Origin: a bacterium
GTDB lineage: Bacteria; Patescibacteriota; Saccharimonadia; Saccharimonadales; Saccharimonadaceae
DNA: 51,833 nucleotides
Assembly: GCA_030530485.1 (NCBI GenBank)
Contig: JAUMUX010000006.1
Span: forward strand, 1 to 51,833
Direction: 5' to 3'
Shown here: in pieces, positions 1-51,833 of the stretch
Layout: each line of letters begins with the position of its first letter
Numbering within the stretch: position 1 is the first letter of the stretch
Position numbers and translations under genes: made by a program
The notes under the pieces: generated by a model
Databases searched by the model: none
Told to the model about the DNA's origin: nothing
Seen by the model: the letters and a program-made list of their open reading frames with translations, nothing else

Positions 1-53
1 AACCGGTGTAAACGGTTTTGCAGACCGCTGCGTAACCACTCCGCCAAGGCGCC
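1..53 (-). tRNA. tRNA-Cys (GCA), 3' part cut by window edge
   Basis: On the minus strand the 5' acceptor strand GGCGCC starts at 53. It is followed by a D arm and an anticodon arm whose loop holds GCA (plus-strand TGC at 19-21). The T loop and 3' end lie outside the window. A minus-strand extended -10 (TGGTATAAT, plus-strand ATTATA at 70-75) sits just upstream, so this is its own transcription unit, read away from hisS. Confidence 0.9.
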
Positions 54-57
54 AAGG

Positions 58-78
58 TGGTATAAGATGATTATACCA
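58..78. promoter_or_regulatory. 8-bp perfect inverted repeat over the tRNA-Cys promoter
   Basis: TGGTATAA at 58-65 and TTATACCA at 71-78 form a perfect inverted repeat with a 5-bp spacer. The right arm is the extended -10 of tRNA-Cys. The left arm lies at the expected start-site region. It may be an operator or simply two opposed -10-like boxes. Confidence 0.45.
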
Positions 79-106
79 CAGTTTTTACGAAAAATAAACG
101 GTAGCG

Positions 107-1399
107 TTAAATCAGCTTTTCGAGCGGGATTTTTTCGCCATTGTCCATATTTTTAAATTCAAAAACTCCTTCTTCAATTTCTCGCTCACCGATTAACAGC
201 GTATATTTCACTCCTCGTTTATCGGCAAACTTAAACGCTTTTTTCACGTTCATTTCTTCAAGCAAAACTTCAACTTTCTTGCCCGATTCGCGCATTTTTT
301 GAGCAATTTCGAGCGATTTTGCCAACTCATTTTCGCTAAACGGAATAATCAAAAAATCTGCCGTAGAACGTTGTGAAAAATTCAACAATCCTAAATCGCG
401 CAAGCACCAAAACAGCCGTGTGAGCCCAATCGACGCGCCAACGCCAGGCATTTTTTCTTTCGAATAATATTCGCTCAGATTGTCGTATCGACCGCCGCTC
501 GAAATCGAACCAATCTCTTTAAAATCATTCAAATTCGTTTCAAAAACGGTGCCCGTATAATAATCCAAGCCGCGCACAATCAGCATATCGAGTTTGAAAA
601 ATTTGCGCTCAACGCCCATTTTTTCGAGCAATTCCGCCACTTTCGAAAGTTCGGCAACCCCCTTTTCGAATTTCGAATTGTTTAAATCCGCCGCAATTTT
701 TTGCAATTTCGCCAAAACTTCTTCATTCGAGCCTGAAATTTCGATAAAATCTTGAATCGTCTGCGCATTTTCGCCCAGCGCTAAATCGGCTAACTGCCGC
801 GAAAATTCATCTTGCGAAATTTTCTCGGCGCGGTCGATTAACGCCATAATTTCGCCCGATTTTTCACTCAAATTCAAGCCTTCAATCAAACCGCTGGTGA
901 TATTGCGATTATTGATGCGAATCGTAAAATCGCCAAAATTAAGCTTGCGAAAAATGCGATAAATCACCGCAATCACCTCAGCATCGTAATTCACACTCAA
1001 TTTATCGCGCCCAATTACATCAATATCGCACTGATAAAATTCGCGAAATCGCCCACGCTGAGCCCGCTCGCCACGATAAACTTTGCCAATTTGCGAGCGC
1101 TTAAATGGAAACTGTAATTGACCGAAATTTTCCGCCACAAAGCGCGCAGTCGGCACCGTCAAATCAAAACGCAAACTCAAATCATTATCGCCTTTCGAAA
1201 AACGGTAAATCTGCTTTTCGGTCTCGCCACCAGCTTTGGCAAGCAAAGTTTCAGAACGCTCAATAATCGGCGTATCAATCGGAGAAAAACCAAATTCCTG
1301 ATGCACGCCACGAATCACGCTTAAAATTCGGTCAAATTCGAGTTGCTCTTCGGGCAAAAGTTCCATCATACCAGGCAGTGGTTTTGTATTGATTTTCAT
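107..1399 (-). CDS. hisS: Histidyl-tRNA synthetase
   Basis: Class II aminoacyl-tRNA synthetase that charges tRNA-His with histidine in the cytoplasm. The 430-residue length is normal. Class II motif 2 is visible as RGERAQRGRFREF (residues 109-121). The histidine-specific motif is RGLDYYTG (276-283), with SGGRYDNL at 301-308. Motif 3 is GVGASIGLTRLF (319-330). The C-terminal part fits the usual anticodon-binding domain. The ATG at 1399 is preceded by a good Shine-Dalgarno (AAAGGAG), unlike many genes nearby. The gene is divergent from rarA. Its cognate tRNA-His lies in this window at 31577. Confidence 0.97.
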   Translation of the reverse strand: MKINTKPLPGMMELLPEEQLEFDRILSVIRGVHQEFGFSPIDTPIIERSETLLAKAGGETEKQIYRFSKGDNDLSLRFDLTVPTARFVAENFGQLQFPFKRSQIGKVYRGERAQRGRFREFYQCDIDVIGRDKLSVNYDAEVIAVIYRIFRKLNFGDFTIRINNRNITSGLIEGLNLSEKSGEIMALIDRAEKISQDEFSRQLADLALGENAQTIQDFIEISGSNEEVLAKLQKIAADLNNSKFEKGVAELSKVAELLEKMGVERKFFKLDMLIVRGLDYYTGTVFETNLNDFKEIGSISSGGRYDNLSEYYSKEKMPGVGASIGLTRLFWCLRDLGLLNFSQRSTADFLIIPFSENELAKSLEIAQKMRESGKKVEVLLEEMNVKKAFKFADKRGVKYTLLIGEREIEEGVFEFKNMDNGEKIPLEKLI

Positions 1400-1510
1400 A
1401 ATTCTCCTTTATTTTATAGGGTTATTTTACCATATTTTCGAAGAAATTGCGAGTTTTCGAAAATTTTTCGATTTTTTGCGCAGATTTTTCGAAAATGTTA
1501 TAATAGTTTT

Positions 1511-2764
1511 ATGGAAAATTCGAAAAAAATCCCACTCGCTGAACGTATGCGCCCGCAAACTCTGGACGAAGTTGTCGGGCAAAAACATTTGATTGGTGAA
1601 GGTGGAATTTTGCGCAAAATAGTGGAAAATCGCGAGCCAGTGAGTTTGATTTTTTGGGGGCCTGCGGGAACTGGCAAAACCACGCTTTCGCGGATTATTG
1701 CGCACGAAATTGAGGCGGATTTTATCGAAATTTCAGCCGTCACATCTGGTAAAAAAGACATCGAGCGCGTGGTCGAGCGAGCGCGCCAAAACTGGAATCT
1801 GGGCATTCGCACGGTGCTTTTTGTGGACGAAATTCATCGTTTCAATAAATCTCAGCAGGACGCTTTTTTGCCTCACATCGAGAGCGGGCTGATTTCACTC
1901 ATTGGTGCAACGACCGAAAATCCCGCTTTCGAAATTATCAATCCGCTGATTTCGCGCAGTCGCGTGCTCACTTTGAAGTCGCTCAAGCCTGCCGAAATCG
2001 CTGAAATCATCCAGAATACTCTTTCGAAAGTTGCGCCCAAAACCCAAATCGAAGACGACGCACTCGCGCTTCTTTCGAAAATTAGCAGTGGCGATGCGCG
2101 AACGGCTCTGGGCAATTTAGAGCTAATTTTGGCTTTCGAAAAACAAAAAATCACCGTCGAAAGCGTTAAAAATTCCATCGAAAACAGCAATTTGATTTAC
2201 GATAAAAAAGGCGACGTCCACTACGACACGATTTCAGCTTTTATCAAAAGTATGCGTGGCGGCGATGCGGCGGCGGCTGGTTTTTATCTGGCGCGAATGC
2301 TCAAATCGGGCGAAGACCCCAAATTTATTGCTCGTCGAATGCTAATTTTCGCCAGCGAAGATATTGGCTTGGCGGGAAATGGCGCAATTACGCTGGCAAA
2401 TTCGGCTTTTGAAGCGGTTGAAAAAATCGGTATGCCCGAGGCGAAATACGTGCTTTTTCACTGTGCAGTGGCGCTGACTAAAAGTAAAAAATCGCGCGAA
2501 ACTACTGGCATTATGTATCAATCTTACGATTTGGTTGAAAAATTCCCGCACGCCGAAGTTCCGCTCCACCTTCGAAATTCTACCTCCAAAATTACCGAGG
2601 AGCTCGGCTACACCGAAGGCTACGAGTGGAAAGCTGGTTTTCAGCACGAAAAAGGCTTTTTGCCTCAAGAAGTTTTAGATTTTCGAAAAGCTAAAAATCC
2701 TGATTTCGAAAAACTCAAGCAGGCGGAGTGGTCGCAAGAAATTGACAAAAAACTTAAAAACTAA
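1511..2764 (+). CDS. rarA: Replication-associated recombination ATPase RarA/MgsA
   Basis: AAA+ ATPase of the clamp-loader/RuvB superfamily that acts at stalled replication forks. Walker A is GPAGTGKT (residues 50-57) and Walker B is DEIH (106-109). Downstream are the SRSRV sensor region and the tetramerisation domain typical of MgsA, with EDPKFIARR and ASEDIGLA recognisable. The product is 417 residues. I place the start at 1511, although the frame is open further upstream. A perfect TATAAT lies at 1499-1504, so transcription should begin at about 1511 and the earlier codons would not be transcribed. The mRNA is therefore predicted leaderless. Its stop codon overlaps that of the convergent exonuclease gene. 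Confidence 0.95.
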   Translation: MENSKKIPLAERMRPQTLDEVVGQKHLIGEGGILRKIVENREPVSLIFWGPAGTGKTTLSRIIAHEIEADFIEISAVTSGKKDIERVVERARQNWNLGIRTVLFVDEIHRFNKSQQDAFLPHIESGLISLIGATTENPAFEIINPLISRSRVLTLKSLKPAEIAEIIQNTLSKVAPKTQIEDDALALLSKISSGDARTALGNLELILAFEKQKITVESVKNSIENSNLIYDKKGDVHYDTISAFIKSMRGGDAAAAGFYLARMLKSGEDPKFIARRMLIFASEDIGLAGNGAITLANSAFEAVEKIGMPEAKYVLFHCAVALTKSKKSRETTGIMYQSYDLVEKFPHAEVPLHLRNSTSKITEELGYTEGYEWKAGFQHEKGFLPQEVLDFRKAKNPDFEKLKQAEWSQEIDKKLKN

Positions 2765-4221
2765 ACTTCGGAATCTGGGAAAATATCTTCCAGCCAAAGG
2801 CGCAACTCTTCCAGAATAAATTCTTCGCGCGAATTTAACTCTGGTCGATTTGCAATTTCCTGCATTTCTTGCATAAATTTCGGAAGCATTTTTTGTAGAT
2901 TTTTGGCTCGATACTCTTCCCACTGGGCTTTTTCGCTTTCATTTAAAGCCTTCGGAAAACTCCTTGCTTTATAATGAACCAGCAAGTCGTCAAGCCGCTC
3001 ATCAACGAAATTCGGGTGAAAATCCGCCAATTCGCGCAAACCCGCATTGCGAATCACCTCGATTTTTCGCTCGTCCGCCTGCGGCACAAAGCCCTCGTAA
3101 AGTTGCGCTTCTGGATTGCGCGCCGATTTTTCTTTCGCCTCATTTTGATTTCCGAAATTACTGCTGCGCTTTTCGAAAGCCGTTCGAATATTCTCCGCAA
3201 GGTGCGGATTTTGGCGCAACATATCAATATTCTTCTGAATTTCCGCTAAATCAATTTGTAGGCGCTCACAATTTTCTTCATTCAAAACACCCACTGGCGC
3301 CACCGCTGGACATCTGTTATACTGCAAAATTTTAGCCGGAATCGCCACAAAATCTGGCTTCGAACGCGTTTCGAAATCTGCCGTTAAGCTTTCGAAAATC
3401 TGCTCGGCACTCCAGTTTAGGAATTTTTCGGGCGAAATTCGCGCGTCCCAAACAATCACATTGCGATTTTTCGCTGGGGCAAGCGGAAAAGCCACCGTCG
3501 TTTTTTCGAGCTCGGCGCTCAATCGACCCGAAGTGTAAACAAAAGGCTTCGGATTTTCTAAATTAATCATTTTCTGCACTTCCGTTTTCGAGCGCATTTT
3601 AAATAAATATTCGAAAATCTGTGGCTGCTTCGCTTTCAAAAGTCGCGCCACTTCAATCAAACCGACCACGTCAGCCAATGCATCGTGGGCGTTTTCGTGC
3701 GAGATACCATTTTCTTTGGTCAGCAATTCCAGCTTATTTGAAGGGAAATTTTCGCCCGTCTCCTCATTTTTAAGAAATGGCCAATTTATTCCATCTGGGC
3801 GAAGCGCGCGCACCATCCGCACCACATCGAGCAAATCCCACCGCGAGCGACCATCTTTCCACTGCCAATCATACGGCGCGTGAAAATTTCGCCACAAAAG
3901 ATGCTGAACGTGCGCGTCGTCAAAGCGAACATTATTGTAGCCAACCACCACCGTTTCTGGCGTGAAAAATTCTTCCACCAGCATTTTCGCAAATTCCGCC
4001 TCGGTGTAGCCTTCTTCAACCGTTTTTTGCGGGCTGATTCCCGTCACTAAAAGCGCATTCGGGCTTGGCAAGACATCGTCATTTAGGCGCACCAAAATAT
4101 TCACAGGCTCGCCAATCGGCCGCAAATCCATATCCGTGCGCTGCCCAGCAAACTGCATAATTCGGTCGTTTTGCGGGCTAAATCCGCTCGTCTCAAGGTC
4201 ATAAAAAAAGAAAGTTTTCAT
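2761..4221 (-). CDS. sbcB: Exodeoxyribonuclease I-like 3'-5' exonuclease
   Basis: DEDDh-family exonuclease that degrades single-stranded DNA 3' to 5' during repair and recombination. Exo motif I is DLET (residues 8-11). Exo II lies around NNVRFDD (96-102). Exo III contains AHDALADV (178-185) with the catalytic H179 and D184. The 486-residue length and the C-terminal half fit the SH3-like and helical regions of E. coli ExoI. The ATG at 4221 is preceded by TAAAAT (plus-strand ATTTTA 4228-4233) with only 6 nt between, so the mRNA should be leaderless. The gene is convergent with rarA, which also acts in DNA repair, and they share a 4-bp overlap. Confidence 0.9.
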   Translation of the reverse strand: MKTFFFYDLETSGFSPQNDRIMQFAGQRTDMDLRPIGEPVNILVRLNDDVLPSPNALLVTGISPQKTVEEGYTEAEFAKMLVEEFFTPETVVVGYNNVRFDDAHVQHLLWRNFHAPYDWQWKDGRSRWDLLDVVRMVRALRPDGINWPFLKNEETGENFPSNKLELLTKENGISHENAHDALADVVGLIEVARLLKAKQPQIFEYLFKMRSKTEVQKMINLENPKPFVYTSGRLSAELEKTTVAFPLAPAKNRNVIVWDARISPEKFLNWSAEQIFESLTADFETRSKPDFVAIPAKILQYNRCPAVAPVGVLNEENCERLQIDLAEIQKNIDMLRQNPHLAENIRTAFEKRSSNFGNQNEAKEKSARNPEAQLYEGFVPQADERKIEVIRNAGLRELADFHPNFVDERLDDLLVHYKARSFPKALNESEKAQWEEYRAKNLQKMLPKFMQEMQEIANRPELNSREEFILEELRLWLEDIFPDSEV

Positions 4222-4312
4222 GTTTATATTTTACTTGATTTCAATCTTTTTTTCAATTTTTATTGATTTTTGTGCTTAATTATTTTAAAATCGCCGAAAA
4301 ATTCAACCTTTA

Positions 4313-4340
4313 AAAGCGCGAAGTTTTAGCTCCGCGCTTT
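4313..4340 (-). terminator. Terminator after obgE
   Basis: 8-bp GC-rich stem (AAAGCGCG/CGCGCTTT) just downstream of the obgE stop on the minus strand, with a short T-run inside the distal arm. Confidence 0.65.
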
Positions 4341-4344
4341 AATT

Positions 4345-5646
4345 TTATTCTCCCCAATTCGAATCAACCAGCTCAAACTCATTGCCCGAAATTGAAACGA
4401 TACTCGAATTTTCGGCGCCCATTCGGCGAAGTTCGTGCTCGATTCCCATTTTGCGCAAAATATCCCGCAAACGATTCACGCCGTGAATATTCATAAAATT
4501 GGTGCGGCGGGCGAATTTTTCAATTTTTTCGCCCGAAACTTGGTAAATCTGGAGCTCTTCATCAAATTCTACCGTCCAAGCCTTGTCGATTTCTTCTTGC
4601 GAAAGCGAAATTACCGGCAAATCATCTGTTTCAGCTTCCTCATCAACATCAACTTCGGCATTTCGAACCACCTCAACTTCTTTTCGAAGCGCCCGCATTA
4701 CTTCTTTCAACCCTTGATGAGCGCTCGACGAAATTGTAAAAATCTGCGAATTTGGCGCTACTTTTAGCAGTTCATCAATTTGCATTTGCTTTAGCTCGTC
4801 GTCCATGCCTTCAGTTTTAGTTAGCGCAATAATTTCAGCCCTATTCAAAAGCTCTGGCTGATATTTTCGCAATTCTTCGCGAATAATTTGGTAGCGCTCA
4901 GCCACATTTTCTTCATAAATATCAATCAAGTGCAAAATCACCGAAGTTCGCTCAACGTGGCGCAAAAAAGCATCGCCCAAACCTTTGCCTTCGCTGGCAC
5001 CTTCAATCAATCCTGGAATATCCGCGATGAGAATATTCGCGCCGTCAATTTCAGCCACACCAAGATTTGGGGTCAAAGTAGTAAAAGCATAGTTTGCAAT
5101 TTCGGGTCGCGCGTTCGAAACCACGCTCAAGAAAGTAGATTTTCCCGCATTCGGAAAGCCCACCAGCCCAACATCCGCCAGAAGTTTTAGCTCAAGCTCG
5201 GCTTCAAAAGATTCACCCTCTTCGCCAAGTTCGGCAACTCGTGGCGTTTGGCGAACCGAAGATTTGAAGTGTGCATTGCCAAAACCGCCATCGCCGCCGC
5301 GAGCAATAATCGCCTCTTCACCATCAAATTTTAGGTCAGCTAAGATTTCGCCGTCGCGCTTTACGATAGTTCCAATTGGCACTTTCACAATAGTGTCTTC
5401 GCCCGACTTGCCCGTCTTGTTGCGCTTCGAGCCAGCTTCGCCGTTTTTACCTTTAATTTCAGGCTTATATCGAAAATTCAAAAGCGTGTTTAAATCCTTG
5501 GTGGCACGAAAAACCACATTACCGCCGCGACCACCATCGCCACCATCTGGACCGCCTTTTTCAATATAAAGCTCACGCCGAAAGCTAACGGCGCCGTTTC
5601 CGCCCCGTCCCGCCTGAATAAAAACTTTTGCTATATCTACAAACAT
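4345..5646 (-). CDS. obgE: GTPase ObgE/CgtA
   Basis: Obg-family GTPase linked to 50S ribosome assembly and growth control. The first ~155 residues form the glycine-rich Obg fold (for example GGPDGGDGGRGG at 31-42). The G domain starts with GFPNAGKST (163-171), and its DIPGLIEGA switch II and NKxD-like region follow. In place of a canonical NKxD I see ALTKTE, a common Obg variant. The last ~90 residues form an OCT domain, present in many but not all Obg proteins. Length is 433 residues. The -10 (TGGTAAAAT) ends about 9 nt before the ATG, so the leader is very short. Confidence 0.96.
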   Translation of the reverse strand: MFVDIAKVFIQAGRGGNGAVSFRRELYIEKGGPDGGDGGRGGNVVFRATKDLNTLLNFRYKPEIKGKNGEAGSKRNKTGKSGEDTIVKVPIGTIVKRDGEILADLKFDGEEAIIARGGDGGFGNAHFKSSVRQTPRVAELGEEGESFEAELELKLLADVGLVGFPNAGKSTFLSVVSNARPEIANYAFTTLTPNLGVAEIDGANILIADIPGLIEGASEGKGLGDAFLRHVERTSVILHLIDIYEENVAERYQIIREELRKYQPELLNRAEIIALTKTEGMDDELKQMQIDELLKVAPNSQIFTISSSAHQGLKEVMRALRKEVEVVRNAEVDVDEEAETDDLPVISLSQEEIDKAWTVEFDEELQIYQVSGEKIEKFARRTNFMNIHGVNRLRDILRKMGIEHELRRMGAENSSIVSISGNEFELVDSNWGE

Positions 5647-5689
5647 ACTTTCTTTATTTTACCACAGGAAGCTGTTTTTGTCGATGAAC

Positions 5690-5724
5690 AAAAAATAGAG
5701 CACCGTTTTTTAGATGCTCTATTT
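5690..5724 (-). terminator. Terminator after the LysM-CHAP gene
   Basis: Stem of AAATAGAGCA (5693-5702) with TGCTCTATTT (5715-5724). On the minus strand it is followed by a T-run. Confidence 0.85.
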
Positions 5725-5729
5725 AGATT

Positions 5730-6902
5730 TTAGTGAATGAAGTTCGAGACAGAACTTGCAGGAATCGTTCGTTGAGTTACGCGATATAGTGCACCGTTGT
5801 AGTTCATTTCTGAAATCAGAATTGTGCCATCGCCGTAAACTGCTTCAACGTATCCAACGTGACCCCAGCCATAAGAACCACCAGCATAAGCATTCCACTG
5901 AGCGATAGCCCCGACCGTTGGATTAGAATCTACCAAGTGGCCTGCTGCTCGAGCGCTGTATGCCCAACTCGAAGCATTACCCCAGAAGCTACCAATGTCT
6001 GGTCGCATATTGTAAACATACCAAGTACAGTTTCCAGGCGCGTAGGCATTTCCAGCTTTGAGTGAATAGTTACCCGCCACCGCTACAGCATTACCGTAGT
6101 TTACGCTTGAATTACTATAGCTATTTAAGCTTGTGGTTACTCGGCTCACCACTGGAGCAACATAATCTGGGCGGTCTTCTTCTGGCAAAATACCACCAGG
6201 AATCACAATTTCTTGCCCGCTAACAATATCTTCTGCCGTTTTTAGATTATTGTATGAAAGGATTCGCTCAATATCGGCTTGATATTTTTTCGCAATATCC
6301 TCTAATTTGTCAGCATCTTTAATCGTATAAACGATACCATCAACTGGCAAAATGCGAATTTCCTTATCGGCGGCAACAGTATCGCCCTTAAGATTATTCA
6401 CCCATTTAATCGTCTGAGCGGTAATTCCATATTTATCAGCGATTGATTGAATGTTTTCTTCGGCTGAAGTTTTGTAGATTTTAATCTTACGGTCATCCGA
6501 AGCTACTTCCAAAATCTTTGGTTTTTCAACCGCACCAGTGCTTTGAATATTAGAATCTTGCAAAACCGACATCGAGACCGAAAGGCTGGCGGTATTCGGC
6601 GCAACGGCCAAATTAGCAGTATCCGCCAAGTTTGCAATCACGTTTGATTCTGCAACTTGGTCAACAGAGTTAGTTTCTGCTTCGGTCAAAGCCGTGCTTG
6701 TTGAGTTTAGCTTTGAGATACTCTCTGTCTTGAAGTTATTTGCCGCATTTAAGTTTGAACCCCAAAAGGCCAAACCAGCAATACCGGCAAATGCAAAAAT
6801 ATAAGCTAAATTAGTCTTTTTCGAAAACAATTTCGAACGAAAACTTGGTTTTTTAGCGTTTGTATAGTCAATAATTTCAACTTGTGGCGTTTTGTTCGCC
6901 AT
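5730..6902 (-). CDS. Secreted LysM-CHAP peptidoglycan hydrolase
   Basis: 390-residue predicted cell-wall hydrolase. A cytoplasmic N-terminus is followed by one membrane segment or uncleaved signal (about residues 32-52). Next come a Thr/Ser/Asn-rich stretch and two LysM-type peptidoglycan-binding segments (about 139-236). The C-terminal CHAP domain (about 283-390) has the catalytic cysteine at 292 in GNCTWYVYN and the histidine at 348 in WGHVGYV. CHAP enzymes cleave amide or peptide-crossbridge bonds in peptidoglycan. In an epibiont this could serve its own division or attack on host wall; that is inference. No Shine-Dalgarno lies at normal spacing: the GGAGAAGG is about 22 nt from the ATG. 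The ~200-nt leader is described separately. Confidence 0.88.
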   Translation of the reverse strand: MANKTPQVEIIDYTNAKKPSFRSKLFSKKTNLAYIFAFAGIAGLAFWGSNLNAANNFKTESISKLNSTSTALTEAETNSVDQVAESNVIANLADTANLAVAPNTASLSVSMSVLQDSNIQSTGAVEKPKILEVASDDRKIKIYKTSAEENIQSIADKYGITAQTIKWVNNLKGDTVAADKEIRILPVDGIVYTIKDADKLEDIAKKYQADIERILSYNNLKTAEDIVSGQEIVIPGGILPEEDRPDYVAPVVSRVTTSLNSYSNSSVNYGNAVAVAGNYSLKAGNAYAPGNCTWYVYNMRPDIGSFWGNASSWAYSARAAGHLVDSNPTVGAIAQWNAYAGGSYGWGHVGYVEAVYGDGTILISEMNYNGALYRVTQRTIPASSVSNFIH

Positions 6903-7100
6903 TTTTCGATTACGAATAATCCTTCTCCCGCAGACGCATTACTGCGACGCACTACCTTATTCCTGTCCTTTCTTGCGAAAACGAGCACGGTGTCGACCTT
7001 TATTAGTTAATATTAGTGAAATCGTGCGCCCTTACGACAGTTTCTGGTAGGTTCGTCAGTCCAAAATCTCTCCACAAAAATGAAATTTTAGCTGATTCAC
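6903..7100 (-). promoter_or_regulatory. ~200-nt structured 5' leader of the LysM-CHAP gene
   Basis: Transcription predicted from about 7100 leaves a ~198-nt untranslated leader, very long for this genome. Nested pairings are possible: plus-strand 7046-7050 with 6952-6956, 7036-7040 with 6963-6967, and 7023-7027 with 6985-6989 (5 bp each). The 5' end (7096-7102) can also pair with 7014-7020 (7 bp), which would cross the others, so alternative folds are possible. I do not recognise a known riboswitch class. Confidence 0.45.
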
Positions 7101-7106
7101 TATTAG

Positions 7107-7135
7107 ATTTTAACAAAAAATAGCCCAAAAGTCAA
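7107..7135 (-). promoter_or_regulatory. Promoter of the LysM-CHAP gene
   Basis: On the minus strand, TTGACT (plus-strand 7130-7135), 17-bp spacer, TAAAAT (7107-7112). The -35 box lies in the loop of the terminator of the upstream gene mltG. Confidence 0.8.
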
Positions 7136-7151
7136 GTTTTTAGGCTATTTT
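7117..7151 (-). terminator. Terminator after mltG
   Basis: Stem AAAATAGCC (7117-7125)/GGCTATTTT (7143-7151), followed on the minus strand by T residues. Its 17-nt loop contains the -35 box of the next gene. Confidence 0.75.
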
Positions 7152-7163
7152 AGACGTTAGCAT

Positions 7164-8330
7164 TTAGATAATCTGGCACTTTTCTTGGCAATGATTTTTG
7201 ATATTTTGCTCGTGTTCAGAATTGGTTACGGCAAAATAAGTTTTATCGTCATCTCCGCTCAAAAAATAGAGATAATTATGCACATTTGGCTCGGCGGTCG
7301 CAACCAAAGCATCAACGCTCGGTGTGGCAATTGGTGTAGGCGTAAGGCCTTTATATCGGCGCAAATTATATGGACTATCATAATTGACATCTCGAGAAAC
7401 CCCCATTTTATCGGTGATATACTGGTAAGTTACGTCAGAGCCTAATGTCATATCTGCGCGCAAACGGTTATAAAATACGCCCGCAACATCTTTTTTGTCT
7501 TCAAGATTATTCAAAGTTTCCTTCTGCACAATCGAAGCCAGCGTAATTCCTTCGTAAAGGTTCAAACCTTTTTCCTTGAATTTCGAAGCCAAGTTAAGTT
7601 CAACAACCTTCTTTTCGAAATCGCTCAAAAATCTTCGAATAATGTTTTTCGCTGGGGTTCCTTTTTCGAAAGTGTGCGTTTCGCCATACAAGAAGCCCTC
7701 GAGGTCGGAATCCGCAGGCTTTCCCGCAAACAGCTCTGGAAATTCACTCGAATAATCTTCTGCGAATGCCTCTTCTACTTCTTGATTCGAAAATCCCGCT
7801 TTGAGCATTGTCTGCTTCGCCATTGCTACCGTTCCGCCTGGCAAAAACATAATCGAAATATCCGTCGAAACCTGCCCTTCATTCAAATATTTTAAAATTT
7901 CTGGAATGGTCATTTTAGCCGAAAAAGAATATTTGCCCACGCGCATATTCGTCAAATGGTTGAGGCGAGCATAAATTTCGAACGAGAATTTCGAAGAAAT
8001 CAAGCCTGTATTTTTCAATTCCTCGGCCACTGTTGATACAGTGTCGCCCTGCTCAACTGTAAAGGTTTTTTCAACTCCACTTTCAGCTTTATACGCAATG
8101 TCGTTTTGATATTGAAAAAACGCCACTCCGCAAAAAGTAATCATTGCGGCAAAAATTCCAGCAAAAATAATTGCAACCTTTTTCGGCCAACGGCGAGCTG
8201 GTTTTGGTGGTTGAGCCTCCATAAAAGCCTGACGGTCGAAGTTTTTTTCGGTTGGGTCTTGTGCCGCCGCCTGCTCGCGGCTTAAAACTGGCAATCGTCG
8301 CTTTTTAACTGGTTTTTTAAATCCGTCCAT
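7164..8330 (-). CDS. mltG: Endolytic murein transglycosylase MltG (YceG-like)
   Basis: Membrane-anchored lytic transglycosylase that cuts nascent glycan strands and helps set their length. It has a basic cytoplasmic tail, one membrane helix (about residues 51-73) and a LysM-like segment. Then come the family motifs LEGFLYGETHTF (210-221), ASIVQKE with the conserved catalytic-type glutamate 271, and VFYNRL (285-290). LGSDVTYQY and EHEQNIKNH follow. Length is 388 residues. Its ATG overlaps the ruvX stop by one base (TAATG), so the two are translationally coupled. It is the last gene of the ftsA-like/ruvX/mltG operon. Confidence 0.95.
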   Translation of the reverse strand: MDGFKKPVKKRRLPVLSREQAAAQDPTEKNFDRQAFMEAQPPKPARRWPKKVAIIFAGIFAAMITFCGVAFFQYQNDIAYKAESGVEKTFTVEQGDTVSTVAEELKNTGLISSKFSFEIYARLNHLTNMRVGKYSFSAKMTIPEILKYLNEGQVSTDISIMFLPGGTVAMAKQTMLKAGFSNQEVEEAFAEDYSSEFPELFAGKPADSDLEGFLYGETHTFEKGTPAKNIIRRFLSDFEKKVVELNLASKFKEKGLNLYEGITLASIVQKETLNNLEDKKDVAGVFYNRLRADMTLGSDVTYQYITDKMGVSRDVNYDSPYNLRRYKGLTPTPIATPSVDALVATAEPNVHNYLYFLSGDDDKTYFAVTNSEHEQNIKNHCQEKCQII

Positions 8331-8740
8331 TAAAAGTTCTCCTCTAAATAATCTTGCAAAATAATCGCTGCAGCGTTCATATCAATATCCCCTTTCGAAT
8401 ACGGTTTTTTATAGCTCTTGAGCAAATCTTCAGCCTGAACACTGGTTAAGCTCTCGTCTTGAAAATCAATTTTATCAACCGCAAATTCAAAATTTTGGGC
8501 AAAATTCTTCGTATAACTACTCTGAGCCGTTTCTTCACCGCTGAGATTTCTCGGCAAGCCAATCACCAAAATATTGATTTTCTCTCTGGTGATAATTTGA
8601 ATAATCTGCTCAATTTCAGAGTGGTTATCGTCAACTTCAATCGTCGTTAAAGGCACTGCAATTCTAATTCCCGAATCCGCCAGCGCCACCCCAATACGCC
8701 TCGTTCCAACATCAAGTGCCATCAAGTTCTTTTTCGACAT
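8330..8740 (-). CDS. ruvX: RuvX/YqgF-type Holliday junction resolvase-like nuclease
   Basis: RNase H-fold protein of 136 residues, normal for the family. YqgF homologues act in Holliday-junction resolution or in pre-16S rRNA processing. The first acidic residue lies in ALDVGTRRIGVALAD (D10). LVIGLPRNLSG and FQDESLTS follow, and a C-terminal DMNAAAIILQDYLE carries the last acidic residues. The ATG directly follows the stop codon of the upstream membrane-protein gene (TAA-ATG) and its stop overlaps mltG, so it sits in a tight operon. Confidence 0.93.
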   Translation of the reverse strand: MSKKNLMALDVGTRRIGVALADSGIRIAVPLTTIEVDDNHSEIEQIIQIITREKINILVIGLPRNLSGEETAQSSYTKNFAQNFEFAVDKIDFQDESLTSVQAEDLLKSYKKPYSKGDIDMNAAAIILQDYLEENF

Positions 8741-10384
8741 TTATTTTTCCACCGTAAATTCGATATTGATTTTATCGTTATTATTTGGAACCTTATTTAC
8801 CCAGAAATACGAGAAATTAATTTCGACATTTTTAACGCCGTCAATCTTTTCAACCGTTGATTTAACTTCGCTAAAAATCATTCCTTGAATGCTGGTTTTT
8901 AGCGCATTCTCATCAATCTCTGGGCCAACTTTTGCCGTAGCCGAAAGTTTAAAGGTTGCGCCATTTTGTGGATTGCCCGCATAATCTGAAACCTTCAAGC
9001 TATCAAAGCCCGTATCATAAACCTTCTGATTACTCAAATCTTTTGTCTTTTCTTTAGCTGCCACTGTTAGGTATTTTTCTAAATCACTTTTTAGCACTGC
9101 ACTTAAACTATAATTTGAGGTCGCTTTCAAAGTCGCATTGCCGTTTGCAGCTTCAGCATTAACCGCTGGTGACGATTCTGCTTCGCCAACCGAAGAAGCA
9201 AAACTGTCGTTCAAAATGTAGTAATTTGAGCCAAATTTAGAGCTGAGTTCGTTTTTAACTGAATTTGAATCTACCGAGCTGAGCTTTTCACGCGCCGCTG
9301 CAACATCGGCTTCGGTAACGATTTTTTTGGTTGTTTTAGTTCCGCCTGACATCTGTCCGCCTCTTGCGCTAACGCCATCAATCGAAGAAACATAATTTTG
9401 CGCGGCGATATTGCATTGCTCGCCGATTTGCGTTGCTCGAACTCTTACATTCGCCGTTCCTGGTCGGCTGACTGCACCGCCAGAGAAGCGCGCACCTGGA
9501 ATAACCACATTTTCAACCGTCACAAAATTACAGCTGCCTGCCGAAAACGCCGTTCCCGAGCGAACCGAAATCGAATCACTTTCTGAACTTTGCGAAAGCG
9601 TCAAACTACCGCTTGCAGCTTCACCTTCCTCTTTTGTGCCCGTTGCCGCAAAGGAAACTTCCGCCGTTTTTTCAATCGTTTGAGTTGTTAGCGCAAGCCT
9701 GCCTTTTTCAACATCCGCCGAAGAGCTATTCGCCGTCAAGCTTACGGTATTCGAAATATCTACATCGCTAGTTCTTGCACTGATAATCACCTGAGCTGCT
9801 GGCGCAAAAATAAGCACCCAAACCAAGAAAATAATTAAAAACACACCTAAACCGCCAAAGATAAAAATCTTCTTTCGAAATTTATTGAAATCTGGAATCT
9901 TAAAGCCTTTTGCCGCTTTTTTCTTGCTTTCACGCGCAGCCTCTGGCGCCACTTTCGAAAAAGTTTTATTATCGTCAATATCTAAATTCGAAAGCATTTC
10001 GGCTTCCTTATCATCGGAATTTTTGCCAGCAAATTCCGAAACGGGCATTTTTTCACCATCAATCACATCTTCGCCGTCAATTTCAAGCGCATCAATTTCG
10101 GGGATTTCAGGTTTGCTTTGCAACGTTTTCGCCACTGGAATTTGCGAAGCTCCAGCCATCGCTCGCAATGCCGAATTATTCGAAACCAGCACAATTTGTT
10201 TGCCCGATTTTTTCGAAGTGCGCTCCAAAATTCGAAGATTCACCGCACTGCGAAGAATCCCCACATTTTTCGGTGGAACTAAAGCAATAATCTTTTCTTT
10301 TGAATCTTTAATTTTATTGACAATATCGGTGATTTCATCTTCCGTGTCAATATAGATAACTGTTCGCTTGGCTTTTTCTTCCAT
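8741..10384 (-). CDS. Membrane protein with a baseplate-J-like extracytoplasmic region
   Basis: 547-residue protein without a clear named function. The N-terminal cytoplasmic part (about 1-90) is an alpha/beta segment with VPPKNVGILRSAVNLRIL. It is followed by an acidic linker, one membrane helix (about 173-195) and a large Ser/Thr/Ala-rich exterior domain. That domain contains NVRVRATQIGEQCNIAA, which resembles baseplate-J-type proteins. I recall similar proteins annotated this way in Patescibacteria, but cannot verify it here. It lies between the ftsA-like gene (15-nt gap) and ruvX (no gap), which suggests a role in the envelope or division. Confidence 0.6.
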   Translation of the reverse strand: MEEKAKRTVIYIDTEDEITDIVNKIKDSKEKIIALVPPKNVGILRSAVNLRILERTSKKSGKQIVLVSNNSALRAMAGASQIPVAKTLQSKPEIPEIDALEIDGEDVIDGEKMPVSEFAGKNSDDKEAEMLSNLDIDDNKTFSKVAPEAARESKKKAAKGFKIPDFNKFRKKIFIFGGLGVFLIIFLVWVLIFAPAAQVIISARTSDVDISNTVSLTANSSSADVEKGRLALTTQTIEKTAEVSFAATGTKEEGEAASGSLTLSQSSESDSISVRSGTAFSAGSCNFVTVENVVIPGARFSGGAVSRPGTANVRVRATQIGEQCNIAAQNYVSSIDGVSARGGQMSGGTKTTKKIVTEADVAAAREKLSSVDSNSVKNELSSKFGSNYYILNDSFASSVGEAESSPAVNAEAANGNATLKATSNYSLSAVLKSDLEKYLTVAAKEKTKDLSNQKVYDTGFDSLKVSDYAGNPQNGATFKLSATAKVGPEIDENALKTSIQGMIFSEVKSTVEKIDGVKNVEINFSYFWVNKVPNNNDKINIEFTVEK

Positions 10385-10399
10385 CTTATTCCTTTCGGT

Positions 10400-11659
10400 C
10401 TAATTTCGCAAAATCTTATTTAGTTTGTCCTTAAAGCTCTCGACTGTGCCTTCCGCGCCGACAAAAGTATCGTAACCAACCCTCAGCAGTCCCATCGCAG
10501 TGACAAAAGTATGGTCTTGAATCTTGCCAGTTTCATCGGTAATTCCGTGAACTTCCTCGGGCTTGATGTGCTTAACCACTGGCTTTTTATTAAACGGTAA
10601 ATCTTGCCACCAGTCTTTTTCGTTGAGCCGCTCGGTCAGCGCCGAAAGGCTCGAACCGCCGCCACACAACAAAATCTTATTTGGCAGATAATCGAGATTT
10701 TCGAATTCGTCCAGTGCCAATTCGACGCCAGAAATCCACACTTCGAGCGTGTTTTCAATTGCCGAAAGCGCTTCTTGCGCGATATTCGATTTAAGTTTGT
10801 CGTTTTCTAAATTCAACTTCAATTTTTCAGCGTTTTTATATGAAAGATTCATCTCGTTGGCGATTTGATTAGTGAAGCTTCGTCCACCAATGCCAAACAT
10901 CTTGGTGCCTTCAACACCACCATCGTTCACCAAAGCAATATCAGTCGTTCCGCCACCAACATCCGCCAAAATCGCCGTGAAGCTTGAAGCCGAATCGGTG
11001 CCAATCACGCTACGCGCCACCGCAAAAGGCTCGGCAGCAATTGCCAGCAAATCGAGTGCAAGTTCATTTGCCACGCGCTCAATCGCCCCAAGATGAACTG
11101 TTGGCGCAAAAGCAGTATAAATCTGAATTGCAACGTCTTTGCCTTGAAAACCAATCGGGTTAGAAACTTTGTATCCGTCAATATGAATCCCGACGATTGC
11201 CGAGTTCACCAGTTTGATTTCGGTTTCTTTATTTCCCGTTTCCAGCGCAATTTCGTGCTGAGCTTTTAGTTGCGCACGCTCGTGGATTTTGTCGATAATA
11301 AATTCCATTTCAGCTTCATCAAGTGGGCGATTTGGCTGTGGGCGCTTGTAGCGAATAGTGTTTGTTGCACCTTTCACCAGTTCGCCAGCAATGCCAATTA
11401 CCGCGTGTTTAGCTTGAATTTGCGCTTGGTCTTCCGCCTCAATAAGTGCGTCTTCACAGTTTCGCACTACGCTCGCAATATCCGCAATCGCGCCAGAGTG
11501 CATATCTGAAATTTCCTGATGGGCGCGCCCAACACCAACAATGCGAATATCATCGCCATCAATTTCAGCAATCAGCGCCTTAACATATTCCGTTCCAATA
11601 TCAAGCGCCACAATGTGGTTGTCGACCATTTCTTCTGACTGTTTATTCTTGAAAAACAT
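10400..11659 (-). CDS. FtsA/PilM-like actin-fold ATPase
   Basis: 419-residue protein of the actin/Hsp70-fold FtsA superfamily. The phosphate-1 region is VALDIGTEYVKALIAEI (near residue 17). The phosphate-2 region is LADVGGGTTDIALV and the adenosine motif is LLCGGGSSLSAL. An SHS2-type insert is likely at about 85-180. FtsA tethers FtsZ to the membrane and PilM acts in type IV pilus assembly; sequence alone does not decide between them. Its operon with mltG favours division or wall work, but the pilin-like genes elsewhere in the window keep PilM possible. The C-terminus SFKDKLNKILRN could be an amphipathic membrane anchor. Confidence 0.85.
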   Translation of the reverse strand: MFFKNKQSEEMVDNHIVALDIGTEYVKALIAEIDGDDIRIVGVGRAHQEISDMHSGAIADIASVVRNCEDALIEAEDQAQIQAKHAVIGIAGELVKGATNTIRYKRPQPNRPLDEAEMEFIIDKIHERAQLKAQHEIALETGNKETEIKLVNSAIVGIHIDGYKVSNPIGFQGKDVAIQIYTAFAPTVHLGAIERVANELALDLLAIAAEPFAVARSVIGTDSASSFTAILADVGGGTTDIALVNDGGVEGTKMFGIGGRSFTNQIANEMNLSYKNAEKLKLNLENDKLKSNIAQEALSAIENTLEVWISGVELALDEFENLDYLPNKILLCGGGSSLSALTERLNEKDWWQDLPFNKKPVVKHIKPEEVHGITDETGKIQDHTFVTAMGLLRVGYDTFVGAEGTVESFKDKLNKILRN

Positions 11660-11669
11660 ACTGTTTTCA

Positions 11670-11698
11670 TTATAAACCGTTTACGTTTTTTTTGCAAA
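11670..11698 (-). promoter_or_regulatory. Promoter of the ftsA-like operon
   Basis: TTGCAA (11693-11698), 17-bp spacer, TATAAT (plus-strand ATTATA 11670-11675). The ATG follows after about 10 nt, so the leader is only a few bases. Confidence 0.75.
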
Positions 11699-11707
11699 TT
11701 TTAAGCA

Positions 11708-11735
11708 AAAAGAGCGCTTCGAGGAACGCCCTTTT
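11708..11735 (-). terminator. Terminator after alaS
   Basis: About 11-bp stem with two wobble pairs just after the alaS stop. On the minus strand it ends in a T-run. Confidence 0.75.
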
Positions 11736-11741
11736 GTGATT

Positions 11742-13625
11742 TTATCGCAAAACTGCCTTGATTCGACGCACGCCAGCACTCGAAGATTGCTCTTTTACAA
11801 TCTTGAATTTTTTGCCACCTTCCGCCAATTCGCGGGTATTTTCAACGTGCGGACCACCACAAATTTCCACACTAAACGGCGCTTCGTTTTCGGCTTTCAT
11901 TGTATAAACTTTTACCGTTTCGCCATATTTATCGCCAAAAACACCAATCGCTTTTAGCTCGTTCAAAGCGTATTCGGTTGGATATTCCGCCCAAGAAACC
12001 GCCAAGCCCTTTGCAATCTGCTCGTTGACAATCTCCTCTATTTGCTGTTTTTCTTCGTCGGTCAATTTGCGGTCAAAAGTAAAATCAAAACGCAATCGCT
12101 CGGCGTTGATATTTGAGCCTTTTTGCGCAATTTGCCCTTCAAACATATTGTGTAGCGCCGCGTTCATCAAGTGCGTTGCGGTGTGAAGTTTGCGGTGTTC
12201 AAGCGTTTGCCCTTCGAGACCACCCTTGAATTTACCTTTCGAAGCAGTTTGCGAACGCTCGCGCTGCTCTCGCATTTTAGTTTCGAATTCTTCACGCCAA
12301 TTTTTCGAAAGCGGAATATTTCTTCGAATCGCTTCTTCAGTCGAAAGTTCAAGCGGAAAACCAAAAGTATCGTAAAGTTGGAAAAGTTCCGCGCCAGTTA
12401 AACCATCTTTCGAAAATTTTTCAAGCTCGCGCAAACCTTTTCGAAGCGTTCGTCGAAAAGCTTTTTCTTCTTTCACCATAATCGCAATAATTTCGTCGGC
12501 TTTCGCGGCAACTTCCGCATAATCGGGCGCATAAATTTCTACAATCACGGGCACAATTTGCTCAACAAAATTATCTTCAACACCCAAATCAAACGCTTTC
12601 GCCATCGCACGACGAATAAATTTGCGCATCACGTAGCCTTGTTCTTTGTTTGAAGGCACGCAGCCATCCACCGCCAAAAACGTCGCACTGCGCAAATGGT
12701 CGGCGATAATGCGCATTGCTGAAGTGTAATCGTTGTAATTTTTACCCGAAATCTGCTCGAGTTTTTCGACAATCGGCTTCATCACACTAATCTGGAAAAC
12801 GTCTGGGCTGTTAATTTTTGCCGCCGCAATTCGCTCCAAACCACCACCAAAATCAACATTTTTCTTTTCAAGTGGCTCAAAAGAACCGTCCTCAAGTCGG
12901 CGATATTGCATAAAAACCTGATTGCCGATTTCCATAAACCGCCCCGAATCGCTGGCAGGATGCGCCTCGCCAAAACTGGCATCGTGATTTTCTTCGCCAA
13001 AATCATAAAAGACCTCTGAATCTGGCCCGCAAGGGTCGCCAATCGGCGTTGAATCCAATCCACCGCCACGGCTCCACCAGTTTTCTTTGTCGTTGTAGAA
13101 GAAAATTCGCCCACCCTGAAGCCCGAGCTTATCGCCGTTTTCAGCCGTATCAAGCTCCACAATTTTGGCGTCAATCCCTTTTTCAGCAAAAACGCGCTGC
13201 CAAATCATCGCGCTTTCATCGTCGCGCGGAATGTCGTATTTTTCACTGCCGATAAAGCACGAAACGTAGATCTTCGAAGGGTCGAGCCCCACAACATCAG
13301 TCAAAAATTCGAAAAATTGCCGAATTTGTTGCTCCTTGAAATAATCGCCCATCGACCAATTCCCCAACATTTCGAAAAATGTCGTGTGTCGATTATCGCC
13401 AACATCATCAATATCTTGCGCGCGCAAACAAGTTTGGCTGTCGGTCAATCTTGCGCCTTTCGGGTGATTTTTCCCCAAAAGATACGGCAAAAGCGGTTGC
13501 ATCCCACTGCCCGTAAAAAGAGTTGTCGGGTCGTCTTTCAAAATCAAAGGCGCGCGTTCGATAATCTCGTGTCCGCGCTCCTTGAAAAAATTCAAATAAG
13601 CTTTTCGGATTTCTTGTGCATTCAT
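11742..13625 (-). CDS. alaS: Alanyl-tRNA synthetase, short form without C-Ala
   Basis: Class II synthetase that charges and proofreads tRNA-Ala. The catalytic core begins at residue 1, with GSGMQPL (39-45) and the motif 2 region RHTTFFEMLGNWSMGDYF. GGGLERIA lies at 260-267. The editing domain retains the zinc-type motifs HTATH (481-485) and CGGPHV (589-594; usually CGGTH). The protein stops at 627 residues, whereas ordinary bacterial AlaRS is about 870. The C-terminal oligomerisation/C-Ala domain is missing, with no downstream remnant. A TATAAT (plus-strand ATTATA 13633-13638) ends 7 nt before the ATG, so the mRNA should be leaderless. Confidence 0.96.
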   Translation of the reverse strand: MNAQEIRKAYLNFFKERGHEIIERAPLILKDDPTTLFTGSGMQPLLPYLLGKNHPKGARLTDSQTCLRAQDIDDVGDNRHTTFFEMLGNWSMGDYFKEQQIRQFFEFLTDVVGLDPSKIYVSCFIGSEKYDIPRDDESAMIWQRVFAEKGIDAKIVELDTAENGDKLGLQGGRIFFYNDKENWWSRGGGLDSTPIGDPCGPDSEVFYDFGEENHDASFGEAHPASDSGRFMEIGNQVFMQYRRLEDGSFEPLEKKNVDFGGGLERIAAAKINSPDVFQISVMKPIVEKLEQISGKNYNDYTSAMRIIADHLRSATFLAVDGCVPSNKEQGYVMRKFIRRAMAKAFDLGVEDNFVEQIVPVIVEIYAPDYAEVAAKADEIIAIMVKEEKAFRRTLRKGLRELEKFSKDGLTGAELFQLYDTFGFPLELSTEEAIRRNIPLSKNWREEFETKMREQRERSQTASKGKFKGGLEGQTLEHRKLHTATHLMNAALHNMFEGQIAQKGSNINAERLRFDFTFDRKLTDEEKQQIEEIVNEQIAKGLAVSWAEYPTEYALNELKAIGVFGDKYGETVKVYTMKAENEAPFSVEICGGPHVENTRELAEGGKKFKIVKEQSSSAGVRRIKAVLR

Positions 13626-13664
13626 AGGGAATATTATACCGCAAGAAAGCCAAAAAATAAAGTT

Positions 13665-14891
13665 TTATCTCAGCAAATACATCGCCGCGAGACCAGCTCC
13701 CGCGCCACAAATCGCCAAAATCAGCATAATCAAGAAAACTGCACCCCAGCCAGACTTCTTCTTTTTGGGTTGAATTGGCGCCGAATATTCCTCACGGCTC
13801 AAAATTGGCGTGGAAGGCTGAATATTTTCGTGCTTTGCTCGCCGAATCGCCTGATTGCGCGACTGGAATTTGGCCTTTTCTTCATTTTTAATTGGCTCAA
13901 AATTTTGTGGCGCCGAACCAAGCGGACGCTTTTCGATTTTTGGATTAACCACAAACGGCGTTTGAACTTCGCCCTTTTCTTCGTCTGAAATTTTATCGGC
14001 TGGAGCTTCTTTGGCGATAATTTTAGCTGGCTCTTCAGTTTTCGAAAGCGGTGCAGTTTCGAAATCAGCTTTCGAATTTTCGAAATTGTTCACGGGCGTT
14101 TTCGAAATTTGCGGAACGTCAATCGAATTTGCCCGATTCAAAGTAGCGTTCGAATCTTTGCCAAAAACACGCAGATTTTCTTCGTCATCAATGCGGAACA
14201 CGCCCGTGCGATTCGGCACCACCACGCGTGCCGCCGTTTCACGAATCGGCATAGGCTCTGGCTTCGGTGCGGCAAAATCTAAGTTTGGCTCGATTTTTGG
14301 TGCAGACTCAATGATTTTCGGCGCAGAAATCGGCTCGCTTGGCACAGGAATTGCTTCAAGAATTGGCGCAGAAATTGGCACATTTTCAATCTTCGCAAAG
14401 TCTATCTGATTGTTCTGGTTCGATTTTTCAACCGCTGGCTGTTTTTCGAAAACGAAATTATCCACCGTTTTTGGCTCGTTTTTCGAAGTAATTTCAGGCA
14501 TAATTTTTTCGAAATCTTGTTCTTTCACGAAGCCTTTTTCGAGGTCTTCATTGATAATTTCGCTCGAAAAATCATCCAAAATTGGCGCTTCGAAAACCGT
14601 CGATTCAAAATTATCCAAAATATCCGCTCGCTTTTGCTTGCGCGCTCGCTGCGGTTTTTCGCTAAAATTATCCTTCAAATCGTTGTTCTTTTTCTTAATT
14701 TTAACCGTAATTTTTTCGGGCTCATCGGCTAAATCTTCAGTTTTTTGAGTAGCCAAATCTTCCGCTTTTGGCGATTCTTCTTTCACTACAACTGGCGCTT
14801 CCGCTTTTTCGCTCGTATTTTCTGGCTCTTCGGTTTTGCCCAAAAATCGATTTACCGCTCGGTCTAATTCTTCAAAATCTATATCTCGCAT
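13665..14891 (-). CDS. Unknown protein with disordered N-terminus and C-terminal membrane anchor
   Basis: 408 residues, no recognised domain. A short N-terminal helix (DIDFEELDRAVNRFLG) leads into a long low-complexity region rich in Glu, Lys, Pro and Ala. A basic KKKKSGW is followed by one membrane helix near the C-terminus, with only a few residues outside, a tail-anchor topology. It is the third gene of the pgk-tpiA operon, 18 nt after tpiA. Its coding sequence is unusually dense in TTCGAA, with four copies in 14041-14100. A scaffold or stalk role is possible but I do not assign one. Confidence 0.75.
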   Translation of the reverse strand: MRDIDFEELDRAVNRFLGKTEEPENTSEKAEAPVVVKEESPKAEDLATQKTEDLADEPEKITVKIKKKNNDLKDNFSEKPQRARKQKRADILDNFESTVFEAPILDDFSSEIINEDLEKGFVKEQDFEKIMPEITSKNEPKTVDNFVFEKQPAVEKSNQNNQIDFAKIENVPISAPILEAIPVPSEPISAPKIIESAPKIEPNLDFAAPKPEPMPIRETAARVVVPNRTGVFRIDDEENLRVFGKDSNATLNRANSIDVPQISKTPVNNFENSKADFETAPLSKTEEPAKIIAKEAPADKISDEEKGEVQTPFVVNPKIEKRPLGSAPQNFEPIKNEEKAKFQSRNQAIRRAKHENIQPSTPILSREEYSAPIQPKKKKSGWGAVFLIMLILAICGAGAGLAAMYLLR

Positions 14892-14909
14892 TTTTGTTTT
14901 CCTTTAATT

Positions 14910-15674
14910 TTATTTGATTGATTCATAAACTTTTTCTGCAATTTGCGCAAATTTTTCTGCACTCAGGCTAGCGCCGCCCACCAGAAGCCCATCAATTTCA
15001 CGAATTTTTGCGTAATCTGCGGCAAATTCTGGCTGAATGCTTCCTCCATAAACCACCTGAATTTCTTTGCTTGCTTTTGCGCCATAAAGGTCTGAAATCT
15101 GTTTTCGAATCACTCGCGCGGCTTTTCGAACGTCTTCGGGCATCGCATTTACGCCCGTGCCAATCGCCCAAACTGGCTCGTAGGCAATCACCACCTTTTC
15201 GATATCTTCGCTCGAAACATTCGCCAGACCCGCCGTTAATTGGTCGGAAATCACCAGATTAGCCTCGCCGTAATTTCGCTCGTCGGAAGTTTCGCCAATA
15301 CAGAGAATCGGCCGAATATTATTTCGAATCGCCGCCGCCACTTTCGCGCGGGTGTCTTTATCGCTTTCGCCAAATTTATTTCGCCGCTCGCTGTGCCCGA
15401 CCAGCGCATATTGCACAATACCACGCAACTGCGAAATCGCCACTTCGCCCGTAAAAGCACCGCTATCTCGCCAATAAAAGTTCTGCGCCGCCAGTTTAAA
15501 TTGACGCAAATTAACCTGCAAACTCAAAGATTGAAGCGTAAAAAGCGACGGCGCGAGGATAATTTCCATCCCGCGACGCACGCGCACTTTTTCGCTCAAA
15601 CTATGCAAAAAAAGGCTTGATTCTTGCATATTGAAGTTCATTTTCCAGTTGGCGATTACGAGTTTTTTCTTCAT
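14910..15674 (-). CDS. tpiA: Triosephosphate isomerase
   Basis: TIM-barrel enzyme interconverting dihydroxyacetone phosphate and glyceraldehyde 3-phosphate in glycolysis. Length is 254 residues, normal. Active-site elements are all visible: NWK (9-11) with Lys11, GHSERR with His94, AYEPVWAIGTG with Glu166 and loop 6, and the phosphate-binding YGGSI and GLLVGGASL near the end. It lies 48 nt downstream of pgk and is probably cotranscribed with it. Confidence 0.97.
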   Translation of the reverse strand: MKKKLVIANWKMNFNMQESSLFLHSLSEKVRVRRGMEIILAPSLFTLQSLSLQVNLRQFKLAAQNFYWRDSGAFTGEVAISQLRGIVQYALVGHSERRNKFGESDKDTRAKVAAAIRNNIRPILCIGETSDERNYGEANLVISDQLTAGLANVSSEDIEKVVIAYEPVWAIGTGVNAMPEDVRKAARVIRKQISDLYGAKASKEIQVVYGGSIQPEFAADYAKIREIDGLLVGGASLSAEKFAQIAEKVYESIK

Positions 15675-15722
15675 ATTTATCCTTATTTTATCATTTTTAT
15701 TTTGGTTTGTAAATTCTTATGC

Positions 15723-17057
15723 TTATTTATCGGGCAGCACTTCTAAGCCTGGCAAAATGTTTCCACTCATCAATTCGAGTGCCGCACCTCCGCCAGTAGA
15801 AATCAAAGAAAATTCGGCTAAATCTGGGTTTTCTTGTATCCATTTTAAAATAAACGCTGAGGTGTCGCCGCCGCCGATAATCGAGGTTGCGCCATTTTTA
15901 GTTGTCTGCGAAATTGCCCGTGCCGCACGATTCGAACCTTCCGCAAAGTTTTCGAATTCCGCCACGCCCAAAGTTCCGTTCCAGACAATCGTTTTCGCGC
16001 TCGCCAAAATCTCCGCCGCATATTTCGAAAACTCCTCGCCAATATCTAAAATATAATCCGCATTTTCGATTTCTTTCAAATCTTTTTCGAAACGTTCCGC
16101 CGTTTTCATCTTTTCGCGCGCCACGCCCAAATCGGCTGGCAAAAGAAAATCGCCACGAAAATCCGCGCCAAATTTCTGCCGCGCCGTCTGCTCAATCTCT
16201 TTAATAATTTCATTTTGACCCGCTTCAATCAAACTTTTGCCAATCTCAAATTCGTGAAAATTCAAAAAACTGTTCGCCAAAGCGCCGCCCAAAATCACCT
16301 TATCAGCGCGCTGAATAAATTGCTCAATCAGCGGTAATTTATCGCTAATTTTCGCGCCGCCCATCACCGCCACAAACGGCCTTTCTGGATTTTCGAAAGC
16401 GCGAGTGATTGTCGAAACTTCCTTTTCGAGCAAAAATCCCGCCACGCTCTGCATTTTGCGCGGAAGCTGGTCGGTGGAAGTGTGCGCGCGATGCACCACG
16501 CCAAAACCATCTTGCACGAACAAATCCGCGCCCGTTAATTGCAGCAAACTTTCGGCAAATTCTTTCGAATTTCGCTTTTCATCTTTCGAAAAACGCAAAT
16601 TTTCGAGCATTTCAATCTTGTAATTATCGTCGGCTTGAGCAATCGGTGTCGAATATCGCGAATGCGCAAAAATCGGCGTAGTGTGGAAATTCATCGGAAA
16701 ATTCTGTTCAAATTCGCTCAAATCGCGGCGATATTCTTCGGCTAAAATTTCCCGCAAGCGATTAAAAACCGGTCGCAAAGAAAATTTGCGCTTGCCATTT
16801 GGCAGTTTTTCGAGCTCGCCAATATCCGCCAGCGTATCCACCGAATTTGGCCGACCAAGATGTGCCAAAATCACCACTTTTCGCGCGCCGTTTTCAAGCA
16901 AATATTTCAAAGTTGGCACGCTCGCTCGAATTCGAAAATCATTCAAAATCCGCGCTTCGCCCGCCGCATCATATTCGATTGGCACGTTGTAATCAGCGCG
17001 CACCAAAACAACCTTTCCGCGCAAATCAACGTCTTTGATGGTTTTTTTGTTGAACAT
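15723..17057 (-). CDS. pgk: Phosphoglycerate kinase
   Basis: Transfers phosphate from 1,3-bisphosphoglycerate to ADP, an ATP-making step of glycolysis. Recognisable elements are VLVRADYNVP with its substrate-binding arginine/aspartate, HLGRP, LLENLRF-type MLENLRF, HRAHTSTD, and GGAKISDKL. GGGDTSAF and STGGGAALE near the C-terminus form the nucleotide site. The start is the ATG at 17057 (444 residues), preceded by a Shine-Dalgarno-like AAAGGAA. The open frame runs 21 codons further up, but that stretch overlaps the promoter region. An insertion of roughly 30 residues before MLENLRF makes it longer than the usual ~390-420 residues. Confidence 0.96.
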   Translation of the reverse strand: MFNKKTIKDVDLRGKVVLVRADYNVPIEYDAAGEARILNDFRIRASVPTLKYLLENGARKVVILAHLGRPNSVDTLADIGELEKLPNGKRKFSLRPVFNRLREILAEEYRRDLSEFEQNFPMNFHTTPIFAHSRYSTPIAQADDNYKIEMLENLRFSKDEKRNSKEFAESLLQLTGADLFVQDGFGVVHRAHTSTDQLPRKMQSVAGFLLEKEVSTITRAFENPERPFVAVMGGAKISDKLPLIEQFIQRADKVILGGALANSFLNFHEFEIGKSLIEAGQNEIIKEIEQTARQKFGADFRGDFLLPADLGVAREKMKTAERFEKDLKEIENADYILDIGEEFSKYAAEILASAKTIVWNGTLGVAEFENFAEGSNRAARAISQTTKNGATSIIGGGDTSAFILKWIQENPDLAEFSLISTGGGAALELMSGNILPGLEVLPDK

Positions 17058-17091
17058 TTTTTCCTTTTTTATTTTAGAATCTTCTGCCTCA

Positions 17092-17120
17092 ATTCTATCA
17101 TAAGCTTTTTGAAAATGCAA
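17092..17120 (-). promoter_or_regulatory. Promoter of pgk-tpiA
   Basis: On the minus strand, TTGCAT (17115-17120), 17-bp spacer, TAGAAT (17092-17097). It is divergent from the small transcription unit promoter at 17150. Confidence 0.7.
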
Positions 17121-17149
17121 ACATTATCTTGAAATATTTATTTTATCTA

Positions 17150-17178
17150 TTGACAATAAATATTTTTTGTGTTATAAT
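17150..17178 (+). promoter_or_regulatory. Consensus promoter of a small transcription unit
   Basis: TTGACA (17150-17155), 17-bp spacer, TATAAT (17173-17178) with an extended TG element. It is a perfect sigma-70-type promoter, the best in the window. Predicted start is about 17185. Confidence 0.9.
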
Positions 17179-17238
17179 TACGGCATAATCATCGTAAAAT
17201 AAACAACAAAAATAAATGATTATAGAAAGGATTTTACT

Positions 17239-17313
17239 TTGTTTAGAGTAATTGAAGTGAATCAATCCGAAGATTCTTATTCGGTAAATGTGCGCACTGG
17301 CCGCGAAAAATAA
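17239..17313 (+). CDS. Possible 24-residue peptide
   Basis: Frame of 24 codons starting at TTG 17239 and ending at TAA 17313. AGAAAGGA lies at ideal spacing before the TTG. The product reads roughly (M)FRVIEVNQSEDSYSV followed by NVRTGREK; I recognise no family. The predicted mRNA begins at about 17185 with ATAATCAT. This can pair with ATGATTAT at 17216-17223, leaving the ribosome site exposed just after the stem. A strong terminator follows at 17330. The ~330 bases between pgk and typA hold only this unit. It could be a small protein or a noncoding RNA. Confidence 0.5.
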   Translation: MFRVIEVNQSEDSYSVNVRTGREK

Positions 17314-17329
17314 TCGCCAGCTTAAAACT

Positions 17330-17361
17330 AAAATCGCCCGTTGGTCCTTGGGCGATTTTTT
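17330..17361 (+). terminator. Terminator of the small transcription unit
   Basis: 10-bp stem AAAATCGCCC (17330-17339)/GGGCGATTTT (17350-17359), 10-nt loop, then T-run. It may also stop typA transcription on the other strand. Confidence 0.92.
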
Positions 17362-17387
17362 AATATTTTTCGAAAATGTCAAATTGA

Positions 17388-19214
17388 TTATTTCGAATTT
17401 TTAGCGTGGCGCTTGCGCTCGTTCGAATCGAGATAACGCTTTCGAAGTCGCAAATTCTCGGGCGTAACTTCCAGTAATTCGTCGTCTTCGATAAAATCAA
17501 TGCACTGTTCAAGACTCAAATTCGTGAACGGCGTAAGCTGAACTGCGCCGTCAGAAGATTTCGAACGCATATTGGTAAGGTGCTTTTCCTTCACAACGTT
17601 GATTTCGAGGTCTTCTTGGCGATTATTCAATCCTACAATCATGCCAGCGTAAACCTCTGTTCCTGGGCCGACAAAAAGCTCGCCGCGGCTTTCAGCGCTT
17701 TGAAGTGCATAAGGGGTTGAAGTTCCTTTTTCGAAAGCAATCAGCGCGCCATTTCGGCTTGAAGGGATTTTGGTGCCCATTTCTTGATAACCATGCGGCA
17801 AGCTGTTCATAATAATCGTGCCTTTTGTAGCGGTGAGCATTAAGTTTCGCAAACCAATCATCGCGCGAGTAGTGATAATGTAAGTCAAGCGCGTTGCACC
17901 AGTTGGCAGGCTTTCTTGCGCCCGCATTTCGGCTCGACGCGTGCCCATTTCTTGACTCACCGCACCGACAAATTCAGGCGCAACCTCAATAATCAGCTCT
18001 TCGACTGGCTCTTTTTCGACGCTATCTTCTTCAATCGTCACCACTTGCGGACGACCAACTTCGAATTCGAAACCTTCACGGCGCAAAGTTTCAATCAAAA
18101 CCGAAAGGTGAAGCTCGCCACGACCAGAAATAATAAAGCCAATTCCCGTTTCTTCAACCTGAAGCGAAACGTTAGTTTCGAGCTCCTTCTTTAGGCGGTC
18201 GCCAATCTGGCGCGAAGTGGTAAATTCGCCCTCGCGACCTTTCATCGGACTGGTATTTGGGCCAAGATACATCGAAAGAGTTGGTTTTTCCACTTCAATC
18301 GTCGGCAAAGCTTCAGGATTATTTACATCCGCCAAAGTTTCGCCAATTTCGGCTTCTGCAACCCCTGTAATCGCCACAATATCACCCGCAAAAGCCTGAG
18401 TGATTTCTTCACGATTCAACCCGCGATAAGCAAAAAGTTTATCGATTTTGGCTTTTTTAATCGTGCCATCGCGTTTGATTAGCGTAATTTGCTCGCCAGT
18501 TTTAACTTTGCCGCGCGCAATTCGGCCAATCGCATATTTACCCAAGAAATTATCGTAAGTTAGCGAAGTTACAAGCAGTTGAAAATCGCCCTCAAGCTCA
18601 ACTTTTGGCGCTGGAATTTCGTTGATAATCGCATCAAAAATCGGCGCAAAACTGGCGTTGGCTTCTGGATTTTCTGGCACTTCTGGCCAAGCTTTACCGT
18701 CGCGACCAATTGCATAATAAGTGGAATAAAGTAGCTGGTCGTCCTTTGTGGCAAGCTCCAAAAACAAATCCGAAACTTCGTCATTCACCTCTGTAATTCG
18801 GCGCGCTGGCTTGTCGATTTTATTCACCACCACAATCGGCTTCAAGCCAAGTTCGAGCGCTTTACTCAGCACAAATTTAGTCTGCGGCATCGGCCCTTCC
18901 TGCGCGTCCACCACCAAAATCACGCCATCCGCCATATTCAGCGTGCGCTCAACTTCGCCCGAAAAATCGGCGTGCCCTGGCGTATCGATAATGTTAATTT
19001 TATAATCGCCGTGATAAATCGAGGTCTGCTTGGCGGTAATTGTAATTCCGCGCTCGCTCTCTTGGTCGCCCGAGTCCATCAAAAGCGTCTCGTTCATTTC
19101 GGCTTGATTTTCGCGGAAAGTGTTGCTCTGCTTCAAAAGCCCATCCACCAAGGTGGTTTTTCCGTGGTCAACGTGAGCAATAATCGCCACATTTCGAATA
19201 TTTTCTGGATTCAT
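17388..19214 (-). CDS. typA: Ribosome-associated GTPase TypA/BipA
   Basis: Translational GTPase of the EF-G/LepA class, involved in 50S assembly and stress adaptation. P-loop AHVDHGKTT (residues 14-22), switch II DTPGHADF and NKID are all present. The EF-G-like domains III and V and the TypA-specific C-terminal domain (MRSKSSDGAVQLTP) follow. Length is 608 residues, typical. Upstream on the minus strand there is TAAAAT and a weak AAAGA before the ATG. Confidence 0.96.
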   Translation of the reverse strand: MNPENIRNVAIIAHVDHGKTTLVDGLLKQSNTFRENQAEMNETLLMDSGDQESERGITITAKQTSIYHGDYKINIIDTPGHADFSGEVERTLNMADGVILVVDAQEGPMPQTKFVLSKALELGLKPIVVVNKIDKPARRITEVNDEVSDLFLELATKDDQLLYSTYYAIGRDGKAWPEVPENPEANASFAPIFDAIINEIPAPKVELEGDFQLLVTSLTYDNFLGKYAIGRIARGKVKTGEQITLIKRDGTIKKAKIDKLFAYRGLNREEITQAFAGDIVAITGVAEAEIGETLADVNNPEALPTIEVEKPTLSMYLGPNTSPMKGREGEFTTSRQIGDRLKKELETNVSLQVEETGIGFIISGRGELHLSVLIETLRREGFEFEVGRPQVVTIEEDSVEKEPVEELIIEVAPEFVGAVSQEMGTRRAEMRAQESLPTGATRLTYIITTRAMIGLRNLMLTATKGTIIMNSLPHGYQEMGTKIPSSRNGALIAFEKGTSTPYALQSAESRGELFVGPGTEVYAGMIVGLNNRQEDLEINVVKEKHLTNMRSKSSDGAVQLTPFTNLSLEQCIDFIEDDELLEVTPENLRLRKRYLDSNERKRHAKNSK

Positions 19215-19303
19215 TCAATTCTTTCTCTTTAATTTCTAATTTAATCGCTCGAATTATTTTACCATTTTTCGAATAAAAAGTCCAGCACAACTCATTCTTT
19301 CGA

Positions 19304-19332
19304 TTGACTTTTTCGATATTTTATGTTATAGT
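19304..19332 (+). promoter_or_regulatory. Promoter of the small membrane protein gene
   Basis: TTGACT (19304-19309), 17-bp spacer, TATAGT (19327-19332) with extended TG. Predicted start is about 19339, giving a ~50-nt leader. Confidence 0.8.
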
Positions 19333-19388
19333 TATGCTATTCGAAAGCCCTTTTGGTTTTTCGAAAGTACGTTTTGGAGGTTTCGAAA

Positions 19389-19784
19389 ATGATAAACATT
19401 TTTTTACAGCTAATCCTTTCGCTGATGCGATTCTTCGCGTGGATTCCAGGTGTTGATTCGCAAATTACGATTTACTCCATCGTTGCGGTGGCGACTGTTG
19501 CCGTGATTGGTTTAATCGAAAGGTTCTTCCCGAACTTTGTTGGGCGAATCATCAATATTGGCTGGCTTTATTTCCTACTTTTGCTCGCGGGAGTTGCACT
19601 CAACTGCACAACCGACTGGCGAATGTGGAGCATTGGAGCGTTTTTGATTCTGATGGCAATCTGGCGGGCAGGAATGCTCGATGGTCGCCGAGGAATAGAA
19701 GCCAAAAAATCGAAATGGCTTCGAAAGCTCAAAAAAAGAATTCGAGATTGGCTCGATGAAGAAGTCGAAGAGCCAAAAAAGTAA
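19389..19784 (+). CDS. Small membrane protein of unknown function
   Basis: 131 residues with about three hydrophobic helices. They are followed by a basic stretch (KKSKWLRKLKKRIRDW) and an acidic tail (DEEVEEPKK). No family recognised. The start at 19389 is set by GGAGG (19376-19380) at ideal distance. The leader carries TTCGAAA and TTTCGAA, which can form a stem. The bases overlapping and following the stop codon (AACCTCC, 19783-19789) are complementary to the Shine-Dalgarno region GGAGGTT (19376-19382). Confidence 0.75.
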   Translation: MINIFLQLILSLMRFFAWIPGVDSQITIYSIVAVATVAVIGLIERFFPNFVGRIINIGWLYFLLLLAGVALNCTTDWRMWSIGAFLILMAIWRAGMLDGRRGIEAKKSKWLRKLKKRIRDWLDEEVEEPKK

Positions 19785-19794
19785 CCTCCCCATC

Positions 19795-19820
19795 AAGACC
19801 ACTTTTGCGGTGGTCTTTTT
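19795..19820 (+). terminator. Terminator of the small membrane protein gene
   Basis: Stem AAGACCAC (19795-19802)/GTGGTCTT (19810-19817), then TTT. Confidence 0.9.
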
Positions 19821-19867
19821 CTTGTCTTTTAAACCGCTTGCGCTTATATAAAAATATGGTTAAAATA

Positions 19868-19896
19868 TTGACTTTTTAAATAAATTATGCTATAAT
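19868..19896 (+). promoter_or_regulatory. Promoter of surface protein gene 20103
   Basis: TTGACT (19868-19873), 17-bp spacer, TATAAT (19891-19896) with extended TG. Predicted start is about 19903. Confidence 0.88.
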
Positions 19897-19902
19897 CAAG
19901 CC

Positions 19903-20102
19903 AGTTAGCATTATAGGTGCTGAGGGAGCTTAAAAATCAGGCTAATAAAAAGTATTAAGCTTTTACCGTGGCAGTTCTCCAATTTCCCTATTTGCGCGCC
20001 TTGTGGGAAGTTGGCGAGCTGTCGCGGTAAACGCGACGTTCCTCTTGAAATTTTTTGGCCAAAATATTTCAAAAAAATAGAAATGAAAGGGGTGTGGCAA
20101 AA
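19903..20102 (+). promoter_or_regulatory. 200-nt highly structured 5' leader with alternative hairpins
   Basis: ACCGTGGCAG (19965-19974) pairs over 10 bp, with G-U pairs, to CTGTCGCGGT (20019-20028). Inside it CCAATTTCCC (19979-19988) pairs over 10 bp with GGGAAGTTGG (20005-20014). Upstream, AGCTTAA (19927-19933) pairs with TTAAGCT (19955-19961). The loop sequence GCTAA (19941-19945) can pair with TTAGC (19905-19909), forming a pseudoknot. GTCGCG (20021-20026) can alternatively form a perfect 6-bp hairpin with CGCGAC (20032-20037), which would break the large stem. A Shine-Dalgarno AAAGGGG follows. The layout resembles a riboswitch but matches no class I know. The ~318 bases between the flanking genes hold only this leader, its promoter and the upstream terminator. 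Confidence 0.7.
19933..19956 (+). repeat. Left arm of a 24-bp inverted repeat flanking gene 20103
   Basis: Matches the reverse complement of 21281-21304 at 22 of 24 positions, including 15 in a row (AAAATCAGGCTAATA). It lies inside the leader, downstream of the promoter. Confidence 0.85.
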
Positions 20103-21197
20103 ATGACTAGAAGAAAGAGGATTATACTTGGGATAGGATTGATAGTAGTACTTACTGCTATCGTGAGTTTAATGTTTTCGCTTGGGGGCGGGAATGCCAC
20201 CAAAACGGAGGCGAAGGCAAAAGGAGCAGGAACGGAATCAACGACCGTAGCTAATACATCCAAAAAAGATGAGAGCTACAAAGAGTTTGAGGTAATTCCT
20301 TACGGAGAAAATCCGCAAGGAAAAGTTATACCGAATAATTCAGACAGCGATTCGTTGTCGGGCTCAGTATCCGAGAAGGTAAAAACCCTTCTTTCTAATG
20401 CGGCACACAAGCCACAAGCATTAGAGAATTACTCCCGTCAGTTGGGTTTAAAAATCCCAAATGATATGAAGTGGAAGCAAGAAGTTGAAGGTAAGGAGTA
20501 TTTGAGTAAAGAAGCTCAAGATCTTTATTGGAAACTAGAGGCGATTTTGCTCGGCGAAGCAAAAACTGAGCACGTCGATAATATCGGCGTGACTGGATAT
20601 GCCTCAGGCGTTCAGAATGGCGAACTTATCCAAGGTGAAAAGTTCGATTATTCCAACTGGAGTGGCGTGAAGATTACCTATAAAGGCTACACCTTTTACA
20701 CGCTTGATTACTGTGGCAATACAGTAACACCATCTCCGATTCCGGGCGTCAAGAAAATTCCTAAGGTTATTACACCTCCGGAACAGCCGAGTAAAAAAAC
20801 ACCACCACCAAAGGAACAGCTCGAGCCGAAAAAGGCTGAGCAAGACCCTGCACAACAAGGAAACGCTCCTATTGGCGGTGGCAGAAATGCTACTTCAACA
20901 GTGGAAGAACCAGCAGACAACACTGCACCGTCCTTCCCAAATACCTACCAAGCACCTGCACCACAAAATGGTGGCGGTGCGCAAAATGGTGGAACCAGCG
21001 GGCTGAACGACGCGCCGAGTGGCAGCTTTAGCGATGCAAACGGTCAAACGACTGTTAATCCAAATGGCTCCGTGCAAACGCCTAACGGCAACTACAGACC
21101 ATTGGTTGGAGTTACGCCACCGCCAGTTCAAAACCCAGATACTAATTCTGGAGTAAACAATGGTGCGGTAGACGCCAACACTATCCCAGTCGACTAA
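20103..21197 (+). CDS. Membrane-anchored or secreted surface protein, unknown function
   Basis: 364 residues. An N-terminal basic segment and one membrane helix (about 5-26) are followed by an exterior region. This has a compact part (about residues 85-215, with VKITYKGYTFYTLDYCG) and a C-terminal half rich in Pro, Gly, Asn and Gln. No sorting motif is visible at the C-terminus. I chose the ATG at 20103 because of AAAGGGG upstream; the open frame extends to 20055. Unlike its neighbours it contains no TTCGAA, which suggests a different history or rapid turnover. An almost perfect 24-bp inverted repeat encloses its leader end and coding region. Confidence 0.75.
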   Translation: MTRRKRIILGIGLIVVLTAIVSLMFSLGGGNATKTEAKAKGAGTESTTVANTSKKDESYKEFEVIPYGENPQGKVIPNNSDSDSLSGSVSEKVKTLLSNAAHKPQALENYSRQLGLKIPNDMKWKQEVEGKEYLSKEAQDLYWKLEAILLGEAKTEHVDNIGVTGYASGVQNGELIQGEKFDYSNWSGVKITYKGYTFYTLDYCGNTVTPSPIPGVKKIPKVITPPEQPSKKTPPPKEQLEPKKAEQDPAQQGNAPIGGGRNATSTVEEPADNTAPSFPNTYQAPAPQNGGGAQNGGTSGLNDAPSGSFSDANGQTTVNPNGSVQTPNGNYRPLVGVTPPPVQNPDTNSGVNNGAVDANTIPVD

Positions 21198-21242
21198 TGC
21201 TAATTTCGAAATTCGAATTCGAGTTTCGAAAGCACTTTTTTC

Positions 21243-21272
21243 GCCTGGCAGCTTCTCTGCTGCTGGGCTTTT
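21243..21272 (+). terminator. Terminator of gene 20103
   Basis: 10-bp stem (GCCTGGCAGC/GCTGCTGGGC with two G-U pairs), 6-nt loop, TTTT. Confidence 0.85.
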
Positions 21273-21280
21273 CCTAGTTT

Positions 21281-21304
21281 AATGCTTTCTATTAGCCTGA
21301 TTTT
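21281..21304 (-). repeat. Right arm of the 24-bp inverted repeat
   Basis: Reverse complement of 19933-19956 with two mismatches. It lies after the terminator and before the next promoter. It overlaps a small hairpin AGCCTG (21294-21299)/CAGGCT (21306-21311). Confidence 0.85.
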
Positions 21305-21353
21305 ACAGGCTTTAACAATTCGGCTAGCAAAAAAACAGACATTATCTTTAATA

Positions 21354-21382
21354 TTGACAAAAAATCTATTTTATTATATAAT
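21354..21382 (+). promoter_or_regulatory. Promoter of the LPKTG surface protein gene
   Basis: TTGACA (21354-21359), 17-bp spacer, TATAAT (21377-21382): full consensus. The short leader has no obvious structure. Confidence 0.9.
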
Positions 21383-21421
21383 TAAATTATCAACATTAAC
21401 GTGGAGATAGAGAGGAAAAAG

Positions 21422-23659
21422 ATGAGAGACTTTTTGAAAAAAGTAGCTAGCTTTGCAAAAAGCCACCCAGTATTCTTGGGCGTAACTTTGGTTGCGCTTG
21501 TCGCTGGTGCGCGAGTTCTCGCTTGGGGTCCAGGTCGAGCAACTTTTACAATGGCTAAGCCAGCTGACTACGTAACCTTCAACTCAATCACTGATAATCC
21601 AAATATCGGCGATGAACGAGACTTCGTGGGAATCCGCGAAAAAGGCACGCAAAATGCGTGGTCAAACAAAGTGCAAATTCAGGATGGTAAAGAATATTAC
21701 ATCCGAATGTATGTTCACAACAATGCCGCTGCCAACCTCAACTTGGTAGCCGAAAACGTAACGGCAAAATTGAATGTGCCAAACAAAACAGATACAAGCA
21801 TTACGGTTGACGGCCAAATTTCGGCTTCAAACGCTAACCCAGCTCAAGTTTGGGACAACGCAACTTTTACAAGCGACAAAAAATTCAACCTTACTTATGT
21901 AAGTGGTTCAGCGCTTTATGAAAATAACAGCGTTGGTGCGCGTGGTGGCGTAAAATTAAGCGATAATTTGCTTACCAACACTGGCGCATTGCTTGGTTAT
22001 GACAAGCTTGACGGTAAAATCCCTGGCTGCAACCAATACGCAGGTTATGTAACCGTTTTGGTGAAAGCTAAAACTGTCGAAGAATCGAATATTAGCATTT
22101 CGAAAACCGTTCGAAACAAAACTAACGGCGACAAAACTTGGAACGAAGTTGTAGATGCTAAACCTGGCGACACTGTTCAGTTCCAAATTGATGCCAAAAA
22201 CACTGGCAATAGTCAAATCAATAACTTGGTTATCCGCGACATTTTGCCAAAAGGTTTGAAATTCGTGCCTGGAAGCGCTAAACTCTACAACGCCAATAAC
22301 GGCTTTAAGGGTTCTTCAATCGATGACAGCGTAATCGCCAAAACTGAAGCAGACAAAGGCGCAAACGTTGGCGCATATTCAGCTGGCAGCAACGCGGTGG
22401 TTCGATTCGACGCAACTGTAGTCGAAAACGACCAATTGCCTAAATGTGGCGAAAACCTTCTAACCAACCTCGCTCAAGCCAGCGACCAAAGAATCGCAAA
22501 AAATGACACAGCGGGCGTTCGAGTTAAAAAAGAATGTAAAACGGTTGCTTACAAATGTGATGCTTTGAGCGTTAAATTAATCAGCAAAAAAGAAATCTCA
22601 AACGGTAGCCACAAAGGTGCAGAATTTACTTACGAATTCGACACCGCTTACACTGCCCAAAACACCACTTTCAAAGGTGTAAAATATGTAGTGAAAAATT
22701 CGAAGGGCGAAGTTGTAGCTGAAAAGACCGTAAATAACGGCACTAAGCTTACCTTCACCGCTAGCCTTTACGCGAGCGACACCTTCAACGTAACCGCTAC
22801 CGTGCTTACCGCTGATGGCGAAAATACCAACGCAAACTGTGCTAAATCATTTGAACTTAACGTTCCACAGACTAAAGCGCTTAAATGTGAATCAATCGTA
22901 ATTTCGCGAATTTCACGCACTAAATTCGAAATTTCAACCAACATCACTAAGGTTAATGTTTCGAACGTAAACGTAAATTACGTGATTAAAAATTCGAAAG
23001 GCGAAACTGTTCGAACTTTCGAAAACGACGGTTCGAAAACTCAAATCGAAATCACCCAATCGGGCGATTACACAATCACCGCAACTGTTAAGGGTGACGG
23101 CGTGAATAGTTCCGACTGTTCAAAACAATTCACCGTGCCAAAAGAAAACACACCTTCAATTGTTATCGAAAAGACAGTTAACGGCGTGAAAGATTTGAAA
23201 GTTGAAGCCAACACTGATTTCCCTTATGAAATCACTGTACGCAACAACGGTAGCGTTGATTTGAAAGAGGTAAAAGTTACCGACAAAGCTCCTGCGAATG
23301 TTAAATTTATCAGCAGCGACAAGGGCGAAATTAAAGATAATGTATTGACTTACACTATCCCAAGCCTCAAAGTTGGTGAAAGCCAAACGATTAAAATCAC
23401 CGCTCAAGCAACTGCTACAAATATGAAAGCAAAAAACGTTGCTTGTGTAGATACCCCAACGATTCCTGGCGACAACGACGGTTGTGATAGCGCGAATATC
23501 GAAGTGCCACCAAAGAGCACTCCAACTCCGCCACCAACCACACCAGAAGTTCCTGCCGAATTGCCAAAAACTGGTTTCGACAGCTTCGGTGCAATGATTG
23601 CGCTAGGCTCATTGGCTTCAGCAGGCGCAGCCTACATTGCTAGCCGACGAATGATTTAA
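21422..23659 (+). CDS. LPXTG-type surface protein with DUF11-like repeats
   Basis: 745-residue predicted cell-surface protein. After an N-terminal signal/anchor (about 14-35) there is an exterior domain. Next comes an Ig-like DUF11 segment (ISISKTVRNK through ILPKGLKFVPGSAKLY). Two related Ig-like modules with paired cysteines follow (KCDALSVKLISKKE and KCESIVISRISRTK). A second DUF11 segment precedes the end (IVIEKTVNGVKD through KAPANVKFISS). After a Pro/Thr linker the C-terminus has LPKTG, a hydrophobic stretch and a short basic tail (SRRMI), a classical sortase signal. No sortase gene is in this window. The start ATG has a purine-rich GAGAGGA upstream. Confidence 0.88.
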   Translation: MRDFLKKVASFAKSHPVFLGVTLVALVAGARVLAWGPGRATFTMAKPADYVTFNSITDNPNIGDERDFVGIREKGTQNAWSNKVQIQDGKEYYIRMYVHNNAAANLNLVAENVTAKLNVPNKTDTSITVDGQISASNANPAQVWDNATFTSDKKFNLTYVSGSALYENNSVGARGGVKLSDNLLTNTGALLGYDKLDGKIPGCNQYAGYVTVLVKAKTVEESNISISKTVRNKTNGDKTWNEVVDAKPGDTVQFQIDAKNTGNSQINNLVIRDILPKGLKFVPGSAKLYNANNGFKGSSIDDSVIAKTEADKGANVGAYSAGSNAVVRFDATVVENDQLPKCGENLLTNLAQASDQRIAKNDTAGVRVKKECKTVAYKCDALSVKLISKKEISNGSHKGAEFTYEFDTAYTAQNTTFKGVKYVVKNSKGEVVAEKTVNNGTKLTFTASLYASDTFNVTATVLTADGENTNANCAKSFELNVPQTKALKCESIVISRISRTKFEISTNITKVNVSNVNVNYVIKNSKGETVRTFENDGSKTQIEITQSGDYTITATVKGDGVNSSDCSKQFTVPKENTPSIVIEKTVNGVKDLKVEANTDFPYEITVRNNGSVDLKEVKVTDKAPANVKFISSDKGEIKDNVLTYTIPSLKVGESQTIKITAQATATNMKAKNVACVDTPTIPGDNDGCDSANIEVPPKSTPTPPPTTPEVPAELPKTGFDSFGAMIALGSLASAGAAYIASRRMI

Positions 23660-23696
23660 GCTTGACCGCTTCTTCCGAGCGATTAAGCTCATCATC

Positions 23697-23728
23697 AAAA
23701 CAGCCTTTCATTTTCGAAGGGCTGTTTT
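23697..23728 (+). terminator. Terminator of the LPKTG gene
   Basis: 9-bp stem AAAACAGCC (23697-23705)/GGCTGTTTT (23720-23728) followed by A and T residues. Confidence 0.85.
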
Positions 23729-23778
23729 ATTTTTCGAAAGATTTTGTTTTTTCGAATTTTTATGCTAAAATTAAACCA

Positions 23779-24144
23779 ATGACAAAAATTGCGATTATCG
23801 AAGACGACGCTATGATTGCGCAAATGTACCAGATGAAATTCGAGCTGGATGGCTTCAACGTGGAAATTTCGAATAACGGCGAAGATGGCCTACGAATGGT
23901 TGAAAATTTCAAGCCTGATTTACTGCTGCTCGATGTCAAAATCCCTAAAATCGACGGCATTCGCTTGCTCGAAAAAATCCGCGCGCGCAAAGATTTTGCT
24001 AATTTGCCCGTGATTTTGCTCACCAATTCCGACCGCTCAGAAATCCCCGAAGACATTAACCATCTCAAAATTACCGATTACATTGTAAAAGCTAATCTCA
24101 CGCCGCGCCAAGTTGCCGAAAAGGTTAAAAATACGCTGAAATAA
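23779..24144 (+). CDS. Single-domain response regulator (receiver only)
   Basis: 121-residue CheY-like receiver domain with no output domain. Acidic pocket IEDD near the N-terminus, the phosphoacceptor aspartate in LLLLDVKIP, the switch threonine in ILLTNS and the lysine in IVKANL are all present. It would act by protein-protein contact downstream of a histidine kinase, which is not in this window. The start at 23779 is supported by TAAAAT at 23766-23771, ending 7 nt before the ATG, so the mRNA should be leaderless. Confidence 0.93.
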   Translation: MTKIAIIEDDAMIAQMYQMKFELDGFNVEISNNGEDGLRMVENFKPDLLLLDVKIPKIDGIRLLEKIRARKDFANLPVILLTNSDRSEIPEDINHLKITDYIVKANLTPRQVAEKVKNTLK

Positions 24145-24169
24145 AACCGCAATCTTACTTGCGGTTTTT
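24144..24169. terminator. Bidirectional terminator between receiver gene and folD
   Basis: 9-bp stem AAACCGCAA (24144-24152)/TTGCGGTTT (24159-24167), T-run on the plus strand and A-run on the other side. It serves both convergent genes. Confidence 0.85.
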
Positions 24170-24171
24170 GC

Positions 24172-25023
24172 TTACAAATCTTGCTGACCTTTTTGGTTGG
24201 CGATTTTTCGTGCAGCTTGAATTACGTTGTCGAAAAGTGCCGCCACTGTTAGCGGGCCAACTCCACCCTTTTTGGGCGTAATGGTTAAATCGTCGCGCGT
24301 CAAACGAACCTCCTCCGCCACATCGCCACGAATTTCACCCTTTTCGCTCGCCGTACCCGCATCAACCACCACCGCTTTCGGCTTCAACATTCGCGAATCA
24401 ATCAACCCAGGTTTGCCCACCGCCGTAATTACAATATCGAAACTCGAAAGCGTTTTTTGCATTTCCTCCGCATTCGTTTCATCAAATTTCGCAACCTGAA
24501 AGCCCGAGTTTTCCCACATTTTCGCCAGAGGTGCGCCCACCAATTTGCCCTGCCCGACAATCGCAATTTGCTTGCCTTTGAGCTCCACGTTGTAGCCCGC
24601 CAAAAGCCAGTTAATCGCCTGAGCCGTTGCCGAATCGTAATCGCCGGCATTCAAGCCATCCACGTCTTTTTCTGGCGCGATTTCTGCCAAAATCTCCTCG
24701 GTTTCCGCCACCGAAATTCGCTGGTTTTGCTCGTTTTCGAGTGGCAATTGCACAATAATTCCGTGCACATCTTTTTCGAAATTCGCTTTTCGAATCGCCT
24801 CTTGCATTTTCGAAAGCTCCACCTTGCGCCGCTCCACCTCAATCAAAATATCTGCGCCATAATTTTCTTTCAAACGCATATAGGTTCCGGTCACGGGGCT
24901 TTCACTGGCATAAAAAATCACCAGCTTCGGCACCACTCGCCAACTTTGGCGCAACGCTCGCACTTGTTTGGCTTGTCGCTCTTTAATAAAATCTCTTAAT
25001 TCTGCTCCGTTCAAAATCTTCAT
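24172..25023 (-). CDS. folD: Methylenetetrahydrofolate dehydrogenase/cyclohydrolase FolD
   Basis: Bifunctional enzyme interconverting 5,10-methylene-, methenyl- and 10-formyl-tetrahydrofolate. The 283-residue length is normal. Visible are TYMRLKENYG with the conserved lysine, VQLPLE, EKDVDGLN, the nucleotide-binding GQGKLVGAPLAK, and TPKKGGVGPLT. With glyA in the same window it covers the core of one-carbon metabolism. The -10 (plus-strand ATTATA 25030-25035) ends 6 nt before the ATG: leaderless. Its promoter is interleaved with the divergent promoter of the next gene. Confidence 0.96.
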   Translation of the reverse strand: MKILNGAELRDFIKERQAKQVRALRQSWRVVPKLVIFYASESPVTGTYMRLKENYGADILIEVERRKVELSKMQEAIRKANFEKDVHGIIVQLPLENEQNQRISVAETEEILAEIAPEKDVDGLNAGDYDSATAQAINWLLAGYNVELKGKQIAIVGQGKLVGAPLAKMWENSGFQVAKFDETNAEEMQKTLSSFDIVITAVGKPGLIDSRMLKPKAVVVDAGTASEKGEIRGDVAEEVRLTRDDLTITPKKGGVGPLTVAALFDNVIQAARKIANQKGQQDL

Positions 25024-25036
25024 ACTTAAATTATAC

Positions 25037-25065
25037 TTGAATTACGGCGTTTTTTAAAGTATAAT
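25037..25065 (+). promoter_or_regulatory. Promoter of the DUF5684-like gene, interleaved with the folD promoter
   Basis: TTGAAT (25037-25042), 17-bp spacer, TATAAT (25060-25065). The folD -10 lies at 25030-25035 on the other strand, so both polymerases must use the same ~40 bp. Confidence 0.8.
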
Positions 25066-25098
25066 TAGAGTAATATTTATTAACGAAAGGTTTTAACT

Positions 25099-25656
25099 AT
25101 GTATTCAGATTATTATAGTTCAGGCTATCGATATGGTGGAGGATATTCGTATTCTAGCAATTTCGACCCAGCCGTATTTATTGGATTTGTCATCTTTGGC
25201 GCAATCGCGATTGCTGCTATTTACGTGCTCACCGCTGTTGCGATGATGAAGATTTTCCAAAAAGCGGGTCTTCCAGGCTGGAAAGCTTGGGTGCCAGTTT
25301 ATAACTCTTGGCTCTTCCTTGAACTTGGTGGCTACAATGGTGGAATTTCGATTCTTTCGGTTGTAACTGGTTTTCCAGGTCTTGGCTGGATTGCATCAAT
25401 CGTTTTCTTCGTATTTATGTGTATGTCGGCTAACGAAATCAGCAAGAAATTGCAAAAGCCTCAAGCGTTTATCCTTTATCCACTTGGAATAATTTCGCTT
25501 GGAATCACCACTATTATTTGGTATTTCCGAATGGGCTTTGGCTCAACCGAATGGGTTGATTCGCTCGGAAAAGAAAGCTTAGCTAAGGGCACAATTCTTG
25601 GCTACGAAGTTCAAGAAGAAGACGAAGCGCAAGAAGCGGAAATCGTCGAAGAATAA
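25099..25656 (+). CDS. DUF5684-like integral membrane protein
   Basis: 185 residues with an N-terminal Tyr/Gly/Ser-rich tail and about four hydrophobic segments. The motif KIFQKAGLPGWKAWVPVYNSW marks a family I know as DUF5684, often found near signal peptidases in other bacteria. The C-terminus is acidic (EEDEAQEAEIVEE). Function unknown. Shine-Dalgarno GAAAGG precedes the ATG, and the gene has its own promoter and terminator. Confidence 0.8.
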   Translation: MYSDYYSSGYRYGGGYSYSSNFDPAVFIGFVIFGAIAIAAIYVLTAVAMMKIFQKAGLPGWKAWVPVYNSWLFLELGGYNGGISILSVVTGFPGLGWIASIVFFVFMCMSANEISKKLQKPQAFILYPLGIISLGITTIIWYFRMGFGSTEWVDSLGKESLAKGTILGYEVQEEDEAQEAEIVEE

Positions 25657-25667
25657 TTCTTGGCAAT

Positions 25668-25703
25668 AAAAAATACGGTTCAAATGCGAGCCGTATTTTT
25701 CTT
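25668..25703. terminator. Strong bidirectional terminator before murB
   Basis: Long stem of about 13 bp (AAAAATACGGTTC/GAGCCGTATTTTT, one G-U) with loop AAATGC. It serves both convergent genes. Confidence 0.9.
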
Positions 25704-25711
25704 TTCGAAAA

Positions 25712-26755
25712 TTAGATTTCGAGCGGTTCTTGTTCGATTTCGAAACCAAATTTATCCTTAACCGCCTGCTGAATTTCTGCCCGTGCGCGCGCCAAATCTT
25801 GGTAATTTTGCGCCGAGATATTCGTTAAAATCAGCGCATTTTTATCGTGCGGGCGCATTCCGTGAATAATTTTGCCGCGCAACCCGGCATTATCAATCAG
25901 CCAGCCAGTCGGGATTTTCCATTTTTCGCTCTCTTCGAAAATCGGCGCCTCAGGGAATCGTTTTCGAAAATCATTCGCTTCATTTTTCGAAAGCTCCACA
26001 TTTTTAAAGAAGCTGCCTGCGCTTGGAATTTCTCGCGGCTCCGGCAATTTTTCTTTTCGAAGATATATCACCGCACGCATAATATCTAGCGGAGTTGCCG
26101 TTTCTGGATTGATGTTTTTCTGAGCAAAATATTCCGCCACCGAAAAATAAAGTGGAATTTTTTGTTGCTTTTTCGAAAGCTTTAGCTTAACTGCGGTGAT
26201 AAAATATTTACCAAAAGCAGTGGTGCGAAAAATGCTCGTGCGATAGCCAAGCTGGCAATCCTCTTTCGAAAACTCTTCCATCTCCCCAGTTTCCAGATTA
26301 AGCGCCTCGCAACCCTCAAAAATCGCCACCGTTTCTTGTCCATAAGCGCCCACATTTTGAACTGGCAAAGCGCCCACCGTACCGGGAATCAGCGCCATCG
26401 CCTCGCAGCCACTCAAGCCTTTTTCGCGCACCGCCCACTGGCAAAAATCATCCCAATTTTCCCCTGAGCCAAGCCGAAAAATCACCGATCCTTCATCTTC
26501 ATCAATCACTTCGCGGCCCAAAATTTCATTCTTTATCACCACGCCCTGAAAGCCTTCGTCGCGCACGATTGTATTGCTGCCGCCGCCCAAAATAAACAGT
26601 GGCAAATGCTGATTTTGCGCAAAGTCCAAAGCCTGTTGCGCCTGCGCTAAATTATTCACTTTCGCCAAAAAACGCGCACCACCGCCAAGCCGCATCGTGG
26701 TCATTTCGCCCAGATTAACATTTTCTAAAATTTCAAGATTTCTAAACATTACCAT
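25712..26755 (-). CDS. murB: UDP-N-acetylenolpyruvoylglucosamine reductase MurB
   Basis: FAD enzyme reducing the enolpyruvyl group to make UDP-MurNAc, step 2 of peptidoglycan precursor synthesis. FAD-binding LGGGSNTIV and IPGTVGALPVQNVGAYG are clear. The active-site GYRTSIFR, SAGSFFKN and final HDKNALIL region are present. Length is 347 residues, fitting type I MurB. The ATG at 26755 is preferred over the next ATG because TATAAT (plus-strand 26762-26767) ends exactly 6 nt upstream, so the mRNA is predicted leaderless. murA lies a few kb away in a separate unit. Confidence 0.96.
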   Translation of the reverse strand: MVMFRNLEILENVNLGEMTTMRLGGGARFLAKVNNLAQAQQALDFAQNQHLPLFILGGGSNTIVRDEGFQGVVIKNEILGREVIDEDEGSVIFRLGSGENWDDFCQWAVREKGLSGCEAMALIPGTVGALPVQNVGAYGQETVAIFEGCEALNLETGEMEEFSKEDCQLGYRTSIFRTTAFGKYFITAVKLKLSKKQQKIPLYFSVAEYFAQKNINPETATPLDIMRAVIYLRKEKLPEPREIPSAGSFFKNVELSKNEANDFRKRFPEAPIFEESEKWKIPTGWLIDNAGLRGKIIHGMRPHDKNALILTNISAQNYQDLARARAEIQQAVKDKFGFEIEQEPLEI

Positions 26756-26804
26756 ATCAAGATTATATCACAAGACGAATAATAAACGCAAGTTTTCGAA
26801 GCCA

Positions 26805-26826
26805 AAATAAAAAGCCCGAAGGCTTT
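26805..26826 (-). terminator. Terminator after tRNA-Arg(TCG)
   Basis: AAAGCC/GGCTTT stem around CGAA, with a T-run on the minus strand. Confidence 0.8.
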
Positions 26827-26839
26827 CGAAAATCGTATT

Positions 26840-26916
26840 TGGTACACCCGGCAAGATTCGAACTTGCAACCGCTTGGTTCGAAGCCAAGTACTCTATCCA
26901 GTTGAGCTACGGGTGC
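26840..26916 (-). tRNA. tRNA-Arg (TCG)
   Basis: 77 nt with encoded CCA. The acceptor GCACCCG (plus-strand 26910-26916) pairs with CGGGTGT. The anticodon arm is CTTGG-CTTCGAA-CCAAG, giving UCG. A minus-strand -10 (TGATATAAT) lies just upstream. Confidence 0.96.
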
Positions 26917-26957
26917 TTATGTAGCTATTATATCATAAGCAACCCGTTTTGTGAAGT

Positions 26958-28544
26958 CTAATTTTCAACTAAAAATTTCTGAATCAAATAGCGATTCGCC
27001 CCCGTAATTGGGTCTTTATAAGTTTCTTGCTGCACCATTTTCCAACTCGAATCGAGCGGCTCTTTCTCAGTGTCGCCGTAATTATAAACCACCCAAACTG
27101 CCGAATATTTTTTCGAAAAATCAGCAATATTGGTGATTTTATGCTGATTGTCATCTTCCAGCATTTTCAGCGAACCAATCGAATAATCTTGGCTTGAATC
27201 TATAAACCACACTGAATTTTTGGCGGTAGAATATTGCGCCAATTCGTAATAGAAATAGCCTGATTCCGCGATAATCGGCTCATCAGGTTGCGCTAATTGG
27301 TGAATTCGCTCAACCATTTGGCGAGTTTGGGTAGTCGAATTTGAGCTTTTCGAAAATCCAGTTTGGCGATTAATTTCGAAAATGCCGTAGCCAAAAGTAA
27401 TCACCAGTAGCAGCGCCAGCACTTTCGCCAAAAGTCGCTCTTTTTGCCAAGCTTTGGCGATTAAAATTCCTAAAAATAGCGCCATGAAAATCAAGCCAAA
27501 AAGCACATATCGGTCGACAAAAATCGACCTCTTAAGCACCGAGCTGGCGACGAATAAAACCGCGGCGGGCAAAAATGAAAGCGTGCCGATAAACGCCAAA
27601 TTTTGTTTTTCGGCTTTCGAAATTCCCCGATTTTTCGAAATTAGATAAATCGAAATGCCGATAATCGCGAATATTGCCAAACACCACAACGCCTTCAAAT
27701 CCCCCGAATTAACGAAGGTGAAGAAATTCGAAATGTAGTTTGGCAAGGTGTTAAATGTGACGTCGGGAATCCAAAATCCAGCTTGCACGGTGGCAGTTTG
27801 AATCAAGAAGAATGGAATCCACGGCAAAAAGCCAACCACCACCCAAGCGTTCAGCGCAAACCATTTTTCGCTAAAGAATCTTTGCAGCCAGTTTCGAATT
27901 CCTTTTTTACCTTTTCGAAAATCTTTTCGAAGCATCCACGCGCGCCACAGCCAAAGCGTAATCAGCACAATGCCCGAAAGGTATTGTGTCCAGATACCCA
28001 GAAGTGAAGCCAGCACGAAAATAATTCGCCATTTTTTCTGGTTTTTTTCGGAATTTTGCGCGTGGTAGATTTCGAAAAATGCCCGAATTGCAATTAGCGC
28101 AAAAAACGCCACCAGCATATACATTCGCATTTCTTGCGAATATCGAATAAACATTGGCGAAATCGCCAAGAAGAAGGTGGAAACACCAGCAATTCGCACC
28201 GATTTAAAAATGCGCTTAATCAAATAAAATGCCAAAATCAAAGTTAGCGCACCGAAGAAAACCGACATCGAGCGCAAGGCAAAATCGCTCGTGCCGAAGA
28301 AAAAGCTCCAAACTTTCAGCGCAAAATAATAAAGCGGCGGGTGAACATCTACCGAGGTGTAGTGCCAGATTTGCGCAAAATCGTGGCGAATGATGTAAGC
28401 CGAGAATGCTTCGTCGAACCATATCGAAGCTGCACCGAGCGTGGGTAAAGTCAGCGCCAAAAATAGCGCCAAAATTCCACCCAAGCTCGCCAATTCGATT
28501 TCCTTATTTTCTCGTTTTCGGGTAAAAAGTTTAAGCATTTTCAT
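26958..28544 (-). CDS. GT39/ArnT-type multispanning glycosyltransferase
   Basis: 528 residues with roughly ten to twelve hydrophobic helices and a C-terminal exterior domain. The first loop contains WFDEAFSAY, the acidic motif typical of the PMT/ArnT GT-C fold. It is followed by DVHPPLYY, another hallmark. Such enzymes move a sugar from a polyprenyl-phosphate carrier to protein or lipid outside the membrane. The substrate cannot be told here; glycosylation of surface or pilin proteins is plausible. Its TAGAAT -10 (plus-strand 28551-28556) ends 6 nt before the ATG and sits 1 bp past the glyA stop codon: leaderless. Confidence 0.83.
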   Translation of the reverse strand: MKMLKLFTRKRENKEIELASLGGILALFLALTLPTLGAASIWFDEAFSAYIIRHDFAQIWHYTSVDVHPPLYYFALKVWSFFFGTSDFALRSMSVFFGALTLILAFYLIKRIFKSVRIAGVSTFFLAISPMFIRYSQEMRMYMLVAFFALIAIRAFFEIYHAQNSEKNQKKWRIIFVLASLLGIWTQYLSGIVLITLWLWRAWMLRKDFRKGKKGIRNWLQRFFSEKWFALNAWVVVGFLPWIPFFLIQTATVQAGFWIPDVTFNTLPNYISNFFTFVNSGDLKALWCLAIFAIIGISIYLISKNRGISKAEKQNLAFIGTLSFLPAAVLFVASSVLKRSIFVDRYVLFGLIFMALFLGILIAKAWQKERLLAKVLALLLVITFGYGIFEINRQTGFSKSSNSTTQTRQMVERIHQLAQPDEPIIAESGYFYYELAQYSTAKNSVWFIDSSQDYSIGSLKMLEDDNQHKITNIADFSKKYSAVWVVYNYGDTEKEPLDSSWKMVQQETYKDPITGANRYLIQKFLVEN

Positions 28545-28556
28545 GATTTTATTCTA

Positions 28557-29828
28557 TCACACTTCGCTCGGCAATGGAAATTTCAGTGCAAAATTTCGTA
28601 CTTCTTTTTTAATTTCCGCCAGTTTTTCAGGGTTTTCACGATTTTCAATCGCCAACTTCATCCATTCCGCGATTTTTTTCATCTCGGCTTCTTTCATCCC
28701 ACGCGAAGTAATCGCTGGCGTGCCGAGGCGAATGCCGCTTGGCGTGAACATCGGCAAAGTGTCGTTCGGAATTGAATTGGCGTTCAGGGTCAAACCAATG
28801 GCGTCCAACGCGCGCTCCGCAACCTTGCCGTCAATCCCAAAGCTCGAATAAACATCCGCCAAAATAAGGTGATTTTTAGTGCCGCCCGTCACCAATTTAA
28901 AGCCTCTTTTCGCAAGCTCCTGCGCCAAAACTTGCGCGTTTTTCACCACTTGCTCGGCGTAAATTTTAAATTCTGGCTGAAGCGCCTCGTAAAACGCCAC
29001 CGCTTTTGCCGCAATCGAATGCATTTGCGGGCCACCTTGTGTGCCAGGAAAAACACTACGGTCAATTAACGTTGGCAAATTTTCAAGCGTCTTTTCGGGT
29101 TTTTTGAGCGGATTACCCACTTTACCTTTCGAAAGAATCATTCCACCGCGCGGCCCACGCAGAGTTTTGTGTGTTGTGGTAGTTACAACATGAAAACCGT
29201 AATCGAAAGGATTTTTCGAAACTCCGCCCGCAATCAAGCCCGCAATGTGTGCCACGTCCGCCATCAGCAAGGCGCCGTGTTTCTTACCAATTTCAGCAAT
29301 GCGCGCGTAATCAATTTCGCCAGGATAAGCCGAAAATCCCGCCAGAATAATTTTAGGTTTGTGTTTTGCGGCTAATTCTTCAATCTGAGCGTAATCAATT
29401 TCACCATTTCCAGCCAAGCCATAACGCACGAAATTATAAATCTTTCCGCTACGCGTCACTGGCGAGCCGTGCGTCAAATGCCCACCTTGCGCTAAATCCA
29501 TCCCAAGAACCGTGTCGCCAACTTCCAGCCAAGCATTATAAACCGCCTCGTTTGCATTCGCGCCACTGTGCGGCTGAACATTCGCGTGGTTGGCGCCAAA
29601 AAGCTCTTTCGCGCGCGCAATCGCCAAACTTTCCACCGTGTCGGTATTTTCCTGACCGCCATAATAGCGCTTGCCTGGGTAGCCTTCCGAATATTTATTG
29701 GTTAAAACTGAGCCCAGCGCCGCCAAAACCTCTCGCGAAACGTAATTTTCACTCGGAATCAGCTCCAATCCTTCATTCTGGCGAATCTCTTCTTTTTCAA
29801 TCGCATCAAAAATTTTCTCATCAAACAT
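28557..29828 (-). CDS. glyA: Serine hydroxymethyltransferase
   Basis: PLP enzyme converting serine and tetrahydrofolate to glycine and methylene-tetrahydrofolate. The PLP lysine is K221 in [14 protein letters not shown]. Also visible are LIPSENYVS near the N-terminus, [10 protein letters not shown], and [10 protein letters not shown] with the PLP aspartate. Length is 423 residues, normal. Unlike most neighbours it has a real leader with GAGGAG before the ATG. The -10 (plus-strand 29893-29898) is of TGATATAAT type. Works with folD. Confidence 0.97.
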
Positions 29829-29934
29829 CGTTAAAAATCTCCTCTTAAATTTAATCTGTTGGGTGGAAAATTTTCGCTATATCATAAACTCCATTATATC
29901 ATATCCGCCAAAAATATAAAATCCTTGCATTAAA

Positions 29935-29952
29935 TATATCATAAGTGATATA
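29935..29952. promoter_or_regulatory. 7-bp inverted repeat overlapping the HTH-murA promoter
   Basis: TATATCA (29935-29941) and TGATATA (29946-29952) with a 4-bp spacer cover the -10 box TATAAT (29949-29954). TATATCATA also recurs at 29878 and 29895 in the glyA side of the same intergenic region. It is a candidate operator for the HTH domain encoded by the gene itself. Confidence 0.5.
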
Positions 29953-29961
29953 ATCATAAGT

Positions 29962-31491
29962 ATGAAGACAGAACAAGCATATCTCGAAAAAATTGGACAT
30001 TTAATTCAAGATTCGCGAATTAATCGCGGCTGGACGCAGGCAGAATTAGCCGAAAAAATCGGTAGTTCGCAAAGCGCTATCAATCGAATCGAAAGCGGCA
30101 GACAGAATATCACTCTCGAAATGCTCGCCCGCATTTCAGAGGAGCTTTCGAGCGAAATCATATCTGTTAATGCGCAAAAAAAGACCAATTTTCGCGTCTA
30201 TGGTGAGCGTGAACTTTCGGGCGAGATTGAAGTTAAAACTTCAAAAAATGCGGCGGTTGGCTTGCTCTGCGCGTCGCTTTTGAATAAGGGCAAAACTACC
30301 CTTCGGCACGTTGCGCGCATTGAAGAAGTTAATCGAATTATTGAAGTGCTCAATTCGATTGGCGTTAAAACTCGCTGGCTAAATGAACAAAACGACCTCG
30401 AAATTACACCACCCAGCGAATTGAATTTTCGAAATATGGATATTACTGCCGCGAAAAGAACTCGCAGCATTCTGATGTTCCTCGGCCCGCTTCTACATCA
30501 ATATTCGAAATTCGAAATTCCTTTTTCGGGCGGTTGCAACCTTGGCACGCGCACGGTTGAACCTCACCTTTCTGGACTAAAGCATTTTGGCTCAAGCGTC
30601 GTGGCGCAAAGCGATTTTTATGAAGTTTATAATCAGCCGCAAACTGTCGAAAAGCCGATTATCCTTACTGAGCGCGGCGATACCACAACCGAAAATGTCA
30701 TTATGGCGGCGGCGCTTTCTGGTCAAAAAATCACCATTCGCAACGCCAGCCCAAACTATATGGTGCAAGATTTATGTTTCTTTTTGGAAGAGCTTGGCGT
30801 GCAAGTCGAAGGAATTGGCACCACCACGCTTACCGTTCACGGTGTTAAAAAAATCGAAAAAGATGTGGAATATTTTGTGAGCGAAGACCCGATTGAAGCG
30901 ATAACTTTCGTGGCGGTTGCGCTGGTGACAAATTCTGAAATCACCATCAAGCGCGCGCCGGCAGAATTTGTCGAATTAGAGCTTGCGACGCTCGAAAATA
31001 TGGGCGCGAATTTCGAAATCAGCCCCGAATATCTTTCGCTCAATCAGCGCACGCGCCTCATTGATATTGTTGTGAAAAAATCTACACTTTCTGCGCCAAA
31101 AGACAAGCTCCACGCGCTGCCTTTCCCTGGTATCAATATGGATAACCTGCCGTTTTTGGGGTTAATCGCCACCATGGCGAAAGGTCGCACACTTTTGCAC
31201 GACTGGAGCTACGAAAACCGCGCGATTTATTTCACCGAGCTTTCCAAACTCAACGCGCAAATCGAAATGGTCGACCCACACCGCGTTTATATCACCGGCC
31301 CAACCCGCTGGAAGCCCGCCGACGTGGTGGCGCCACCAGCTTTGCGACCAAGCGTCGTGGTGCTGATTGCAATGCTCGCCGCCCCTGGAATTTCCACCTT
31401 GCGCGATGTTTACAACATCAATCGCGGTTATGAAGATTTCGCCGAACGACTCAATTCTCTCGGCGCCCAAATCGAAACCATCACAATTTAG
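29962..31491 (+). CDS. murA: MurA-type enolpyruvyl transferase with N-terminal XRE helix-turn-helix
   Basis: 509 residues, a fusion. Residues about 8-65 form an XRE/Cro-type DNA-binding domain (WTQAELAEKIGSSQSAINRIESG). Residues 78-509 form an EPSP-synthase-like MurA domain that transfers enolpyruvate to UDP-GlcNAc, the first committed peptidoglycan step. Catalytic-type residues are kept: K95-N96 in TSKNAA, C192 in GGCNLGTRTVEPH (the fosfomycin-target position), and the aspartate in FPGINMDN. ARPVD of typical MurA is changed to TRTVE. TATAAT ends 7 nt before the ATG, so it is leaderless. The fusion suggests the enzyme may sense precursor levels and regulate transcription, perhaps its own. Confidence 0.9.
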   Translation: MKTEQAYLEKIGHLIQDSRINRGWTQAELAEKIGSSQSAINRIESGRQNITLEMLARISEELSSEIISVNAQKKTNFRVYGERELSGEIEVKTSKNAAVGLLCASLLNKGKTTLRHVARIEEVNRIIEVLNSIGVKTRWLNEQNDLEITPPSELNFRNMDITAAKRTRSILMFLGPLLHQYSKFEIPFSGGCNLGTRTVEPHLSGLKHFGSSVVAQSDFYEVYNQPQTVEKPIILTERGDTTTENVIMAAALSGQKITIRNASPNYMVQDLCFFLEELGVQVEGIGTTTLTVHGVKKIEKDVEYFVSEDPIEAITFVAVALVTNSEITIKRAPAEFVELELATLENMGANFEISPEYLSLNQRTRLIDIVVKKSTLSAPKDKLHALPFPGINMDNLPFLGLIATMAKGRTLLHDWSYENRAIYFTELSKLNAQIEMVDPHRVYITGPTRWKPADVVAPPALRPSVVVLIAMLAAPGISTLRDVYNINRGYEDFAERLNSLGAQIETITI

Positions 31492-31495
31492 CCTC

Positions 31496-31522
31496 AAACC
31501 TCGGAACTTTTCCGGGGTTTTT
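31496..31522 (+). terminator. Terminator of HTH-murA
   Basis: 9-bp stem AAACCTCGG/CCGGGGTTT (one G-U), then TT. Confidence 0.8.
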
Positions 31523-31532
31523 CGAAAATAAA

Positions 31533-31565
31533 AAATCGCGCTTCGAATTTCGAAAACGCGAATTT
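31533..31565 (-). terminator. Probable terminator of tRNA-His
   Basis: On the minus strand, CGCG-based stem with one mismatch followed by TTTTTTATTTT. Confidence 0.6.
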
Positions 31566-31576
31566 AGATAATTTCT

Positions 31577-31654
31577 TGGGGTGAATGATGGGATTTGAAC
31601 CCACGGCCTCCGGTGCCACAAACCGGCGCTCTAACCAACTGAGCTACAATCACC
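31577..31654 (-). tRNA. tRNA-His (GTG)
   Basis: Anticodon arm CCGGT-TTGTGGC-ACCGG gives GUG. The extra G at position -1 (plus-strand C 31654) opposite C73 is the histidine identity mark. CCA is encoded. There is one U-U mismatch at pair 5:68 in the acceptor stem. Promoter on the minus strand: TTGATT, 17 bp, TAAAAT. Confidence 0.95.
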
Positions 31655-31696
31655 ACAGCTCTTCAATTTTACCACAGCTTAGCGCAAAAATCAACT

Positions 31697-32137
31697 TTAG
31701 AATTTTGGGCGAATCGGTGGCGCAAAGTTTGGTTTGGCGGCTGCTGGCGAAGGACTTGGCGCCGAGCTAAAACCTGCCATACCGCTCTGCGAGATATTCG
31801 CAAAATCCGCCTCGTATTTTTTGGGCTGATGTAGATTTTCACGCTTTAGCGGATTATCTGGCGCTTCAATTTTGGCTGAAATTTCACGCCGCTGACGAAT
31901 TTCATCGAGCGCCGAGTTCGCCAAACGCGAAACTTCCGAATGCCGAATCCGCTGCTGAGCAATTTTCGAATAACGATAACCCCGCACTTTCGAATTTCGA
32001 TTTTCTGCCGCCAAGCGGTCGCTAAAACTGCGCGAACTCGCCGCACCAAATCGCCGCCCACTTTGCGCCTTCGCATAACCACTGGAGTGCGCCACTTCGT
32101 CCAAATTCGCACGCGTGATATACTCGTTCATTTTCAT
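31697..32137 (-). CDS. Small basic protein of unknown function
   Basis: 146 residues, rich in Arg, Ser and Ala, with a Pro-rich tail. No membrane helix, signal peptide or known domain. The predicted structure is helical in the middle (VSRLANSALDEIRQRREISAK). A TAAAAT (plus-strand ATTTTA 32144-32149) lies 6 nt before the ATG, the same leaderless arrangement as in well-supported genes. This is the best evidence that the frame is real. It could be a nucleic-acid-binding or packaging protein, but I cannot assign a role. Confidence 0.65.
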   Translation of the reverse strand: MKMNEYITRANLDEVAHSSGYAKAQSGRRFGAASSRSFSDRLAAENRNSKVRGYRYSKIAQQRIRHSEVSRLANSALDEIRQRREISAKIEAPDNPLKRENLHQPKKYEADFANISQSGMAGFSSAPSPSPAAAKPNFAPPIRPKF

Positions 32138-32217
32138 AATTCGATTTTAACATAAGCCTTTAAAAAAATAAAGTTAACGCTTGAAATTTGATTTCTGCTC
32201 TGCTATAATGAAAACAT

Positions 32218-32292
32218 GCGGGCGTCGTATAACGGCTAATATACCTGCCTTCCAAGCAAGTGATGAGAGTTCGATTCTCTCCGCCCGCACCA
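32218..32292 (+). tRNA. tRNA-Gly (TCC)
   Basis: Acceptor GCGGGCG/CGCCCGC with encoded CCA. The anticodon loop CTTCCAA gives UCC. One C-A mismatch in the anticodon stem. Promoter TGCTATAAT with -10 at 32204-32209. Confidence 0.94.
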
Positions 32293-32314
32293 TTTGATCT
32301 TTTTTGTTTTAGTG

Positions 32315-32339
32315 AAAGCCTCCCTCTGTGGAGGTTTTT
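32315..32339 (+). terminator. Terminator of tRNA-Gly
   Basis: CCTCC/GGAGG stem extended by A-T pairs, then TTTTT. Confidence 0.8.
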
Positions 32340-32378
32340 GCTTTTTGGCAATTTTTTTGATATAATTATTTCAGGTAC

Positions 32379-32455
32379 GCCCCCGTAGCTCAGTGGATTA
32401 GAGTAAGAGGTTTCTACCCTCGTGGCCGTAGGTTCGAATCCTACCGGGGGTACCA
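32379..32455 (+). tRNA. tRNA-Arg (TCT)
   Basis: Acceptor GCCCCCG/CGGGGGT, anticodon loop TTTCTAC giving UCU, encoded CCA, and a TATAAT shortly upstream. The next gene starts 7 nt after the CCA. Confidence 0.93.
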
Positions 32456-32462
32456 AAATTAT

Positions 32463-32979
32463 ATGGAAGGAATTATTTTAATACTTGTAGTGGTGCTGGC
32501 GGTTTTTCTTTTAACCGTCTTTTTTGGTGCGCCCTATGTGCCCAGCCATCGCGCCGATTTAATCAAACTTTTTCGCGAGCTTAACTGGCCAAAAAAACGC
32601 TGTTTTGGTCGATATTGGCTCGGGCGATGGTGCTGTTTTGAAGGTGGCAAGTGAATTTAAGGTTCGAAATATCGGTTTCGAAATCAACCCATTTTTAGTG
32701 ATTTTTTCGAAAATCCGCCTACGCCATTTTCGAAATTCGAAAACCATTTTGGCGAATTTTTGGCACGCTTTTCCGCTTGAAAAAGTTTCGCATTTTTATG
32801 TTTTTGGCCACAGTTCACGTATGGCAAAAATCTACCAGCTTGCCCAAAATCAAGCCAACTTTCAACAATCGCCAATTATTTTGATTAGCTATGGTTTTGA
32901 AATCCCCAATCAATCCTTTCAGCAAAAAATCGGGGCGCATTTTATTTACGAAATTACGCCCGATTTACAAAAAAATTAA
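32463..32979 (+). pseudogene. Class I SAM methyltransferase, interrupted by a one-base frameshift
   Basis: The first part (from 32463) encodes an N-terminal membrane helix and FGAPYVPSHRADLIKLFRELNW. The frame then breaks at a run of seven A (32591-32597). Removing one A restores a single ~171-residue frame continuing into VDIGSGDGAVLKVASEF, the SAM-binding motif I of class I methyltransferases. The second part runs to 32979. The gene starts 7 nt after tRNA-Arg. Function could be a small membrane-tethered methyltransferase. Either a sequencing error in the homopolymer, a real mutation, or slippage at the A-run explains it. Confidence 0.8.
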
Positions 32980-33026
32980 AATCACCCTTTATTTTTCACT
33001 TTTTTTGTGCTATAATTTGATTATTC

Positions 33027-33103
33027 GGGCCAGTAGCTCAGCTGGTTAGAGCACCTGCCTCTTAAGCAGGGTGTCGAGGGTTCGAGCCCCTCCTGGCCCT
33101 CCA
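33027..33103 (+). tRNA. tRNA-Lys (CTT)
   Basis: Acceptor GGGCCAG/CTGGCCC, anticodon arm CCTGC-CTCTTAA-GCAGG giving CUU, encoded CCA. Promoter TGCTATAAT at 33008-33016. Confidence 0.96.
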
Positions 33104-33116
33104 ATTTCGAAAAATT

Positions 33117-33150
33117 AAATCAGCGAATGTCGTCAATTCGCTGATTTTTA
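33117..33150. terminator. Bidirectional terminator after tRNA-Lys and the ClpC-like gene
   Basis: 11-bp stem AAATCAGCGAA (33117-33127)/TTCGCTGATTT (33137-33147), T-run. Confidence 0.88.
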
Positions 33151-33171
33151 TTTTGCTTTTATAGCTTAAGC

Positions 33172-35553
33172 CTACGCGCTTTCTCGCACCGTTTGCTCGT
33201 CAATCAAAATCGTCGAGCCAGCGCTCACTTCACCCGAAAGCATTTTGCGCGCAATGGTATTTTCGACCACTTTTTGAATTACTCGGCGCATTGGGCGAGC
33301 GCCAAGTTTAGGGTCATAGCCCAAATCCGCCAGTAAAATTTTAGCTTCTGGCGAAACCGAAACGGTGATTTTCTGCCCCGCTAAAGTCTTGTTTACACCA
33401 GCAACCATCAGGTCGATAATCTGCGCCAAATCGGCTTTCGAAAGCGGTTCAAAAACCACAATTTCGTCGAAACGGTTGAGAAATTCAGGTCGAAATTCGC
33501 GGCTCGCAATCAAATCATTCACAATCACACTCTCGGCACTTTGCGTATCATAGCCGCGCGTAATCAACTCCTGAATGCGCTCGGCGCCAGCGTTTGAAGT
33601 GGCAATAATAATCGCGTCGCGGAACGAAACTTCGCGGTTTTTTTCGTCGCGCAAAATTCCTTCGTCCAAAACTTGCAGCAGCGCCGTCAAAACATTCGGG
33701 TGCGCTTTTTCAATTTCGTCCAAAAGCACCACCGAAAACGGTCGCTTCATCATCTGGGCAGTTAGCGAATTTGCGTCGCGCGCGCCGTCGGCAATCAATC
33801 GCGAAACGTCTTCAGCTTGCACAAATTCGTTCAAATCGAGCCGCACGATATTTTCTTCGCCATTGAAATAAATCTCGGCGAGCGCTTTCGAAAGCTCAGT
33901 TTTCCCCACACCAGTCGGACCGAGAAACAGGAAAGTGCCAATCGGGCGATTTTCATTTCGCACGCCCGTTCGCGCGCGACGCAAAGCATTCGAAACCGCC
34001 GAAACCGCCTTCTCTTGACCAATCATTCGCGCATGAAGTAGATTTTCTAAGTTGAGCAGTTTTTCGCGCTCGCTCGAATCTTGTGAAGCCGCAACTTTCA
34101 CATTCATCGTCTGTTCAATCGCTCGCTGAACCGAGCCCGCCTCAACAATTTTATCATTCGCATAGCTCGCCGCCATTTCCAAAAGTCGCACCGCCCGCCC
34201 AGGCATTTCAAGGTCAAAAATATATCTTTGGCTGAGCCGAAAAGCTTCTTTCAGCGCCTGATAACGATAAAAAACCTTATATTGATTTTCGAAAATCAAC
34301 AGCTTGTCTTCCATTACCGCGAGCGTTTCTTCGAAGCCCGCAGGTTGCACTCGCAAGCGATTCAACGCTGTCGCTAAGGCAGGATTTTTGGCTGAAATCT
34401 GCAAAAACCGCTGCTCATCCATCGTCAAAATCATTCGCACGCGACCAGCCTCTAAAATCGGCAAAAGAATATTCGAAATATCCACCGAGCCAGTACCATC
34501 TTCGAAAAATAGCTGTGCGTTATCCAGGCAAACAATGATATTTTTCGCCGCGTAAGCTTCAAGCAAAATGTAATTCACCAGATTTTCGATTTCACCCCTG
34601 CCAGGCGCCGCTGCGATAATCGAAGCCGAGTCCAACATCACCACTTGGCGATATTGCAAATTCGAAGGCACACGTGCATTGCCGTCCAAAATTCGGTGCG
34701 CAAAAGCCTCCACCACGGTGCTTTTCCCTACGCCGTCCGAACCAATCAGTGCCACATTTTGGCGACCATTCCCCGCAAACTGCGCAATCATTTTTTCAAC
34801 TAAATCTTCGTGCTGCTCAAGATTCGAACTCATCAAAATATTATTCGAAACTTGATTGGTGATATTCCGACCAAAACGGTCGAGCGTTGGAGTCCAGCCA
34901 AAACTCCAGTCGCGCGCCAAACCGCCATCTTTAATCGGCATTTTAGCTTTATCAATCAGCGAAAAAATATGGTCGTGCCACAAAACGCCCTTTTCTAAAT
35001 CTTCGAAATCGATATAAAAATTCGCCAGCAGCCTTTCGAAATCGGGGTAATTTCGAATAATCGCCAAGACCAAAACCGAGCCCGAAATCGTGTTGGTTTT
35101 TAGCTTTTGGTGAATCTCAAAAGCGGTGGCAAAAATCTTTTCGGGCGAATTTTGCGGAATCGTCGCCAAACTTTCCACCGTAGTGCGCCCCAGCCCAAAA
35201 CGGCTCACAATAAACGCGCCACCAGAACTTTCCATCACGATTTTAGCAATTTCTTCAGAAGTTGGGTTTTTCGAAAGCTTGCCCAAAATGTTGCTCGCCA
35301 GCCAATCCTCGGGCGAATTACCCTTCTGGTTCGGCGCCAAACGGTGCAACTCGCCGCGCCACCAATTTTCCAACACCATCGGCAAAATCGCCAAAGCCAA
35401 AAGTAGCCAACCCACCGAATCTTCCAGCAGAACCAAAGTCAAGCCCGCCAAAATCGCCAGAATCTTCAAAATTTTAAAAATCGTAATAAATGGCTTGAGC
35501 GCCACTGTTAGCCGTGCTTTTTTCGCGCGCAAATAATGATAATTAAACGCCAT
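33172..35553 (-). CDS. Membrane-anchored ClpC/ClpA-like AAA+ ATPase
   Basis: 793 residues. Two hydrophobic segments (about 22-43 and 47-64) precede a Clp-N-like region. The first AAA+ module has Walker A GSDGVGKS (271-278), but its Walker B reads LDNAQ (343-347), lacking the catalytic glutamate. The second module is intact: GPTGVGKT (545-552), LLDEIEKAH (610-618), FRPEFLNRFDE arginine finger and GARPMRR sensor 2. It should unfold or remodel proteins at the membrane. No clear ClpP-docking tripeptide is seen and no clpP is in the window. The start is ATG 35553 with GGAGG at ideal distance. A GTG at 35562 would overlap the upstream stop. Confidence 0.9.
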   Translation of the reverse strand: MAFNYHYLRAKKARLTVALKPFITIFKILKILAILAGLTLVLLEDSVGWLLLALAILPMVLENWWRGELHRLAPNQKGNSPEDWLASNILGKLSKNPTSEEIAKIVMESSGGAFIVSRFGLGRTTVESLATIPQNSPEKIFATAFEIHQKLKTNTISGSVLVLAIIRNYPDFERLLANFYIDFEDLEKGVLWHDHIFSLIDKAKMPIKDGGLARDWSFGWTPTLDRFGRNITNQVSNNILMSSNLEQHEDLVEKMIAQFAGNGRQNVALIGSDGVGKSTVVEAFAHRILDGNARVPSNLQYRQVVMLDSASIIAAAPGRGEIENLVNYILLEAYAAKNIIVCLDNAQLFFEDGTGSVDISNILLPILEAGRVRMILTMDEQRFLQISAKNPALATALNRLRVQPAGFEETLAVMEDKLLIFENQYKVFYRYQALKEAFRLSQRYIFDLEMPGRAVRLLEMAASYANDKIVEAGSVQRAIEQTMNVKVAASQDSSEREKLLNLENLLHARMIGQEKAVSAVSNALRRARTGVRNENRPIGTFLFLGPTGVGKTELSKALAEIYFNGEENIVRLDLNEFVQAEDVSRLIADGARDANSLTAQMMKRPFSVVLLDEIEKAHPNVLTALLQVLDEGILRDEKNREVSFRDAIIIATSNAGAERIQELITRGYDTQSAESVIVNDLIASREFRPEFLNRFDEIVVFEPLSKADLAQIIDLMVAGVNKTLAGQKITVSVSPEAKILLADLGYDPKLGARPMRRVIQKVVENTIARKMLSGEVSAGSTILIDEQTVRESA

Positions 35554-35558
35554 TATTT

Positions 35559-36047
35559 TCACCCTCCAAAATTAAAAATCGATTTCGAACTTGGCGGAGA
35601 TTCTTGCTGAATATTTTGTGTTGAATTAGCGGAATTGATTTTCGAAAATTCACTTCTCAAATTCGAAAGCCAATTTGGCGTCCAATTTGTAGTAAAAAGC
35701 ACAACAAAAACTATCGGCAAAATCGGTGCCGCCAGCCAAATCAACAAATTTAAAATTCCCCAAAGCGCTTTAATTGTAATAAAAAACACGCCAAAAATCA
35801 TCATAAAAGTGCGCAAAAAAGCGCCCACAAATCGCGAAAAAAGTTTATCCAGCGCGCGACGCAAACGCACGTCAAGCGAACCGCCACCCGCATTTACCGC
35901 ATCAATCTGGCGAAATGGCGCAAACCAAGTTTTAATCAACAGCCCCAGCGAAAAAGTGTTAATCAATTTTTCGATACTACTCAAAATCTTCTCTGCACGC
36001 CACGCCAAACCCTTACTATACCACCAAGAAATCATCGCAATAAACAT
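35559..36047 (-). CDS. Membrane protein of unknown function upstream of the ClpC-like gene
   Basis: 162 residues with about three hydrophobic segments: one near the N-terminus and two close together at about 85-130. A polar Ser/Asn/Gln tail ends in FNFGG. Start chosen at ATG 36047, not the GTG 18 nt further up. TATAAT (plus-strand ATTATA 36054-36059) would lie inside the longer frame and ends exactly 6 nt before 36047. The GGAGG for the ClpC-like gene lies inside its final codons, so the pair is likely cotranscribed and may work together at the membrane. Confidence 0.75.
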   Translation of the reverse strand: MFIAMISWWYSKGLAWRAEKILSSIEKLINTFSLGLLIKTWFAPFRQIDAVNAGGGSLDVRLRRALDKLFSRFVGAFLRTFMMIFGVFFITIKALWGILNLLIWLAAPILPIVFVVLFTTNWTPNWLSNLRSEFSKINSANSTQNIQQESPPSSKSIFNFGG

Positions 36048-36091
36048 AACCAAATTATACACCAAAACGCGTTTTTTTACAATTTTTGTGA

Positions 36092-36097
36092 TATAAT
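36092..36097 (+). promoter_or_regulatory. -10 box of rny, divergent from the 36047 gene
   Basis: TATAAT with the extended TGA element; no good -35. Predicted start is about 36104, giving a ~77-nt leader. Confidence 0.7.
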
Positions 36098-36136
36098 TAA
36101 ATTGTAGGCTTCGGCCGAATTTGAGTTATATTAAGA

Positions 36137-36160
36137 AATTAAGATTTTCGAATCCTAATT
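36137..36160 (+). promoter_or_regulatory. UUCG-capped hairpin in the rny leader
   Basis: AATTAAGATT (36137-36146) and AATCCTAATT (36151-36160) pair at 9 of 10 positions around a TTCG loop, 20 nt before the start codon of the RNase Y gene. It could protect the leader or be an autoregulatory site; inference. Confidence 0.5.
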
Positions 36161-36180
36161 ATAATTGATGAAAGGAAAAT

Positions 36181-37686
36181 ATGGAATTAATTTACGCCGT
36201 TTTAGGGGCTTTGCTCGGTGGCGCTGGTATTTTTAGTTATGAAAAAATCCGCTCGGTTAATGCCCGCAACAATTCAGACAAAATTCTTGCCGCTGCGCAA
36301 AAAAAATCTGCCGAAATTCTGGAGCGCGCGAACGAAAAAGCGCTCAATATCACTGATAAGGCAACCGAGGATGAAAACTTGCGCCGCAAAGAATTGCAAA
36401 AAACTGAAGACCGCTTGGCGCAACGTGAGCAATCGCTCGACGAAAAACTCGACCGCATCGACCAACGTGCCGAAAAGCTCCGCCAGCAAGAAAGCGAAGT
36501 TGAAGAGCTGAAAAAAGAAGTTTTAGAAATTCGAAATCGCCAGCAAGAGCGCCTCGAAAAAATCGCTAAACTTTCGAAAAAGCAAGCCGCCGAGAAACTG
36601 ATGGCGATGACCGAAAAATCGATGACTCAAGATATGGTCAATTTGGTGGCAAAATTGCAAAAAAATGCCGAAGAAGACGCCGAAGAGCGCGCTCAAACCA
36701 TTTTGGTTTCGGCGATGGAACGAATTTCGAGCGAAGTCACTGCCGACCGCACCGTCACCGCGCTTAAACTGCCCGACGACGAAATGAAAGGTCGAATTAT
36801 CGGTAAAGAAGGCCGCAATATCCAAGCTCTCCAACGGGCAACTGGTGTTGATGTGCTGGTTGACGACACGCCTGGTATGGTGGTGCTTTCCAGCTTCGAT
36901 CCAGTTCGTCGCCAAGTGGCTCGGCTGGCGTTAGAAATTTTGATGAAAGATGGTCGCATTAACCCTGCCCGAATCGAAGAAGTTGTCGAAAAAGCGCAGC
37001 GCGAAATCGATAAAGAAATCAACCGCGCGGGCGAAGATGCGGCGCGCGAAGTGGGAATTTCGGGCTTGCCTCGCGAAATGCTCCGCCTACTTGGTGAGCT
37101 AAAATTCCGCACCAGCTATGGTCAAAACGTGCTCAAACATTCCACCGAAATGGCCAACGTGGCTGGCTTAATCGCTGAAGAAATTGGCGCAAATGTTAAA
37201 ATCGCAAAAACTGCCGCCCTCTTCCATGATATTGGCAAAGCAGTTACGCATAAGATTGAAGGTAAGCACGCCCAAATTGGCGCCGAGTTGGCTGAAAAAT
37301 ACGGTATGGATGCGCGCGTGGTTAATGCCATCGCCGCTCATCACGACGACATCGAAGCCACAACTCCCGAAGCTATCATCGTGAAAATCACCGATGCAAT
37401 GAGCGCTTCACGACCTGGCGTGCGCAATGCGGCGGCTGAAAACTTCGCCGAGCGTATGCGCGAACTCGAAAACGTTGCTACCAGTTTTGACGGTATTGAT
37501 AAAGCTTTCGCCATCTCGGCTGGTCGCGAAATTCGAGTAATTGTTCGCCCAGAAAAGGTCGACGACCTCAGCGCCATCAAAATGGCTCGCGACATTGCCG
37601 ACAAAATCGAAAGCACAATGCAATATCCTGGCGTAATTAAAGTTAATATTATTCGTGAAACTCGCGCAACTGAATACGCCAAATAA
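36181..37686 (+). CDS. rny: Ribonuclease Y
   Basis: Membrane-bound endoribonuclease that starts mRNA decay in many bacteria. N-terminal membrane helix (about 3-19), long Glu/Lys/Arg/Gln coiled coil (about 25-190), KH domain (GRIIGKEGRNIQAL), and HD domain with HST near its start, HDIGKA and AHHDDIE metal ligands. Length is 501 residues, slightly under the usual ~515-520. Shine-Dalgarno GAAAGGA. Its presence matters for the mRNA-end structures noted elsewhere in the window. Confidence 0.97.
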   Translation: MELIYAVLGALLGGAGIFSYEKIRSVNARNNSDKILAAAQKKSAEILERANEKALNITDKATEDENLRRKELQKTEDRLAQREQSLDEKLDRIDQRAEKLRQQESEVEELKKEVLEIRNRQQERLEKIAKLSKKQAAEKLMAMTEKSMTQDMVNLVAKLQKNAEEDAEERAQTILVSAMERISSEVTADRTVTALKLPDDEMKGRIIGKEGRNIQALQRATGVDVLVDDTPGMVVLSSFDPVRRQVARLALEILMKDGRINPARIEEVVEKAQREIDKEINRAGEDAAREVGISGLPREMLRLLGELKFRTSYGQNVLKHSTEMANVAGLIAEEIGANVKIAKTAALFHDIGKAVTHKIEGKHAQIGAELAEKYGMDARVVNAIAAHHDDIEATTPEAIIVKITDAMSASRPGVRNAAAENFAERMRELENVATSFDGIDKAFAISAGREIRVIVRPEKVDDLSAIKMARDIADKIESTMQYPGVIKVNIIRETRATEYAK

Positions 37687-37699
37687 ACTCAGCCAAATT

Positions 37700-37727
37700 A
37701 AATAGCCCCTCGCACGGGGCTATTTTT
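37700..37727. terminator. Bidirectional terminator between rny and the pilin-like operon
   Basis: 10-bp stem AAATAGCCCC/GGGGCTATTT, 6-nt loop, T-run. Confidence 0.9.
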
Positions 37728-37732
37728 AGTTC

Positions 37733-38938
37733 TTATTTACAATCAAGATTACCGTTTCGAGTATTCGTTACCCAAAAGTTCTTACAAAAGGCTTGATTTG
37801 CGTCTTCCAATTGAATCGCAAAATCTGGCACTGGGAAGTTTTGGTCGACAAATTCCACTCGGCTCTGCACGCGGCGATATTTATCATTCGCGCGCCCAGT
37901 GCTATCAACTTCTGGCTGCACACCGTTGAAGTTCACCACCCTGCCGCTTACGTCCAAAAGTTCCACCTTGAAGTTTGCATTTTTGTAAATTGGTGTTAAG
38001 CGCACAAAAGCCGTGTCCGAAGGATTAACTGTGTGCCCCAAATATATCACCGTTGAACAAGCGTAAGTTTGGGTTGTTAAGTTTGGCGAGCATTTCACCA
38101 AAGAAAGGTGTTGGGTGCTCGACGAATTATCGGTTCGGCGCGATGAAGGCAACACGAAGCGATTTCGTGCAAAGGTGCTGTTGCTCGAAGCTGGATAGTA
38201 AATTTGCTCGTCGAGACCATTGCCATCGTTCGAGAAGTTATCGTCAAGCTGATTTAAGCTGGTAATTCCGCTGTTGTAGCCAAAATATTGAGCTTTAATC
38301 ACTGTTGGGCGGTTGATTTTTTGGCCCCACTCTTCTTTAGTAGTCAAAGCCGCGTCTTCGCTATAAACATTCTCCAGCGAGATTGGTTGGTCGCTGTTGG
38401 TTAAGTCTTCTTTCGAATGCCAGCTAAGGCGAATTTGGTTGAAGCCCGAAGTGCCTCGTAGCGGAACGATTTTCGACTGCCCTGTGGTGAGCTGGCCGAT
38501 ATAATCTGCTGTATCGCGCGTAATTTTCACGCAAGTGTAAGCTTGGTCGAGTTCGCCATCTTTTGAAGAAGTCGAAGTTTGAACTTTCGTTTCACCCGTC
38601 GCATTAGCTATCACCCCCGCGCCATTTGCGTGCAGCATATTGCAGGAATTTCCCGCCAGCGCATTTGCCATTTTCACGCAATCTTGGTTGGTCATATCGT
38701 AGCCATTGGCGCATTCGGCGGCATATTTGGTCATAAAGCGCTTCGCATCTTCAACTCCCACCTGAGCACTGTCGTAAGCACTCTGCGAAAGGTCTTGGTT
38801 TGAAGCGTTTTGATTGTCGCGAATAGTGATTCGCATAAAGCTTGCCACCATCAGCGCAATCAATGTGCAGGCGATGACCACGATGAACATCGAGACACCG
38901 CCGCGCTTGAAGTTGGTTTTTTGATTTCGTAAATCCAT
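37733..38938 (-). CDS. PilX-like pilin/pseudopilin accessory protein
   Basis: 401 residues. A short cytoplasmic N-terminus (KRGGVSMF) is followed by one long hydrophobic helix (about 15-38) with the start and topology of PilX-N-type proteins. Then comes a large exterior domain with several cysteines (CANG, DC, SC, CVKI, KCS, CST, FC, DC), presumably in disulfides. There is no canonical GFTLIE cleavage motif. PilX-type proteins are minor components of type IV pili. Its ATG directly follows the stop of the upstream large gene (TAA-ATG), so the two are one operon. Confidence 0.7.
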   Translation of the reverse strand: MDLRNQKTNFKRGGVSMFIVVIACTLIALMVASFMRITIRDNQNASNQDLSQSAYDSAQVGVEDAKRFMTKYAAECANGYDMTNQDCVKMANALAGNSCNMLHANGAGVIANATGETKVQTSTSSKDGELDQAYTCVKITRDTADYIGQLTTGQSKIVPLRGTSGFNQIRLSWHSKEDLTNSDQPISLENVYSEDAALTTKEEWGQKINRPTVIKAQYFGYNSGITSLNQLDDNFSNDGNGLDEQIYYPASSNSTFARNRFVLPSSRRTDNSSSTQHLSLVKCSPNLTTQTYACSTVIYLGHTVNPSDTAFVRLTPIYKNANFKVELLDVSGRVVNFNGVQPEVDSTGRANDKYRRVQSRVEFVDQNFPVPDFAIQLEDANQAFCKNFWVTNTRNGNLDCK

Positions 38939-40966
38939 TTAATACCTCACTGGCAATTCTTTAGTATAAGTTGTCATTACTTTTCCATCAGATGAAGCCT
39001 GATTGTAAGCCCAAAGATACACATCGGCGCGTTGGTTATAAACTTCCGAAGCAGCGCTTGGGTTATTAAAATCAGAGCCTCCCGTTCGCCAAGATTTAAG
39101 CGTTCCAGAAATCACTGGGCCGTTCACTTGCAAATTCTGTCCGCAGTTGGCTTGGTTTACAATCGCAGGATTTTCAACCTGGCCAGTGGCACAAGTTACA
39201 ATCTTGCCCGTCACAATCAGCCACGCGTCGATTTGTTGCACGTCTTTGCTAATATAGAGGTCGCCGTCCACAATGATAATTGTTTGCTGGAACGATTTTA
39301 GCGAAGTTGCCGAAGTTGGATTTTTCGAAGTGATATTTCCGCTCAAGAACATACCGTTCGAATTGATAATGTGCGTATGAACATCTGTGCGAGTTGCGCC
39401 ATTCCAGCCGCCGTAGTTGCCGTTAATCGATTCTACCAGCACGCCGTTCGAAGAGCTTGGGAATCGACTTCGAATGTTCGAAATAATATTCGAAGTATTG
39501 GTTGCTCCTTCCCAGCTACCCCAGTTTCCTTTGTCGGTTGAGCCGTTTTTAAAGGTGAGGTGGTTGGTGGTGTTTGAAGATTCAGAAGTAAAGCCTGAAA
39601 TCAAACCACCCGAGATTGCTTCGTATTCTACCCAAGAGCCGAATTGTCCTTTCGAAGAATAATTCGAAGAGCTGGTGCGGATTCCGCCGCGAGCATAGAA
39701 ACCATTTCCCCAAATTTGCGTCTTTGGCTTCTTGGTTGCCATCAAGCAAAGTGGAGCTGAATGTCGCCATTGGTTTTCTTTAGCTGCCTGAGTTGCCGCA
39801 TCTTCATTTTTGGTAAGAAGATATGGCGAAACCGAAATTGCCATACAGTAGCGCGTGCCAAGCGGTGCGTCTTCCGGAATGGTGATTTTATTTTTGGCAG
39901 GGTCGCCAGGGTTAGTGGTTTTGCCTGCTTCAAAAGTTCTTGAGCCTTGCTGTGAATTATCACAGTTTTGAATTGAGCGCGCATACCAGCGTCCGCCGTA
40001 AGCTTCGTTATAAACGTTACAAGTGTCGGATGATGAATTTTTGATGTCGCTGTTTGGCGTGATTGCACCTTCTGCAACGCCAGCAATACTCCAAGTGGTG
40101 ATTATCCATCGTGTGTTTGGCTTCGAATTGGTGCCGCCCGAAGTGATTTTAGGGTCGAAATCGAGCGAAGTTCCTGGGTCGGCAGGAATATCCCGTCCGC
40201 CACAAGGCACATCTGAGGCCGAAACACAAGGCGTTAGCTCGTAATCATATGGCACATAAACACAAGCTGCGGTGCTGTTTTGGTGATACAACGAACTGTC
40301 GTTATTACCGTTTGCGCGGCCATTTACCAAATATGAGAGGTTTTCACAAATTGTTTTACCCATCATATCTTGAGTTACTCTAAAGGTTTCACGGTTAATT
40401 TTGTTATTTGGTGCTTCAAGCAAGCTGCCGTTATCTAAGTATCCCACGCGCACCAAGTCGCCATGGTTACGGTTTTTGCCGCCAGTGTTGTGGTGAATGA
40501 GCGAACCAGAACCATCAAGAGCGCCACTGTAGCCTGCGTTTGATGGATTGCGATAAACGCTATAGGCCACGTCTACGCGCTGGTTGGTTGCGCCATTGTA
40601 GCCGCCAATGCGGTGGTAGAACGAAACGTGGCTGCCAACTGTGGCGATTTGAGTGCCAGTTTTCCACTGGTTGCTTGAGCTATTGAGCCGATTTTGCGTA
40701 GCCTGCACCGCTACTTTTGATTCCGCACTGATGTTAAAGCGGTTTGGCTGAACTTTGCGGCGAAGGCGAATTTCTACGTCAGTAACTCCGTCCTCGTTGC
40801 TTCCTGCAATAGAATTTCTAACCGTAAGAGTAGATTGTCCATTTGCCGAAAAAACCCATTCGCTGGGGGCTGTCATATTCGACGTTAACACACCGCCAAC
40901 ATTGCAATCACCCATACCGAAAGCAATACCATTGCCTCTAAAGCCATATTGACCGTGGAGCCCCAA
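38939..40966 (-). pseudogene. C-terminal part of a large exported pilin-like/adhesin protein, split by frameshift
   Basis: 675-codon frame rich in Gly, Asn, Ser and Thr with many cysteines. It has no signal peptide or ribosome site at its apparent start (TTG 40966). It continues naturally from the upstream frame: inserting one G at the four-G run (plus-strand C 40961-40964) gives MHYAPWGLHGQYGFRGNG, matching the style of both parts. The restored protein would be about 1,100 residues. Near the C-terminus IIVDGDLYISKDVQQIDAWLI looks like a beta-rich surface element. Together with the PilX-like gene it suggests a pilus tip or adhesin. Confidence 0.7.
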
Positions 40967-42231
40967 GGAGCATAGTGCATTCCTCTCCAGTTAACCGCAC
41001 TCGAAGTGTCTCTCGTCGTTACGTATGGAGCATTGCTGTCGACCTTAACGCCATTGATGTAATATCCATTGCCGTCAGTCATTCTAAACCTAATCGCTTT
41101 AAGGTGACGGAAATCTCCAAGCGGATACGAGTCGTGCATATAAAAACCAGGCTTACTAATCATCGAACCGCCTGTAGCCTGACAGGTAAATGAATCGCCG
41201 CTCACCGCATAGCATACTTGCCCGTTGAGAGTTTTAGCAGCATACGCTTCATCATTCACACCAGCAAAAGCTGTGATGTTATTTTGCTCTTTTATTTTAG
41301 TTAAGAAGTCGTCCCAGTTTAAGAATTCCGCATCATTAGTAGACTCTATTCGCGCAATCGTAAAACTACCTGTAACTGTAGTTACTACTTCTTTGGTGTA
41401 TTCGCCTTTTTTTAAGTTAGCTACGGCTTGGCTAAAAGGTTTAGCATTCGAAAGGTCAACTCCTACTTCAGTACCTCCACCAAAGTTGTCCGCAGACGAA
41501 CCCTCGACCTGATCTAATACCATCATTCGAGCATTTACAATAGCTTCTCTTTGGAATCTACCAAAATCAAAACTCTCAGCATATTCGTCTTCTAAAAGGT
41601 TCATATCTGCCAATTTAGCGATTTCTTCTTTACTTGCACCCTGTTCGAAAAGCGGCAAGAAAGTATCAGAAAGTCGTTTTTTGGCTTGATTATGCTTTTC
41701 GGATTGCTCTTCTTTACTGCCCGCTTGCATGTATGGCGTTTCGTAAGATATCGAAACGCGGAAGATTTCTCGCCTCTGAATCAAGCAATCTTTGAGTTTA
41801 TTTTTATAGAGCAAATTTTCTTTTGAGATATATTCAAAACTTCCTTCTTCGAGTTCAGATGGATCTACGCCTGAAAAATCTGCAAGTTCTTCTTTATTAT
41901 ACAGTCTATCTAATCCGCATTTTTTAGTGGCATATTCTTTTAATCCCGCATTCAAAAGTAGCGCATCTTTAGCAATCTCATCATTCATTACTACATCTGG
42001 ATTTTCTTCTTTGTATTTTTGAGCTTGGCTTTGAATATCTTTGACTCGCTCATAAGAAATCGTAGTATCACCAACCTTAATATCTGCCTCGCGCTGGGCT
42101 TTTTCGATTAAATATTTTACGCCAAAAAAGGCACCCACTGCCACCAATACCGCCAGCAATGCCACTGATATTCGAAGCGCCCATTGCTTCTTCGAAAGCC
42201 GTTTTTTAGGCTTTTTCTCTTCCTTCTCCAT
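40885..42231 (-). CDS. N-terminal part of the split protein: membrane-anchored, SurA/parvulin-like region
   Basis: 448-codon frame of which about the first 423 are plausible. A Lys-rich cytoplasmic start is followed by one membrane helix (about 23-43). Then comes an exterior region resembling SurA/PpiC-type proteins (DIKVGDTTISYERVKDIQSQAQKY, later LKKGEYTKEVVTTVTGSFTIARIES). After this the sequence changes to a Gly/Tyr/Asp-rich surface domain. The last ~25 residues after HYAPWG look like out-of-frame translation. The chaperone-like assignment is tentative. The frame ends shortly after the 38939-40966 frame begins, on the same strand. Confidence 0.65.
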   Translation of the reverse strand: MEKEEKKPKKRLSKKQWALRISVALLAVLVAVGAFFGVKYLIEKAQREADIKVGDTTISYERVKDIQSQAQKYKEENPDVVMNDEIAKDALLLNAGLKEYATKKCGLDRLYNKEELADFSGVDPSELEEGSFEYISKENLLYKNKLKDCLIQRREIFRVSISYETPYMQAGSKEEQSEKHNQAKKRLSDTFLPLFEQGASKEEIAKLADMNLLEDEYAESFDFGRFQREAIVNARMMVLDQVEGSSADNFGGGTEVGVDLSNAKPFSQAVANLKKGEYTKEVVTTVTGSFTIARIESTNDAEFLNWDDFLTKIKEQNNITAFAGVNDEAYAAKTLNGQVCYAVSGDSFTCQATGGSMISKPGFYMHDSYPLGDFRHLKAIRFRMTDGNGYYINGVKVDSNAPYVTTRDTSSAVNWRGMHYAPWGSTVNMALEAMVLLSVWVIAMLAVC

Positions 42232-42329
42232 TCAAATCTCCCGTTAAATTTTCTATTCCTATTTTAACCTTTAGCATAATAAAAAGCAAGCTTTTTTAAG
42301 TCAATTTTAAGCTTCCTCTTGCCTTACTA

Positions 42330-42358
42330 TTGACAAATTAGCTAATTCGTGGTAAAAT
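42330..42358 (+). promoter_or_regulatory. Promoter of surface protein gene 42469
   Basis: TTGACA (42330-42335), 17-bp spacer, TAAAAT (42353-42358). Predicted start is about 42365. Confidence 0.85.
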
Positions 42359-42364
42359 GCGTAT

Positions 42365-42468
42365 TAGTTGATGGATAAATCACGTACATTAAGAAGTTGA
42401 GGAAATTAATTCCTCCACTTTTCTTTGTATTTGATTTTACTTTTTCAAACAAAAATGGAGGAAAACAA
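42365..42468 (+). promoter_or_regulatory. Leader with a possible Shine-Dalgarno-sequestering switch
   Basis: GAGGAA (42399-42404) pairs with TTCCTC (42410-42415), extended by AAGT/ACTT. The same TTCCTCCA (42410-42417) is perfectly complementary over 8 nt to TGGAGGAA (42456-42463), the Shine-Dalgarno. The two pairings exclude each other, as in a translational switch. The first bases (AGTTGATGGA, 42366-42375) are complementary to the 3' flank (43588-43597). Confidence 0.65.
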
Positions 42469-43578
42469 ATGAATAAATTTACTAAGGTTGGAATTACCTT
42501 ACTCTCAGTAGCTGTGCTTGGCGCAGCTCCAATTGTTCAAAATGTGGGCGTTTTCGCCGAAGAAAACACTACTAAGCAGTCTGAACAACAGGTGGTATAT
42601 CTTACTGTATACCATAGTGGTTATGATGCGCCAGGCGCTTGGAATACATATCATCCACTGGGTGTAACTCAAGTTCCTGTTCATCCTGGACAAACAATCT
42701 ACTGGAACGATATTGTATCCCACTTTGATGGCTATACTGCAGGAAGCGGTTCGGTGATTATCCCTTATGAAGCGGTAGCTGATGGAAGCCTGGCGGAAAC
42801 GTCAGTCCCTTACTATAGAAATACTCCCGCTCCCAACCCTACACCAGACCCTAATCCTAATCCACAGCCTAACCCACAACCTGACCCAACGCCGCAGCCA
42901 GAACAGGCGATAACATTCACTGTTACACACAACGGTTACGAGCGTGCGAAGCCTGGTATCGACGGAGTCGGTGCGTTTATCGAGACCTTGCTCACCGAGC
43001 AGGTAACGGTTGAACCTGGCGGCAGCATAAATATTAGCCGTGATTTTCCCGGCTATGATTCTCTTGAGGGTTCGATAACCTACGAACAGGCGAAGAACGG
43101 AGATTTTGCTACAAACGGATACGTTGCAATGTATCTGAAAAAGGCAGAAACTCCAACTCCAGACCCACAGCCGCAACCAAATCCGACTCCACAGCCGGAT
43201 CCTAAACCAGACCCACAGCCTAAACCAAATCCAAATCCTGGCGATGATAATAAGGGCGGAAACCAAGCTCAGCCTGGCGACAACGGTAAAGGCGGCAACA
43301 GCGGTAAGACCGACGACGGCAAAGCCGAAAATCCAGCAGACCAAAAACCTGCGGATAAAGGCGATAACAAGGCTAATCAATCTGCGGGCGAAAAACCTGC
43401 AGATAACAAAGCTTCAGACAAAAAGTCTGAAACTGTGAAGCCTAAGTCTGAAGGCAAAAAAGAAGCCACATCTGCCGCAAACACTGCAGCAGGCGATAGC
43501 AGCTTCTTAGTTGCGGGTAGCGGATTAATTTCTGCAGCAGTTGCGGCAATCTTCTCTTTCAAGAAGAAAGAGAATTAA
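42469..43578 (+). CDS. Surface protein with two repeats and an AANTAAG-type C-terminal signal
   Basis: 369 residues. Signal peptide (about 1-31, ending VGVFAEE). Two related ~80-residue modules, VVYLTVYHSGYD... and ITFTVTHNGYER..., each followed by a Pro-Asn/Asp-Pro-Gln linker. A Lys/Gly/Asp-rich stretch leads to GKKEATSAANTAAGD, a hydrophobic segment and the basic tail KKKEN. This has the shape of a sortase-type signal but no LPXTG. The same block recurs in gene 47328. The start at 42469 follows GGAGG; the frame extends upstream through the leader. No TTCGAA occurs in the gene. Confidence 0.8.
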   Translation: MNKFTKVGITLLSVAVLGAAPIVQNVGVFAEENTTKQSEQQVVYLTVYHSGYDAPGAWNTYHPLGVTQVPVHPGQTIYWNDIVSHFDGYTAGSGSVIIPYEAVADGSLAETSVPYYRNTPAPNPTPDPNPNPQPNPQPDPTPQPEQAITFTVTHNGYERAKPGIDGVGAFIETLLTEQVTVEPGGSINISRDFPGYDSLEGSITYEQAKNGDFATNGYVAMYLKKAETPTPDPQPQPNPTPQPDPKPDPQPKPNPNPGDDNKGGNQAQPGDNGKGGNSGKTDDGKAENPADQKPADKGDNKANQSAGEKPADNKASDKKSETVKPKSEGKKEATSAANTAAGDSSFLVAGSGLISAAVAAIFSFKKKEN

Positions 43579-43587
43579 TATCGAATT

Positions 43588-43597
43588 TCCATCAACT
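43588..43597. repeat. 3'-flank element complementary to the mRNA 5' end
   Basis: TCCATCAACT is the exact reverse complement of AGTTGATGGA at 42366-42375, the predicted first transcribed bases. It lies between stop codon and terminator. Confidence 0.75.
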
Positions 43598-43600
43598 TTT

Positions 43601-43625
43601 AAAACCCTGCTCCGGCGGGGTTTTT
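43601..43625 (+). terminator. Terminator of gene 42469
   Basis: 10-bp stem AAAACCCTGC/GCGGGGTTTT with loop TCCG (one G-U), T-run. Confidence 0.9.
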
Positions 43626-43659
43626 AAATTGGTTTAAAGCGTGGTATAATAATATATGT

Positions 43660-46011
43660 ATGGAAGATAAGAAAATTAAAGGGCTTTCCGCGAAGGAAGT
43701 TGCCAAACAGATTGAATTAGGAAATATCAACCGTTTCGACAGTGATAATTCAAACGAATACAGTGAAATCATCAAACGTAATATCTTTACGCTTTTTAAC
43801 TTTTTAAATTTAGTGATTGCTATCGCGCTCGCCTCGGTGCAAGCGTGGAGCAATATGCTCTTCTTTATGGTGATTGTGCTCAACAGCGCCTCGGGAATCG
43901 CCATTGAAGTTCGCGCCAAGCGAATGATTGATAAGCTAAATTTGATGAGCCGCGAAAAAGTGCGCGTGCTGCGGGCTGGTCGCTGGCAAAAAATCGACCC
44001 TGAAGAAATCGTGCTGGGCGATGTGGTTGAAATCTCGGCAGGCGATCAAATCCCGAGTGATGGCGAAGTGCTCCAAGGTTTGGCTGAAGCTAACGAAGCT
44101 ATGCTTACCGGCGAAAGTGATTTGGTGCTTAAGGAAACTGGCGCCGAAGTGCTTTCGGGTAGCTTTTTAACCAGTGGTAAAATCATCGTCAAAATCAACC
44201 AAGTTGGCGAACACAATTACGCTGCCAAGCTGATGACCGAAGCCAAAGTTCACAAGCCAATCAATTCGAAAATCCTCTTCTCGCTCGACCGAATTGCCAA
44301 TTTTACCGGTAAAATCATCATTCCTTTTGGTATTATTCTCTTTCTTGAAGCCTTTTTGCTTAAAAATCTCTCGGCTAAATACGCCGTTATTTACACTGCC
44401 GCACCACTACTTGGTATGTTGCCAAAAGGCGTGGCGCTACTCACGATCACCTCGCTGCTCACAGCGGTGATTAAGCTCGGTATGCGCAAAGTTTTGGTGC
44501 AAGAAATGTATTCGGTGGAAACACTGGCGCGCGTTGATACGCTTTGTCTGGATAAAACTGGCACGATTACTGAGGGTAAAATGGAAGTCGAAGAAATCCA
44601 CTTCCTTTCGAAAAATTTTTCGAATGAAGAAATCGAAAAAATGCTGGCGGCTTATATGCAAATTAGCGAAGATTCGAACCAAACCGCCATCGCAATTCGA
44701 AAATACACTTCGAAAATCAAGCATAATTTCGAAGCTTCGAATATTATTCCGTTTTCGAGCGACCGCAAGTGGGGCTCAATGGAGCTTGAAGGCGTAGGCA
44801 CAGTTTTGCTGGGCGCGCCAGAAATTCTTTTCAGCCAAACCCCTAAGCAAGTGAAGGAAGCTCAAAGTCGCGGTTCGCGCGTTTTGGCGCTGGCTTTTTC
44901 GGATTCGAAAATTGATAAAAATCAGATTGCGCTTCCTTCAAAATTGCAAAAATTAGCCGTGCTGGAAATCACCGACCCAATTCGTGAGGGCGCCAAAGAA
45001 ACGCTGGAATATTTGCGCACTCAATCGGTGGATTTAAAAATTATCTCAGGCGACAACCCTGTGACGGTTTCGAATATCGCCGAAAAAGCTGGCTTTAAAG
45101 ATTTCGAAAGCTACGTGGATTGTTCGCAGATTTCCGACCAAAAATTACGCGCAATTGCCGAAAAAACCGCAATCTTTGGGCGCGTTTCGCCACATCAAAA
45201 GAAGTTGCTGGTGCGCACGCTCAAGAAAAAAGGTCGCACCGTAGCGATGACTGGCGACGGCGTGAACGATATTTTGGCTTTGCGTGAGGCGGATTGTTCT
45301 ATTGCGATGGCGGAAGGCGACCCAGCGACTCGCCAAGTCGCCAACTTAGTTTTGCTCAATTCAGATTTCAACGACGTGCCTGAAATTCTCTTTGAAGGTC
45401 GCCGTGTGGTTAATAATATTGCCAAAATCGCACCGATTTTCTTCATCAAAACAATCTATTCGTTCTTGCTTGCGGTGGTTTGTATCGGTAGTGTGGCGCT
45501 GGGTGCCGACGCGGTGATGATTTTCCCATTCATTCCGCTTCAAGTAACAATGGTCGACCAAATTATGGAAGGTTTCCCGCCATTCGTGCTTACTTTCGAA
45601 CGCAGCGACGCGCCAATCGAAAAAGATTTCTTGAAAAAATCGATGTTTATGGCGTTGCCAAGCGCGTTGATGATTGTGATTTCGATTATTTTCGTCACTG
45701 TTTTTGGCCAAAACAACGGCTGGATTCCGCGCGAAATTTCCACCACTCTTTATTATTTGCTGGGTTCAATCAGCTTCTTCGCAGTGGTGCGCGCTTGCAT
45801 TCCGTTCAATAAGTTACGCATTGCGCTACTTGTCGAGACCGTGGCAATGTTCTTCGCAACTGCCATTTTGTTCCGTTCAATCCTCGAAATTGGCACTTTA
45901 ACTGATAAAACTTTGCCAATCTACTTGGCGATTACGGCAATTTCGGCTATCATTTTTGTCGCCATTGAGGTTTTGCAAAAAATCAATTTTCGTGATAAAA
46001 TAAAAGCATAA
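43660..46011 (+). CDS. P-type cation-transporting ATPase
   Basis: 783-residue ion pump of the P-type superfamily. Actuator motif TGES (150-153), phosphorylation motif DKTGT with D298, and hinge TGDGVNDILAL are intact. About ten hydrophobic segments. The general pattern resembles CtpE-type pumps, proposed for Ca2+, but the M4 motif usually written PEGL reads PKGV (255-258), so the ion cannot be assigned. TATAAT (43645-43650, extended TGG) ends 9 nt before the ATG at 43660, so the leader is minimal. A second ATG at 43656 is out of frame. Confidence 0.9.
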   Translation: MEDKKIKGLSAKEVAKQIELGNINRFDSDNSNEYSEIIKRNIFTLFNFLNLVIAIALASVQAWSNMLFFMVIVLNSASGIAIEVRAKRMIDKLNLMSREKVRVLRAGRWQKIDPEEIVLGDVVEISAGDQIPSDGEVLQGLAEANEAMLTGESDLVLKETGAEVLSGSFLTSGKIIVKINQVGEHNYAAKLMTEAKVHKPINSKILFSLDRIANFTGKIIIPFGIILFLEAFLLKNLSAKYAVIYTAAPLLGMLPKGVALLTITSLLTAVIKLGMRKVLVQEMYSVETLARVDTLCLDKTGTITEGKMEVEEIHFLSKNFSNEEIEKMLAAYMQISEDSNQTAIAIRKYTSKIKHNFEASNIIPFSSDRKWGSMELEGVGTVLLGAPEILFSQTPKQVKEAQSRGSRVLALAFSDSKIDKNQIALPSKLQKLAVLEITDPIREGAKETLEYLRTQSVDLKIISGDNPVTVSNIAEKAGFKDFESYVDCSQISDQKLRAIAEKTAIFGRVSPHQKKLLVRTLKKKGRTVAMTGDGVNDILALREADCSIAMAEGDPATRQVANLVLLNSDFNDVPEILFEGRRVVNNIAKIAPIFFIKTIYSFLLAVVCIGSVALGADAVMIFPFIPLQVTMVDQIMEGFPPFVLTFERSDAPIEKDFLKKSMFMALPSALMIVISIIFVTVFGQNNGWIPREISTTLYYLLGSISFFAVVRACIPFNKLRIALLVETVAMFFATAILFRSILEIGTLTDKTLPIYLAITAISAIIFVAIEVLQKINFRDKIKA

Positions 46012-46033
46012 GCTAAATAAAGGAGGAGACCGA

Positions 46034-46390
46034 ATGGCCACTATTGACCAACAATTTGTTGAATATATCGTAAAAAATTTAGTCGAAAAGCCAGAAAATG
46101 TAAAAGTTGAACGCACGATTGACGAAAAAGGAGTTTTGCTTACTCTCACCGTTGATTCAGAAGACCTCGGCCGCATTATCGGTCGCCGTGGAGCTACCGC
46201 GCAGAGCTTACGCGCTCTCCTCCGCGCTTTGGGCGTAAAAAACGACGCACGATATAATCTAAAAATTGTCGATTCCGCCGATAATGCCACTGTTGTGGAA
46301 AACTCTACAGATGAACCTGTGGAAAATCAAAGTTCTTTCACCGAAAACACCAGAAAAGAGCTTGCAGAATTAGACGACTTTGATGTATAA
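46034..46390 (+). CDS. khpA: KH-domain RNA-binding protein KhpA
   Basis: 118 residues. A single KH domain (KH_4/YlqC type) with GRIIGRRG at 46-53, then an acidic, Ser/Thr-rich tail of about 40 residues beyond the usual ~75-80. KhpA partners KhpB in Gram-positive bacteria and affects cell length and division. A strong AAGGAGGAG lies at ideal spacing before the ATG. The gap to the P-type ATPase is 22 nt, so it may be cotranscribed. Its stop codon overlaps a TATAAT that may drive the ncRNA downstream. Confidence 0.9.
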   Translation: MATIDQQFVEYIVKNLVEKPENVKVERTIDEKGVLLTLTVDSEDLGRIIGRRGATAQSLRALLRALGVKNDARYNLKIVDSADNATVVENSTDEPVENQSSFTENTRKELAELDDFDV

Positions 46391-46391
46391 T
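46362..46391 (+). promoter_or_regulatory. Promoter of the candidate ncRNA, inside the end of khpA
   Basis: TTGCAG (46362-46367), 18-bp spacer, TATAAT (46386-46391). Predicted start is about 46398, at the first base pair of hairpin I. Confidence 0.65.
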
Positions 46392-46396
46392 AAGAA

Positions 46397-46541
46397 CAGT
46401 TCAAAAGCTTAAGCGTTAGTGGAGTTTCGCTTAATGAAACTTTAGAACTGCGGAAACAAAAAGCTCTATGCGAGCAAACTAAAAGTTTGAGAGCTTATAC
46501 TTGTTAAAAATCCAGCTGATATTTGTGGCTGGATTTTTAAT
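46397..46541 (+). ncRNA. Candidate three-hairpin noncoding RNA
   Basis: ~145 nt between khpA and trmD. Hairpin I: CAGTTC, one mismatch and AAAG, then TTAAGCG (46409-46415), pair with CGCTTAA (46428-46434), CTTT, one mismatch and GAACTG (46445-46450), 17 bp in all. Hairpin II: AAGCTCT (46461-46467) with AGAGCTT (46490-46496), then CAAACT with AGTTTG, with a 7-nt bulge. Hairpin III is an 11-bp terminator, AAAAATCCAGC (46506-46516)/GCTGGATTTTT (46528-46538). It has its own promoter, and trmD has a separate leaderless promoter after it. It does not match SRP RNA, tmRNA, RNase P or 6S as I know them. It could also be processed from the khpA 3' UTR. Confidence 0.65.
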
Positions 46542-46577
46542 TTGCGGTTTTTAGCAAAAAGTGTTATAATTATTTTT

Positions 46578-47219
46578 ATGTTAATCCAGATTATTACTCT
46601 TTTTCCAGAGATGTTCGAGCCAGTTTTGAACAATTCGATGATGTGGAAAGCGCAAAAACAAGGCGTGGTTAGTTTTGAGCTGATAAATTTGCGCGATTTT
46701 GGGATTGGACCGCGCAAGCAAGTCGACGATATTCCTTACGGCGGTGGCGACGGAATGCTTTTGATGCCTGAGCCGCTCTTTAGGGCAGTCGAATTTGCTA
46801 AATCAAAATCGCCGAAGGCTAAAGTTATCGCGATGACGCCAAGTGAAAATGTTTGGAATCAGCAAAAAGCACAAAATCACGCCGATTCGAAGCAAGATTT
46901 GATAATTCTCTGTGGTCGTTATGAAGGTTTCGACGCGCGAATTTTCGAAATTGTCGACGAAAAAGTGAGTATTGGGCAATTCGTGCTAACTGGCGGCGAA
47001 CTACCCGCGATGACGCTAATTGATTCCATCGTGCGGCTAATTCCTGGCGTGCTGGGTGGCGAAAAATCCGCCGAAATCGAGAGCTACAGCGACGGCACCA
47101 ATCTGGAGTTCCCACAATACACCCGCCCTGCCGATTTTCGCGGAATGACTGTTCCCGAGGTGCTTTTGAGCGGTCATCACGCCAAAATTGAACAATGGCG
47201 AGCCGAAAATTCCAACTAA
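46578..47219 (+). CDS. trmD: tRNA (guanine-37-N1) methyltransferase TrmD
   Basis: SPOUT-family knotted methyltransferase that modifies G37 next to the anticodon and prevents frameshifting. Visible are ITLFPEMF, the SAM-knot region LCGRYEGFDARI, and LTGGELPAMTLIDSIVRLIPGVLG. The C-terminal HH/AKIEQWR region is normal. Length is 213 residues, a little short of the usual 230-250. Start chosen at ATG 46578: TATAAT (46565-46570, extended TGT) ends 7 nt before it, so it should be leaderless. The open frame upstream lies before the promoter. Confidence 0.96.
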   Translation: MLIQIITLFPEMFEPVLNNSMMWKAQKQGVVSFELINLRDFGIGPRKQVDDIPYGGGDGMLLMPEPLFRAVEFAKSKSPKAKVIAMTPSENVWNQQKAQNHADSKQDLIILCGRYEGFDARIFEIVDEKVSIGQFVLTGGELPAMTLIDSIVRLIPGVLGGEKSAEIESYSDGTNLEFPQYTRPADFRGMTVPEVLLSGHHAKIEQWRAENSN

Positions 47220-47222
47220 CTA

Positions 47223-47251
47223 TTGACAATTTCCAAAAAATATAGTAGAAT
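47223..47251 (+). promoter_or_regulatory. Promoter of surface protein gene 47328
   Basis: TTGACA (47223-47228), 17-bp spacer, TAGAAT (47246-47251). Predicted start is about 47258. Confidence 0.85.
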
Positions 47252-47255
47252 ATAC

Positions 47256-47297
47256 AAGTTAAGAGTTTTCTTAGGCACTTTAAAAGTTAAGAGTTTT
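47256..47297 (+). repeat. 14-bp direct repeat in the leader of gene 47328
   Basis: AAGTTAAGAGTTTT occurs at 47256-47269 and again at 47284-47297. Its core GTTAAGAGTT is the exact reverse complement of AACTCTTAAC at 48947-48956 after the gene. Confidence 0.85.
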
Positions 47298-47316
47298 TAG
47301 AGTGCCTCTTTTTTTT
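47273..47316 (+). promoter_or_regulatory. Terminator-like hairpin in the leader of gene 47328
   Basis: AGGCACT (47273-47279) pairs with AGTGCCT (47301-47307). A run of T follows directly, then GGAGG and the ATG. Its 21-nt loop contains the second leader repeat. It looks like an attenuator. Confidence 0.65.
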
Positions 47317-47327
47317 GGAGGTTTAAA

Positions 47328-48935
47328 ATGACCAAAAATTCATTTAAAATATCGTTGCTATGTGGAGCAGTTCTCACTGCTTCATTGCTTGTATCAGGCG
47401 TTTCCGCCAACGAAGTAAAAGAGCCTACTTCACCAGTCGAAACCTCAATTTCGACGGCACCAATTACGCCACCTGAATACACCGAACCTGCAACTTCAAT
47501 TAGCACCGCGCCAACCGAAACTCCTGCAGAAACTTCAATTAGCACAGCGCCAACTGAGATGCCTGCGGAGTCTACAGATTCCGAGGACGAAACTCCTCGG
47601 ATGAGCGTGCCAGAAGCTTCGGAGCCAACTCAAGGGTCAGCAACAATTCCTGGCTTAAGCGATACAGCAGCTCAAGACAGCGAACCTGCTCAACCTGCAG
47701 CCGAATCTGCGGTTCAAAATCTGGAAATTACCGACTTAAAAACCAGCATCGAAGGCGACGTTCAAACTTATCAAAGAGTAAGCACAGAAATCACCTTTAA
47801 AGTGCCAGATGGCACCAAGGCTGGCGATACTTCTGTAATTCAGATGGGCGATGATTTCGAATTCGTTCGAAAAGCGCCATTTACCCTGAAAAATGAAGAG
47901 GGTAAGCCTCTCGCTGAGGCTACCTTCGAAGGCAAGAACATCAGATTGACTTATTTAGAGTCAATCAATGGGCTTACCAACGTTCACGGCTACCTGGAAT
48001 TCGAAGTTCAGGTAGACTACGCGAACAAGAGTTTGGGAGACAAAGTAACTTTACAGTTCTTTGTCAACAACAAATTCTTGGCCGGTAAAGTCTTTGACTA
48101 CACTGGAATAGGAAAACAGCGGAATGTTGAATTCCGCAAGTCAAGTTGGCAAGATAGGCACGGAGATGTTGTAACGTCTATCACTATCGGTCAGAAACAA
48201 TTCCAGAGAACGACGCCAGCAGGAAAAACTATGATAATGTCGATTAGAGACATCGTCAATCCTGAAAGCGTTGATAACATTGATTTCGATAGCTCAACTA
48301 TTGAAGTTAAGGTCGGCACTTGGCGTTTTGATGAACGTAAAGGCTGGATTCTGGATAATGCTCGGGTGCTCAACCCAGGTTATGAATACAGCTACGCTCT
48401 TTCGAGTAACGACCAGGAAGACTGGTTCGACCTCGAATTAGCAAAACTGGATGAAAACCACCAGAAAGTCAGCTCAGTCGAGCCGCACGAAGGCGTGCTC
48501 ATAAGCTACAAGAGTAAGTTCGTCAAGCAAGTGGAACCTGGGGAAACGATCAACAACTCCGCCACGCTCAGCCTTGATGGTACAGATTATAAATCTTGGC
48601 AATCTTCAGCTAAGATTTATAGCCAAAGTGGTTGGATTAAAGGCGATACCCCAACCCCACCGCAGCCAAAACCAGAACCAGAAGAGCCACAGCCGGAACC
48701 TAAGCCAAATCCAGGCGAAGGTGAAAAACCGAAGGAGGGCGAAAAACCTAAGCAAGATAAACCAAAGGAAGAGCCCAAGGCTGAGCCTAATTCAAACAAG
48801 GCCGAAAAACCTGCTTCTACGGGCAAGAAAGAAGCTAAAGCCGCAGCCAACACAGCCGCTGGCGGAAGCTTGATTTCAATATTCCTGTTAGGAATCGCAG
48901 GTCTGTTTTCTGGATTCGTTTCCAGAAAAAAATAA
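47328..48935 (+). CDS. Adhesin-like surface protein with an AANTAAG-type C-terminal signal
   Basis: 535 residues. Signal peptide (about 1-27, ending VSANE). A low-complexity stretch has three copies of TSISTAP, followed by a Glu/Ala/Pro region. Residues about 140-435 look like paired Ig-like adhesion modules of Gram-positive surface proteins (TEITFKVPDGTKAGDTSVIQ, DYTGIGKQRNVEFRK). Then comes a Pro/Lys/Glu wall-spanning linker and GKKEAKAAANTAAGG, a hydrophobic segment and SRKK. The block GKKEAxxAANTAAG is shared with gene 42469. GGAGG is 9 nt before the ATG. The host or ligand it binds is unknown. Confidence 0.82.
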   Translation: MTKNSFKISLLCGAVLTASLLVSGVSANEVKEPTSPVETSISTAPITPPEYTEPATSISTAPTETPAETSISTAPTEMPAESTDSEDETPRMSVPEASEPTQGSATIPGLSDTAAQDSEPAQPAAESAVQNLEITDLKTSIEGDVQTYQRVSTEITFKVPDGTKAGDTSVIQMGDDFEFVRKAPFTLKNEEGKPLAEATFEGKNIRLTYLESINGLTNVHGYLEFEVQVDYANKSLGDKVTLQFFVNNKFLAGKVFDYTGIGKQRNVEFRKSSWQDRHGDVVTSITIGQKQFQRTTPAGKTMIMSIRDIVNPESVDNIDFDSSTIEVKVGTWRFDERKGWILDNARVLNPGYEYSYALSSNDQEDWFDLELAKLDENHQKVSSVEPHEGVLISYKSKFVKQVEPGETINNSATLSLDGTDYKSWQSSAKIYSQSGWIKGDTPTPPQPKPEPEEPQPEPKPNPGEGEKPKEGEKPKQDKPKEEPKAEPNSNKAEKPASTGKKEAKAAANTAAGGSLISIFLLGIAGLFSGFVSRKK

Positions 48936-48946
48936 CAACATGTTCT

Positions 48947-48956
48947 AACTCTTAAC
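48947..48956. repeat. 3'-flank element complementary to the leader repeats
   Basis: AACTCTTAAC is the exact reverse complement of the GTTAAGAGTT present twice in the leader, with the first copy at the predicted mRNA 5' end. It lies between stop codon and terminator. Confidence 0.75.
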
Positions 48957-48962
48957 ACCCCG

Positions 48963-48985
48963 CCCACCGAAAAGGTGGGATTTTT
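48963..48985 (+). terminator. Terminator of gene 47328
   Basis: CCCACC (48963-48968)/GGTGGG (48974-48979) around GAAAA, then ATTTTT. Confidence 0.88.
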
Positions 48986-49032
48986 ATTTTGGCTTGACTT
49001 CAGTAGTTTTTTTTGCTAAAATAATTATGAAT

Positions 49033-49107
49033 TGGGATGTCGCCAAGTGGTAAGGCAGCGGGTTCTGGTCCCGCCATTCGGGGGTTCGAATCCCTCCATC
49101 CCAGCCA
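49033..49107 (+). tRNA. tRNA-Gln (CTG)
   Basis: Acceptor TGGGATG/CATCCCA, anticodon arm GCGGG-TTCTGGT-CCCGC giving CUG, encoded CCA. Promoter TTGACT (48994-48999), 17 bp, TAAAAT (49017-49022). Confidence 0.96.
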
Positions 49108-49216
49108 AGATTTAAACCGCCCTGGGGCGTTTTTATTTTGCCCTCTTCGCCTTGCTTTTTAAAAATTCTTATGTTATAATATCAGCGTAATTATTAAAGA
49201 TAAACAAGGATAAAAA

Positions 49217-50152
49217 ATGTCAAAAATTGTTGTTGCATTGGGCGGTAATGCGCTCCAGCGCGAGGGTGAAGCGGCGGCTCATCTTCAAGAAAAAGTGGCG
49301 CACGAGACAATCAAGCAGTTAATTCCGCTTATTCAGGCGGGTAATGAGCTGGTAATTGTGCACGGAAATGGCCCGCAAGTGGGAAATATCGTGCTTCACG
49401 AAGAAGCAATCGATACTGAAACGACCCCCGCAATGCCGCTCCATGCTTGCGTTGGTATGACTCAAGGAATGATTGGCTATTGGCTTCAAAAAGCGCTGGG
49501 CGAAGAATTTTCGAAAAATGGAATTTCGAAAAACGCGGCGACTATCGTCACGCAAATCGAAGTTTCGAAAGACGACCCTGCTTTTCGAAATCCAACCAAA
49601 CCAATCGGGCCGTTTTACAGCGAAGAAGAAGCCCAAAGAATCGCCACCGAAAAAGGCTACGAAATGCGCGAAGACGCGGGGCGTGGCTGGCGGCACGTGG
49701 TAGCTTCGCCTAAGCCAATCCAGATTTTAGAAACGCCAACCATCAAGAATTTGCTGAATGCTGGAACCGTCGTGATTGCGGCGGGCGGCGGCGGGATTCC
49801 CGTTCGAAAAACCGAAAATGGCGATTTCGAAGGAGTGGACGCGGTGATTGATAAAGATTTTGCGGCGGAACTGCTCGCGCGTGAAATCGGTGCGGATACG
49901 CTGTTGATTTTGACAGCGGTAGATAACGCGATGATTAACTACGGGCAAGAAAACCAAGAGAAGCTCGGTCAAATTACGCCTGAGCAAGCGCAAGAATTTG
50001 TCGCGCAAAATCAGTTCGCAGCAGGCTCAATGTTACCAAAAGTTCAAGCCAGCATTCACTTCGCCGAAAATGGCGGTCGCGCAATTATCACCAGCCTCGA
50101 AAATGCGAAAGATGCAATCGAAAAGAATTTAGGCACAGTGATTTCGAAATAA
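49217..50152 (+). CDS. arcC: Carbamate kinase
   Basis: Makes ATP from carbamoyl phosphate and ADP, the last step of the arginine deiminase pathway. VVALGGNAL at the start, VHGNGPQVGN, the central IAAGGGGIPV, GVDAVIDKDF, TAVDNAMINYG and GSMLPKV are all typical. Length is 311 residues, normal. It is monocistronic here, with promoter TTGCTT (49152-49157), 17 bp, TATAAT (49175-49180), Shine-Dalgarno AAGGA and a terminator. arcA and arcB are not in the window. Confidence 0.96.
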   Translation: MSKIVVALGGNALQREGEAAAHLQEKVAHETIKQLIPLIQAGNELVIVHGNGPQVGNIVLHEEAIDTETTPAMPLHACVGMTQGMIGYWLQKALGEEFSKNGISKNAATIVTQIEVSKDDPAFRNPTKPIGPFYSEEEAQRIATEKGYEMREDAGRGWRHVVASPKPIQILETPTIKNLLNAGTVVIAAGGGGIPVRKTENGDFEGVDAVIDKDFAAELLAREIGADTLLILTAVDNAMINYGQENQEKLGQITPEQAQEFVAQNQFAAGSMLPKVQASIHFAENGGRAIITSLENAKDAIEKNLGTVISK

Positions 50153-50173
50153 TTTTCGAAAGCTGAACAGCAA

Positions 50174-50209
50174 AAAACTCACCCCTTCAAAGAGGTGAGT
50201 TTTATTTTT
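50174..50209. terminator. Bidirectional terminator between arcC and pyk
   Basis: 10-bp stem AAAACTCACC (50174-50183)/GGTGAGTTTT (50194-50203), then T-rich. Confidence 0.9.
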
Positions 50210-50219
50210 CGAAAACGAA

Positions 50220-51647
50220 TTAGATGTTTCGAACGCGGATTGTATCAGTTCCACCAACCAATCCAGGCTGACGACCAGAAATGATAACTACTGTTACCTC
50301 TTCTTTATCGCCAAAGAAATTTTGGGCTTTCAATTCTTTTGCTACTTCAAAGCCAGCAAATTCACCATCTGGGCGAACAAAACTTCGAGTGCCGTAGTTC
50401 AAACCAAGTTGTTGCGCTACGCGTTGGCTGCTGGTAACCGCGATAATTGGTAAAGCTGGGCGGTTTGCCGCAACAGTAGCAGCAGTCTGACCTGATTTAG
50501 TTTCAACTACCAAAGCGTCAGCACCGATTTGTTCAGCCAATTCAACTGCCGCAAGCGAAATCGCATTAAGCGCTTCGTTGTCGCCGCGCTCAACGATGTC
50601 TTCGATTGGTGCAACGGCTGCGTGTTCTTGAGTATAGCGAATCACAGCGCGCATTGCTCGCACAGTTTCGTAAGGGTATTTACCAGTTGCTGATTCGTCT
50701 GAAAGCATCACAACATCAGCGCCTTGGATTACGGCATTCGCAACGTCAGAAACTTCTGCGCGTGATGGTTGCGGGTTATCAACCATCGAACCCATAGTTT
50801 GTGTTGCCACAATCGAGATTTTACCGTGTTTTCGGCAAAGCGCGATAGTTTTGCGCTGAACAATTGGCACAACTTCTGGCGCAACTTCGTAAGCCATATC
50901 GCCACGCGCAATCATCACGCCGTCGGCAGCAATCACGATTTTTTCAAGCTCTTCATCCGAAACGGCACGCTTGGTTTCGATTTTTGCAATCACTTGAGCG
51001 TCGCTATTGTGCGAAGCCAGCAATTGGCGAACTATTTCAATATCTTCAGCTGTCTGAACGAAGCTCATCGCTACGTAGTCAACATCTTGAGTCGCACCAA
51101 ATTCAAGGTCGCGCATATCTTTTTCGGTTACCACATCGCCACCGAAATCAGTATCAGGCAAGTTCAAGCCTTTGCGGCTCATCAAAGTTCCCTTATTTAA
51201 TACTCGCAATTTAATTGCTGTATTTGATTGAACTTCAACAACTTCTGTTCGAACTTTTCCGTCGAAAATAAATACTGGTTCGCCAACTTTAACTTTTTCT
51301 GCCAAGTTGTATTGAACTGGCAAATTCGCCGAACCGTCGTGTGCTTCGATGGCGTAATCCAAAACGATTTCGTCGCCTTCTGCCACGTCAAAACGGTTGT
51401 CTACAAGGTCGCCGAGTCGGATTTTTGGACCTTGAAGGTCTTGCAAAATAGCAACATTTTTGCCCAGTTTAGCCGAGATTTCACGAATCTTGGCAATTTT
51501 TGCGGCGTGTTCTTCGTAAGAACCGTGCGAGAAATTCAAACGCGCACCATTGATACCGCCATTGATTAGTTTTTCGATCATTTCTTCGCTATCGCTAGCA
51601 GGCCCGATCGTAGCCAAAATCTTTGTTCGTTTATATAATGGTTTCAT
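50220..51647 (-). CDS. pyk: Pyruvate kinase
   Basis: Converts phosphoenolpyruvate and ADP to pyruvate and ATP. TKILATIGPAS, ARLNFSHGSYEEH, LQDLQGPKIRLG, VIAKIET with the catalytic lysine, and ARGDMAYEV are present. ATQTMGSM replaces the usual ATQMLESM. The full C-terminal allosteric domain is retained. Start chosen at ATG 51647 (475 residues): TATAAT (plus-strand 51656-51661) ends 8 nt before it, and the TTG at 51656 would lie within the -10. Near-leaderless. With pgk and tpiA it gives the lower half of glycolysis. Confidence 0.96.
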   Translation of the reverse strand: MKPLYKRTKILATIGPASDSEEMIEKLINGGINGARLNFSHGSYEEHAAKIAKIREISAKLGKNVAILQDLQGPKIRLGDLVDNRFDVAEGDEIVLDYAIEAHDGSANLPVQYNLAEKVKVGEPVFIFDGKVRTEVVEVQSNTAIKLRVLNKGTLMSRKGLNLPDTDFGGDVVTEKDMRDLEFGATQDVDYVAMSFVQTAEDIEIVRQLLASHNSDAQVIAKIETKRAVSDEELEKIVIAADGVMIARGDMAYEVAPEVVPIVQRKTIALCRKHGKISIVATQTMGSMVDNPQPSRAEVSDVANAVIQGADVVMLSDESATGKYPYETVRAMRAVIRYTQEHAAVAPIEDIVERGDNEALNAISLAAVELAEQIGADALVVETKSGQTAATVAANRPALPIIAVTSSQRVAQQLGLNYGTRSFVRPDGEFAGFEVAKELKAQNFFGDKEEVTVVIISGRQPGLVGGTDTIRVRNI

Positions 51648-51709
51648 ACTTATCAATTATAACATATTTTGCGGGTTTTTTATGCAGGTTTTTATTTTTA
51701 AATTTACTC

Positions 51710-51738
51710 TTGATTCAAAGCTGGCTTTCTGTTATAAT
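51710..51738 (+). promoter_or_regulatory. Promoter of tRNA-Glu
   Basis: TTGATT (51710-51715), 17-bp spacer, TATAAT (51733-51738) with extended TG. Confidence 0.85.
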
Positions 51739-51778
51739 AGCAAAGAGTTGAGTTTTATCACCCCAAAACTCGCTCAAT

Positions 51779-51833
51779 GGCCTTATCGTCTAACGGTTAG
51801 GACACCAGGTTTTCATCCTGGCAATCCGGGTTC
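51779..51833 (+). tRNA. tRNA-Glu (TTC), 3' part cut by window edge
   Basis: Acceptor strand, D arm and anticodon arm CCAGG-TTTTCAT-CCTGG (anticodon UUC) are complete. The sequence stops in the T loop. Confidence 0.93.

Follow-up and report, generated by a model that had tools for sequence, protein, structure and literature searches.

A protein-coding gene in a bacterium of the Saccharimonadaceae is flanked by two complementary arms, which we interpret with moderate confidence as pairing with each other in the mRNA: the 5′ leader and 3′ trailer of one message would be linked by a long helix that acts as an end clamp, protecting the message and/or setting its processing. The gene lies in the window (the whole stretch of DNA analysed, 51,833 nt, contig JAUMUX010000006.1 of GenBank assembly GCA_030530485.1). 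Judged from pairing and covariation, a sense-strand RNA helix is predicted to join leader and trailer.

A first-pass annotation had reported a 24-nt inverted repeat around the gene, which is confirmed: positions 19933-19956 agree with the reverse complement of 21281-21304 at 22 of 24 positions, the first 15 consecutively. Ungapped extension gives arms of 29 nt with 26 matching (left, 19933..19961; right, 21276..21304; both + strand), and two of the three mismatches are G.U on the + strand. The arms, delimited by inverted-repeat search and extension, are also found by full-length folding and congener covariation. The best leader/trailer complementarity was scored for 588 ORFs of the 656-kb genome (ORF calls were mechanical throughout); this gene scores 24, the runner-up 16 and most others 8-12, and its arm pair is unique among these ORFs.

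The enclosed gene (20103..21197, + strand), characterised by translation, Pfam search and folding of its coding region, encodes 364 aa with one N-terminal transmembrane segment, a Pro-rich tail and no Pfam match. It stands between a gene for a small membrane protein and one for a DUF11 surface protein with an LPKTG-like end (21422..23659, + strand), which has its own promoter (21354-21382) and serves as the synteny marker of this locus across the family. A promoter motif, TTGACT-17-TATAAT, occupies 19868..19896 (+ strand), outside the left arm as first annotated, and congeners G003 and G001 have the same promoter ahead of the leader. The leader starts with a hairpin, P1 (TTAGCA/TGCTGA; 19905..19923, + strand), that pairs in 4/4 congeners with 3 of its 6 pairs changed on both sides. 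Directly 3′ of the left arm is a long predicted hairpin (19963..20030, + strand); the congeners have one in this position too, of another sequence. A conserved TTTAACAATTC (21311..21321, + strand) follows closely on the right arm; its first base differs in G003, and it is present at many family loci. No Rfam family matches the locus at the gathering score, and a relaxed E-value gave only chance-level matches; a search of viral contigs found no relative.

The right arm had been placed past the terminator. A terminator-like hairpin with the tail TTTTCC does lie just 5′ of that arm (21243..21268, + strand), but its role as a terminator is doubtful, as relatives have a hairpin at the same place. 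Because this place is kept, and because terminators follow the right arm in the array units described below, the right arm is probably transcribed at the window locus too. A terminator 3′ of the right arm was looked for there and none was found; the loci upstream of DUF11 genes in other genomes mostly have none either.

The genus of the window (g1) comprises five genomes: G000, which holds the window, and G001 to G004. When the repeat pair was sought at the homologous loci of the four relatives, it was found in three (G001, G003 and G004), where gene order is kept and the arms, at the same places, form the top inverted repeat, with sequences that differ yet remain complementary. G002 has a different gene at the locus, with a structured coding sequence (z -7) and only an 11-bp end pair, within chance. 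In an arm alignment of four congeners with a hand-set spacer, 92.9% of the cells pair and 17/28 arm pairs show compensatory changes on both sides. None of 500 shuffles matched these pairing and compensation values, and sliding the arm partners by 1-3 columns dropped pairing to 26-48%. RNAfold applied to the full-length mRNAs (1.4-1.7 kb) paired the arms in 4/4 orthologues, with pairing probabilities close to 1 along most of the helix, which closes a loop containing the coding region. RNA pairing, a secondary suggestion of the first-pass annotation, is supported by these folds. The complementary leader and trailer are conserved as a pair, the pattern by which 5′-3′ UTR pairing of the hbs and icaR type is recognised.

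Arms were traced through the family by synteny with the DUF11 gene, a neighbour present in 148/198 family genomes; the stretch upstream of it was read in 20. In most of these, one or two genes upstream of the DUF11 gene lie between arms of a family form, AACAARTCAGATYATTACA-GTGCATGTC with its complement, and most family units have 2 nt bulged out in the right arm. At locus L115 the arms enclose short ORFs only, and at L121, L123 and L133 no arms were recognisable. Rfam matched nothing at these loci except tRNAs. A sequence model of leader plus left arm matched 94/245 family genomes in 23/61 genera (E <= 5e-4) and, among 380 genomes of the phylum, matched only within the same family. It misses the window genus, and a leader model built from the four congeners (R1) gave nothing convincing outside that genus; both results we ascribe to divergence of the genus arms. 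Within the family the arm sequences are strongly conserved, which suggests that more than pairing is maintained, such as recognition by a protein or nuclease, or DNA mobility.

Genus g60 has the element in multiple copies: 13 matches were counted in G203 and another 13 in G227. G227 (L135 1500-9060) carries tandem units of the form left arm, small ORF, right arm, with an rRNA-methyltransferase-like gene on one side and hisS on the other. The array genes encode ~70-190 aa each, with no assigned function; one is a DUF5652 protein, which was also the only family assignment when the enclosed proteins were compared with Pfam and PHROG. Arm variants are common to both arms of one unit (e.g. ATTTCG in unit L135:4317). 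Over columns 4-19 of 37 units we counted 550 Watson-Crick pairs, 34 G.U, 6 A.C and 2 other; the excess of G.U over A.C on the sense strand (p 4e-6, approximate since the units are related) shows that it is the sense strand that pairs. Arms pair at 98.6% within units and at 94.3% when swapped between units (maximum 95.8% in 2,000 swaps), and among abutting units an arm pairs better within its own unit than with the next in 6/7.

All six units that start 12-20 nt after a preceding right arm lack a promoter-like match, while 30 of the 31 other units have one. Among the array units eligible in the table of promoters and terminators (n=12), 7 have a terminator 3′ of the right arm, against 50/600 random segments. 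From the promoter-less abutting units and these terminators we infer that both arms lie inside the transcript of array units. Within 1.5 kb of hisS, just a few of the 19 congeners scanned have units, which indicates that units come and go.

The coding region at the DUF11-upstream locus is itself strongly folded. Against shuffles that keep protein and codon usage, with dinucleotides across codon boundaries left free to vary, the enclosed gene has a fold z of -6.2 in G000, -8.9 in G003, -10.3 in G001 and -15.5 in G004, while 30 other window genes are centred near -1.5. It ranks 4th of 588 ORFs in G000, 1st of 45 in a G003 sample (z -11, next -4.6) and 1st of 48 in a G004 sample (z -23, next -3). 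Across the family, the gene before DUF11 reaches a z of roughly -6 or below in most of the 20 genomes. Within the coding hairpins, sense-strand bias is suggestive only (GU 15 vs 7.1 expected, AC 12 vs 10.8, p 0.11). The small array genes are only mildly structured (z +1.5 to -5), so arms and coding-region folding are separable features. Paralogous DUF11 loci in the genus have no arms and mostly ordinary folding.

Several other genes stood out in the same scan. Neighbouring surface genes are moderately structured as well; the small membrane-protein gene upstream of the enclosed gene (19389-19784) has a z of -4.1, with -4.6 in G003 and -7.8 in G004. An LPXTG-like adhesin gene at 47328-48935 (z -6.8) ranks 2nd of 588 genome-wide and is without end-pairing arms. 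The top-structured ORF of the genome, G000:C7:100781-101302 (- strand, z -8.9), could encode a short protein or specify a structured RNA. At L121 2812-4212 (G129), the gene upstream of DUF11 has a z of -11.8 although no arms are recognisable. The enclosed gene had also been noted to lack TTCGAA, and it does (0 in 1,095 nt, against 4.1 per kb genome-wide), but the absence means little, as the word is also missing from 9 of 122 genes of comparable length. TTCGAA occurs 2,667 times in G000, ~13x the base-composition expectation, while a 5-mer Markov model expects 2,331; its density is 1.4 per kb in the G003 sample and 1.0 in that of G004.

We propose the following mechanism. Transcription would begin just 5′ of the left arm and run through the right arm. 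The mRNA ends would then pair over ~25-33 bp (a small bulge is conserved where the arms have the family-wide form), giving a panhandle whose loop holds the coding region, which at the DUF11-upstream locus is itself a series of hairpins. The arms would act as a standard bracket set around individual genes, singly or as beads in co-transcribed arrays. We infer that the clamped ends protect the message, and/or that the bracket sets the cutting points at which a polycistronic transcript yields stable single-gene messages. More tentatively, and with slightly more doubt than belief, we generalise that any gene placed between the arms gives a self-clasped message and that gene gain and loss proceeds by bracketed cassettes, sometimes lined up as co-transcribed beads, in a gene-cassette system defined at the RNA level and not by DNA recombination sites.

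The main rival of an end clamp is a processing stem, in which the helix is chiefly a substrate for RNase III or another double-strand-specific RNase and releases single-gene messages, as the flanking stems of 16S and 23S rRNA do. It takes this place because the genome encodes RNase III, and a helix that spans 25+ bp and has a conserved bulge, together with array units that lie 12-20 nt apart without promoters, would suit it. Single units with their own promoter nevertheless keep their arms where nothing needs to be cut out, and we consider processing as the main role unlikely, though it carries appreciable weight.

An end clamp is also to be weighed against a translational switch of the icaR type, in which the 3′ trailer, acting on the leader, blocks the ribosome-binding site or makes it accessible; we give this a small chance. 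The leader can hide the Shine-Dalgarno (SD) sequence locally in several genomes, and G003 (L025 962-976 / 2226-2240) has a second leader/post-stop complementarity, in which its SD region GGAGGATTGAAAC can pair over 13 nt with the bases that directly follow the stop codon. Yet the arms lie well upstream of the SD, and pairing of the G003 type is clear only there: a 10-nt leader/post-stop match in G001 (L026 ~990-1000 / 2412-2425) falls further upstream in the leader, and none was found in G000 or G004.

We think it improbable to a still higher degree that the units are mobile DNA cassettes, with the arms serving as terminal inverted repeats that are recognised at the DNA level, possibly in folded single strands, and with RNA pairing a by-product. 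The tandem arrays, the multiple copies in g60 and the patchy occupancy of the hisS site are what such cassettes would give. Against them stand the sense-strand G.U bias, the right-arm bulge, the covariation within units, the placement of promoters and terminators around the arms and the hairpin-rich coding sequences, and the DUF11-upstream unit holds its position across many genera. DNA mobility of the bracketed units in addition to RNA pairing is possible.

The inversion switch that the first-pass annotation had put forward, with site-specific recombination flipping the gene relative to its promoter, accounts for a promoter outside and a gene inside inverted arms but is almost certainly wrong: the arms, considered as identical sites for a site-specific recombinase, were rejected because they differ between species with compensatory changes, their differences are biased to G.U on one strand, the right arm is bulged, the gene has the same left-to-right orientation in all units examined, and the recombinase search found no serine recombinase in the genome and two tyrosine recombinases, both on other contigs, which may act on the arms in trans.

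The Saccharibacteria of this family are tiny and parasitic, and Patescibacteria, in which surface proteins mediate life on host cells, have barely been studied. The end pairing of bacterial mRNAs known to us comes from a few single genes and is poorly conserved; here it shows covariation in dozens of units around many unrelated genes and, at one locus, is combined with hairpin-shaped coding sequences. This makes it testable whether a bacterium sets message lifetime, or cuts polycistronic RNA, by clasping message ends, and gives a handle on gene regulation in the Patescibacteria. As a portable part, the arms may also prove useful for making messages more stable. Neither Rfam nor a limited literature search gave a match, so that, provisionally, a shared gene bracket of this kind appears to be undescribed.

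Among known systems, integron gene cassettes resemble the units in being arrays of small, mostly unknown genes that vary between genomes; their attC site, however, is one imperfect palindrome per cassette, whereas here half-arms are split by the gene and the units often have promoters. The stems that flank 16S and 23S rRNA in their precursors are, like the arms, long-range leader-trailer stems of covarying sequence around a structured RNA; they are RNase III substrates, as the arms are candidates to be, but enclose rRNA where the arms enclose protein-coding genes. The lysM-TM7 RNA (RF03005) shares with the arms a place in the leader of Saccharibacteria surface or cell-wall genes, and one copy lies in the window at 6925-7052 (- strand), ahead of a LysM-CHAP gene; the arm locus, in contrast, matches no Rfam family at the gathering score. 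In Staphylococcus aureus icaR, the 3′UTR likewise pairs with the 5′UTR, so that translation is repressed and an RNase III substrate is formed and cleaved (PMC3868564). There the 3′UTR hits the SD with a UCCCC motif, whereas the arms here lie upstream of the SD, and the outcome in icaR is the opposite of the protection described for hbs. On the account given in PMC7821165, the Bacillus subtilis hbs mRNA, which a 14-nt pairing of 5′ and 3′ UTRs protects from RNase Y (Braun 2017), is the closest precedent for a clamp of mRNA ends, with leader-trailer pairing within one mRNA as here. By the same account the hbs pairing belongs to one gene and is not conserved among close relatives, whereas the arms described here span 25+ bp, recur family-wide around many unrelated genes and also occur in arrays.
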